From assembly GCA_029260905.1 (NCBI GenBank), contig JAJDCH010000015.1:1-35724 (forward strand): a DNA stretch of 35,724 nucleotides, given 5' to 3'. This DNA comes from Candidatus Levyibacteriota bacterium (lineage in GTDB: Bacteria > Patescibacteriota > Microgenomatia > Levybacterales > UBA12049). The position numbers and the translations under genes are program-made. Numbering within the stretch: the stretch's first letter is position 1; each line of letters begins with the position of its first letter. The notes below the pieces were generated by a model. The model was not told where the DNA came from, ran no database searches, and was given only the letters and a program-made list of their open reading frames with translations. Shown here in pieces: positions 1 through 35,724 of this stretch.

Positions 1-3000
1 ATTAAGCCTAGTTTGATATTGTCAATAAATTCTTTGATCTGGGCATTTTCAGTAATTATGTTTGGTGTTTGAGTATTGCCTTCATTCTGAGGAGAAATAG
101 TTACAGAGTTTGACAGATTGCCGTCTGATTTTACATAGATGAATGGATCATAAAAACCAGTTTGTAGGGTAATCATGATGTTGCCTTTTATGTTTTGATC
201 TGTATTGTTATACTTTTCAAGTGCTCGTCCTACAATAAAACCTTTATCAATTGTTTTGACTCCAACTCCTTGATTGTTGCTTGTTGTTATCAAGTCGCCG
301 GGTTTTATTTCTCCATTTTGAGAAGATACAAAAGTTTTGACAACACCAGTTAGACCAACTTCAATTGATTTGTTTCCATTATCAATTCCACCCAAAAATG
401 CAGGATTTTTTGAGGCAACACCAATTACGTTTTTGAAATTATCATCACAAAGAACAGCAAAACCTTGATCGTCAAGACAAACTATCGAGCCGTATGGTAT
501 ATCAGTAGATTCATCCTTCTTGAAATATTCAGCAAAGTCCGCAACACCCGATGTTTTATATGTTACACCATTTGATCCATTTCCCTGAATTGATCCAACA
601 AGTCCAAGGCCGTTTGTCTCAAAGTTTATGAAGTGATTGTTTGTTGAGACTGTAGATCCGGTATTTCCAAGTTTTATCAGCAGCCCATCAGCATCTGAGC
701 TAGTATCAGTATTATAGATCTGTGCTGAAGTACTGGTTCCTTTAGAATCTCTCACATCAAGAGCAAATGCTGGAACAGCCGTTCCCACTCCAAGTCGTTT
801 GTTAACAGCATCAAAGAAGAATGAGGAATCGACATCGAGAAGGTTTTTTGTGTTTATAAAAGGAATTGAACCAATTGAAAATCCTTCAAGCTTTATGCTT
901 TGTTTTTCAGGAATTACTATTCCAGCCTTGGCATTTAGCAATCCGTTCAAATTTATCTCTGATTCAGACCATCCTATGTTAATATTCCTGACTGATCCAG
1001 TTAATAGGTTAAAGGTATTGGCGTTGGATTTTATATTTTCTCCATTTATATTAAGATCGCCTGCAATTGTAGTATTGCCCTTCCTGTCAACAACGAATTT
1101 AGCAAATCCATCACTTTGACTGCTAATGAGATTTCCACTTCCATTTTGGTTGATGATAAGGGCGGATTGGTCATTGTCACTATTTGAGATAACCAGATTA
1201 TCAGCTATCTCAACAGCTCCTGAGGCTAAGCCCAGATTGTTACCTTCTGATGTATTTTGTAATGGTTTTTGCAAGTCTATTATTCCTGACCCATCGGGCG
1301 ATATTATTACATTTCCGTTTGATCCAGAGTTGCTTGAGAGGATAAGTGATTGTCCTGAAAGGCTGAAGTCACCACCAGTTGCCTGAAAGACTGGGTTTGC
1401 GGTTCCTCCAATTGTTAGATTTCCAATTGAATCAAGAGCAAGGATGACATTTTTTTCACCTGAGCCAACTTCAGTAATAGGTTTTAGTCCTTGAAGAAGC
1501 TGAGAGTTGTAGCTGTTTGAAACATTTGCTAATGATTGTCTGGGCTTTAGTTCGCGACCATTGCCAATTGTGATGCCTAGATAGAGTTCTTGGTTTGGGT
1601 TAAAAAGTGATTCATTGATAGCAGTGTTTTTACCAAGTGATACGGAAAATCTACCATCCAGATCAGGTGTTACTGTTTGTGACTCGCTCCAAAGCAAAGT
1701 ATTATTTGATGCTGCTTCATCATTGTAGATTGCAAATTTTATTTCTGTGGGGGTTTTTATTGGCTCCCCATCAGTATTGGTTAGTTTTCCTTGGAAAGGG
1801 ATTATCCTAGGCGTTGGGGATTGTGATTGTCCAAGCACTGCATTTTTTACAGCCTGATTATTGATTTTATTGTAAATGCTTAATCCTCCAAAAACCAAAA
1901 AAGCCAGAAGAAGCCCGAAGTGCACATAGTTGACTGTTTTTATTGAATGGTATTTGTGATACCAGTCTGGTCTTTTGAAGCGGATGTTGTGGATTAGTCT
2001 TTTCCAAAACGTAAGAGATGTTGTTGAAATACCAAGAGGCGCATACATTGTTTTTGGTAAGTTTCTTATAGAGCTGATCGGTTTTTTGTTGTTAGCTATT
2101 ATAAATCTGTCTAGAAGGCTAAGATGGTTAGCGCTTGAAACAGCTGACTGCTTAATTTGATTATCTTTTATGGCTGGAAGCATTTCTGAAATGGGTATAA
2201 ATACAGATTTGCCAGTTAGTTTCCAGAGATTGTATTTTAGTCCTATAAAAATTTTGGCGAGGGAAATTATGACTGCTCCATCAAGCAGCAAGAAGAGTAG
2301 GTGTTTGCTGACCTGCAAAAGCCTTAAGGGAGGAAAGCCTGAATACTCAGGAGAGATATTTTTTTCCCGATCGGGAATATATTCTTTTCGAGACTGGAGT
2401 GCGATAATGTTTGGAGAACTGGCCTGTTTTTCATTTGTATCAACATCAGTCTGGCTATTTTTTTGTGACAGGATTCTTGTTCTTGTCAGCTCTCTTTCAA
2501 GCTCAGTTATATTTTTTATTATACCTTTTTGAGATGCAAAGATAAGATATTTTCTGATTGAAGACAGTTTTCTGTTTATGCTGATAGGTGAGAGGCCTGC
2601 TTCAGTAAGAAGTCTTTTTTTGTATTCATTAACTACAGAAATGTTTACAGCAAATTCAGGATCATCCGATTGAGAAACCATGGTTACCCATTTGCTGAAG
2701 TGAACCATGTCAGCCATATAGTTCTTGATTGTATTTTTGCCTGATTTTGAGCTATAAAGATAGTTTTTAAATTCAGTCAGTCTCCATCTATCAATTATTT
2801 TAGGCTTTTGAGTAGGCAGTGTGGCTGGATTAAAGGAAAGAAGTTTGTGGTCAATTAAAAAGTCAAAGAACTTGGTGAGAGATGATGAATAGCGTTTTAT
2901 GGATCTCGGAGAAAGAGGAGAAATTTTTTTATATTCATTACCATATTCTAGCTCTGTAAGATAAAGCTCAATAATGCCTGGATTAATTCTTCTAGGCAAA

Positions 3001-3134
3001 AACTCTCTCTTAAGAGTGATCTGATACCAGGCTAAAAACTTCCTAACGTCGCTGAGATAGTTTTTAAGGGTTGTTTTATTTACCTTTCTATCAGCAGATT
3101 GAAGATATGCTTTAAATGCGTTTATTATTTCCAT
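1..3134 (-). CDS. Membrane-anchored surface protein, partial (C-terminus off the left edge): two tandem tyrosine-recombinase core-binding (SAM-like) domains + TM helix + tail-fibre-like extracellular region
   Basis: Hand translation of the minus strand from ATG at 3134 to the window edge found no stop (about 1044 codons). Begins MEIINAFKAYLQSADRKVNKTTLKNYLSDVRKFLAWYQ...LSPRSIKRYSSSLTKFFDFLIDHKLLSFNPATLP, followed by a second copy LTEFKNYLYSSKSGKNTIKNYMADMVHFSKW...LSPISINRKLSSIRKYLIFASQKGIIKN. Then TM VNYVHFGLLLAFLVFGGLSIY, then a repetitive beta-rich ectodomain with ...VADFAEYFKKDESTDIPYGSIVCLDDQGFAVLCDD...IGVASKNPAFLGG. Upstream in-frame stop at about 3162. Not listed in the ORF track because it runs off the edge. 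Confidence 0.88.
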   Translation of the reverse strand, partial: MEIINAFKAYLQSADRKVNKTTLKNYLSDVRKFLAWYQITLKREFLPRRINPGIIELYLTELEYGNEYKKISPLSPRSIKRYSSSLTKFFDFLIDHKLLSFNPATLPTQKPKIIDRWRLTEFKNYLYSSKSGKNTIKNYMADMVHFSKWVTMVSQSDDPEFAVNISVVNEYKKRLLTEAGLSPISINRKLSSIRKYLIFASQKGIIKNITELERELTRTRILSQKNSQTDVDTNEKQASSPNIIALQSRKEYIPDREKNISPEYSGFPPLRLLQVSKHLLFLLLDGAVIISLAKIFIGLKYNLWKLTGKSVFIPISEMLPAIKDNQIKQSAVSSANHLSLLDRFIIANNKKPISSIRNLPKTMYAPLGISTTSLTFWKRLIHNIRFKRPDWYHKYHSIKTVNYVHFGLLLAFLVFGGLSIYNKINNQAVKNAVLGQSQSPTPRIIPFQGKLTNTDGEPIKTPTEIKFAIYNDEAASNNTLLWSESQTVTPDLDGRFSVSLGKNTAINESLFNPNQELYLGITIGNGRELKPRQSLANVSNSYNSQLLQGLKPITEVGSGEKNVILALDSIGNLTIGGTANPVFQATGGDFSLSGQSLILSSNSGSNGNVIISPDGSGIIDLQKPLQNTSEGNNLGLASGAVEIADNLVISNSDNDQSALIINQNGSGNLISSQSDGFAKFVVDRKGNTTIAGDLNINGENIKSNANTFNLLTGSVRNINIGWSESEINLNGLLNAKAGIVIPEKQSIKLEGFSIGSIPFINTKNLLDVDSSFFFDAVNKRLGVGTAVPAFALDVRDSKGTSTSAQIYNTDTSSDADGLLIKLGNTGSTVSTNNHFINFETNGLGLVGSIQGNGSNGVTYKTSGVADFAEYFKKDESTDIPYGSIVCLDDQGFAVLCDDNFKNVIGVASKNPAFLGGIDNGNKSIEVGLTGVVKTFVSSQNGEIKPGDLITTSNNQGVGVKTIDKGFIVGRALEKYNNTDQNIKGNIMITLQTGFYDPFIYVKSDGNLSNSVTISPQNEGNTQTPNIITENAQIKEFIDNIKLGL

Positions 3135-4886
3135 AGGCAGTTTATTTTCACAGATTTTATTTTATGTATCATTAGCTTCAAGATTATACTGATTATACGC
3201 GTTATATAAATATTAGTACTATTATTAATAGCATAGATAAATCTATGAAAACTTGTCAAGAGGCAGATTTGATCTATTTAAGTTACATATGATATATTTA
3301 TTTAACTTTTTAAAAAGAACAAAAAATAAGCTTTTATATTAATTCTCATAATTTGAGGCTGTGAAATAAATCATTTTCACATATTTTTTATGAAAACATG
3401 AGGCTAAAGATGAATTTCTGGGGTAAGAGAATACTCAAAAAAGCTGTCAGAGACTAGAAAAAGAAAATCAATATTTAATATGAGATATATTTTAACATTT
3501 GTTATTATATATTAATAATTACCGATATTAAACATTCTCCATAAATAAAGCCTGTTTTTATACAAATTATCAATTCACATACACAATTGCTAGTTTTTTT
3601 TAAAGCTTGTTTTGGTTGATATATCGATAAAAAACAACAATATTAATATTGTAAGATACTATGTAGTAGTTTTATTGATTTGATAGTCTTATTTAAACTA
3701 AATCAATAAATGATATGTATTTACTATCAATATTAATTCCTATATTAAAAATTTTAATTTTTTGAAAATAATAAGAATAAATTCTGAGGCTAAAAATAAT
3801 AGCTTAAGAATAATTCACTGCTTTACAATTAAAAAAAAACATATATTTAACAATGAGAATCCAGTCAAATTACTGTATATTTGGTAGATAAAAATCTTTA
3901 TTTTATCTTATTAAATTAGCTTGATTTAACAGTCTGATCAATACAACTTGTAGTATGATGGTTCTACAACTTATAGTTAGTCTGTGGAAACAGATTATAA
4001 GATAATAAAAATATGTTATTTTTTGTGAAAAAATTCTTTTTTACAGCTTATAGATTTATTAATATGTAAAAAATAGTTTCTAAGCCTGTAAAAACTGATT
4101 ATAAATTTTTACTCATGAATTTATCTAAAATTGATATCCTTTGATATGTTTTATTTTTTTTAATTATAATCTTTTAGCTTTCAAATTGAATATTCGGGAA
4201 ATATATTAAGTCTTATATTTATATATTATATATGATTAGTATATTATTATGGGAAAAAGTTGTATTTTTGCCTCAATATAGTAAGTATTTAAATATTAAG
4301 CTTAAATTTTAGTGAAAAGATAGAAAGACTTCTTTTATCTTGCTTACGTTTAATTTTTATTGTTAAATATAGGATTTTGAGTATAAAATTACGTGATTAA
4401 AGATGGCGCGAGCTTGATTTGAGGCCAGAGCATAGGTAGGTGAGTGCTAGATGTGGCTCTGAAATATAGACAGTGGATTTTGTACATCTGTATGTTTTAA
4501 ATTGTCTTAGAAATGATTTGGTGACTTTTTAACTAAAATGTCCCGATAGCGAGTTGAATAACTTGATATTAGCAGAGTGTACTTAGAAGTGATAGATATT
4601 GAAAAGCTTGACAATACGGGACGTACATGTTTTTTTAAATAATCTACTTATGAAAGTGATTGTTTTAATAGCTTTATAATTAAAATTAGAATGAGTATTA
4701 TAAAACAATAATTATATTACTAATTTTAGATTAATTCTTATATTATTGCAATTAGATTTTAATAAAAATAAAAATCTGGATCATTGGTTTTAAAATTCTT
4801 TCACTTGGAGCTATATACATTTATTTATCTGCTCTGGTAGGACTGTGCATCTTATCTTAGTATTTACTTTGTGGTTAAACTTGAAA

Positions 4887-4905
4887 AGCTTGTTAATAAC
4901 AAGCT
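4887..4905. repeat. Perfect palindrome AGCTTGTTA-A-TAACAAGCT
   Basis: Read directly: 9-bp arms around a single central base, inside the AT-rich spacer. Confidence 0.7.
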
Positions 4906-5308
4906 ATCTCTAGAATTATGCCTCAAGTCTAACTGTGAACTTATTAATTTCTGGTGTGTGAGAATAATTATGTTTATTCAATATCTGTTTTAACTATAAT
5001 TTATATTAGCTTAAGACTATTTTAGTGAGTTGAAGCTTAGGTTAATTATTTAAAGCTTAAAATTAGTTAATTTTTAATAGTGTTTGTGGGGAAGAACGCA
5101 AGAAAAGAAGAAAATGCTTAATAATTTTATTAGGATATAAATACTAAAAAGATCAGTTGTTATTTCCAGTTTCATAAATGAAGCAAAAACCATATGATAT
5201 ACCTATAGTAAGCTACATTTAATATAGTAATTATTTTTACTCCATCAATAGGGACTTGTAGTAATAAAAATTTAATCATTTTTAGCCTCAAATACTTCTA
5301 TAAGACTT

Positions 5309-5323
5309 GTTCAATCTTTGAAC
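5309..5323. repeat. Inverted repeat GTTCAA-TCT-TTGAAC upstream of the HTH-TM gene
   Basis: Read directly: 6-bp perfect arms, just upstream of a candidate TTGACA -35 at 5333-5338. Confidence 0.55.
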
Positions 5324-5389
5324 TTATAAGCATTGACAAGCTGTTCAAATTATTGTTAACATAAATTAAAGTAATAATTACTTTTCTTC

Positions 5390-6859
5390 ATGCAGACTTC
5401 TAAAATTTATCATCTCTATTCAGCTAAAGAAAAAATAAGATTAATTTCTGAATATAAAAAAGGCGAAACAATTACTAATATTTGTAAAAAAGCAGGTATA
5501 TCACGCACTATATTCTATCGCTGGATTAAGCGTTTTGATGCATCAGTTGATAAAGAAACAGCGCTGGAAAACATGCACAAAAAAGGAGATCAGCACTGGA
5601 GACATCTTCCTGGTCTTAATGAATTTATTCTTAAAATTGTTTCAAGTCATCCGGAGCACTCATTATCAAGTCTTTTATCTGCAATTGAAGCAGAAAAAGG
5701 CAATGTTATCAGTAGAACAGGTCTTTACTATATTCTAAAAAGATATAATTTAACTGAGGCTGAATCAAGATATGCATATGCAGATGCGGTAAATACAATT
5801 ATTGGATCAACTGTAGCGCTTGAGACAAAACAGAAAGAGGAAGAACCAGTTGGAATAGCTGCAGAGAATGAAAATTTAGCATCAAAGAAAGAAAATAAAA
5901 CTTTTTTTCCGATCTGGCAAAGATCAGTATTTGCTGTTTGTATGGTTTTGATTTTGATTAATTCAGTTTTGATTTTGAGCTTAAATTTAAACGCTTTTGA
6001 TCTAGAGAGATTTATAGACCCTTTTAAGTTTACAAAAGTTAAAGAGGATGGAAAAGTACCAAAATTAGAGCTTGAGAAACCCTCAGATCAGATATTTATA
6101 CCAAAACATGTCTATCATCAGGATTTGAATTGGGGAGCTATGGCGTTTAATACAATTAAAAGCATTTACAAAAAAGGAGAGGCAATGACATTTGGTTTTG
6201 GATTTATCGATAACCTAGGTCAGACGATCTGTGATGCAGACATTGGATTGATCATTACAGATCAGGAAAACAAAACTCTTGGATCTCTCAATACGAATAG
6301 CAGAGGTGTAACACGCAGTAGCGAGTGTGGATTTGTAAGCGTCACAAACGTGCCTGATTATTTGGCAACGGTTTCAGCTGATTTGAAGGAGGGCAGATAC
6401 AATCTTCGTTTTACTACTGAAACCTACAATGGCAAACGCACTTTTGATGAGAGCATTTTAATTACTGATAGAGTACCGTTTGAGGTTGAACGAAAATCAT
6501 ATCCGTCAAGGATCTTCCCAAATGCAGAATATCCTGTAGAAATATGGATAAATGCAGAAAAAGATTTTGTTGGTGAAATAGAAGAGGAGATACCACATAT
6601 TTTGGAGATATCTGAAATATCAAGTGGCGGGATAAAAATCAATAAGTCAAATAATAGAAGTGTGGTACGCTGGAAGGTAAATTTGAGAAAGAATCAGGTT
6701 CACAAACTCAGATACACAATTGATTTTCCACCAACTTATCCTGCTTTTTATGAGGTAGGACCAATGGTATTTAAAGATAATAAATCAGCAGAAATTGTCT
6801 TTAGTGAGGCAAGATATTGGCAAATTGTTGCCGATAGCCTGCCACAAATAAAGCTTTAA
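5390..6859 (+). CDS. Transposase-type HTH (IS3/IS630-like) fused to a TM helix and extracellular region
   Basis: 489 aa. N-terminus YSAKEKIRLISEYKKGETITNICKKAGISRTIFYRWIKRFD is a classic transposase HTH. A second helical module LNEFILKIVSSHPEHSLSSLLSAIEAEKGNVISRTGLYYILKRYNL resembles IS630-type HTH. TM RSVFAVCMVLILINSVLILSLNLNAF. Beta-rich C-terminal ectodomain. No DDE catalytic domain seen. Confidence 0.85.
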   Translation: MQTSKIYHLYSAKEKIRLISEYKKGETITNICKKAGISRTIFYRWIKRFDASVDKETALENMHKKGDQHWRHLPGLNEFILKIVSSHPEHSLSSLLSAIEAEKGNVISRTGLYYILKRYNLTEAESRYAYADAVNTIIGSTVALETKQKEEEPVGIAAENENLASKKENKTFFPIWQRSVFAVCMVLILINSVLILSLNLNAFDLERFIDPFKFTKVKEDGKVPKLELEKPSDQIFIPKHVYHQDLNWGAMAFNTIKSIYKKGEAMTFGFGFIDNLGQTICDADIGLIITDQENKTLGSLNTNSRGVTRSSECGFVSVTNVPDYLATVSADLKEGRYNLRFTTETYNGKRTFDESILITDRVPFEVERKSYPSRIFPNAEYPVEIWINAEKDFVGEIEEEIPHILEISEISSGGIKINKSNNRSVVRWKVNLRKNQVHKLRYTIDFPPTYPAFYEVGPMVFKDNKSAEIVFSEARYWQIVADSLPQIKL

Positions 6860-6872
6860 TAATAAATAATGC

Positions 6873-6901
6873 TTGACATTTATCTTATAGTAGAGTAGAA
6901 T
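6873..6901 (+). promoter_or_regulatory. Sigma70-type promoter TTGACA-17-TAGAAT
   Basis: -35 at 6873-6878, 17-nt spacer, -10 at 6896-6901. The ATG at 6908 lies 6 nt after the -10. Confidence 0.7.
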
Positions 6902-6907
6902 CGCAAA

Positions 6908-8140
6908 ATGGCTGAAAGAATGAATCTAATTCACTGGGTAAAAGGGACAGTAAGACTTTCTGAGCATGAAAAGATACATAATGTTGGATTAAAAGCTTTT
7001 GGGTTGGCAACGAATGGAGGGGCAGTAATTTTCCTTGATGCTGCAAGCACAACAACTGATCCAAGGCTTGCAAGACTTATGGCCATCCCACTAGTTTTAG
7101 TAGGAGCTGGGTCTTTTGGACTAGGAACTTATGAGTCAGCGCTTTCAAACAAGAGAAGACTAATCCCTCCTGAAATAGAATCTGTAAAAACAACACATTC
7201 TGAAGAATATTCTCCGAGCATAGACACAATTAAGGAGTTTATACAGAAAGCAAAGCTGCTTACTAAAAAGGGAGATAGGTTATATCGCAATTTTAGAGGA
7301 GATCAAGAATCTAGCTTATCACTATCAATATATACAGGCCTTGATTCAAAGAGTGATACTGTATATTTTACAATTAGAGAAAAACCAATTCGTATTAATA
7401 ACAATAGAGTAAATACAGTAAAGAGATTAGAAATTGATGTTACTAATGGAGTTGCAACTGTAAAATTTAGACAAGAAATCGAAGCAAAAATAGAGAAAGA
7501 GAGAAGAAGTAGAGAGGAATCAATGAAAGCTGATGATAAGCTAAAAGCGCTTGATGAGTCTTTGGGTGATGCAAATCAAGAAGAGTTGGAAAACGCATTA
7601 GCTATATTGTCCTCTTTACGAGTAGAAGATGAAATAATTCGTCACAGCACTAGGTCAAGAAGTGAAACAGAGAGAGATAAAGCTGCTTCAGCTACGATAA
7701 AGAGAAAAACCAAAAGATTATTGACAATAGCTAAAGAAGAGGGTGTTATGTCTCAGAGAGATGGGTTTTCTAGCGCAGATTTTGACATAAACGGAAAAAC
7801 AGTTTCAGTTTTAACATCAGATACACCAAAAACCAGAAAAAGAGACAGTTATATATTGATAAAAATACCTGATATTGCAGGGCAAGGGGGAGGGTCTTTT
7901 TCAACAAGAGAATTTGTTCTGTATGGAAAAAAAAGTGAGCTCAGCATAAGGGAGTACGGAGGAGTTAATGAACACAACTCAAGTGGAAGAGGCATAGGAT
8001 CTCGTCAAGACCCTGAGGAATTTGTTAATAGTTCAGGATGGTTCAAGGATCTAGAGATTCCAACAAATGGTCAAGTGCAAGGTTTGTTGACAACACTTTC
8101 AACTCTTGGTATACAGTCATTGAGAGGGCAATCTCGTTGA
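6908..8140 (+). CDS. Hypothetical protein with N-terminal hydrophobic segments and a charged coiled region
   Basis: 410-aa ORF with a strong upstream promoter; two hydrophobic stretches near the N-terminus; no family recognised. Confidence 0.75.
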   Translation: MAERMNLIHWVKGTVRLSEHEKIHNVGLKAFGLATNGGAVIFLDAASTTTDPRLARLMAIPLVLVGAGSFGLGTYESALSNKRRLIPPEIESVKTTHSEEYSPSIDTIKEFIQKAKLLTKKGDRLYRNFRGDQESSLSLSIYTGLDSKSDTVYFTIREKPIRINNNRVNTVKRLEIDVTNGVATVKFRQEIEAKIEKERRSREESMKADDKLKALDESLGDANQEELENALAILSSLRVEDEIIRHSTRSRSETERDKAASATIKRKTKRLLTIAKEEGVMSQRDGFSSADFDINGKTVSVLTSDTPKTRKRDSYILIKIPDIAGQGGGSFSTREFVLYGKKSELSIREYGGVNEHNSSGRGIGSRQDPEEFVNSSGWFKDLEIPTNGQVQGLLTTLSTLGIQSLRGQSR

Positions 8141-8156
8141 AAAAGCGTAATAGAAT

Positions 8157-9137
8157 TTACCCATTCTCCATTTTTTTCCTCACCCTTTTATAAATAAAAA
8201 TCACAACAATCAGGCTTAGGAGAGCGATGCCTGTTGGTTTGACAGGCATGACGCTAAATTTTGTGAGTGCAGATATTGTTTGAGTTTCCGTTATATCAAG
8301 TCTGACCTCAGCTGTATAAATTCCAAAAAGTATTCTTTCATTCCAGAGAATTGAGTCAGTTTGAGGTTGATCTGTCAGTCGGCGGGTGCTGTCTGCTAAT
8401 ATATTTTCAGGCCTTACTGGTATTTTTGCAATTGTTTGACCAAACATATTTTTGACAAAAATAAAGCCTTTTGGATAAATCATATTTATGCCTCTGTTCG
8501 TAACACGAAGTGTAAAGGGAATTGGTCCTGATTCAAAATTATTTGTTGTTTTGAATTCTTCTATTTCTACACTTGGTGTTGTGAAAGGACCAACAGACAG
8601 AAGGACGTTTGTGGCAAGACCGATTTGATTTATAGAATAGGCTGTTTTTAATTCATCTTCATCAACAGGTTCAAAAACAGGATCATTTTGACTTAATAAT
8701 ATAATTGAAAAGTAATAATCAATTGATTCTTGGTTGTCTGGTACTACTATTTTTAGATTTAGAGTTTTATTTTCTTTTGGGGAAAGAGTTATTTTATTTG
8801 CTACGAAATCAGCATCAAGTAGTCTGATATTGCGTTTGAAGGAAGGGTTAGGGTCTTCAATTAGATACTTAATATCTCCTTTTTCTTCCCTTCCAGCCTC
8901 AAATGGTTTTATTTCTATATTTAAATTAACCGTATCATCGCCAAGATTTTCAATCAAGATCGGTAACTCTTTTTCAAAAGGTGGTTCTGCAGTTATTTTA
9001 ATAAGAGTGGGTGAGAGGCGTATGTTTGATGACTCAGCACGAGCTGTCTCCAAGCTAAAAGCTAAAAACGCAAAGTTAAAAACCACAATCCAAAACGTAG
9101 AAATTAATAATTTTGTAATAGGATTTTGATTCTTCAT
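8157..9137 (-). CDS. Secreted, C-terminally membrane-anchored beta-sandwich protein (DUF916/WxL-interacting-like architecture)
   Basis: 326 aa; signal peptide ...FAFLAFSLETARA; SSNIRLSPTLIKITAEPPFEKELPILIENLGDDTVNLNIEIKPFEA; C-terminal TM PTGIALLSLIVVIFIYKRVRKK. Confidence 0.65.
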   Translation of the reverse strand: MKNQNPITKLLISTFWIVVFNFAFLAFSLETARAESSNIRLSPTLIKITAEPPFEKELPILIENLGDDTVNLNIEIKPFEAGREEKGDIKYLIEDPNPSFKRNIRLLDADFVANKITLSPKENKTLNLKIVVPDNQESIDYYFSIILLSQNDPVFEPVDEDELKTAYSINQIGLATNVLLSVGPFTTPSVEIEEFKTTNNFESGPIPFTLRVTNRGINMIYPKGFIFVKNMFGQTIAKIPVRPENILADSTRRLTDQPQTDSILWNERILFGIYTAEVRLDITETQTISALTKFSVMPVKPTGIALLSLIVVIFIYKRVRKKMENG

Positions 9138-9138
9138 A

Positions 9139-9783
9139 CTAATATCTTGGAATCGCCATATAGATAAGATTATTGCTATAAATCCCCTCCTTTTGGGTTC
9201 CTTGAATATTTAACTTATAAATAATCTTAGTTTGAAAAATATTTTGAAGGAGCTTGTTGTCTAAGAGATTGACTGGATTATCACCCTCTGAGATATCAGA
9301 AAATTGACGGAATGAATCATTTTCAAAATTTGGTAACCTATATCCAAATCCATAAGTTAAATTATTCTTCCAGATTGATGATCTAGCCTCATTACAAACC
9401 CCATCATCACAAGTGGTATCAGGTATTAGCTGATTTCCACTTTTTAATTTTTGTTCTTCATAAGCCTTGAGATAATAATTGTCCCCAATTGTTTTTAAGT
9501 TGGCCGTTCTTATTACAGGCGTGGTTGCAGTTAGTGGACCAAAATCAATAAGGATGGGGTCAATTGAAATATGGATAAAAGAGTTATTTGTTTCAGTTGT
9601 CATTATTTTTTGTGGAACAGAAGTAGGCGTTGGGGTGGGGGTTGAAAATGCCTGATTTGGTAGTTTACGAAAATCAGCGTCATTAATATTGTATGAATCA
9701 TTTGATGTTTCAAAAGCGTGTGCTGGCGTAATAGCAACAAGCAATAAGCAACAAGCAATAAGTATATAATTTGTAATTTTCAT
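9139..9783 (-). CDS. Secreted protein, candidate WxL-like/beta-sandwich surface protein
   Basis: 214 aa; signal peptide IACCLLLVAITPAHA; Thr/Pro-rich linker PTPTPTSVPQ; FIHISIDPILIDFGPLTATTPVIRTANLKTIGDNYYLKAYE. Adjacent to and co-directional with the 8157-9137 gene. Confidence 0.6.
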   Translation of the reverse strand: MKITNYILIACCLLLVAITPAHAFETSNDSYNINDADFRKLPNQAFSTPTPTPTSVPQKIMTTETNNSFIHISIDPILIDFGPLTATTPVIRTANLKTIGDNYYLKAYEEQKLKSGNQLIPDTTCDDGVCNEARSSIWKNNLTYGFGYRLPNFENDSFRQFSDISEGDNPVNLLDNKLLQNIFQTKIIYKLNIQGTQKEGIYSNNLIYMAIPRY

Positions 9784-9950
9784 CTGTGACTCTTTTATGG
9801 TAGTTGATTAGACGGACTTTGACAACAGATGTTTAACAAATAATTGATAACTTTTTAAATCCTAAATCAAACAAGCCTAATATAATATAGGATTTCTATA
9901 AAATAATTTTACTGTATATTATCTGATTTTTGGTTTTTATAAATAAAATT

Positions 9951-10005
9951 AGCCTCAAAAAAGTAGATCATAAAATATCAAAATCAACTTAATTTATTTG
10001 AGGCT
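9951..10005. repeat. Inverted pair AGCCTCAA ... TTGAGGCT
   Basis: AGCCTCAA at 9951-9958 and TTGAGGCT at 9998-10005, in the divergent intergenic region upstream of leuS. Confidence 0.7.
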
Positions 10006-10153
10006 GACAAGACCTATTTATACAGGATAAATAAATATTATAATATTTTGACAAATATGCAATCTTTTTTCATGCTTGTTTATATGGTATACTCATTAAA
10101 ATGATCATTCTTCTTTAAAAATTTGAAAGAACACTAAAAAAACAAGGCTAAAA

Positions 10154-12964
10154 ATGAAAAAAATAAAAAATAATACATATGACCATACGGCGATTGAGCT
10201 GAAATGGCAGTCTGTTTGGGGAAAAGAAAGAACTTATCAGCCAGACCTTAACTCTGCTAAAGAAAAATTTTATAATTTGATGATGTTTCCTTACCCATCA
10301 GCAGAAGGCCTTCATGTTGGCAGTATGTACACTTTTTCAGGTGTTGATGTTTATGGAAGGTTTAAGCGAATGCAGGGTTATGAAGTTTTTGAGCCAATTG
10401 GGCTTGATGGTTTTGGAATACACTCTGAGAATCACGCGATAAAGACAGGTACTCATCCGGTTGAGCACGCCAAAACAACAGAGGAAAATTTTTATAGACA
10501 ATTAAAAGAGATTGGAAATGGGTTTGCATGGGAGCAAAAGCTTGAGACGTATGACTCAGCGTATTATAAATGGACGCAGTGGATTTTTGTTCAGCTTTTT
10601 AAGATGGGGCTTGCATATCGCAAGAAAGCACCAGTTAATTTCTGCCCGTCTTGTAAAACAGTTCTCGCAGATGAACAGGTGATTGATGGAAAATGTGAGC
10701 GGTGCGGGTCAGTTGTTGAAAAACGTGATCTTGAACAATGGTTTTTCAAAATAACTCAATATGCAGACAGGCTTCTTGACAATATAAAGGATCTTGACTG
10801 GACTGAGAAAATAAAAATTGCACAAAGAGAATGGATCGGCAGATCTGAAGGCGCGAAAATAAGATTTAAGATTGAGGATTTAAGATTTAAGAATAAAGAC
10901 GTTATAGACATAGAAGTTTTTACCACAGCAATTGATACCATTTATGGGGTCACATTTATGGTGCTTGCCCCAGAGCATCCATTAATTAAATCTTTGATAA
11001 AAGGCGATTTGGGGATAGGCACAGAAACAATTGAGAAAGTTAAAGATTATGTTGAAAAAGCAGGAAAGAAGTCCGAGCAAGATAGAATGGCTGATGTAAG
11101 GGAGAAGACGGGTGTGTCTACAGATCTTTTTGTCATAAATCCATTTAATAACGAGAAAGTGCCTGTTTGGGTGGCTGATTATGTGCTTTCCGGTTATGGA
11201 ACTGGTGCTGTAATGGCAGTTCCCGGACATGACGCGCGTGATCATGAGCTTGCTTTGAGGTTTGGGTTGCCGATTAAGGTTGTTGTGCGACCAATTAAAG
11301 ATGTAAAAGATGCAAAAGTTGGAAAAGATGGATTTTGGGATTATCCTGAGATCAAAACTAAATTTAAGGAAAAATCAGTTCTTTTTGATTCAGGTGAATT
11401 TGACGGACTGACAAGCATAAAAGCAAAACAGAAGATGTTTGATTATATTGAAAAAGAAGGTTTTGGAGAAAGAACCAAGACTTATCATCTCCGGGATTGG
11501 TTGATTTCAAGGCAGAGATACTGGGGGCCGCCCATCCCGATGTTGTTTTGCCCAAGCTGCAAGGAAAGGGGAGAGAGCTGGTTTACAATGGAAGAAGGAA
11601 AGGGGTGGCAAGAATCAAGAATTAAGAATCAAGAATCAAGGAAAGAAAAAATTGGATCCGCCAACTGGGCGGAGGAAATTGGAAATTCGAGCGAAGCGAT
11701 GGCTGGTTGGTATCCGGAGGAAAATTTGCCGGTTGAGTTGCCTTACATTAAAGATTTCAAGCCGCTTGGCATCCATTCGGCAGGTTCAGGACAAGAAGCC
11801 AAAGGTCCTCTTGCCAATCATCCTGAGTTCTATGAAGCCAAGTGTCCTGAGTGCGGTGGTAAAGCGAGACGAGAAACAGATGTCTCTGATACATTTCTTG
11901 ATTCTTCTTGGTACTTTTTAAGATATTTGGCAGCCGACTGGGATGATATGCCTTTTCCATCAGTTGAATTTGCAAAAAGCAAAAAGCAAAAAGCAAAAAG
12001 TAAAGAAGAAATTGAAAATTGGAATTTGAAAATTGAAAATTCTACGCATCGCGCAGCGTGGCTTCCAGTCACTATGTATATTGGTGGCGCTGAGCACGCT
12101 GTGCTTCATCTTCTTTATGCGCGGTTTATATCAATGGCAGTTCATGATTTGGGTTTGACTGACTTTGAAGAACCATTCAAAAAGTTCTATGCACACGGTC
12201 TTGTTATAAAAGATGGTGTGAAAATGAGTAAAAGCAAAGGAAATGTAGTTAATCCTGATATTTATATTAAAAAGTACGGTGCTGATACTCTTCGAGTTTA
12301 TTTGAGATTCTTGGGACCTTTTGATCAGACAGGGGATTTTCGGGATTCAGGCGTTGAGGGAATGCACCGCTTTTTGAAACGTGTCTGGAAATTGTTTCAA
12401 AAAGACGGAATCTCAAATCTCAAATCTCAAATTTCAAATGAACGACTGCATGAGATGCATGAAACGATTAAGGGCGTGACTGGGGATATGGAAGATTTGC
12501 GTTTTAATACAGCAATTGCAAAACTAATGACCTGGTACAATTTTCTTGCCAAACAGGACCAGGTTAGTTTTGAAGAAGCTGAGGCATATTTGAAATTGTT
12601 AGCTCCATTTGCACCACACATGGCAGAGGAGATTTGGCAATTTCTTCAAAGATCAATGATCAATGATTTAGGATTAAAGAATAATGAAAAAGATCAGAAA
12701 TCTTATCTTTTAAATCTTAAATCTATCCATACTAGTTCATGGCCTGAGTTTAATGAAAAATATTTAGTTTCAGAATCAGTGACTATTGCTGTTCAGGTCA
12801 ATGGAAAATTGCGCGCGACACTTGAAGTTTTAACTGATGATGCCAAAGATCAGAAAAAGATTGAAGAAATGGCAAAAAAAGACAAAAATGTGGCTAAATT
12901 TATTGAAAATGGAATAAAAAAATCCATTTACATTCCCAACAAAATCCTCAATTTTGTGGTTTGA
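10154..12964 (+). CDS. leuS: Leucyl-tRNA synthetase
   Basis: 936 aa; MMFPYPSAEGLHVGSMYTFSGVDVYGRFKRMQGYEVFEPIGLDGFGIHSENHA, editing domain GTGAVMAVPGHDARDHELA, KMSKSKGNVVNPD. Confidence 0.97.
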   Translation: MKKIKNNTYDHTAIELKWQSVWGKERTYQPDLNSAKEKFYNLMMFPYPSAEGLHVGSMYTFSGVDVYGRFKRMQGYEVFEPIGLDGFGIHSENHAIKTGTHPVEHAKTTEENFYRQLKEIGNGFAWEQKLETYDSAYYKWTQWIFVQLFKMGLAYRKKAPVNFCPSCKTVLADEQVIDGKCERCGSVVEKRDLEQWFFKITQYADRLLDNIKDLDWTEKIKIAQREWIGRSEGAKIRFKIEDLRFKNKDVIDIEVFTTAIDTIYGVTFMVLAPEHPLIKSLIKGDLGIGTETIEKVKDYVEKAGKKSEQDRMADVREKTGVSTDLFVINPFNNEKVPVWVADYVLSGYGTGAVMAVPGHDARDHELALRFGLPIKVVVRPIKDVKDAKVGKDGFWDYPEIKTKFKEKSVLFDSGEFDGLTSIKAKQKMFDYIEKEGFGERTKTYHLRDWLISRQRYWGPPIPMLFCPSCKERGESWFTMEEGKGWQESRIKNQESRKEKIGSANWAEEIGNSSEAMAGWYPEENLPVELPYIKDFKPLGIHSAGSGQEAKGPLANHPEFYEAKCPECGGKARRETDVSDTFLDSSWYFLRYLAADWDDMPFPSVEFAKSKKQKAKSKEEIENWNLKIENSTHRAAWLPVTMYIGGAEHAVLHLLYARFISMAVHDLGLTDFEEPFKKFYAHGLVIKDGVKMSKSKGNVVNPDIYIKKYGADTLRVYLRFLGPFDQTGDFRDSGVEGMHRFLKRVWKLFQKDGISNLKSQISNERLHEMHETIKGVTGDMEDLRFNTAIAKLMTWYNFLAKQDQVSFEEAEAYLKLLAPFAPHMAEEIWQFLQRSMINDLGLKNNEKDQKSYLLNLKSIHTSSWPEFNEKYLVSESVTIAVQVNGKLRATLEVLTDDAKDQKKIEEMAKKDKNVAKFIENGIKKSIYIPNKILNFVV
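11610..11643 (+). repeat. Heptanucleotide tract (AAGAATC/T)n inside leuS
   Basis: AAGAATC AAGAATT AAGAATC AAGAATC AAGG read directly; encodes WQESRIKNQESRK. Confidence 0.85.
11974..12041 (+). repeat. Two consecutive heptanucleotide tracts, (AAAAAGC)n then (GAAAATT)n, inside leuS
   Basis: AAAAAGC x3 + AAAAAGT, then GAAAATT GGAATTT GAAAATT GAAAATT; encodes AKSKKQKAKSKEEIENWNLKIENS. Confidence 0.85.
12410..12439 (+). repeat. Heptanucleotide tract (TCTCAAA)n inside leuS
   Basis: TCTCAAA TCTCAAA TCTCAAA TTTCAAA TG read directly; encodes SNLKSQISN. Confidence 0.85.
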
Positions 12965-13133
12965 TAGATTTTATTTATCGAAAAAAAGTTTTTTAAGTTT
13001 AATTTTGACATTTAATTTATGCGATCGCTTCAAAAAAATGTGTAATTCACTATAGAAAGTTTTTAAAATTTTTATAAAAAGACTATAAAACATACTCTTT
13101 ACAATCCTTTTAAAAACTTCTAAGCTGAGACTA

Positions 13134-13745
13134 ATGGCTTTCGAAGATAAATTAGATTTTATAAAGCAGTATGCATTGCCACTTGGTCTTGGTTTGGCGG
13201 GATTAATTTTTGTCGGCTATGGAATTTTCTCAACAATTGGTACAGATCAGAAGAATGACGATATATTGTTTGAGTCTGCTGATAAGACTGAAACTGAGGA
13301 AGAAAGGAAGATTACAGTTGATGTGGCTGGAGCCGTGGAAAAGCCTGGAGTTTATACGCTTTCTGATGGTGCAAGGATTCAGGATGCACTTATCAAAGCA
13401 GGTGGGATGAGTGTTGATGCAGATCGTGTAAAAATAGCCAAAAATCTCAATTTAGCCTCAAAGTTAACAGATTCAGCAAAGATTTATATTCCATTTACGG
13501 GTGAAGCCGAAGGAAGTTCAGATCTAGTTCTGGGCGCAGATGATGTAAGCGGTGAAGTGGGAGATCTGATAAATGTAAATACTGCAACTGTTGCACAACT
13601 TGATACGTTACCAAATGTGGGTCCAATTACTGCAGGTAAGATAATTGCAAATAGACCATATGAAAAAATAGAAGATTTGGTGAGTAAAAAAGCGGTAGGG
13701 CAAGCAACTTTTGAAAAGATTAAAGACAAGATAAGCACATATTAA
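13134..13745 (+). CDS. comEA: ComEA-like competence protein (SLBB + helix-hairpin-helix)
   Basis: 203 aa; N-terminal TM; VDVAGAVEKPGVYTLSDGARIQDALIKAGG (SLBB); LINVNTATVAQLDTLPNVGPITAGKIIANRPYEKIEDLV (HhH). Confidence 0.92.
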   Translation: MAFEDKLDFIKQYALPLGLGLAGLIFVGYGIFSTIGTDQKNDDILFESADKTETEEERKITVDVAGAVEKPGVYTLSDGARIQDALIKAGGMSVDADRVKIAKNLNLASKLTDSAKIYIPFTGEAEGSSDLVLGADDVSGEVGDLINVNTATVAQLDTLPNVGPITAGKIIANRPYEKIEDLVSKKAVGQATFEKIKDKISTY

Positions 13746-13873
13746 ATTTTTAATTGATCTATTTAACCTAATTTCTAAAGAAATACGAATTAATCATATT
13801 AATATTTAGATAATTATGGCTTGGTTATTGATTAGATCAATTAGAAATTAGACTAATTAGAAATTTCAAACAA

Positions 13874-15109
13874 ATGTCCAAAGCCACAGTTATTTTTTTA
13901 GTTATTATTCTTAGTTCTGTTTTAGCTTTTCGCTTCAATCATTTTTATTCAAACCAGAATCACTATAAAGATAAAGAAATCGTTGAATTTGAAACAAGAG
14001 TTCATGAAGAACCACAATTTCTACAGGGTACTCAAAAATTTAGGGTTTTTGCGCCAAACAGCACGAGAATAAACATAAAAATGATTATGTCTCCTGTACT
14101 TGAGTATGGTGATCGGATAAAAGTAAAGGGTATTATAGTAAAGAAAGATTATGATGGGTATCAGTACTTCGCGATCAACTATCCCGATGTCCAAATAGTA
14201 TATAGTGAACAAAATTTTATAACAACATCTGCAACTTTTATTAGAAGGAAAGCCAAAAGTCTTTATGAAAGCTCTCTTTCTCCAACAGCAGCTGGCCTTT
14301 TAACTGGGATAATTTTTGGTGGCAATCAGGGTTTAGATGATGATTTTCTTGATCATCTCCGCTCAACAGGAGTCGTGCATGTGATCGCTGCAAGTGGTAT
14401 GAATGTTACATTTGTGGCTGGAGGATTGATATTTGTTCTTTCAAAATTTTTTCGGCGACAAACAGCTATAATTGCTGCAATTTTGGGAATGCTTTTCTAT
14501 ACCTATATTTCAGGTTTTGATGCATCTATTGTAAGAGCTGCGATAATGGCTGTTATTGCATTTTCTGCAAGTCTTTTTGGCAGACAGAATTTTTCATTAC
14601 TTTCTCTTTTTTTAACAGGATTTTTGATGCTTTTTGTCAAGCCAAGCAATATTTTTGACATAGGATTTCAGTTGTCTTTTCTTTCAACTCTTGGAATTCT
14701 TATAATTAAACCATTTTTTTCATCTGTTAATAATTTATTTCTATCGGATGATGTGGGGACAACAATTTCTGCGCAAATTGCAACCTTTCCAATTATTTTT
14801 GGGGTTTTTGGACAGTATGGTATTCTTTCAATTGTAGTTAATGGTTTGCTTCTCTGGACTGTGCCGATCTTGATGGTAATTGGATCAGTTGGACTTATTC
14901 TAGGTATGATTTTTGAGCCATTTGGTAGATTGATTCTTTATTTTTCAATACCGATTCTTTTTATTTTTGAGCAAATTGTTAATCTATTTGGTGGTTTTGG
15001 CCTTGTTTGGACAATCCAAAATTTATCCCCACCAGTTTGGATAGGCTATTATTTGATTTTGGCAGGATTTATTGCGTTTTTAAACAAGCGCAGGAAACAA
15101 GAATTATGA
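13874..15109 (+). CDS. comEC: ComEC/Rec2 N-terminal membrane channel domain
   Basis: 411 aa, polytopic; GLLTGIIFGGNQGLDDDFLDHLRSTGVVHVIAASGMNVTFVAGG, FDASIVRAAIMAVIAFSASLFGRQ. Confidence 0.9.
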   Translation: MSKATVIFLVIILSSVLAFRFNHFYSNQNHYKDKEIVEFETRVHEEPQFLQGTQKFRVFAPNSTRINIKMIMSPVLEYGDRIKVKGIIVKKDYDGYQYFAINYPDVQIVYSEQNFITTSATFIRRKAKSLYESSLSPTAAGLLTGIIFGGNQGLDDDFLDHLRSTGVVHVIAASGMNVTFVAGGLIFVLSKFFRRQTAIIAAILGMLFYTYISGFDASIVRAAIMAVIAFSASLFGRQNFSLLSLFLTGFLMLFVKPSNIFDIGFQLSFLSTLGILIIKPFFSSVNNLFLSDDVGTTISAQIATFPIIFGVFGQYGILSIVVNGLLLWTVPILMVIGSVGLILGMIFEPFGRLILYFSIPILFIFEQIVNLFGGFGLVWTIQNLSPPVWIGYYLILAGFIAFLNKRRKQEL

Positions 15110-15130
15110 TTTAGATCTTAATAAAGACAT

Positions 15131-15994
15131 ATGAAGAAATATTCTATCTATATTCTCGTCCTTTTGATTGTTCTGTCAGTGTTATTTATTTATCAGGAAA
15201 TAAAATTTAATGATGGGAAGTTGCATATTGTTTTTTGTGATGTGGGACAAGGAGATGGAATTCTTATCACAACCCCTAGTAAGAAACAGATCTTGATTGA
15301 TGGCGGACCTGATAAAAGTATTAGTGATTGTTTATCAAGAAATATGCCTTTTTGGGATAATAAGATTGATCTCGCTATTCTTACGCATCCACACCAAGAT
15401 CATTTTTCAGGTCTTTATTTTGCGCTGGAGCGTTATGAATTTAAAGGTTTTGTAACAGAAAATGTTGCTAATACATCTGAAAGCTATAGAGATCTGATTG
15501 CAAGAATAGATGAGCAGAAAATCCCTAGAAAATTTGTTGCTAGGGGTGACAAGTTCAAGATGTCAGACGGTGTGATAATTGATATCAAGGGACCGGATGC
15601 AAGCTTTTTAAAGCTAAATTGCATAGATGGCATGATATCAGATTGTACAAATCAGGTAACGCTTATCACATCTCTGAAGTATAAAAATTTTGATGTTTTA
15701 TTTACTGGGGATAATGAAACAGAGGGACTTCTTGATGTTCTAAGCGAGTTTGAGAAAGATATTGAGGTGATGCAGGTTCCACATCATGGCTCAGCATCGG
15801 GTTTGGACTCCAAGATTTTGGACGGGATTGATCCCGAGCTAGCAATTATTTCAGTAGGCGCGAAAAACCGTTTTGGCCATCCCAAAGAATTCATTCTTGA
15901 ACTTTTGGAGGAAAAACGAATTAGGGTTTTGCGAACAGATGAGCATGGCGACATTCAGATCGTGAGTGATGGGGAGGGGTGGAGGGTTGAGTGA
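15131..15994 (+). CDS. ComEC-type metallo-beta-lactamase-fold hydrolase (separate polypeptide)
   Basis: 287 aa; N-terminal TM; HIVFCDVGQGDGILITTPSKKQILIDGGPD...LAILTHPHQDHFSG...VLFTGDNE...MQVPHHGS. Confidence 0.92.
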   Translation: MKKYSIYILVLLIVLSVLFIYQEIKFNDGKLHIVFCDVGQGDGILITTPSKKQILIDGGPDKSISDCLSRNMPFWDNKIDLAILTHPHQDHFSGLYFALERYEFKGFVTENVANTSESYRDLIARIDEQKIPRKFVARGDKFKMSDGVIIDIKGPDASFLKLNCIDGMISDCTNQVTLITSLKYKNFDVLFTGDNETEGLLDVLSEFEKDIEVMQVPHHGSASGLDSKILDGIDPELAIISVGAKNRFGHPKEFILELLEEKRIRVLRTDEHGDIQIVSDGEGWRVE

Positions 15995-15997
15995 TGA

Positions 15998-16150
15998 TTA
16001 CCAATCAGTCTCTTTCCGCTCTCTGATGATTATTGATTTTTTACCTTTATCAAGCTCCACCCATACTTGGGTGGCACCATCTATAAGTCTCTTCAGAGCG
16101 GAAGTAGCATGAAGCAATAAATGAAAAGAAGACCGAAGCTTACTTGACAA
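15998..16150 (-). CDS. Possible small ORF (about 50 aa, TTG start)
   Basis: Minus-strand open frame ...ATSALKRLIDGATQVWVELDKGKKSIIIRERKETDW* found by hand; non-ATG start, no homology visible. Confidence 0.25.
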   Translation of the reverse strand: MSSKLRSSFHLLLHATSALKRLIDGATQVWVELDKGKKSIIIRERKETDW

Positions 16151-16172
16151 AGCTTGTTGTGGGGTTTAACTT
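16144..16172 (+). promoter_or_regulatory. Promoter TTGACA-17-TAACTT
   Basis: -35 at 16144-16149, 17-nt spacer, -10 at 16167-16172. The GTG start at 16182 is 9 nt downstream of the -10. Confidence 0.5.
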
Positions 16173-16181
16173 GGAATAAGA

Positions 16182-16757
16182 GTGGCATTACCAGAAGTTA
16201 GAATTGGGGAGCAGGGTTTGAGAACTGGGAAAGGGGCTGATGGCTCCCTGCTCGGTAAATCTCCCCCGCAGCTTCGTTTAGTACAACCTTCTAAAGTTCT
16301 TGAGTACCATCCAAAAGATCATTTATACACAGATCCGATAATCAGGGAATTGAGGCTAGCTGGTGCTGTTTTATTGGGAGGAAGGGCATTTGATGTTCCA
16401 GAAGCAGGCGTGACCCAGATTCAGATTTTTGCAAGGCCCGCCGGTTTGAGAATTGAATCTCAAGAAGGCAGGGTTCACGAAAATGGCAAAACCGGAAGTG
16501 AAATTGTTTTTGAATATACAAAGAAAACAAATCCTGGCTGTCCTGATTTAAGGAAGGATCCATACGCAATGATGGTTGTTTCAGGAGCTGAGAAAATAGT
16601 CAGATGGGTTGATTATTCTCTGAAGAAGCAGCATGAGGGAGGAGATAGGAGAGTTATATTTGTCGCAGCAGCAGGTGGTAACGACCCGTACAGAATAGAA
16701 TCCTACCCAATACCAACTAGGAATGATTTACTATCAGTCCCAATACCTGAGCTTTGA
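16182..16757 (+). CDS. Hypothetical protein
   Basis: 191-aa ORF with GTG start and upstream promoter-like element; no family recognised. Confidence 0.65.
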   Translation: MALPEVRIGEQGLRTGKGADGSLLGKSPPQLRLVQPSKVLEYHPKDHLYTDPIIRELRLAGAVLLGGRAFDVPEAGVTQIQIFARPAGLRIESQEGRVHENGKTGSEIVFEYTKKTNPGCPDLRKDPYAMMVVSGAEKIVRWVDYSLKKQHEGGDRRVIFVAAAGGNDPYRIESYPIPTRNDLLSVPIPEL

Positions 16758-16816
16758 TTGTAAAAGAATAACTTGCCTTCATTGACACCTAGCCTCAGAC
16801 GTGATACTTTGAACTC

Positions 16817-17212
16817 ATGGATTCCAAAAAGAAAGTTCTTCTAGTTGAGGATGATTTACTGCTTCGGGAGATATATGTTGAGGCGCTAAAAGAAATTGAA
16901 GATACTGAGGTTGAGACAGCAGTTGACGGAGAAGAGGCGTTGTCAAAAATTCAGACTGGCGGTTGGGATCTTATCCTTCTTGATGTTTTTATTCCAAAGT
17001 TAAATGGATTTGAGGTGCTTGATAAATTAAAAGAAAGCAGTCAGGGTGAGAAACTGCCACTTGTTTTCCTAACAAATGCATCAGATGAAGAAGGAGATGT
17101 GAGGCATGTTAAAGACCTTGGATACAATATTATTGTAAAAAGTGAGATTACGCCTGGGGACCTGGTTGATGAGGTAAAGAGGTATTTGGTAATTTTTGGG
17201 CAATCTGTTTAG
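16817..17212 (+). CDS. Response regulator receiver (REC-only) protein
   Basis: KKVLLVEDDLLLREIYVEAL...WDLILLDVFIPKLNGFEVLDKLK...LPLVFLTNASDE: REC acidic pocket, phospho-Asp and Thr. Confidence 0.93.
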   Translation: MDSKKKVLLVEDDLLLREIYVEALKEIEDTEVETAVDGEEALSKIQTGGWDLILLDVFIPKLNGFEVLDKLKESSQGEKLPLVFLTNASDEEGDVRHVKDLGYNIIVKSEITPGDLVDEVKRYLVIFGQSV

Positions 17213-18626
17213 GTTCATTTTTTTCTTCTTCTGGCTGGTTGGCTGAGCCTGCTTTTTTCAGGCTGAATGAAAATGCCGCACCTTTATTTTCTCCATCTGA
17301 GGCAACAGTTATTGTTCCATTATGCATGGTTATTATAGATTTTGATATATATAGACCTAGTCCTGTGCCTGTTTTTTGGGCGCTTGATTCAGTTGGATAA
17401 TTGGAGCTGATCATGCTGAATTTTTTGAAAAGTTTTTCTTGATCTTCAGGCTTTATCCCTTTTCCTGTATCTGCAATTGTGGTTATTATTTCATCCCTTT
17501 GATCTTTAAAGGAGATAGTAATTTTTCCACCTTCAGGTGTAAATTTGAGTGAATTACCAATCAGATTCATAAAAACCTCTTTTATTTTGTCTGGATCGAC
17601 TGTGACCTGAGAAAGAGGCGTTTTGTTTTTTTCTACAATTATTTCTATTTTTTGATTCTCGGCTGTTGGTTGAACCTCGGTTAGTATGTCTGCAACAATA
17701 CCCTCAATATTTGAGGATTTGAGTTCAAGGTGCATTCTGCCTGATTCAATTCTAGATACATCAAGCATATCACTCACAAGATTGATTAGTCTTTCAGTTG
17801 CAGAGTAAGTTCTGTCTAGAAAAAGCTCCTGCTTGGGATTGAGCTTTCCTGTATCTTCTTTTTGTTGAAGAACCATCCAGAGGTAGGATTTGATGGCGCT
17901 TAGAGGTGTTCGAAGCTCGTGTGAGGCAAGGGAAACAAACTCATCTTTCATCTTATCAAGCGCTTTAAGTTTTTCATTTGATGACTGAACCTCGTTGTAC
18001 AAAAGTGCGTTATCCAGCGCAATTCCAATAACATCAACAAGTCTTTCAAGAAGATCTATTGTGTAGTTTGATAAGCTGTCTTGGTCTTCAATAAGACCAA
18101 TGTACATTGCGCCAATTGCTTCATCGCGAACCAGAAGGGGATAAACAAAAACTGAGTTTATTTCAATGTTGTTGTGCGCTGGTTCAATCAACACATTTTT
18201 AAAATTTTTAACTACTATCTTCCTTTTTTCTAGAATAGATTGAACCATTATGTTCTCGGTTTTTGTAAGTGGGATACTGATCTGTTTTTCTTGATGATTA
18301 TTTTTTTCTACACCTGCTTCAGATCTGGCAATTCTTTTTAAGACACCATCCTTCTTATCCATTACAAAGATTGATGCGATTTGAAAATTTACATCAGTAA
18401 CAATTAGGTCAGTTACTTTTTGTGTGGTCTGATCAAGGTGGGTAATTGTTCCAAGTATGATCTCATCGATCTTTCGAAGGATTGAAAGGGTTTTGTTGCG
18501 CTCTGAGAGCTCAGCTGATTTTTTATAAATCTCCTGATTTATATGGAGAAGTTCCTGAGACTGCTCCTGGGATTTGGGTTTGTCGAATCCAAAAAAATTG
18601 TTGAAAACTTTTAAAATATTATTCAT
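17148..18626 (-). CDS. GAF-domain sensor histidine kinase
   Basis: 492 aa; FVSLASHELRTPLSAIKSYLWM (H-box), NLIGNSLKFTPEGG (N-box), ITTIADTGKGIKPEDQ, GTGLGLYISKSII; GAF-like region upstream. Confidence 0.94.
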   Translation of the reverse strand: MNNILKVFNNFFGFDKPKSQEQSQELLHINQEIYKKSAELSERNKTLSILRKIDEIILGTITHLDQTTQKVTDLIVTDVNFQIASIFVMDKKDGVLKRIARSEAGVEKNNHQEKQISIPLTKTENIMVQSILEKRKIVVKNFKNVLIEPAHNNIEINSVFVYPLLVRDEAIGAMYIGLIEDQDSLSNYTIDLLERLVDVIGIALDNALLYNEVQSSNEKLKALDKMKDEFVSLASHELRTPLSAIKSYLWMVLQQKEDTGKLNPKQELFLDRTYSATERLINLVSDMLDVSRIESGRMHLELKSSNIEGIVADILTEVQPTAENQKIEIIVEKNKTPLSQVTVDPDKIKEVFMNLIGNSLKFTPEGGKITISFKDQRDEIITTIADTGKGIKPEDQEKLFKKFSMISSNYPTESSAQKTGTGLGLYISKSIITMHNGTITVASDGENKGAAFSFSLKKAGSANQPEEEKNEPKQIAQKLPNTSLPHQPGPQA

Positions 18627-18655
18627 CTACAATCATTGTAGCTTAAAAATTGATA

Positions 18656-18934
18656 CTATCTCAATACGTCGGGAAGATCTGAGGGTTTTATCTCGCTTCT
18701 ACTTTCTTTTACAGCCTCACGACAAACCTCAATTGAGGCTCTACCAAAGAGTTTTTCATACTGTCTGACAAGGGTTTCAAGCACAGCTTTCTTATCGCCT
18801 TCAAGACTAACTTCGTGTTTTGCTAAATCTATTTTAAGACCACTTATTTTGCTTGCTTGTTCAAAAGCAATAGGTCCAATTATTACCTCCTGACTTTTAA
18901 TAATCTGATTTGCTATTTGTGAATATGGTTCCAT
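18656..18934 (-). CDS. Small conserved-looking hypothetical protein in the histidine kinase operon
   Basis: 92 aa, directly between the membrane protein and the histidine kinase on the same strand. Confidence 0.65.
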   Translation of the reverse strand: MEPYSQIANQIIKSQEVIIGPIAFEQASKISGLKIDLAKHEVSLEGDKKAVLETLVRQYEKLFGRASIEVCREAVKESRSEIKPSDLPDVLR

Positions 18935-18935
18935 G

Positions 18936-19754
18936 CTAATTTGTTTCTGTTACATTGGGTTTGGTGTTAAATCCAAGTGCGCCAAAGGTGATAAGGAAAA
19001 GTCCTACTGTTAACATGAGGTCTCCAGAGCTTCCATTATAAAAAGTTCCAATAGTTGTTGTATATGAAAAGACAGAATCAGCGATGAACATAACAAAAAG
19101 ACCTAAAAGAATTGAATAAGTATCAATTTTATATCTCCCACCAAGATATTTGAATGAAAGACCCGAAACAACAGCAGATATTACAAATGCGAGGAAGTCT
19201 CCAAGGGGATAAGCAATATCAAGTATCGCTTTCAGTATTGGTTCATCTTCAGGAACTATCACGCCAGCTCTTGCAATAGTTACGAGAACATAATATGAGA
19301 AGAAAAAAAGTCCAATTGATAAAATTGCAGTAAGCAATTTAGCAGTCAAGCTTTTGAAGCCAAACTTTGCGCCTGTTGCTTGCGAGAGATAAATTGCTCC
19401 TAGTCCATAGAAAAATATACTTGGCGCAAAGCCCAAATCAGCAATTGAGGGATAGGGAGCTGGTTCGTTGAGAAAAAAGTTGTAATACGACCAAATGGTT
19501 TCTCCAGCTCCCCAGAGGAAAAGTCCAAGACCCAGGAAAAAGACTGCTTTTCCAATTGAGCTTTTCATTCCCCCCCAAATCTTGGCGTTTATCATGCAAA
19601 AAAATCCACCGATTAATGGTATAAGACCAAAAAGAAAAGAATATAGATAATTTAAAAAGTCTGTTTTGGTCCCGCTTGCATAAAGAAACATCCAAAATAT
19701 GACTAAAAAAAGGAAATAGAAGAATAAGACTGTTTGATAAAAATTTGCCTTCAT
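18936..19754 (-). CDS. Polytopic membrane protein (candidate sensory input module)
   Basis: 272 aa, about 8 hydrophobic segments; upstream of the 92-aa protein and histidine kinase with almost no intergenic gap. Confidence 0.7.
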   Translation of the reverse strand: MKANFYQTVLFFYFLFLVIFWMFLYASGTKTDFLNYLYSFLFGLIPLIGGFFCMINAKIWGGMKSSIGKAVFFLGLGLFLWGAGETIWSYYNFFLNEPAPYPSIADLGFAPSIFFYGLGAIYLSQATGAKFGFKSLTAKLLTAILSIGLFFFSYYVLVTIARAGVIVPEDEPILKAILDIAYPLGDFLAFVISAVVSGLSFKYLGGRYKIDTYSILLGLFVMFIADSVFSYTTTIGTFYNGSSGDLMLTVGLFLITFGALGFNTKPNVTETN

Positions 19755-19823
19755 ATATATAGTTTAGGCAGGTTTTTGAGATTGTGTCAAGTAATTTAGG
19801 TTTGATTGATTTAGCAACCTAAT

Positions 19824-20999
19824 TTATACATAGTATGCGTTTGGTTTGGGAAATCCGTTAAAAGCCATTGATGTAGAAAGAGAATATGCTCCGGTATCAT
19901 GGATAATTAATTTGTCTCCTACATCAATATCAGAGGGGAGCAAGACTTCGCGACTGATTATATCAGGACTATCACCAGTCGGGCCCGCAACAGCAAAAAG
20001 TGACTCTCCAGAATTTTTTGTTGGCCTCATGCTTGTGATGAGATAACGGGTAGATCCTTGATAAGCCATTGTTTCAAATAGGGCATTGTAACATCCCGCA
20101 TCAAGAAAAAGCCAGGTGCTTCCACGCCTTTCAATTCTTGCAATCACCCTTGCAACCAATACTGCTGCATTGGCAATTATTCCTCGACCTGGCTCAAGTA
20201 TTAGTTTTGGTTGATATGGAAGTTTTTTATACTGCTTAATAGTTGCAGATGCGATTTCAGAAAGAAGTGGAGCATTTTCGCTTGATAAATAATGGCAAGG
20301 ATAGCCACCGCCAAGGTTGAGTGTTTCAAGTTTAATTCCTAGGTCTCTAAGATCTTCTATAATAGAGCGAAGGCTTTGGATAACATTTGCCCAAGCTTCA
20401 GGATCAGATGCTTGCGACCCCACATGAAATGAAATACCGTATGGTTTAAGTCCTAAGTCAACTGCTCTTGAAAGAAGTGGTATTATGGATGCTGTTTCTG
20501 TCCCAAACTTAGTTGAAAATTTAAAAACAGAACCTGCATCATTTGCAATAACTCTGATATAGACCTTGGAGCCTGGAGCATTGATGGCAATTTTTTCAAG
20601 TTCAGAAAATGAATCGCAGGCAAATCTGTCAACTCCATATTCAAAAAATTTTGCTATTTGATCAGAGGGCTTTACTGAGGTTCCATATATTATTTTGTTT
20701 GGTGGAATATGGAGTTTTTTTAATAGTTCAAGCTCATAAATTGATGCTACTTCAAATCCTGATCCTGCTTCTTTTAGTATTTTTAATACCTCTACTTCTG
20801 AGTTAGCTTTCATTGCAAAATTAATTATTGATTTAGGGAATAATTTTTTGAATTGTTTATAATTATCAACAATTCTTTTTTTGCTAAACAGAAAAAATGG
20901 CGTTTTGTAATTAATGCTTTCGAGGAAATCTGGATCAAATAATCTGTCTGGATTTTTGTTAATAATTTTTTTGAATTTATGAACAGCTTTTTTAATCAT
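19824..20999 (-). CDS. Fold-type III PLP-dependent decarboxylase-like protein (ornithine/diaminopimelate decarboxylase family)
   Basis: 391 aa; FAMKANSEVEVLKIL (PLP Lys), FHVGSQ, LNLGGGYP, LEPGRGI, FLDAGCYNALFE, AGPTGDSPD at the position of the catalytic GPTCD motif. Confidence 0.88.
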   Translation of the reverse strand: MIKKAVHKFKKIINKNPDRLFDPDFLESINYKTPFFLFSKKRIVDNYKQFKKLFPKSIINFAMKANSEVEVLKILKEAGSGFEVASIYELELLKKLHIPPNKIIYGTSVKPSDQIAKFFEYGVDRFACDSFSELEKIAINAPGSKVYIRVIANDAGSVFKFSTKFGTETASIIPLLSRAVDLGLKPYGISFHVGSQASDPEAWANVIQSLRSIIEDLRDLGIKLETLNLGGGYPCHYLSSENAPLLSEIASATIKQYKKLPYQPKLILEPGRGIIANAAVLVARVIARIERRGSTWLFLDAGCYNALFETMAYQGSTRYLITSMRPTKNSGESLFAVAGPTGDSPDIISREVLLPSDIDVGDKLIIHDTGAYSLSTSMAFNGFPKPNAYYV

Positions 21000-21003
21000 A
21001 ATT

Positions 21004-21900
21004 TTAGCTAAAAGAAAGTAGCATGATGCCCAAAATTATTATAATAATTCCAATTGTCTGTACTCTTGTGACTCTTTCTTTCAGGAATATATATGCGAGT
21101 ATGATGGTTGGAACAGAAAAAGTACCACTCAAAAGTGCAATAATACTAACAAAAGAGGTTGTTGCATAGCCAAGACTTAGAGCAAGATAGGCAATAGCTT
21201 CGCCAAGACCAATCAAAAAAAGAAAGATCCATGCACCGCTCTTAACATTTGAGAGATCAGTTTTTTGAATTTTTGCAAGCAAAAAAGCAGAAAGAGTCAT
21301 GAATGCATACATAAACAGGGCGTATGAAACCCAGTCATGTCCGCTTGAAAATTTTGCCCATCCGAGTGTCCAGCCTGTTGCTAAAATTGTAGCTATTGCT
21401 ATCTCTTTAAAGCCTAAAGCTCCAATTATCTTTATTTTTTTTAATTTTAAGTGATTTTGATCAAGATTTGTCAGAAGCATACCACCAAAAATTAGAAAAA
21501 GTGCAGGAACAAAAGAAAGACTAAGCACTTCACCAAGAAATATTACTGAAATAAGAGCTGTCCATCCGGAAAATGATGCGAAAATAGGACTAAGAATAGC
21601 AACTTTTCCTTTTTCAAAAGCTTTATAAACAAATAAGTAAACTATTGTTTGAAGAGTTCCGAAAAAAGCAAGACCAACCCACTCGCTCGGATCATTTGGA
21701 ATAGTAAAGGTGTTTTTAAATGAAAAATGATTTACCAGAGCAATTATAAGAAGAATAAAAGTTCCAAAAACATGAGCCCAAACAAGACTTGATATTGGTC
21801 CTATTTTATCTACGGTTTTTTTTGCTGCAAAATCAGCAAAACCCCAACCAAACATTCCGCCAAGACCTGCGATAATTGCAATTAATAATTCATTTGACAC
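21004..21900 (-). CDS. EamA/DMT-family transporter
   Basis: 298 aa, about 10 TM helices; GWGFADFAAKKTVDKIGPISSLVWAHVFGTF... and IFLGEVLSLSFVPALFLIFGGMLL typical of EamA repeats. Confidence 0.82.
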   Translation of the reverse strand: MSNELLIAIIAGLGGMFGWGFADFAAKKTVDKIGPISSLVWAHVFGTFILLIIALVNHFSFKNTFTIPNDPSEWVGLAFFGTLQTIVYLFVYKAFEKGKVAILSPIFASFSGWTALISVIFLGEVLSLSFVPALFLIFGGMLLTNLDQNHLKLKKIKIIGALGFKEIAIATILATGWTLGWAKFSSGHDWVSYALFMYAFMTLSAFLLAKIQKTDLSNVKSGAWIFLFLIGLGEAIAYLALSLGYATTSFVSIIALLSGTFSVPTIILAYIFLKERVTRVQTIGIIIIILGIMLLSFS

Positions 21901-21943
21901 GCTTTAAACATTTTATACACAAGAGCTAAAGCTTGGCAACCCT

Positions 21944-23647
21944 TCAGTTATTCATTGAGTGAGGTCTTAGTACAATTCCAGGTGTTGATGATTCCATGGG
22001 TGTCTCGCTATGTTCAAATGGTAGGGTAAATGAGATGGTAGTTCCTTCGCCTGGATTTGATTCTAGATGAATTCGACCGCCGTGACGTTCTACAACTCCT
22101 TTTACAACATAAAGGCCAAGTCCTGTTCCCATTTTTCCACCACCACCTTCTACCTGTGAGTATTTTGTGAAGAGAAGATGCTGTTTTTCTTTTGGAATAC
22201 CAACTCCTGTATCTGAGACACTAACTGTAATATCGCTTGGTGTTTTTTGAGTTTTTACTGTTATTGTTCCGCCAAGTGGTGTAAATTTGAGGCTATTTGA
22301 AAGCAGGTTATTTATGACCTGAGTTACCTGAACTCCGTCAAATGAAAATGTAGTAATATTTGGATCAAGCTCAGTTTGAATTTTAATTCCTTTTTCATCA
22401 GCTGATGCTTGAAAGATGTTGACTCGATCTGTAATAATTTTGGTTAGATCAGATGGCATTTTTTTAATGTTAAAAAGTCCAGAGTCAAGTTTGGCAGCAT
22501 CCAAGATCTTACTTACCTCATAAATCATTTTGTCTGATGCGTCATAAATAAGTCTCATCATTCTTTTTCTTTCATCATCGGTCAGATCAGCAGGAGAGAT
22601 CAGAAGCTCTGAGCTTGCCTTGATGGCAGTAAGTGGAGATCGAAGTTCATGAACCATCACATTGGTAAAATCATCTTTCATCCTGGCAATTGTTTTTTCA
22701 AGCGTTATGTCCTGAAGAAGAATCTCAGCACCTATCACTTTTTGATTTTCTGTTTCATGAACTGGTCTTATTTTAATGATAAAAGTTTTTTCATCAATTT
22801 GAACATCTTTTTCTTCAAAAATTTGATTCCTGTTTATCACACCCAATATTTTATCCTTAAAATCATAAGTGTTTGGAAGTCCTGATAAAATGTCAGTAAT
22901 TTTCAGGTTTTGCTTATCAAGTTTGAGAAAATCACGCGCTGCTTTATTTATATAATTAACATTTGAGGCTGTATCAACGATAAATATTCCATCAGTGAAA
23001 TTTTCAATCATTGTTTTGGTTTTGTTTTTTTCGACTTCAAGACCGATTGCAAACTTGGTTAAAACGCTTGATAAAAATTCACAAACAGAACGAATCAGAT
23101 CAAGTTGATTTTCAGTAAAAGCCTGTTCTTTGGTGCTTGATATTGCGATTATGCCAGCGTGTTGATGATTGATGATGATGGGGGCTGAAAAGAAAGACCC
23201 CAAATGTGAATCAACTCTGTCATCAAGTGGTACACCATCAATTTTTTCTTCAATTAAATCATTGGAAAGGGGCGGTATGTTTGCATCGTCAAAAAGAACT
23301 TTTTTCATGCAGTCTTTTATGTGTTGAACAAATTCATTGCTTACAACATCTTTGGTTTGAGTTTTAAAAATACCCAGCTGATTTTTAATTGATAGGGCTG
23401 AGATTGCAGAATAAGGAAAAGCATCATTAAAAGAAAGCAAAACTGATTCAAATATTTTTTCTAAATCAAGGGTGTAGTCAATCTGATTTTTTATTTCAAG
23501 AAGAGCATTTATCTTTAACTCGTTATATTTTTCCTTTTCTTTCAGAAATTTTAATTCCCTCTTTTTTTTATCAAGGAGGTTTCTATAAAGGATTATAGGC
23601 GTTAGAAAGATTATTGCAGAGATGATAAAAAAAATAGGCAGTGACAT
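21944..23647 (-). CDS. GAF-PAS sensor histidine kinase
   Basis: 567 aa; N-terminal TM; PAS-like FTDGIFIVDTASNVNYINKAARDFLKLD; VMVHELRSPLTAIKAS; NNLLSNSLKFTPLGG; GTGLGLYVVKGVVERHGG. Confidence 0.94.
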   Translation of the reverse strand: MSLPIFFIISAIIFLTPIILYRNLLDKKKRELKFLKEKEKYNELKINALLEIKNQIDYTLDLEKIFESVLLSFNDAFPYSAISALSIKNQLGIFKTQTKDVVSNEFVQHIKDCMKKVLFDDANIPPLSNDLIEEKIDGVPLDDRVDSHLGSFFSAPIIINHQHAGIIAISSTKEQAFTENQLDLIRSVCEFLSSVLTKFAIGLEVEKNKTKTMIENFTDGIFIVDTASNVNYINKAARDFLKLDKQNLKITDILSGLPNTYDFKDKILGVINRNQIFEEKDVQIDEKTFIIKIRPVHETENQKVIGAEILLQDITLEKTIARMKDDFTNVMVHELRSPLTAIKASSELLISPADLTDDERKRMMRLIYDASDKMIYEVSKILDAAKLDSGLFNIKKMPSDLTKIITDRVNIFQASADEKGIKIQTELDPNITTFSFDGVQVTQVINNLLSNSLKFTPLGGTITVKTQKTPSDITVSVSDTGVGIPKEKQHLLFTKYSQVEGGGGKMGTGLGLYVVKGVVERHGGRIHLESNPGEGTTISFTLPFEHSETPMESSTPGIVLRPHSMNN

Positions 23648-23748
23648 AAAAATAATAAACCAATACTACAAATTATCCAATCAGCTAATAAACAAATTAT
23701 TGGTTAATTGGATTATTTGAAATTAGTTGATCTGTTGATTTCAGGCTA

Positions 23749-24126
23749 TTATGCAGCCTTTGAGCCTTGGATTAGAGATTTGATTTTATTTACCAAATCT
23801 CCAGGCTCTACTTGATATTTGAGGATATAATCAACTGCGCCTATTTGAATTGACTCATCCATTAATTCATTATCTGAATAATTTGAAGCAACTGCAACTG
23901 GAATGGGGGACGTTGCTGGATCTCCTTTAAGTATTTTGAGAACATCATTTCCTTTCATGTCTGGCATAATTTGGTCAAGAACTATGAAGTCAGGTGAGTG
24001 TTCTTTGGCAGCATCTATTCCTTCCTGGCCGTTTTTTCCATTTATCACTTCAAATCCGTTTTTTTGAAGAGCAAGAGTCCAGATATCAACAATCATCTGG
24101 TCATCGTCAATTATAAGAATTTTCAT
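23749..24126 (-). CDS. Response regulator receiver (REC-only) protein
   Basis: 125 aa; MKILIIDDDQMIVDIW...PDFIVLDQIMPDMKGNDVLKILKG. Confidence 0.93.
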   Translation of the reverse strand: MKILIIDDDQMIVDIWTLALQKNGFEVINGKNGQEGIDAAKEHSPDFIVLDQIMPDMKGNDVLKILKGDPATSPIPVAVASNYSDNELMDESIQIGAVDYILKYQVEPGDLVNKIKSLIQGSKAA

Positions 24127-24253
24127 AAGATTTAGTGGTTGGGTAAAGTTTGGTAAATAATAAAAATAAGCCTAGAAACCAAACCTAAATTAAAATTAAC
24201 ACTATTCATATTAAAAAGCAAGCAAGGAAGGTTTTTGCATCCTATAATAGGTA

Positions 24254-24282
24254 TTGACGGGTGTGGAGATTTGTGATAAAAT
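24254..24282 (+). promoter_or_regulatory. Promoter TTGACG-17-TAAAAT for the argH leader
   Basis: -35 at 24254-24259 and -10 at 24277-24282 with exactly 17 nt between them. Confidence 0.7.
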
Positions 24283-24287
24283 TTGTT

Positions 24288-24465
24288 AAATGCGTTGATC
24301 AAGCTCGCGACTTGGGAGCAGGGAGTCAAATACTTTCCGGTGAGAACCGATAAATCTGTAAATTGAGTCCTGATTGGATCAGGAAAAACAAGGTGGTACC
24401 ACGGTAACTGACCGTCCTTGTAAGTTTCTAAGCATTGCTTGGAAATTTGCAAGGGCTTTTTTGTT
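24288..24465 (+). ncRNA. T-box riboswitch-like leader
   Basis: AAGGTGGTACCACGG (24390-24404) followed by CCGTCCTT forms the canonical antiterminator. Upstream hairpins CGGT-GAGA-ACCG and TCCTGAT-TGG-ATCAGGA. Ends in a strong terminator just before argH. Confidence 0.88.
24416..24462 (+). terminator. T-box intrinsic terminator
   Basis: CCTTGTAAGTTTCTAAGC (24416-24433) / GCTTGGAAATTTGCAAGG (24437-24454), 18-bp stem with G:U pairs, followed by GCTTTTTTG. Confidence 0.9.
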
Positions 24466-24484
24466 ATGATTAAAGCATAAAATT

Positions 24485-25831
24485 ATGAAAAAACTTTGGC
24501 ATAAAAATTATACACAGGAGAAGCAGGCTGAAATGTATTGCTTTGCCCGCTCTGCGCAACTTGATAGTAAATTGATTGAGGCTGATATATTCGGTTCGAT
24601 TGCCCATGCAAAAATGCTTACAACTATTGGTATTTTGACTGAGGATGAGTTTTTGACGCTTAAAAAAGAACTTTTAAATATTCTTGCTCTTTTTGAAAAA
24701 GATGAGTTTTTAATTGGTCCTGAAGATGAAGACGTACATACTAAGATTGAAGCTGTGCTTACAGAAAAGGTTGGCGATGCGGCCAAAAAAATTCATACCG
24801 CAAGATCCAGAAACGACCAAGTCGCGCTTGATTTGCACTTGTTTGGAAAAAAGGAATTGATTGAGCTTTTTGAGTATTCTTCATTTTTGACAACTGAATT
24901 TGGAGATTTTGCTCAAAAACATGAATTTTTGCCAATGCCAGGATATACTCATATGCAAAAGGCTATGCCTTCAAGTGTCGGAATGTGGGCTGGAAGTTTT
25001 GCAGAAAGCCTGATTGACGATTTGCGTCTTTTGAAAAACGCTTTTGAGATAACTGATGCATCTCCACTTGGCGCTGGCGCATCGTATGGAGTTTCACTCC
25101 CAATTGACAGACAATTGGTTTCAGATTTGCTAGGATTTGAAAAAGTTCAGAATAATTCACTTTATACCCAAACAGCGCGTGTCAAATTCCAAATCGCTAT
25201 CATGCATGCCTGCTCACAAATAATGATAACTCTTTCTAGATTTGCAGAAGATATGCTTCTTTATACAACGAGCGAGTATGATCTATTTGATGTGGATGAA
25301 AAACTTTGTTCAGGATCATCGATCATGCCGCAGAAGAAAAATCTTGATATCATGGAAGTTCTTCGAGCAAGATCTCATCTAGTGATAGGGCATACTCAGA
25401 CTGCATCAAGTATGATATCAGGTCTTCCGAGTGGCTATAATGTTGATTTTGGTGAAACCAAAGAGCTTTTTATGGACAGTGTTGAGGTGGCGATAGAGTC
25501 AGTTGAGATCGTGAGATTGGTTCTCAAAACACTTACTCCCAATGAAAAAAAAATGAAAGAGTCTATGACCTCTGATCTTTTTGCAGCGCACGCTGCGTAT
25601 GAACTGGTGGAAAAGGGTATGCCTTTCAGGGATGCATATAAAAAAATCGGATTGTCGCTTGATAGTTTGCCCGAATATGATGCAGTTGATGTTTTGAAGC
25701 AATCAGCTCATATCGGCGGACCAGGTAATCTACAGCTTAAGAATATATCAAATGAGATCAAAGAACAACAAATCTGGTGGGACAAGAAGAAAAAACATTT
25801 TCACGAAGCCCTAGAAAAGCTAAAAAGTTAA
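24485..25831 (+). CDS. argH: Argininosuccinate lyase
   Basis: 448 aa; HTARSRNDQVALDLHLF, MPGYTHMQKAMP, and the signature GSSIMPQKKNLD. Confidence 0.95.
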   Translation: MKKLWHKNYTQEKQAEMYCFARSAQLDSKLIEADIFGSIAHAKMLTTIGILTEDEFLTLKKELLNILALFEKDEFLIGPEDEDVHTKIEAVLTEKVGDAAKKIHTARSRNDQVALDLHLFGKKELIELFEYSSFLTTEFGDFAQKHEFLPMPGYTHMQKAMPSSVGMWAGSFAESLIDDLRLLKNAFEITDASPLGAGASYGVSLPIDRQLVSDLLGFEKVQNNSLYTQTARVKFQIAIMHACSQIMITLSRFAEDMLLYTTSEYDLFDVDEKLCSGSSIMPQKKNLDIMEVLRARSHLVIGHTQTASSMISGLPSGYNVDFGETKELFMDSVEVAIESVEIVRLVLKTLTPNEKKMKESMTSDLFAAHAAYELVEKGMPFRDAYKKIGLSLDSLPEYDAVDVLKQSAHIGGPGNLQLKNISNEIKEQQIWWDKKKKHFHEALEKLKS

Positions 25832-25929
25832 ATTTCGATTTCTTCCAAAATCCTCAAATCGAGCAAATTTAAACCACAAAGCAAATAAATGTTTAAAAAT
25901 TTGTTAAGTTTTCGATAAAATATTGCTTA

Positions 25930-25958
25930 TTGACAAAAAACAGAGCATAAAATACAAT
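25930..25958 (+). promoter_or_regulatory. Promoter TTGACA-17-TACAAT
   Basis: -35 at 25930-25935 and -10 at 25953-25958. Confidence 0.7.
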
Positions 25959-26002
25959 AAACTTTAGTAATTTTCCGCAAAAAGCGGGAAAAAAATAAAA
26001 AA

Positions 26003-26800
26003 ATGGCAGAAAAAGAATTACTAGTAGTAGATCATCAGACAAAATCAGGCTTGCATGTGGCGAGAAAGCCATTATCTATTGTAAAGATTGGTGGCAGTGA
26101 AGTTGATAGAGCTTCAGATGCCATAGCAGGGGTTTATGAAGAAGGCCATCATGATCTTGTAATTGTGCATGGTGCAGGTGGTCAGATAAGCGATAGAATG
26201 CGCAAAAAACAGCTAGAACCCAGATTTGATGACGAAGGAAACAGGGTTAGTGATTCAGCCACAAGGGACGTTGTAATAAAGGTTCTTGATGAGGTAAATG
26301 AAGGTTTTGCAAATGCTTTAACAAAGAATGGAGTTCCTGTTATCGAGTATCACTCAAAAGCAGGTCTAATTCAAGGAGAAGCGGTTAGTCCAGAAAATTT
26401 GGTAGCAAGAACAGGCTCGTTAAGAGTAGATGGTTTACGTTTGGAATCAGATCTTTATGAGGAGGGTAATTGGCCTGTGATAGCACCTCTTGCTGCAAGC
26501 GTAAGAAATGGAGCATTAAATGTTAATGCAGACACGGCAGCAGTTGCTGTTGCTCAGGCAATGGGGGGAAAGGATGGAGGCGCGAATATTATTTTTATTA
26601 CAGGAACTGGTGGAGTGTTGTCGGGTGGTAATACTTTGAAAAAATTGTCAGGTGTTCAGTTAGGATCAATAGAAATAACAGGAGGAATGAGGAGGAAAGC
26701 AGCTGAAGCAGTTAGGGCAGGTGGTGCAACAATTGTTGATCTTTCAAATTTATCTAATGCTCTAAATGGTGCGAGAGTGGGTACTCGCGTTAGCGCATGA
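26003..26800 (+). CDS. Amino-acid kinase family protein, acetylglutamate-kinase-like
   Basis: 265 aa; LSIVKIGGSE, LVIVHGAGGQIS, NRVSDSATRDVVIKVL, LNVNADTAAVAVAQAMGG, FITGTGGVL, ITGGMRRKAAEAVRAGG. Confidence 0.82.
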   Translation: MAEKELLVVDHQTKSGLHVARKPLSIVKIGGSEVDRASDAIAGVYEEGHHDLVIVHGAGGQISDRMRKKQLEPRFDDEGNRVSDSATRDVVIKVLDEVNEGFANALTKNGVPVIEYHSKAGLIQGEAVSPENLVARTGSLRVDGLRLESDLYEEGNWPVIAPLAASVRNGALNVNADTAAVAVAQAMGGKDGGANIIFITGTGGVLSGGNTLKKLSGVQLGSIEITGGMRRKAAEAVRAGGATIVDLSNLSNALNGARVGTRVSA

Positions 26801-26959
26801 TAAGAAAAGCTCGCAATACTCCAGATGATATTACTGCTGTTTTTTGAGAAAATGGGATTTTCCAAATGTCTGAATGGACAATGGGCGATGTACAAAAACC
26901 CGTAGCTAAAACTTTTCCCCGTGCAGATAGTTTGATGTTTTATGTTATAAATAATAGAT

Positions 26960-27580
26960 ATGGTAGAAGGAGAAGGAGGGGAACCACAGATTCCAGAAGA
27001 AGTATTAACAGCAGGGTATTGGGATGGACATGGACCGGATGATGATTGTGATCCAGATGAAAACGTAAAAATAGACCTCCCGCGAAGCGGTAGACATGAT
27101 TTCGCTCCACCTAGAACTTCAAAATTTGCAAATCAGATACTTCAGGAGTTTTTGGCGGTTGATGATAGATCGGTTCATGTAAGAGTTGCAAGTGGGGAGA
27201 TGTTTGAGGCGGAAAACTATCCACCGGGAACTGTGATCGGTTTTGATAGAGAGTCATTATCTAGTGCTGGATATAGAACAGGAAGAAGACTGGGGGTTGT
27301 TTGTGTAGGTAAAAATTCGAGAGAAAGATTGGTTTTAAGTGAATACGAAGCAAAGACAACAAAAAGAATGTTGATTGGGCAAACGCCAATGCCACCTGGC
27401 TACAAAGATCCATCTTATCGCTTCCCGGTTGGGGGAGTTATACATATTCCGCCAAACTATATGAGCAGAGTAACTAATTTGGATGTGTATCAAATGGGCA
27501 AAGGCGTTCCTGAAAAACCTAAGAAATTAAGGCTTCCTCATGGTTTTAGAAGATCACAACCAGGTGGGGCAGGAGCGTAG
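26960..27580 (+). CDS. Hypothetical protein
   Basis: 206-aa ORF between clear genes; acidic N-terminus and basic C-terminus; no family recognised. Confidence 0.6.
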   Translation: MVEGEGGEPQIPEEVLTAGYWDGHGPDDDCDPDENVKIDLPRSGRHDFAPPRTSKFANQILQEFLAVDDRSVHVRVASGEMFEAENYPPGTVIGFDRESLSSAGYRTGRRLGVVCVGKNSRERLVLSEYEAKTTKRMLIGQTPMPPGYKDPSYRFPVGGVIHIPPNYMSRVTNLDVYQMGKGVPEKPKKLRLPHGFRRSQPGGAGA

Positions 27581-27591
27581 GTTGTGCATTT

Positions 27592-29379
27592 CTACAGTTT
27601 CTGCTCGTGCCACATGCGCGCAAAGCTTCCATTCTTTTTTAGCAACTCATCAAACGTGCCTAGTTCTTTGACCTTTCCTCCCTCCAGAACGACTATTTTA
27701 TCCATTTCTTTAATCGTTGAGAGCCTGTGAGCAATGACAATTGTCGTAAATTTATGGATATTTTCATGGATTGCTATCTGGATTTGTTTCTCTGAGTATG
27801 CATCCAGATGTGATGTTGCCTCATCAAGAAAGAGAATATCCGGCTCTCTGAAAAGCGCTCTTGCTATGCCAAGTCTTTGCCTCTGACCGCCTGATAATTT
27901 AATTCCTTTTTCACCGACTAAGGTTTCAATCCCCTCAGGCAAATCGGCAACAACATCTGTGAGATGGCTCATTCTTATAACTTCTGTGAGTTTGTCTTGT
28001 GGCTTTTCTTCGACTCCTGCCGCGTCAGACGTAGCTTGGGCGATTGTGATATTCTCTCTGAGTGACATATTGAAAAGTTCAGTATCCTGAAGAACGACTG
28101 AAATGTTTTGGATATATGATTCCCTTTTTATATTTTTAAGAACTTTATCATCAAGCAAAATCTCACCCAAATAGTCCTCATAAAGATCAAGAAGTAGCTT
28201 GAAAAGAGTTGATTTACCCGCGCCAGACAGGCCGACAATTCCTATACTCTCACCACGTTTTATATTCAGACTGATATTATCAAGAACTTTTTTTTTCTTA
28301 TAATTAAAGCTCAGATTTTTGATCTTTAGTGTTTTCCAGTTTTTAGGATAGAGAATTTGTGATGTTTGCTTTTCTTCGTTTTCTATAACGGGTTTTATCT
28401 GTAGAATTTGCATCGCGCGTGAAACCCAGATTTTGGCAATAACTATTTGTTGTCCGACACTTATCAGCTCATCTGTTGATTCCCCAACTCTATTAAAAAG
28501 ACCAAGAAATAAGATCAAAAAGCTTATTTCATATCTTCCCTGGAAAACACCCCAGACGATAAGTGAGGCCATTAGAAACTCGAAAAAGTGAAAATATGAT
28601 TCCAGAAAACCACCTTGTCTTCTGAAAAGAAAAATTCTTTTTTTTATCTCCTCAATCAGGATGTTTGATTTATCAGATACGGTTTTGTTGATTTTATTGC
28701 TGATTGAAAGTGATTTGATTGTCTGAATATTGTTAAGAGATTCAAATGTGATGCCTCCCAAATCTTCAAATCGCTCGTTTACAATCTGTTCTTGCTTGAC
28801 AGCTCTTTTAAGCAGAATTGTACCGATTGTAAAATACGAAATTATGAAAAAAACGATTGCAAGACCCAAGGCTTTTTCAAGTGTAAAAAAGATAAATAAA
28901 ACACCAACAGTATTGACAAGAACTGATATAAGAACCTCAAAAACTCTTCTGATGATCTCGTTTACACCGTCGCGTCCGCGTTCAATCCGTTTCATTTTAT
29001 TACCACTGTTTTCAATTTCCTGCCAGGCAAGATCAAGCCGCAGGATGTGTTTGAGCGTTTTTTTGTAAATATCAAGACCGGCCTGCTCTGCAACCTGAAA
29101 ACCAAAATATTTTCCTCCGTCTTGTCCGATCCCAACGTAAACACTGGCAATTCCCCAGATGGTCAGAATTGTTATGATTTGGGGAAGTGCTTGTTCGGGT
29201 GGTAGGTTCTTGCTGAGAACCAAAACTAGTTGGGAGATAGCAAATGGAGGATAGAGATGCGCGATGTCAGATGAAAACCGCAAGATAAAACCAAGCCAAA
29301 ACTTCTTTTGGTAGGGCCTAACAAATATTGATATGTCTTTTAAAAATCTTAAAAAAGGATAATTAATTTCTTTTTCCAT
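27592..29379 (-). CDS. ABC exporter (TM + ATPase fused)
   Basis: 595 aa; six-TM N-terminal region; Walker A GLSGAGKST; LSGGQRQRLGIARAL; Walker B ILFLDEATSHLD. Confidence 0.95.
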   Translation of the reverse strand: MEKEINYPFLRFLKDISIFVRPYQKKFWLGFILRFSSDIAHLYPPFAISQLVLVLSKNLPPEQALPQIITILTIWGIASVYVGIGQDGGKYFGFQVAEQAGLDIYKKTLKHILRLDLAWQEIENSGNKMKRIERGRDGVNEIIRRVFEVLISVLVNTVGVLFIFFTLEKALGLAIVFFIISYFTIGTILLKRAVKQEQIVNERFEDLGGITFESLNNIQTIKSLSISNKINKTVSDKSNILIEEIKKRIFLFRRQGGFLESYFHFFEFLMASLIVWGVFQGRYEISFLILFLGLFNRVGESTDELISVGQQIVIAKIWVSRAMQILQIKPVIENEEKQTSQILYPKNWKTLKIKNLSFNYKKKKVLDNISLNIKRGESIGIVGLSGAGKSTLFKLLLDLYEDYLGEILLDDKVLKNIKRESYIQNISVVLQDTELFNMSLRENITIAQATSDAAGVEEKPQDKLTEVIRMSHLTDVVADLPEGIETLVGEKGIKLSGGQRQRLGIARALFREPDILFLDEATSHLDAYSEKQIQIAIHENIHKFTTIVIAHRLSTIKEMDKIVVLEGGKVKELGTFDELLKKNGSFARMWHEQKL

Positions 29380-29477
29380 GACTTCATTATAGCTGAGAGA
29401 AGTTTAATATATAAATATAGATTTACGATATGCCAGTAAGGTATTAACCTCGAATTAGTGATATAATTGGATTTGTT

Positions 29478-31289
29478 ATGAGTATTAAGCAACAGATAAA
29501 AGATCAATTAAGTTCTGTTTTGAAGGATCTTGGGATTGAGGGCGTGGAGCCGGGGGTGGAGTATCCGGGGGAGCGCTCGCATGGAGACTACTCAAGTAAT
29601 GTGGCGATGGTGGCGTTTGCAAAAAAGCAAAAAGCAACAAGTGATAAGCAACAGGAGATAAGTGTGAAGGGTGCAGAGATAGAGAATCCGCGGGATTTGG
29701 CGGAGGAGATTGAGAAGAAATTAGGAATTAGGAATAAGGAATTAGGGCTTTTTGAAAAGGTGGAAGTGGCAGGGCCTGGATTTCTTAATTTTACGATAGC
29801 AAATGATATATTGCTTGATAGTTTGAATAAGTTTGATAGTGGCAAAAAAGCACTGGCGGGTAAAAAGATAATGGTGGAGTTTACTGATCCCAATCCTTTT
29901 AAGGAATTTCATATCGGTCATCTTTATAGCAATATAATCGGTGAGTCTATTTCACGTCTTCTGGAATCACAGGGAGCTGAGGTTTGGCGGGTAAATTATC
30001 AGGGAGATGTAGGAATGCACGTGGCAAAAGCACTTTTTGGACTATTCCAAAAACTGAAAACTGAGAACCTAGAACTGAAAAAAATTGATGAATTAAGCTT
30101 GGATGAAAAAGTTAAGATACTTGGCAAGGCGTATGCCTATGGGGCGAGGGCGTATGAAGATGATGAAAAGGCCAGGAGAGAAATTAATGAGATAAATAAA
30201 AAAGTTTACGATAAAGATCCTGAAGTGATGGAGATATATGAAAAAGGGAGGAAGTGGTCTCTTGAATACTTTGAAGAAATTTATAAAAGGCTTGGAACTG
30301 AGTTCAAGCAATATTATTTTGAGTCAGAAGTGGGTCTATATGGATCAAAGTATGTCAAGGATAACTTGGGAAAGGTTTTCACAGAGAGTAAGGGGGCGAT
30401 TGTTTTTGAGGGTGAAAAGTACGGACTTCACACCAGAGTCTTCATAAATTCACAAGGACTTCCAACGTATGAGGCAAAAGAGCTGGGACTAGCGCCGACT
30501 AAGTATAAAGACTTTAAGTATGATACTTCTATAATCGTTACCGGAAATGAAATAGTTGAATACTTCAAGGTGCTGCTAAAAGCTTTATCTCTTATAAATC
30601 CTGATCTGGCGGATAAGACAAAACATTTGCCGCATGGAATGGTGAGGCTGCCTGGTGGAAAGATGAGTAGTAGAGCTGGCATAAATAGAGAGCTGACAGG
30701 AATGTTTTTTATCTCAGACGCAAAGCATGAAATTGGAACGAAAAAAATGAACCTGAAACCAGAAGAAATTAATTCTGACTCAAAATGGTCAATTGCAGAA
30801 GAAGTAGGAATGGGAGCGGTTAAGTATGCATTTCTTAAAAGCAACATAGGGTCTGATATTGTTTTTAATCTTGAAGAATCGATTAGTTTTGAGGGCAACT
30901 CAGGTCCGTATATACAGTATGCGTATGTAAGAACACAAAGTGTGCTAGAAAGGGGAAAGCGTGAAGGGGAAAGCGTGAAGACGGAAGAAAAAAACTTTAC
31001 CCTTAACGCTTCACCCTTAACGCTTGAGAAGGAGGAGCGGGAGCTATTACTGCTGCTCTCAAGATTTGAAGAGGTGGTGGCTGAGGCAGCAGAAAGGTAT
31101 GCGCCAAATGTTGTAGCTACATATCTTTTTGAACTTGCGCAGAGCTTTAATCTTTTTTATCAGAAAATGCCGATTCTTAAGGCTGAAGGAGATGTAAAAG
31201 ATTTGCGTTTATTCCTGACTGAAAAAACAGGCAAAGTGCTTAAAAAAGGTTTATATCTCCTTGGCATCAAAGCACCTGAGAGGATGTAG
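29478..31289 (+). CDS. argS: Arginyl-tRNA synthetase
   Basis: 603 aa; VEFTDPNPFKEFHIGHLYSNIIGESISRLLESQGAEVWRVNYQGDVGMH; LPHGMVRLPGGKMSSRAG. Confidence 0.96.
   Translation: MSIKQQIKDQLSSVLKDLGIEGVEPGVEYPGERSHGDYSSNVAMVAFAKKQKATSDKQQEISVKGAEIENPRDLAEEIEKKLGIRNKELGLFEKVEVAGPGFLNFTIANDILLDSLNKFDSGKKALAGKKIMVEFTDPNPFKEFHIGHLYSNIIGESISRLLESQGAEVWRVNYQGDVGMHVAKALFGLFQKLKTENLELKKIDELSLDEKVKILGKAYAYGARAYEDDEKARREINEINKKVYDKDPEVMEIYEKGRKWSLEYFEEIYKRLGTEFKQYYFESEVGLYGSKYVKDNLGKVFTESKGAIVFEGEKYGLHTRVFINSQGLPTYEAKELGLAPTKYKDFKYDTSIIVTGNEIVEYFKVLLKALSLINPDLADKTKHLPHGMVRLPGGKMSSRAGINRELTGMFFISDAKHEIGTKKMNLKPEEINSDSKWSIAEEVGMGAVKYAFLKSNIGSDIVFNLEESISFEGNSGPYIQYAYVRTQSVLERGKREGESVKTEEKNFTLNASPLTLEKEERELLLLLSRFEEVVAEAAERYAPNVVATYLFELAQSFNLFYQKMPILKAEGDVKDLRLFLTEKTGKVLKKGLYLLGIKAPERM
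29620..29655 (+). repeat. Heptanucleotide-like tract inside argS
   Basis: CAAAAAAGCAAAAAGCAACAAGTGATAAGCAACAGG; same flavour as the leuS tract (AAAAAGC)n and the 9732-9762 tract. Confidence 0.7.
29718..29748 (+). repeat. Heptanucleotide tract (AATTAGG)n inside argS
   Basis: AATTAGG AATTAGG AATAAGG AATTAGG read directly; encodes KKLGIRNKELGLF. Confidence 0.85.
30951..31028 (+). repeat. Pair of 14-nt (2x7) repeats in inverted orientation inside argS
   Basis: GGGGAAAGCGTGAAGGGGAAAGCGTGAAG followed by CCCTTAACGCTTCACCCTTAACGCTT; the two arrays are imperfect reverse complements. Confidence 0.8.
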
Positions 31290-31290
31290 G

Positions 31291-31638
31291 TTATTTAGGA
31301 CCCAATATTGTTATTTCTTGACCTGGATACACTATTGCCCCTTTTGGCAATTTACCAATCGTACAATCAGTATAAGGACGAGGGTCTTGGTCTTCCATAC
31401 CTCTTCCTTTTAAGTTTCTTCTTACAAGACTCTCAACTCCTAATTGTGGTCCTAAAACAGTTCCTGATTCTGTAATTGGTACATTTTCTGTTCCCACAAC
31501 ATTACAGGTATCGTTTCTGATTGTTGAATAACTAAGCGCTCCAATAGCAACCAAGCTAACTGCAATAGTGAGTGTTTTTTTTTGCTTTTTCCCAACATGG
31601 TGGTCAGGGTTTGAATTAGCCTCTTTCGCAGATCCCAT
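31291..31638 (-). CDS. Hypothetical single-TM protein
   Basis: 115 aa; TM LTIAVSLVAIGALSYS; C-terminal KLPKGAIVYPGQEITILGPK. Confidence 0.55.
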   Translation of the reverse strand: MGSAKEANSNPDHHVGKKQKKTLTIAVSLVAIGALSYSTIRNDTCNVVGTENVPITESGTVLGPQLGVESLVRRNLKGRGMEDQDPRPYTDCTIGKLPKGAIVYPGQEITILGPK

Positions 31639-31947
31639 AACAGCCCCATAGTATAGGATTTTAGATGATTTGTCAAGTATTAAAATTGATTATTTTAGCC
31701 TCAATTTTTAGTTATTTGGCACTAAGAGCATTTCTATATTAGAAATATTGAATTTTGTGTTTTCTGTTCTTTGACATGGTCATATCTTCGCATTCGCCTT
31801 CAGGTACTATTTACTTGGGTATCGCGTGTCTTTGCGATAAATATTTTGCTTGACAAGCATTGCTCTAATTTGATGTACTATAAAGGTAGAGTAGTTTAAA
31901 ATAACTATAAATAAGAGGTACAAAGGATATCAAATTTTGATTTACGC

Positions 31948-33447
31948 ATGAAAATAGTACAATTTAAAGATCTTTCTTCAAGAGCCAAGCTATCAGTAGT
32001 TGGTGTTTTTTTTCTTTCATTTGGTTTGTTCTTGGCTGTTATTGTAGCCCAATCGGTACAAGATGGAAGAACCCGAGCAGCAACTGGTGGATCAATCGGA
32101 GGTGGAGTGGTTGGTTCTGGAGGTTCTGGATCTGGGACTGCGGGATCAGCAGGATCAAGTAGTTCAGGAACAGGAGGTGGCGCAGCAGGCTCTGCTGGTT
32201 CAAGCGGATCAGGTTCTGGATCTGGGACTGCGGGATCAGCAGGATCTGGTAGTGCAGGCTCTTCAGGCGCGGGAAGTTCAGGCTCAAGCAGTAGTGGTAC
32301 GGGTGGCGTTCCTGGTTCTGCTGGTTCAAGCGGATCAGGTTCTGGATCTGGGACTGGGACTGGTTCTGGTACAGGATCTGGATCTGGAACTGGTTCTAGT
32401 ACAGGCACCCCCGTTACGATTCCAACAGTTCCAGCAGAATGCAGATTTGTAAGCAGTACAGCTACTGATGTTGAAGGTGGTGGGAAAGCTGTTGAGGCAT
32501 ATAAAGACCACAACAAGTGGACTGCAACCATTGCAGATGCGACCTGGATTTGGAGTTCTGAATTTGTACAAAATCCAGCAGCTGGTGAGAAAAAGGTTTT
32601 CACTCAGAAATTCACTGCTAATGGAATCAAAAAAATTTATGTTGAGATAGCAGCAGATAATATTTACAATTTGTTGTTGAACGGAAAGCAGTTTGGATCA
32701 GATTCAGCAGGCGATAGTTATTTAAAGCAAAAACAAAAGATTTATGTAATAGACAAGGAATTTGTAAATGGAGAAAACGCCATTAATTTTGAGATAACAA
32801 ATTCTTCAATTCCTGGTGGGACTCCTGTAAATAATCCTGCAGGACTTTTATATAAAATAACAATCGAAGCTGATAGTTGTAATGGTTCTGGAACTGGCAC
32901 AAATCAATATACACAGTTATCGTTTGATGTTTTTCTTCATGGAATTGGAAAAGGAGGAGATAGTGTAAATCCTAATGGTGGAGGAAATCAGGATCCTTAT
33001 TATAGACAAAGAACCTTGACTGTTCAGGTTCTAAGCGGAAGCAAGCAGGTTGTCGTAGAGAAGGCAATAAGAATTACTTATGATCCTACATCGGGAAGTT
33101 TTAAGGGTACTGTAAATTTTGAAAATCTTCCAACAGGTACATATCTTGTGAGCGTAAAGGCTGACAGGTATATCAGTAATCAGGTGGGAGGTATTATAAA
33201 TATAAAATCAGGTGAGACTCATGTTTTGCCAGCTGTTTCGCTTGTTGTGGGAGATATAAATGGAGATAATAAGTTAAACATACTTGATTATAATCTTTTG
33301 ATGGGATGTTATCAGGATCTTAATTCAACGCCTGTAAGTTGCGCAAGTGATGATAAAATCCTTTCTGATCTTGACGATGATACTTATGTCAATCAAACAG
33401 ATTACAATCTTTTCCTCAGAGAACTTTCCAGTCAGCAGGGAATATAG
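31948..33447 (+). CDS. Surface protein: TM anchor + Gly/Ser-rich linker + beta domains + C-terminal dockerin-like module
   Basis: 499 aa; N-terminal TM SVVGVFFLSFGLFLAVIVAQS; about 100-aa GS-rich region; C-terminal VVGDINGDNKLNILDYNLLMGCYQD...ILSDLDDDTYVNQTDYNLFLREL (two dockerin-type calcium-binding repeats). Confidence 0.88.
   Translation: MKIVQFKDLSSRAKLSVVGVFFLSFGLFLAVIVAQSVQDGRTRAATGGSIGGGVVGSGGSGSGTAGSAGSSSSGTGGGAAGSAGSSGSGSGSGTAGSAGSGSAGSSGAGSSGSSSSGTGGVPGSAGSSGSGSGSGTGTGSGTGSGSGTGSSTGTPVTIPTVPAECRFVSSTATDVEGGGKAVEAYKDHNKWTATIADATWIWSSEFVQNPAAGEKKVFTQKFTANGIKKIYVEIAADNIYNLLLNGKQFGSDSAGDSYLKQKQKIYVIDKEFVNGENAINFEITNSSIPGGTPVNNPAGLLYKITIEADSCNGSGTGTNQYTQLSFDVFLHGIGKGGDSVNPNGGGNQDPYYRQRTLTVQVLSGSKQVVVEKAIRITYDPTSGSFKGTVNFENLPTGTYLVSVKADRYISNQVGGIINIKSGETHVLPAVSLVVGDINGDNKLNILDYNLLMGCYQDLNSTPVSCASDDKILSDLDDDTYVNQTDYNLFLRELSSQQGI
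32100..32410 (+). repeat. DNA-level direct repeats encoding the Gly/Ser linker
   Basis: GGTTCTGGATCTGGGACTGCGGGATCAGCAGGATC occurs twice; GGTTCTGCTGGTTCAAGCGGATCAGGTTCTGGATCTGGGACT occurs twice. Confidence 0.85.
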
Positions 33448-33467
33448 CCAGCTTGCAGCTTTCTTGA

Positions 33468-33496
33468 TTGTAAGCACGGCTTAAAGATGCTAGAAT
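33468..33496 (+). promoter_or_regulatory. Promoter TTGTAA-17-TAGAAT
   Basis: -10 at 33491-33496; the ATG at 33506 is 9 nt downstream. Confidence 0.5.
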
Positions 33497-33505
33497 ATAA
33501 CTCTT

Positions 33506-34780
33506 ATGACGTTTGATAAAAAAGTTCTCCCAAATGGTTTACGAGCTCTTACTATCCCGATGCCCTCTCTTGAATCAGCAACTGTCTTGGTTCTAGTATC
33601 AGCAGGTTCTCGTTTCGAGACTAAAGAAAATAGCGGGATTTCTCATTTTCTTGAGCATATGGCTTTTAAGGGAACTGAGAAAAGGCCTAGCGCTATGGAT
33701 ATCTCAAGTCTTATTGATGGGATGGGAGGCGAGTTCAATGCTTTCACTGGTAAAGAAACAACAGGTTATTACATCAAATCTGCAAACACCAGAATAGCTA
33801 CCTCATTTGATCTGCTTTCAGATATGTTGATGAATTCCAAGCTTGATCCTGTAGAAATAGATAAGGAGCGGGGAGTTATCACTGAAGAAATAAATATGTA
33901 TGAAGATTTGCCAATGCGAAAAATAGGGGATATTTATGAAAATTTGCTTTTTGGGGACACGCCAATGGGATGGGACATCGCAGGAAGTAAGGAAGTAATC
34001 ATGAAAATAACTCGTGAAAACTTCAGGGATTATATGAACAGTCTTTACAGCGCGCACAACATTACTGTTATCGCTGCAGGCGGGATTGAAACCGATTCAG
34101 CCATGGAGCAGATCGAGCAATATTTTGGATCAATGAAGCGCTTTGAGATAAAAAAAGCAGAGGGTGTATCAATAAATCAAGCAAAGCCTGAAATTCTTGT
34201 GAAACAAAAAAAGACAGAACAAATTCATATCGCGCTTGGTGTAAGAACTATCCCACTAGACTCTCCAAAGAAATACCCGCTTTCAGTTCTAGCTGCAATT
34301 CTGGGTGGCGGAATGTCGAGTAGGCTTTTTCATGAGGTAAGGGAAAAAAGAGGACTTGCTTATTATGTACGTACGAGCTCAGATGAATACAAAGATGCAG
34401 GAACTCTCGTAACAACTGCTGGTGTTGACCCCAAAAGGGTAGTTGATGCGATTGAGGTAATGATTATGGAGTATGGTAAAGTGGCAGGTGGCAAGATGAA
34501 TCTTGGTGATGAGGAATTGAGAAAAGCAAAAGAGTATCTTAAGGGACATCTTGTTCTTGAGCTTGAAGATAGCCGTTCGGTTGCAGGATTTTATGGACAT
34601 CAGGAACTTCTGGAGCCAGAAATTGAAAATCCAGATCAGATAATTGAAAAAATAGAAAAGGTAACAAAGGAAGAAATAGAGGCAGCAGGTCAGGAGTTTT
34701 TCAAAAATGAGGGACTTAATCTTGCTTTGATTGGTGATTTTGAGGATAGACAGAAGCTGGAAAGTTTATTAAAATTATAA
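33506..34780 (+). CDS. M16-family zinc metallopeptidase
   Basis: 424 aa; NSGISHFLEHMAFKGTEKR (HxxEH), GGEFNAFTGKETTGYY, ILGGGMSSRLFHEVREKRGLAYYV. Confidence 0.95.
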   Translation: MTFDKKVLPNGLRALTIPMPSLESATVLVLVSAGSRFETKENSGISHFLEHMAFKGTEKRPSAMDISSLIDGMGGEFNAFTGKETTGYYIKSANTRIATSFDLLSDMLMNSKLDPVEIDKERGVITEEINMYEDLPMRKIGDIYENLLFGDTPMGWDIAGSKEVIMKITRENFRDYMNSLYSAHNITVIAAGGIETDSAMEQIEQYFGSMKRFEIKKAEGVSINQAKPEILVKQKKTEQIHIALGVRTIPLDSPKKYPLSVLAAILGGGMSSRLFHEVREKRGLAYYVRTSSDEYKDAGTLVTTAGVDPKRVVDAIEVMIMEYGKVAGGKMNLGDEELRKAKEYLKGHLVLELEDSRSVAGFYGHQELLEPEIENPDQIIEKIEKVTKEEIEAAGQEFFKNEGLNLALIGDFEDRQKLESLLKL

Positions 34781-35247
34781 TGATGGAACAGACAGTAGTA
34801 TTGGTAAAACCAGACGGAGTACAAAGAGGTCTAATTGGTGAGATTATTCATCGTTTTGAAAGAAAAGGTCTTAAGCTTTCTGCAATGAAAATGATTTCAG
34901 TAAGTGACGCGCTTATTGATGAATGGTATGCGCATCATAAGGATAAGCCATTTTTTCCTGGTCTTAAATCATACATGATGTCATATCCGATTGTTGCTAT
35001 GATTTGGGATGGAGCAGACTGCGTTGCAACTGTTCGAAAAATGATTGGAGTTACCAAAGCACGAGATGCAGAACCGGGCACAGTTAGAGGCGATTTTGCG
35101 ATGAGTCAGCAGTACAATTTGATCCACGCATCTGAAAATGCTGAGATAGCAGAAAGAGAAAAAAAAATAATGTTTGATGATAAGGAAGTTTTTGACTGGA
35201 AAAAAATTGACTCCAAGCACGTCTACATTGAGGAAGAGCTGAAATAA
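34780..35247 (+). CDS. ndk: Nucleoside diphosphate kinase
   Basis: 155 aa; QTVVLVKPDGVQRGLIGEIIHRFERKGLKL...TVRGDFAMSQQYNLIHASENAEIAERE. Confidence 0.95.
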   Translation: MMEQTVVLVKPDGVQRGLIGEIIHRFERKGLKLSAMKMISVSDALIDEWYAHHKDKPFFPGLKSYMMSYPIVAMIWDGADCVATVRKMIGVTKARDAEPGTVRGDFAMSQQYNLIHASENAEIAEREKKIMFDDKEVFDWKKIDSKHVYIEEELK

Positions 35248-35299
35248 TCCTCTTTTTTTAATTTTACCTTTGATATTTTTCTGCTAAAATACAATCTAT

Positions 35300-35372
35300 G
35301 CCGATGTAGCTCAACGGATAGAGCAGTCCCGTCCTAAGGGAAAGGTTGTGGGTTCAATTCCCGCCATCGGTA
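35300..35372 (+). tRNA. tRNA-Arg (CCT anticodon)
   Basis: Hand-folded cloverleaf: acceptor GCCGATG/CATCGGT, D-stem GCTC/GAGC, anticodon loop GTCCTAA (CCT), T-arm GTGGG-TTCAATT-CCCGC. Confidence 0.93.
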
Positions 35373-35390
35373 CAAATTTAGGAAGGTGGT

Positions 35391-35724
35391 CTAATTTACT
35401 ATCCACCAGTTAAACTTGATGTCGTTTAATTCTGGTGAGTTAATTTCAACGGTGAATGATTCTCCCTGGACTTGATCAGTAACAGAAAGAGGTGTTGCGA
35501 CTTTTGTTTTTGGTGTTATAAATATCTTGGATTTTTCAGTAACACTTGCTGTTTGAATAATCATTTTTCTGGTTCCTTTTTCGATTACCCCTTCCCCAAT
35601 TGATGGATCAACAGCTGCTCCAGCCACTTCTTCCTGATCTTCTTCTATGTTTAGCTTCTTGACTGTTACCTCACCTTCAACTGTCATGTTGCCATCTGTA
35701 TCTATCACAATCTTTCCATTTAGA
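35391..35724 (-). CDS. C-terminal end of a large tail-fibre-like surface protein (N-terminus off the right edge)
   Basis: The frame is open to the window edge, beyond the GTG used by the ORF track: ...LNGKIVIDTDGNMTVEGEVTVKKLNI...SKIFITPKT...GESFTVEINSPELNDIKFNWWIVN*. Confidence 0.78.
   Translation of the reverse strand, partial: LNGKIVIDTDGNMTVEGEVTVKKLNIEEDQEEVAGAAVDPSIGEGVIEKGTRKMIIQTASVTEKSKIFITPKTKVATPLSVTDQVQGESFTVEINSPELNDIKFNWWIVN

Follow-up and report, generated by a model that had tools for sequence, protein, structure and literature searches.

Two divergent genes, referred to here as gene A and gene B, lie at one end of the window, the 35,724-nucleotide stretch that forms contig C7 of a Candidatus Levyibacteriota bacterium whose genome measures 954 kb. 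Each gene joins a DNA-binding module of mobile-element type to a membrane-spanning surface protein, and a long AT-rich spacer separates the two. The features of the locus are listed below.

3..3134, minus strand: gene A, with tandem CB (SAM-like) domains, a transmembrane (TM) segment and a surface fibre, truncated by the contig end
2847..3125, minus strand: gene A CB domain 1, aa 4-96 (Phage_int_SAM_1; model pLDDT 89)
2490..2786, minus strand: gene A CB domain 2, aa 117-215 (invariant T-I-K-N-Y..D and N-R-K-L-S-S motifs)
1872..1928, minus strand: gene A principal TM segment, aa 403-421 (hydropathy)
3135..5389, no strand: AT-rich divergent spacer between genes A and B, 2255 bp, GC 0.23
3171..3273, minus strand: CB-type element (alignment of orthologue upstream DNA)
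3254-3259, minus strand: -35 TTGACA of the CB-type element
3230-3235, minus strand: -10 TATGCT of the CB-type element
3181-3206, minus strand: 9-bp repeats of the CB-type element, TATAACGCG-TATAATCAG-TATAATC
3172-3181, minus strand: TTGAAGCTAA box of the CB-type element
3286..3301, minus strand: ATATATCA box, conserved upstream of gene A orthologues
3360..3381, no strand: TGTGAAATAAATCATTTTCACA imperfect palindrome with the conserved TGTGAAAA/TTTTCACA pair (orthologue upstream DNA)
3354..5290, no single strand: seven TGAGGC boxes, at 3354, 3399, 3785, 4270(-), 4420, 4920(-) and 5285(-) (word count)
5313..5378, plus strand: HTH-type element upstream of gene B
5333-5338, plus strand: -35 TTGACA of the HTH-type element
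5343-5348, plus strand: degenerate left arm GTTCAA of the HTH-type element
5355-5360, plus strand: right arm GTTAAC of the HTH-type element, overlapping the -10
5390..6859, plus strand: gene B, with a paired-like HTH, a TM segment and an outer beta-rich domain, 489 aa
5417..5542, plus strand: gene B first HTH, aa 10-51, with recognition helix S38-R39-T40 (Pfam, model)
5903..5959, plus strand: gene B TM segment, aa 172-190 (hydropathy)

The gene A product, 1044 aa long and open at the contig edge, matches Phage_int_SAM_1 in two stretches (Pfam, E 2.4e-16). It shares with XerC/XerD/XerA and lambda Int the CB fold and the conserved T..Y..D / R.LS..R motifs, but no Phage_integrase catalytic domain (R..H-R..Y) was found in it, the XerD model being covered only from position 3 to 95 out of 290; the CB domain is duplicated instead and fused to a TM segment and a surface fibre. 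Hydropathy gives a weaker candidate TM segment at aa 272-290, so that the topology is a predicted one, and the outer part resembles trimeric-fibre and autochaperone domains (Peptidase_G2, 4.8e-5; mosaic adhesive trimer, 7e-5). Gene B carries at its N terminus the bipartite paired-like HTH of IS481/IS630/Tc-type transposases (HTH_28, 1e-8; HTH_Tnp_1, 1e-6). The likeness is limited to the IS481/IS630 N terminus, covering residues 15-131 against models 284-299 positions long, and no DDE catalytic domain was found; the class has the module fused to a TM segment and an outer or glycosyltransferase domain. Relatives of the outer domain of gene B occur in giant surface proteins, where they are matched without the HTH. 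These Pfam domains and hydropathy segments agree with the original prediction, which had read the pair as divergent fusions of mobile-element DNA-binding domains to membrane or surface proteins.

In the AlphaFold models, both N-terminal modules are predicted to fold as DNA-binding domains. That of gene A (pLDDT 89) resembles the CB domains of lambda Int, Cre and other integrases, and that of gene B (pLDDT 82) resembles the Pax/IstA/TnsB/Tc3 DNA-binding domains; the Foldseek E-values for these modules are weak (best 0.1), with probabilities up to about 1. Helix residues are invariant in both the CB and the HTH module. In PDB 9i5v, chain 14 (401 aa, labelled RaiA, a ribosome factor) likewise has a CB-like N-terminal stretch, and a CB fold therefore need not mean DNA binding.

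The organisation of gene A varies among families. In many of them the gene is split within the second CB domain, always at the same point between helix 2 and helix 3, giving first a soluble ORF, about 160-200 aa long, and then a membrane ORF that starts with the remaining half of the domain (loci L207, L209-L215, L229, L231, L239 and L244 among others). Several families place a single-TM peptide ORF of 40-55 aa between the CB-type element and the CB gene (L246 +71..199, L215, L212, L077, L219, L220), which in some begins inside the TATAAT repeats. A four-helix-bundle (S23-like) gene separates the element from gene A in two genomes (L034:3036-3410 and L067:5892-6281).

The spacer ranks first in length among 186 gaps in a sample of about 220 kb from this genome, in which the median gap is 23.5 bp and the 90th percentile 259, bearing out the claim that its length is conspicuous. 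It is also as free of ORFs as had been stated, the largest being no more than 41 aa, but this is unremarkable at 23% GC because 6 of 60 first-order shuffles are equally ORF-poor. No intrinsic terminator was found within it. The word TGAGGC occurs 7 times against 0.27 expected under a second-order model, far above the best word of simulated sequences; a TGAGGC box also terminates the conserved CB-type element, an inverse copy flanks the -35 in some families, and a cluster of this kind is present in only one other spacer (genome G022). Taken with the elements described below, the sequence supports reading the spacer as the probable back-to-back promoter region of genes A and B, with one conserved regulatory element for each.

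The CB-type element has the consensus TTGACA, 16-18 bp, TANNCT, two or three 9-bp repeats (NNTATAATC) and TTGARGCTA, and was found in all 20 gene A orthologues with upstream sequence; the ATATATCA and TGTGAAAA/TTTTCACA boxes lie farther upstream of the orthologues' element. The exact repeat is possessed by 10 relatives, and in none of them does it occur at any other locus. Upstream DNA of leuS, of similar length and from the same loci, did not display comparable conservation, while the comEA upstream region was dropped as a conservation control because it is mostly leuS coding sequence. A sequence-only model, R1, built from 19 copies of the element, matches 94 of 385 Microgenomatia genomes at E<=1e-3, with a single copy per genome. 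At E<=1e-4 in the same 385 genomes of the class, 69 of 80 among the matches listed are followed within 2.5 kb, on their own strand, by a CB/surface gene, the median distance from R1 match to gene being 300 bp and the chance expectation about 0.001 per genome. The association between element and gene is nearly one-to-one: the CB gene comes first at 20 of 20 further loci that were picked by the element and lay outside model R1, and the element is present at all 35 named CPR loci with a gene start and in 29 of 30 genomes with a full-length gene A, genome G222 being an exception in which gene A occurs without it. The element is absent from 43 non-CPR loci bearing integrase-like matches, and a phylum-wide sample gave no R1 match outside the class. 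Both the sites and the helices of the CB class are nearly invariant.

We considered whether a conserved small ORF runs over the element, in which TATAATCCG would read Y-N-P. The frame varies among families (Y-N-P vs R-I-I) and several families have no in-frame start, and the small ORF was therefore rejected as a general reason for the conservation. The beginning of the coding sequence does overlap the element in families f4, f8, f17 and f23. Two further sites were recorded. An element-like site at L174 (G003:C32:7347-7439) immediately precedes a short excisionase/HTH_17-like ORF; the genome concerned lacks gene A. In the same genome as the window, a 1059-bp gap (L050:8142-9200, G000:C17) carries several GGCTAAA-type and two TTTTCACA boxes; downstream of it lie a gene of 643 aa and one for a Xer-like recombinase.

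Upstream of gene B a different element is found. Eight HTH-type genes, including gene B, have an imperfect inverted repeat, GTTACC-N6-8-G(G/T)TAAC, between the -35 and the -10, and a model built from these 8 promoters (R2) matches 23 genomes; of the 21 new loci where an ORF could be read, 20 have an HTH N terminus next. The upstream gaps of HTH-type genes are long too, often 500-1100 bp or more. Two HTH-type elements, about 0.8-0.9 kb apart, share one upstream region at L148 (G036:C4:41435-41492) and in G258:C36. The HTH-type genes examined outside the window encode HTH-TM-GT2 polysaccharide synthases, some of them near exosortase-like genes, and their GT2 domains are like those of XrtG-associated glycosyltransferases; the matching NCBIfam models span the glycosyltransferase part only and not the HTH, and gene B has no GT2 domain. 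Since the element precedes GT2 fusions and gene B alike, its distribution is that of the DNA-binding module, irrespective of the outer part.

In all 27 HTH-type genes, the bases preceding TAAC correspond to the third residue of the recognition helix: K pairs with [GA]G (9/9), T, V, A, I or P with GT (13/13), Q with TT (4/4) and F with AC (1/1). One row of the covariation script (L265) was scored CT by a last-match rule, its true arm being GGTAAC. This fit was reached by 0 of 200,000 permutations, in which related genes are treated as independent; pairs of paralogues within one genome are free of that relatedness problem, and all five genomes with differing HTH paralogues obey the rule. Binding of the HTH-type module to its own promoter element, predicted from sequence, is thus strongly supported, and the CB-type module may bind its putative element in the same way.

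Gene A orthologues of the CB-CB-TM-surface type occur in about half of 40 relatives, the named ones being mostly Candidatus Levyibacteriota/Levybacteria of the class Microgenomatia; none was found in the sampled genome of the same genus. The conserved order is gene A, its upstream DNA, a WxL-like gene, a small secreted protein, leuS, comEA and comEC, and the part from the WxL-like gene to comEC, conserved across the order, occupies 8157-15994 of the window. The expectation that the pair and its spacer would be conserved together did not hold. In relatives, the upstream DNA of gene A measures 232-1110 bp (GC 0.23-0.36) and beyond it lies a WxL-like or other gene, full-length gene B was found in no other genome among those searched, and the window has gene B and a 410-aa gene as an insertion at the gene A/WxL-like position. 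Relatives thus retain gene A beside leuS-comEA-comEC without gene B, and the two are not a unit. The lasting proximity to comEA/comEC is the one hint of the link to DNA uptake put forward in the original prediction. A DNA-binding membrane protein at this chromosomal place does recur: in G018 an HTH-type protein fills the slot beside the leuS neighbourhood instead. A partial ORF with surface-fibre-like sequence at 35391-35723 means that both ends of the contig fall in surface genes.

No description of the CB/HTH-TM-surface architecture was found in the open-access literature. Perhaps the closest likeness is to ToxR, CadC and TcpP, which also combine a cytoplasmic N-terminal DNA-binding domain, a TM segment and an outer domain in one chain, the topology being a predicted one here. 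For regulators of this type the promoter must meet the membrane (PMC6320335, PMC11856585); CadC clusters, with the locus brought to the membrane, have been documented (PMC6320335), and promoter recruitment to the membrane is known for ChiS (PMC11856585). They bind DNA through an OmpR-type winged helix, whereas the proteins described here have an integrase CB or transposase HTH module; Pfam gives only Phage_int_SAM and HTH_28/HTH_Tnp_1, and no Trans_reg_C match was found. Theirs is a small sensor outside, in contrast to an effector here (a fibre or polysaccharide synthase), and the sites of genes A and B are at their own genes. In the last respect there is a likeness to PutA-type autogenous repressor enzymes, in which an effector with a membrane function also represses its own operon. 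The domains of PutA are unrelated to those of genes A and B, and it is peripheral and has no surface part.

We propose, as a reading that we hold to be rather likely, that both proteins are membrane-anchored self-regulators of cell-surface construction that bind their own promoters. Both probably control their own production, because each element lies almost only before genes with the same kind of DNA-binding module. In this model, the N-terminal module, derived from a tyrosine integrase in A or an IS481/IS630-type transposase in B, would remain cytoplasmic and bind the class-specific element in its own gene's promoter, while the remainder of the protein would span the membrane and build the surface. 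The gene A site would lie just downstream of the -10, at the 9-bp TATAATC repeats, and the gene B site between the -35 and the -10. As both positions would block RNA polymerase, negative feedback is the simplest mechanism; it would limit the copy number of the protein in the membrane, and the locus would be pulled to the membrane while bound. We infer repression rather than activation, the tethering of the locus (from the architecture) and the action of any outside signal.

Two other readings take the same architecture in different directions. The proteins could be activators or sensors of the ToxR/CadC kind, whose topology they share, with a signal from a host or surface sensed by the outer part, and the promoter, possibly along with other genes, switched on or off by the DNA-binding end. 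The TGTGAAAA, ATATATCA and TGAGGC boxes suggest several inputs, and promoter recruitment to the membrane is functional in V. cholerae (PMC11856585). We nonetheless regard this as unlikely, since R1 and R2 give essentially no strong sites at other genes, both elements are placed where a repressor would sit, and the outer parts are fibres or glycosyltransferases and not known sensors. The elements might otherwise be bound by a sigma factor or global regulator, with the CB and HTH domains doing something else, such as making protein contacts or binding the ribosome. With their likeness to -10 boxes, the TATAAT repeats could work via sigma, and the RaiA chain fits a role of this sort, but the elements track the class of the N-terminal module and not the outer part, CB genes stand at all 20 loci chosen by element, and the HTH operators covary with the recognition helix, all of which make this reading improbable.

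The remaining alternatives concern the spacer itself. A role as centromere, origin or terminus-like site, tethered to the membrane through these proteins, would accord with a single-copy conserved element in AT-rich DNA beside membrane-anchored DNA-binding proteins. Against this, no GC-skew flip was found at the locus in several genomes and dnaA lies elsewhere (147 kb off in G006), on which grounds oriC or the terminus was rejected, and gene and element are both missing from many close relatives; we give tethering of the chromosome very little credence. Of the suggestion that the spacer is a binding platform, the promoter-like half stands, with its two conserved class-specific elements, and the centromere-like half, like an origin, is not supported. 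A structured RNA not yet described, or a decayed gene, would account for the length of the spacer and has in its favour a GC-richer patch at about 4390-4640, yet Rfam gave no match up to E 3, the folding z-scores are -0.23 and 0.44, and no second homologous copy of the spacer was found elsewhere in this genome, so that this too is very unlikely.

Returning to self-regulation, membrane anchoring would make the feedback come from the number of installed copies. A bolder version, which we offer tentatively and think somewhat doubtful, is that these surface-building proteins count themselves: unrelated mobile-element modules would have been fused independently to giant fibres or polysaccharide synthases, each finished membrane copy would stop its own production, and, in the many families where it is split, the second CB domain would become functional only once the membrane part exists. 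If true, Microgenomatia would possess a new principle of regulation in the form of self-counting surface proteins. DNA-binding modules of two different mobile-element origins appear to have been domesticated on membrane proteins over many families of one class, each accompanied by its matching element at the gene itself, and in the HTH set the correspondence of recognition-helix residue 3 to operator bases supplies a specificity code ready for use. Autoregulation of the surface proteins is directly testable without culturing the bacterium, and bears on the control, in bacteria that are ultrasmall and probably host-attached, of surface proteins whose length can exceed thousands of residues.

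Follow-up and report, generated by a model that had tools for sequence, protein, structure and literature searches.

The window analysed here is a stretch of 35,724 nucleotides from Candidatus Levyibacteriota bacterium (GenBank assembly GCA_029260905.1, contig JAJDCH010000015.1, positions 1 to 35,724 of the forward strand). It contains a gene for a 489-residue protein, P0001, that joins helix-turn-helix (HTH) units to a transmembrane (TM) helix and an ectodomain. This gene shares a long leader with a divergent neighbour. The features of the locus are listed below.

3–3134, minus strand: divergent neighbour gene, running off the window; two Xer-type SAM-like units, TM helices, a fibre-type ectodomain and a Peptidase_G2-like region
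3135–5389, no strand: shared leader of the two divergent genes, 2255 bp, AT-rich (23.4% G+C)
3172–3200, minus strand: tandem GTATAATnnGTATAAT plus TTGAAGCTAA element in the 5' leader of the neighbour
3230–3259, minus strand: predicted sigma-70-type promoter of the neighbour
3354–5290, both strands: seven TGAGGC sites, consensus TTGAGGCTAAA, at 3354+, 3399+, 3785+, 4270-, 4420+, 4920- and 5285-
5333–5362, plus strand: promoter with embedded candidate operator; -35 box TTGACA at 5333–5338, dyad GTTCAAATTATTGTTAAC at 5343–5360, -10 box TAACAT at 5357–5362
5390–6859, plus strand: HTH-TM-ectodomain gene (P0001), an intact open reading frame with an AlphaFold model
5417–5545, plus strand: first HTH, residues 10–52, recognition helix SRTIFYRWIKRF (Pfam, AlphaFold)
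5609–5749, plus strand: second HTH of the bipartite unit, approximately residues 74–120 (AlphaFold)
5912–5992, plus strand: single TM helix, residues 175–201, N-terminus inside (hydropathy, AlphaFold helix, basic residues on the N side)
6116–6841, plus strand: ectodomain of two beta-sandwiches, stopping at a conserved domain boundary (homology, AlphaFold strands, alignment A3)
6908–8140, plus strand: 410-residue ORFan with a promoter of its own (read from the sequence); its start is predicted to be leaderless

The divergent SAM-TM gene on one side and a WxLIP-like gene on the other flank the P0001 gene and the ORFan. Most of the other genomes examined have the WxLIP-like gene, small secreted genes and leuS upstream of the SAM-TM gene; in some, this slot holds another divergent secreted gene, and a few loci differ. 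The ORFan, for which no relative was found in 59 other genomes, is preceded by TTGACA (6873–6878), TAGAAT (6896–6901) and then 6 nt to the ATG. Rfam returned just one tRNA as the non-coding RNA content of the window.

Domains of P0001

The preliminary description had read the N-terminal part of P0001 as the DNA-recognition part of an IS3/IS630-type transposase. Pfam and NCBIfam agree on transposase DNA recognition and correct the family, the nearest being IS481. Residues 10–52 match HTH_28, HTH_Tnp_1, HTH_29 and HTH_23 above the Pfam cut-offs; the second HTH matches HTH_32 below cut-off. In the first-named NCBIfam match, residues 15–126 correspond to positions 2–112 of the 284-residue IS481 transposase model. 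Since this match ends at position 112, only the N-terminal DNA-binding part is present and the catalytic part is missing; the domain search gave no DDE match, consistent with the earlier claim that the nuclease is absent. An Xre-type HTH was not matched in Pfam or NCBIfam either: the HTH is of the transposase type. Compared with solved structures, the first half of the HTH-pair profile (A1) resembles the Cgl2762 HTH and the second half the paired-like domain of Sleeping Beauty (5unk). The recognition helix is strongly conserved, with Ser38, Arg39 and Trp45 invariant.

An AlphaFold model (17-row alignment, mean pLDDT 76.7) bore out both the N-terminal and the extracellular part. It contains helical DNA-binding units at residues 12–51 and 76–118, a long helix at 124–150, the TM helix, and beta strands from 250 to 481. 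The TM helix, which had been placed at about 175–205, spans 175–201 in the model and 180–198 in a hydropathy scan, where it is the one strong segment (hydropathy 2.8). Because basic residues flank this helix on its N side, we place the HTH inside the cell. The beta ectodomain is also as described, at about 240 rather than about 280 residues. It is homologous to the ectodomain of a longer relative (L129/L206, i-E 2e-50) and to secreted proteins, and the C-terminal end of P0001 coincides with the end of the conserved domain in these homologues (alignment A3). Searched by fold, the ectodomain gave only unspecific matches to proteins with tandem beta-sandwiches, RbmA, alpha-2-macroglobulin and S-layer proteins among them. 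Homologues of the ectodomain that lack the HTH are secreted or signal-anchored surface proteins; one of them (L037, 6851–10693, plus strand) has an M23 peptidase domain inserted between the two beta domains.

P0001 is thus confirmed as a bipartite IS481-type DNA-binding region without nuclease, followed by an N-in TM helix and two extracellular beta-sandwiches. We rejected a recent frameshifted transposase remnant, since the reading frame is intact, homologues show an old and conserved architecture, and the promoter-operator is conserved. P0001 is an intact, old protein.

Relatives and long leaders

P0001 has relatives that the preliminary description had no means of seeing. Genes of an HTH-TM family occur in approximately 20 of the 288 genomes of the class, where they can be separated by score from true DDE-bearing IS481 transposases, and a few further members occur in other classes of the phylum. 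Such a gene encodes one HTH pair or two and then TM helices; in most cases a polysaccharide-synthase domain (GT2, PgaC/cellulose-synthase kind) comes next, and large surface domains follow. Two relatives, L129 (1739 residues, Curtissbacteria) and L126 (2866 residues), show the order HTH, TM, GT2, TM, with the ectodomain known from P0001 coming next; this ectodomain stands behind the GT2 part in both L129/L206 and L126/L201. L140 (2503 residues) combines HTH, TM and ectodomain without GT2. The HTH unit of P0001 falls in an eight-row clade (support 100/98) with L126, L127, L129, L131 and three Levybacteria genes (G018). P0001 itself has no GT2 domain, and its own genome contains neither a GT2 homologue at E ≤ 1e-15 nor an IS481 transposase match at E ≤ 1e-8. 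A search of one other genome of the genus gave no close orthologue, and the distribution across the family is patchy. By these comparisons, the fusion in P0001 belongs to a family and is not a one-off: P0001 is a short, GT2-less member of an old, patchy family of Patescibacteria, most members of which have the predicted HTH units ahead of a GT2 membrane glycosyltransferase. No match to P0001 turned up in the viral contigs scanned, which lends no support to a viral origin. Our literature search on Patescibacteria/Microgenomates and on HTH-glycosyltransferase combinations yielded no account of such a family.

Two kinds of gene recur beside HTH-GT2 genes. An exosortase-like gene adjoins those of L082, L139, L146, L147, L150 and L257 (Pfam-tested for L146 only), in agreement with the NCBIfam match of the L129 GT2 domain to the XrtP-associated glycosyltransferase. 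A small MerR-type regulator gene is divergent to those of L035, L128, L135, L143, L145, L151, L152 and L261.

Within a 367-kb sample of the genome of P0001, no intergenic gap is longer than the 2255-bp leader; the median gap is 30 bp. Leaders of HTH-TM genes are AT-rich and measure 285–2255 bp (median 678, n = 34), compared with medians of 72 bp for other genes of the same loci (p = 3e-19) and 50 bp for other large membrane-protein genes (p = 9e-14). Because these comparison genes have short gaps, and ectodomain homologues without HTH have leaders of just 0–435 bp, we consider the long AT-rich leader a trait of the HTH-TM family. Elsewhere in the same genome, a 1570-bp AT-rich leader with seven AACAGG lies upstream of a PMT-type glycosyltransferase gene (L170, 4143–5712).

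The divergent neighbour, found in 34 of 60 relatives and in nearly all of these as a single copy, has its own leader element. Its SAM-like units match the N-termini of XerD and XerC in tandem (NCBIfam), and of the 21 leaders of this gene, 15 hold the tandem GTATAATnnGTATAAT, which is absent from all other loci examined. These repeats may resemble the arms of dif sites. The neighbour, as read from its sequence, shows the same design as P0001 with Xer-type DNA-binding units and a private leader element. This agrees with the preliminary description, which had seen one design built from unrelated modules.

The shared leader also contains the TGAGGC hexamer seven times, with 0.24 expected, a score matched by none of 200 shuffles. 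These are occurrences, as the hexamer, of the 9-mer TGAGGCTAA, which in leaders of other genomes has nine exact copies in the HTH family (0.19 expected) and four in SAM-gene leaders (0.07 expected; none for the reversed word). With at most one mismatch, it also occurs three times in the 1060-bp leader of a TreT-like glycosyltransferase gene of the same genome (L189, 6142–7200). We rejected TGAGGCTAA as the main target of the HTH, since one genome (G022) has it without the HTH gene; the TreT-like leader, and a genome that has the word without the neighbour gene (G055), also speak against it as the site of the HTH. Its presence where one or other of the two genes is missing points to a separate binder.

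Candidate operator and recognition helix

Near the start codon of most family genes lies an element of the form TTGACA..GTTAnCATTAATGxTAACAT. In most family promoters, its dyad GTTAnCATTAATGxTAAC occupies the spacer between the -35 and -10 boxes and overlaps the latter. The copy in the window (5343–5362) scores 19.1 bits against a profile trained without the window, a value reached by none of 200 shuffles. It is the best T-type match of the whole window, the second best being the same site on the opposite strand, and is less symmetric, at 12 of 18 positions. All four sites in G018 (at most three mismatches) fall in leaders of the HTH-TM family. Good matches outside this family stay at background level in the eight genomes searched, and the genome of P0001 has none elsewhere. 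Six family genes have no readable operator (L146, L147, L148 at 4054, L152, L257, L262). A relic of IS481 terminal repeats was considered as the origin of the operator and is unsupported, as the repeats of related CPR elements read differently. In approximately 12 family genes, exactly 6 nt separate the -10 box from the assigned start codon, which suggests leaderless messages; a literature search on leaderless promoters in Patescibacteria/Microgenomates found nothing.

Base x before TAAC tracks the residue that follows Ser-Arg in the recognition helix. In every readable case Lys pairs with G, Phe with C and other residues with T. Within the class, all 11 Lys genes have G and 20 others never do; the one Phe gene (L139) has C, and 18 genes, including that of P0001 with Thr, have T. 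These counts leave out the six unreadable genes and include one base read by eye (L130); a recount gave 34 genes with a readable base, so that a shuffle test set up with 35 genes is given no weight here. The association of Lys with G has a Fisher value of 1e-8, which ignores relatedness. When the tree is built from the region downstream of the HTH, all six supported independent pairs (six of six) show Lys and G changing jointly (sign test p = 0.031); on a tree of the HTH unit alone, residue and base have just three joint changes. The covarying base was chosen after seeing the data, and a held-out class of the phylum agrees (Lys with G in L260, Phe with C in L258 and L259). Since base x falls at the place within an extended -10 (TGx) where no reading by sigma is expected, promoter function alone fails to explain it. 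The main reservation is that operator and HTH are adjacent, so that the two could travel as one whenever 5' ends of genes are exchanged.

A proposed self-targeting membrane protein and its counterparts

We hold with moderate confidence that P0001 is a membrane-anchored DNA-binding protein that targets its own promoter and probably represses it. The reasons for this reading are the architecture and topology, the GT2 family, the long leaders, the operator and its covariation with the recognition helix; computational support covers architecture, topology, family, operator and covariation. In the cytoplasm, the IS481-type HTH pair would bind the dyad between the -35 and -10 boxes, probably as a dimer, and the bound pair would most likely block RNA polymerase rather than activate it. 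The amount of P0001 in the membrane would thereby determine how strongly its gene is transcribed. Through the TM helix and the ectodomain with its two domains, this switch would sit in the envelope, and DNA binding could there respond to assembly or to the state of the surface. Most relatives have the same putative control module joined to a GT2 polysaccharide synthase; P0001 would carry it without an enzyme domain. The support is at the level of sequence; from it we infer DNA binding, repression, the sensing of a surface signal and the tethering of the gene to the membrane.

Several observations weigh against autoregulation. Joint transfer of gene 5' ends and the three joint changes on the HTH-only tree weaken the covariation, six family genes lack a readable operator, and the window operator is imperfectly symmetric. 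The MerR-type gene divergent to several relatives could be the real regulator there. Alternatively, P0001 might sense conditions outside and control other genes, chiefly the divergent neighbour, as a transmembrane one-component regulator in the manner of ToxR and CadC. An inside HTH, a single TM helix, an outside beta ectodomain and a 2.25-kb leader in common with the neighbour would suit this role, but the sole good operator match in the window is the promoter of P0001, this genome offers no other, and relatives with the neighbour gene mostly lack the HTH gene. We regard this explanation as unlikely. It is rather less likely still that P0001 is chiefly a tether, keeping its own gene or this part of the chromosome at the membrane (programmed transertion), and a regulator only in second place. 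Both DNA-binding membrane families have long AT-rich leaders and private leader elements, and membrane transcription factors have been linked to transertion in Vibrio (PMC9977878). A single operator per gene that overlaps the promoter nevertheless looks regulatory.

The invariance of Ser38, Arg39 and Trp45 and the covariation of the recognition helix with a promoter base make it improbable that the HTH fold has turned to protein binding with vestigial DNA-binding residues. Such a scaffold would resemble RodZ, which likewise links an HTH, a TM helix and a beta domain in envelope synthesis, and the relatives of P0001 are indeed envelope synthases. That a transposase fragment was joined to a surface gene by chance, or that such a fusion is decaying, could account for the missing close orthologue (one genome of the same genus searched) and the patchy distribution in the family. 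This explanation is already largely refuted, and we give it hardly any credence: the intact reading frame stops at a domain boundary, the promoter-operator is conserved, distant genomes have the parts in identical order, and the genome lacks an IS481 transposase match at the threshold given above.

If the autoregulatory reading is right, P0001 would form a feedback loop of the simplest kind: a DNA-binding module domesticated from a transposase would let a surface protein, or a polysaccharide synthase in relatives, read the promoter of its own gene while seated in the membrane. The cell surface may then talk directly to the gene that builds it. Patescibacteria have few known signalling systems, and such loops would give them simple envelope control. 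With the helix-operator rule, small fragments and ordinary laboratory hosts are enough to test the proposed loop directly. As a tentative extension, possible and far from assured, Patescibacteria may have turned transposase HTH pairs and tandem Xer SAM-like units into cytoplasmic tails of surface proteins, each gripping a private element in the leader of its own gene, so that a gene would be held and controlled at the membrane where its product is inserted.

RodZ combines HTH, TM helix and extracytoplasmic beta domain and is tied to envelope synthesis; its HTH is of the Xre type and binds MreB. Unlike RodZ, P0001 has a transposase-type HTH, and the helix-operator covariation points to DNA. PutA is an autogenous repressor, a membrane-associated protein that represses its own gene, as proposed for P0001; it is peripheral, binds with a ribbon-helix-helix domain and carries a different enzyme. 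The longer relatives share their GT2 domain with PgaC/IcaA-type synthases and the XrtP-associated glycosyltransferase, enzymes that are not known to carry HTH units. P0001 lacks this domain, but its HTH pair falls in one clade with theirs, and its gene has the promoter-operator conserved among them. With the IS481 transposase (NF033577), P0001 shares the N-terminal HTH pair; it has a TM helix and an ectodomain in place of the DDE domain, and the terminal repeats of related elements are unlike its operator. Transmembrane transcription regulators as a general kind have been surveyed (PMC10269533), and P0001 has their layout, in which a single protein combines a DNA-binding domain with one or more TM regions. 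The main text of this survey makes no mention of Patescibacteria, transposase, glycosyl or autoregulation. ToxR and CadC likewise hold a cytoplasmic DNA-binding domain, a TM helix and an extracytoplasmic domain in one chain. In contrast to these regulators, P0001 would bind with a transposase-type bipartite HTH pair, its relatives carry a GT2 polysaccharide synthase, and its regulatory target appears to be the promoter of its own gene.
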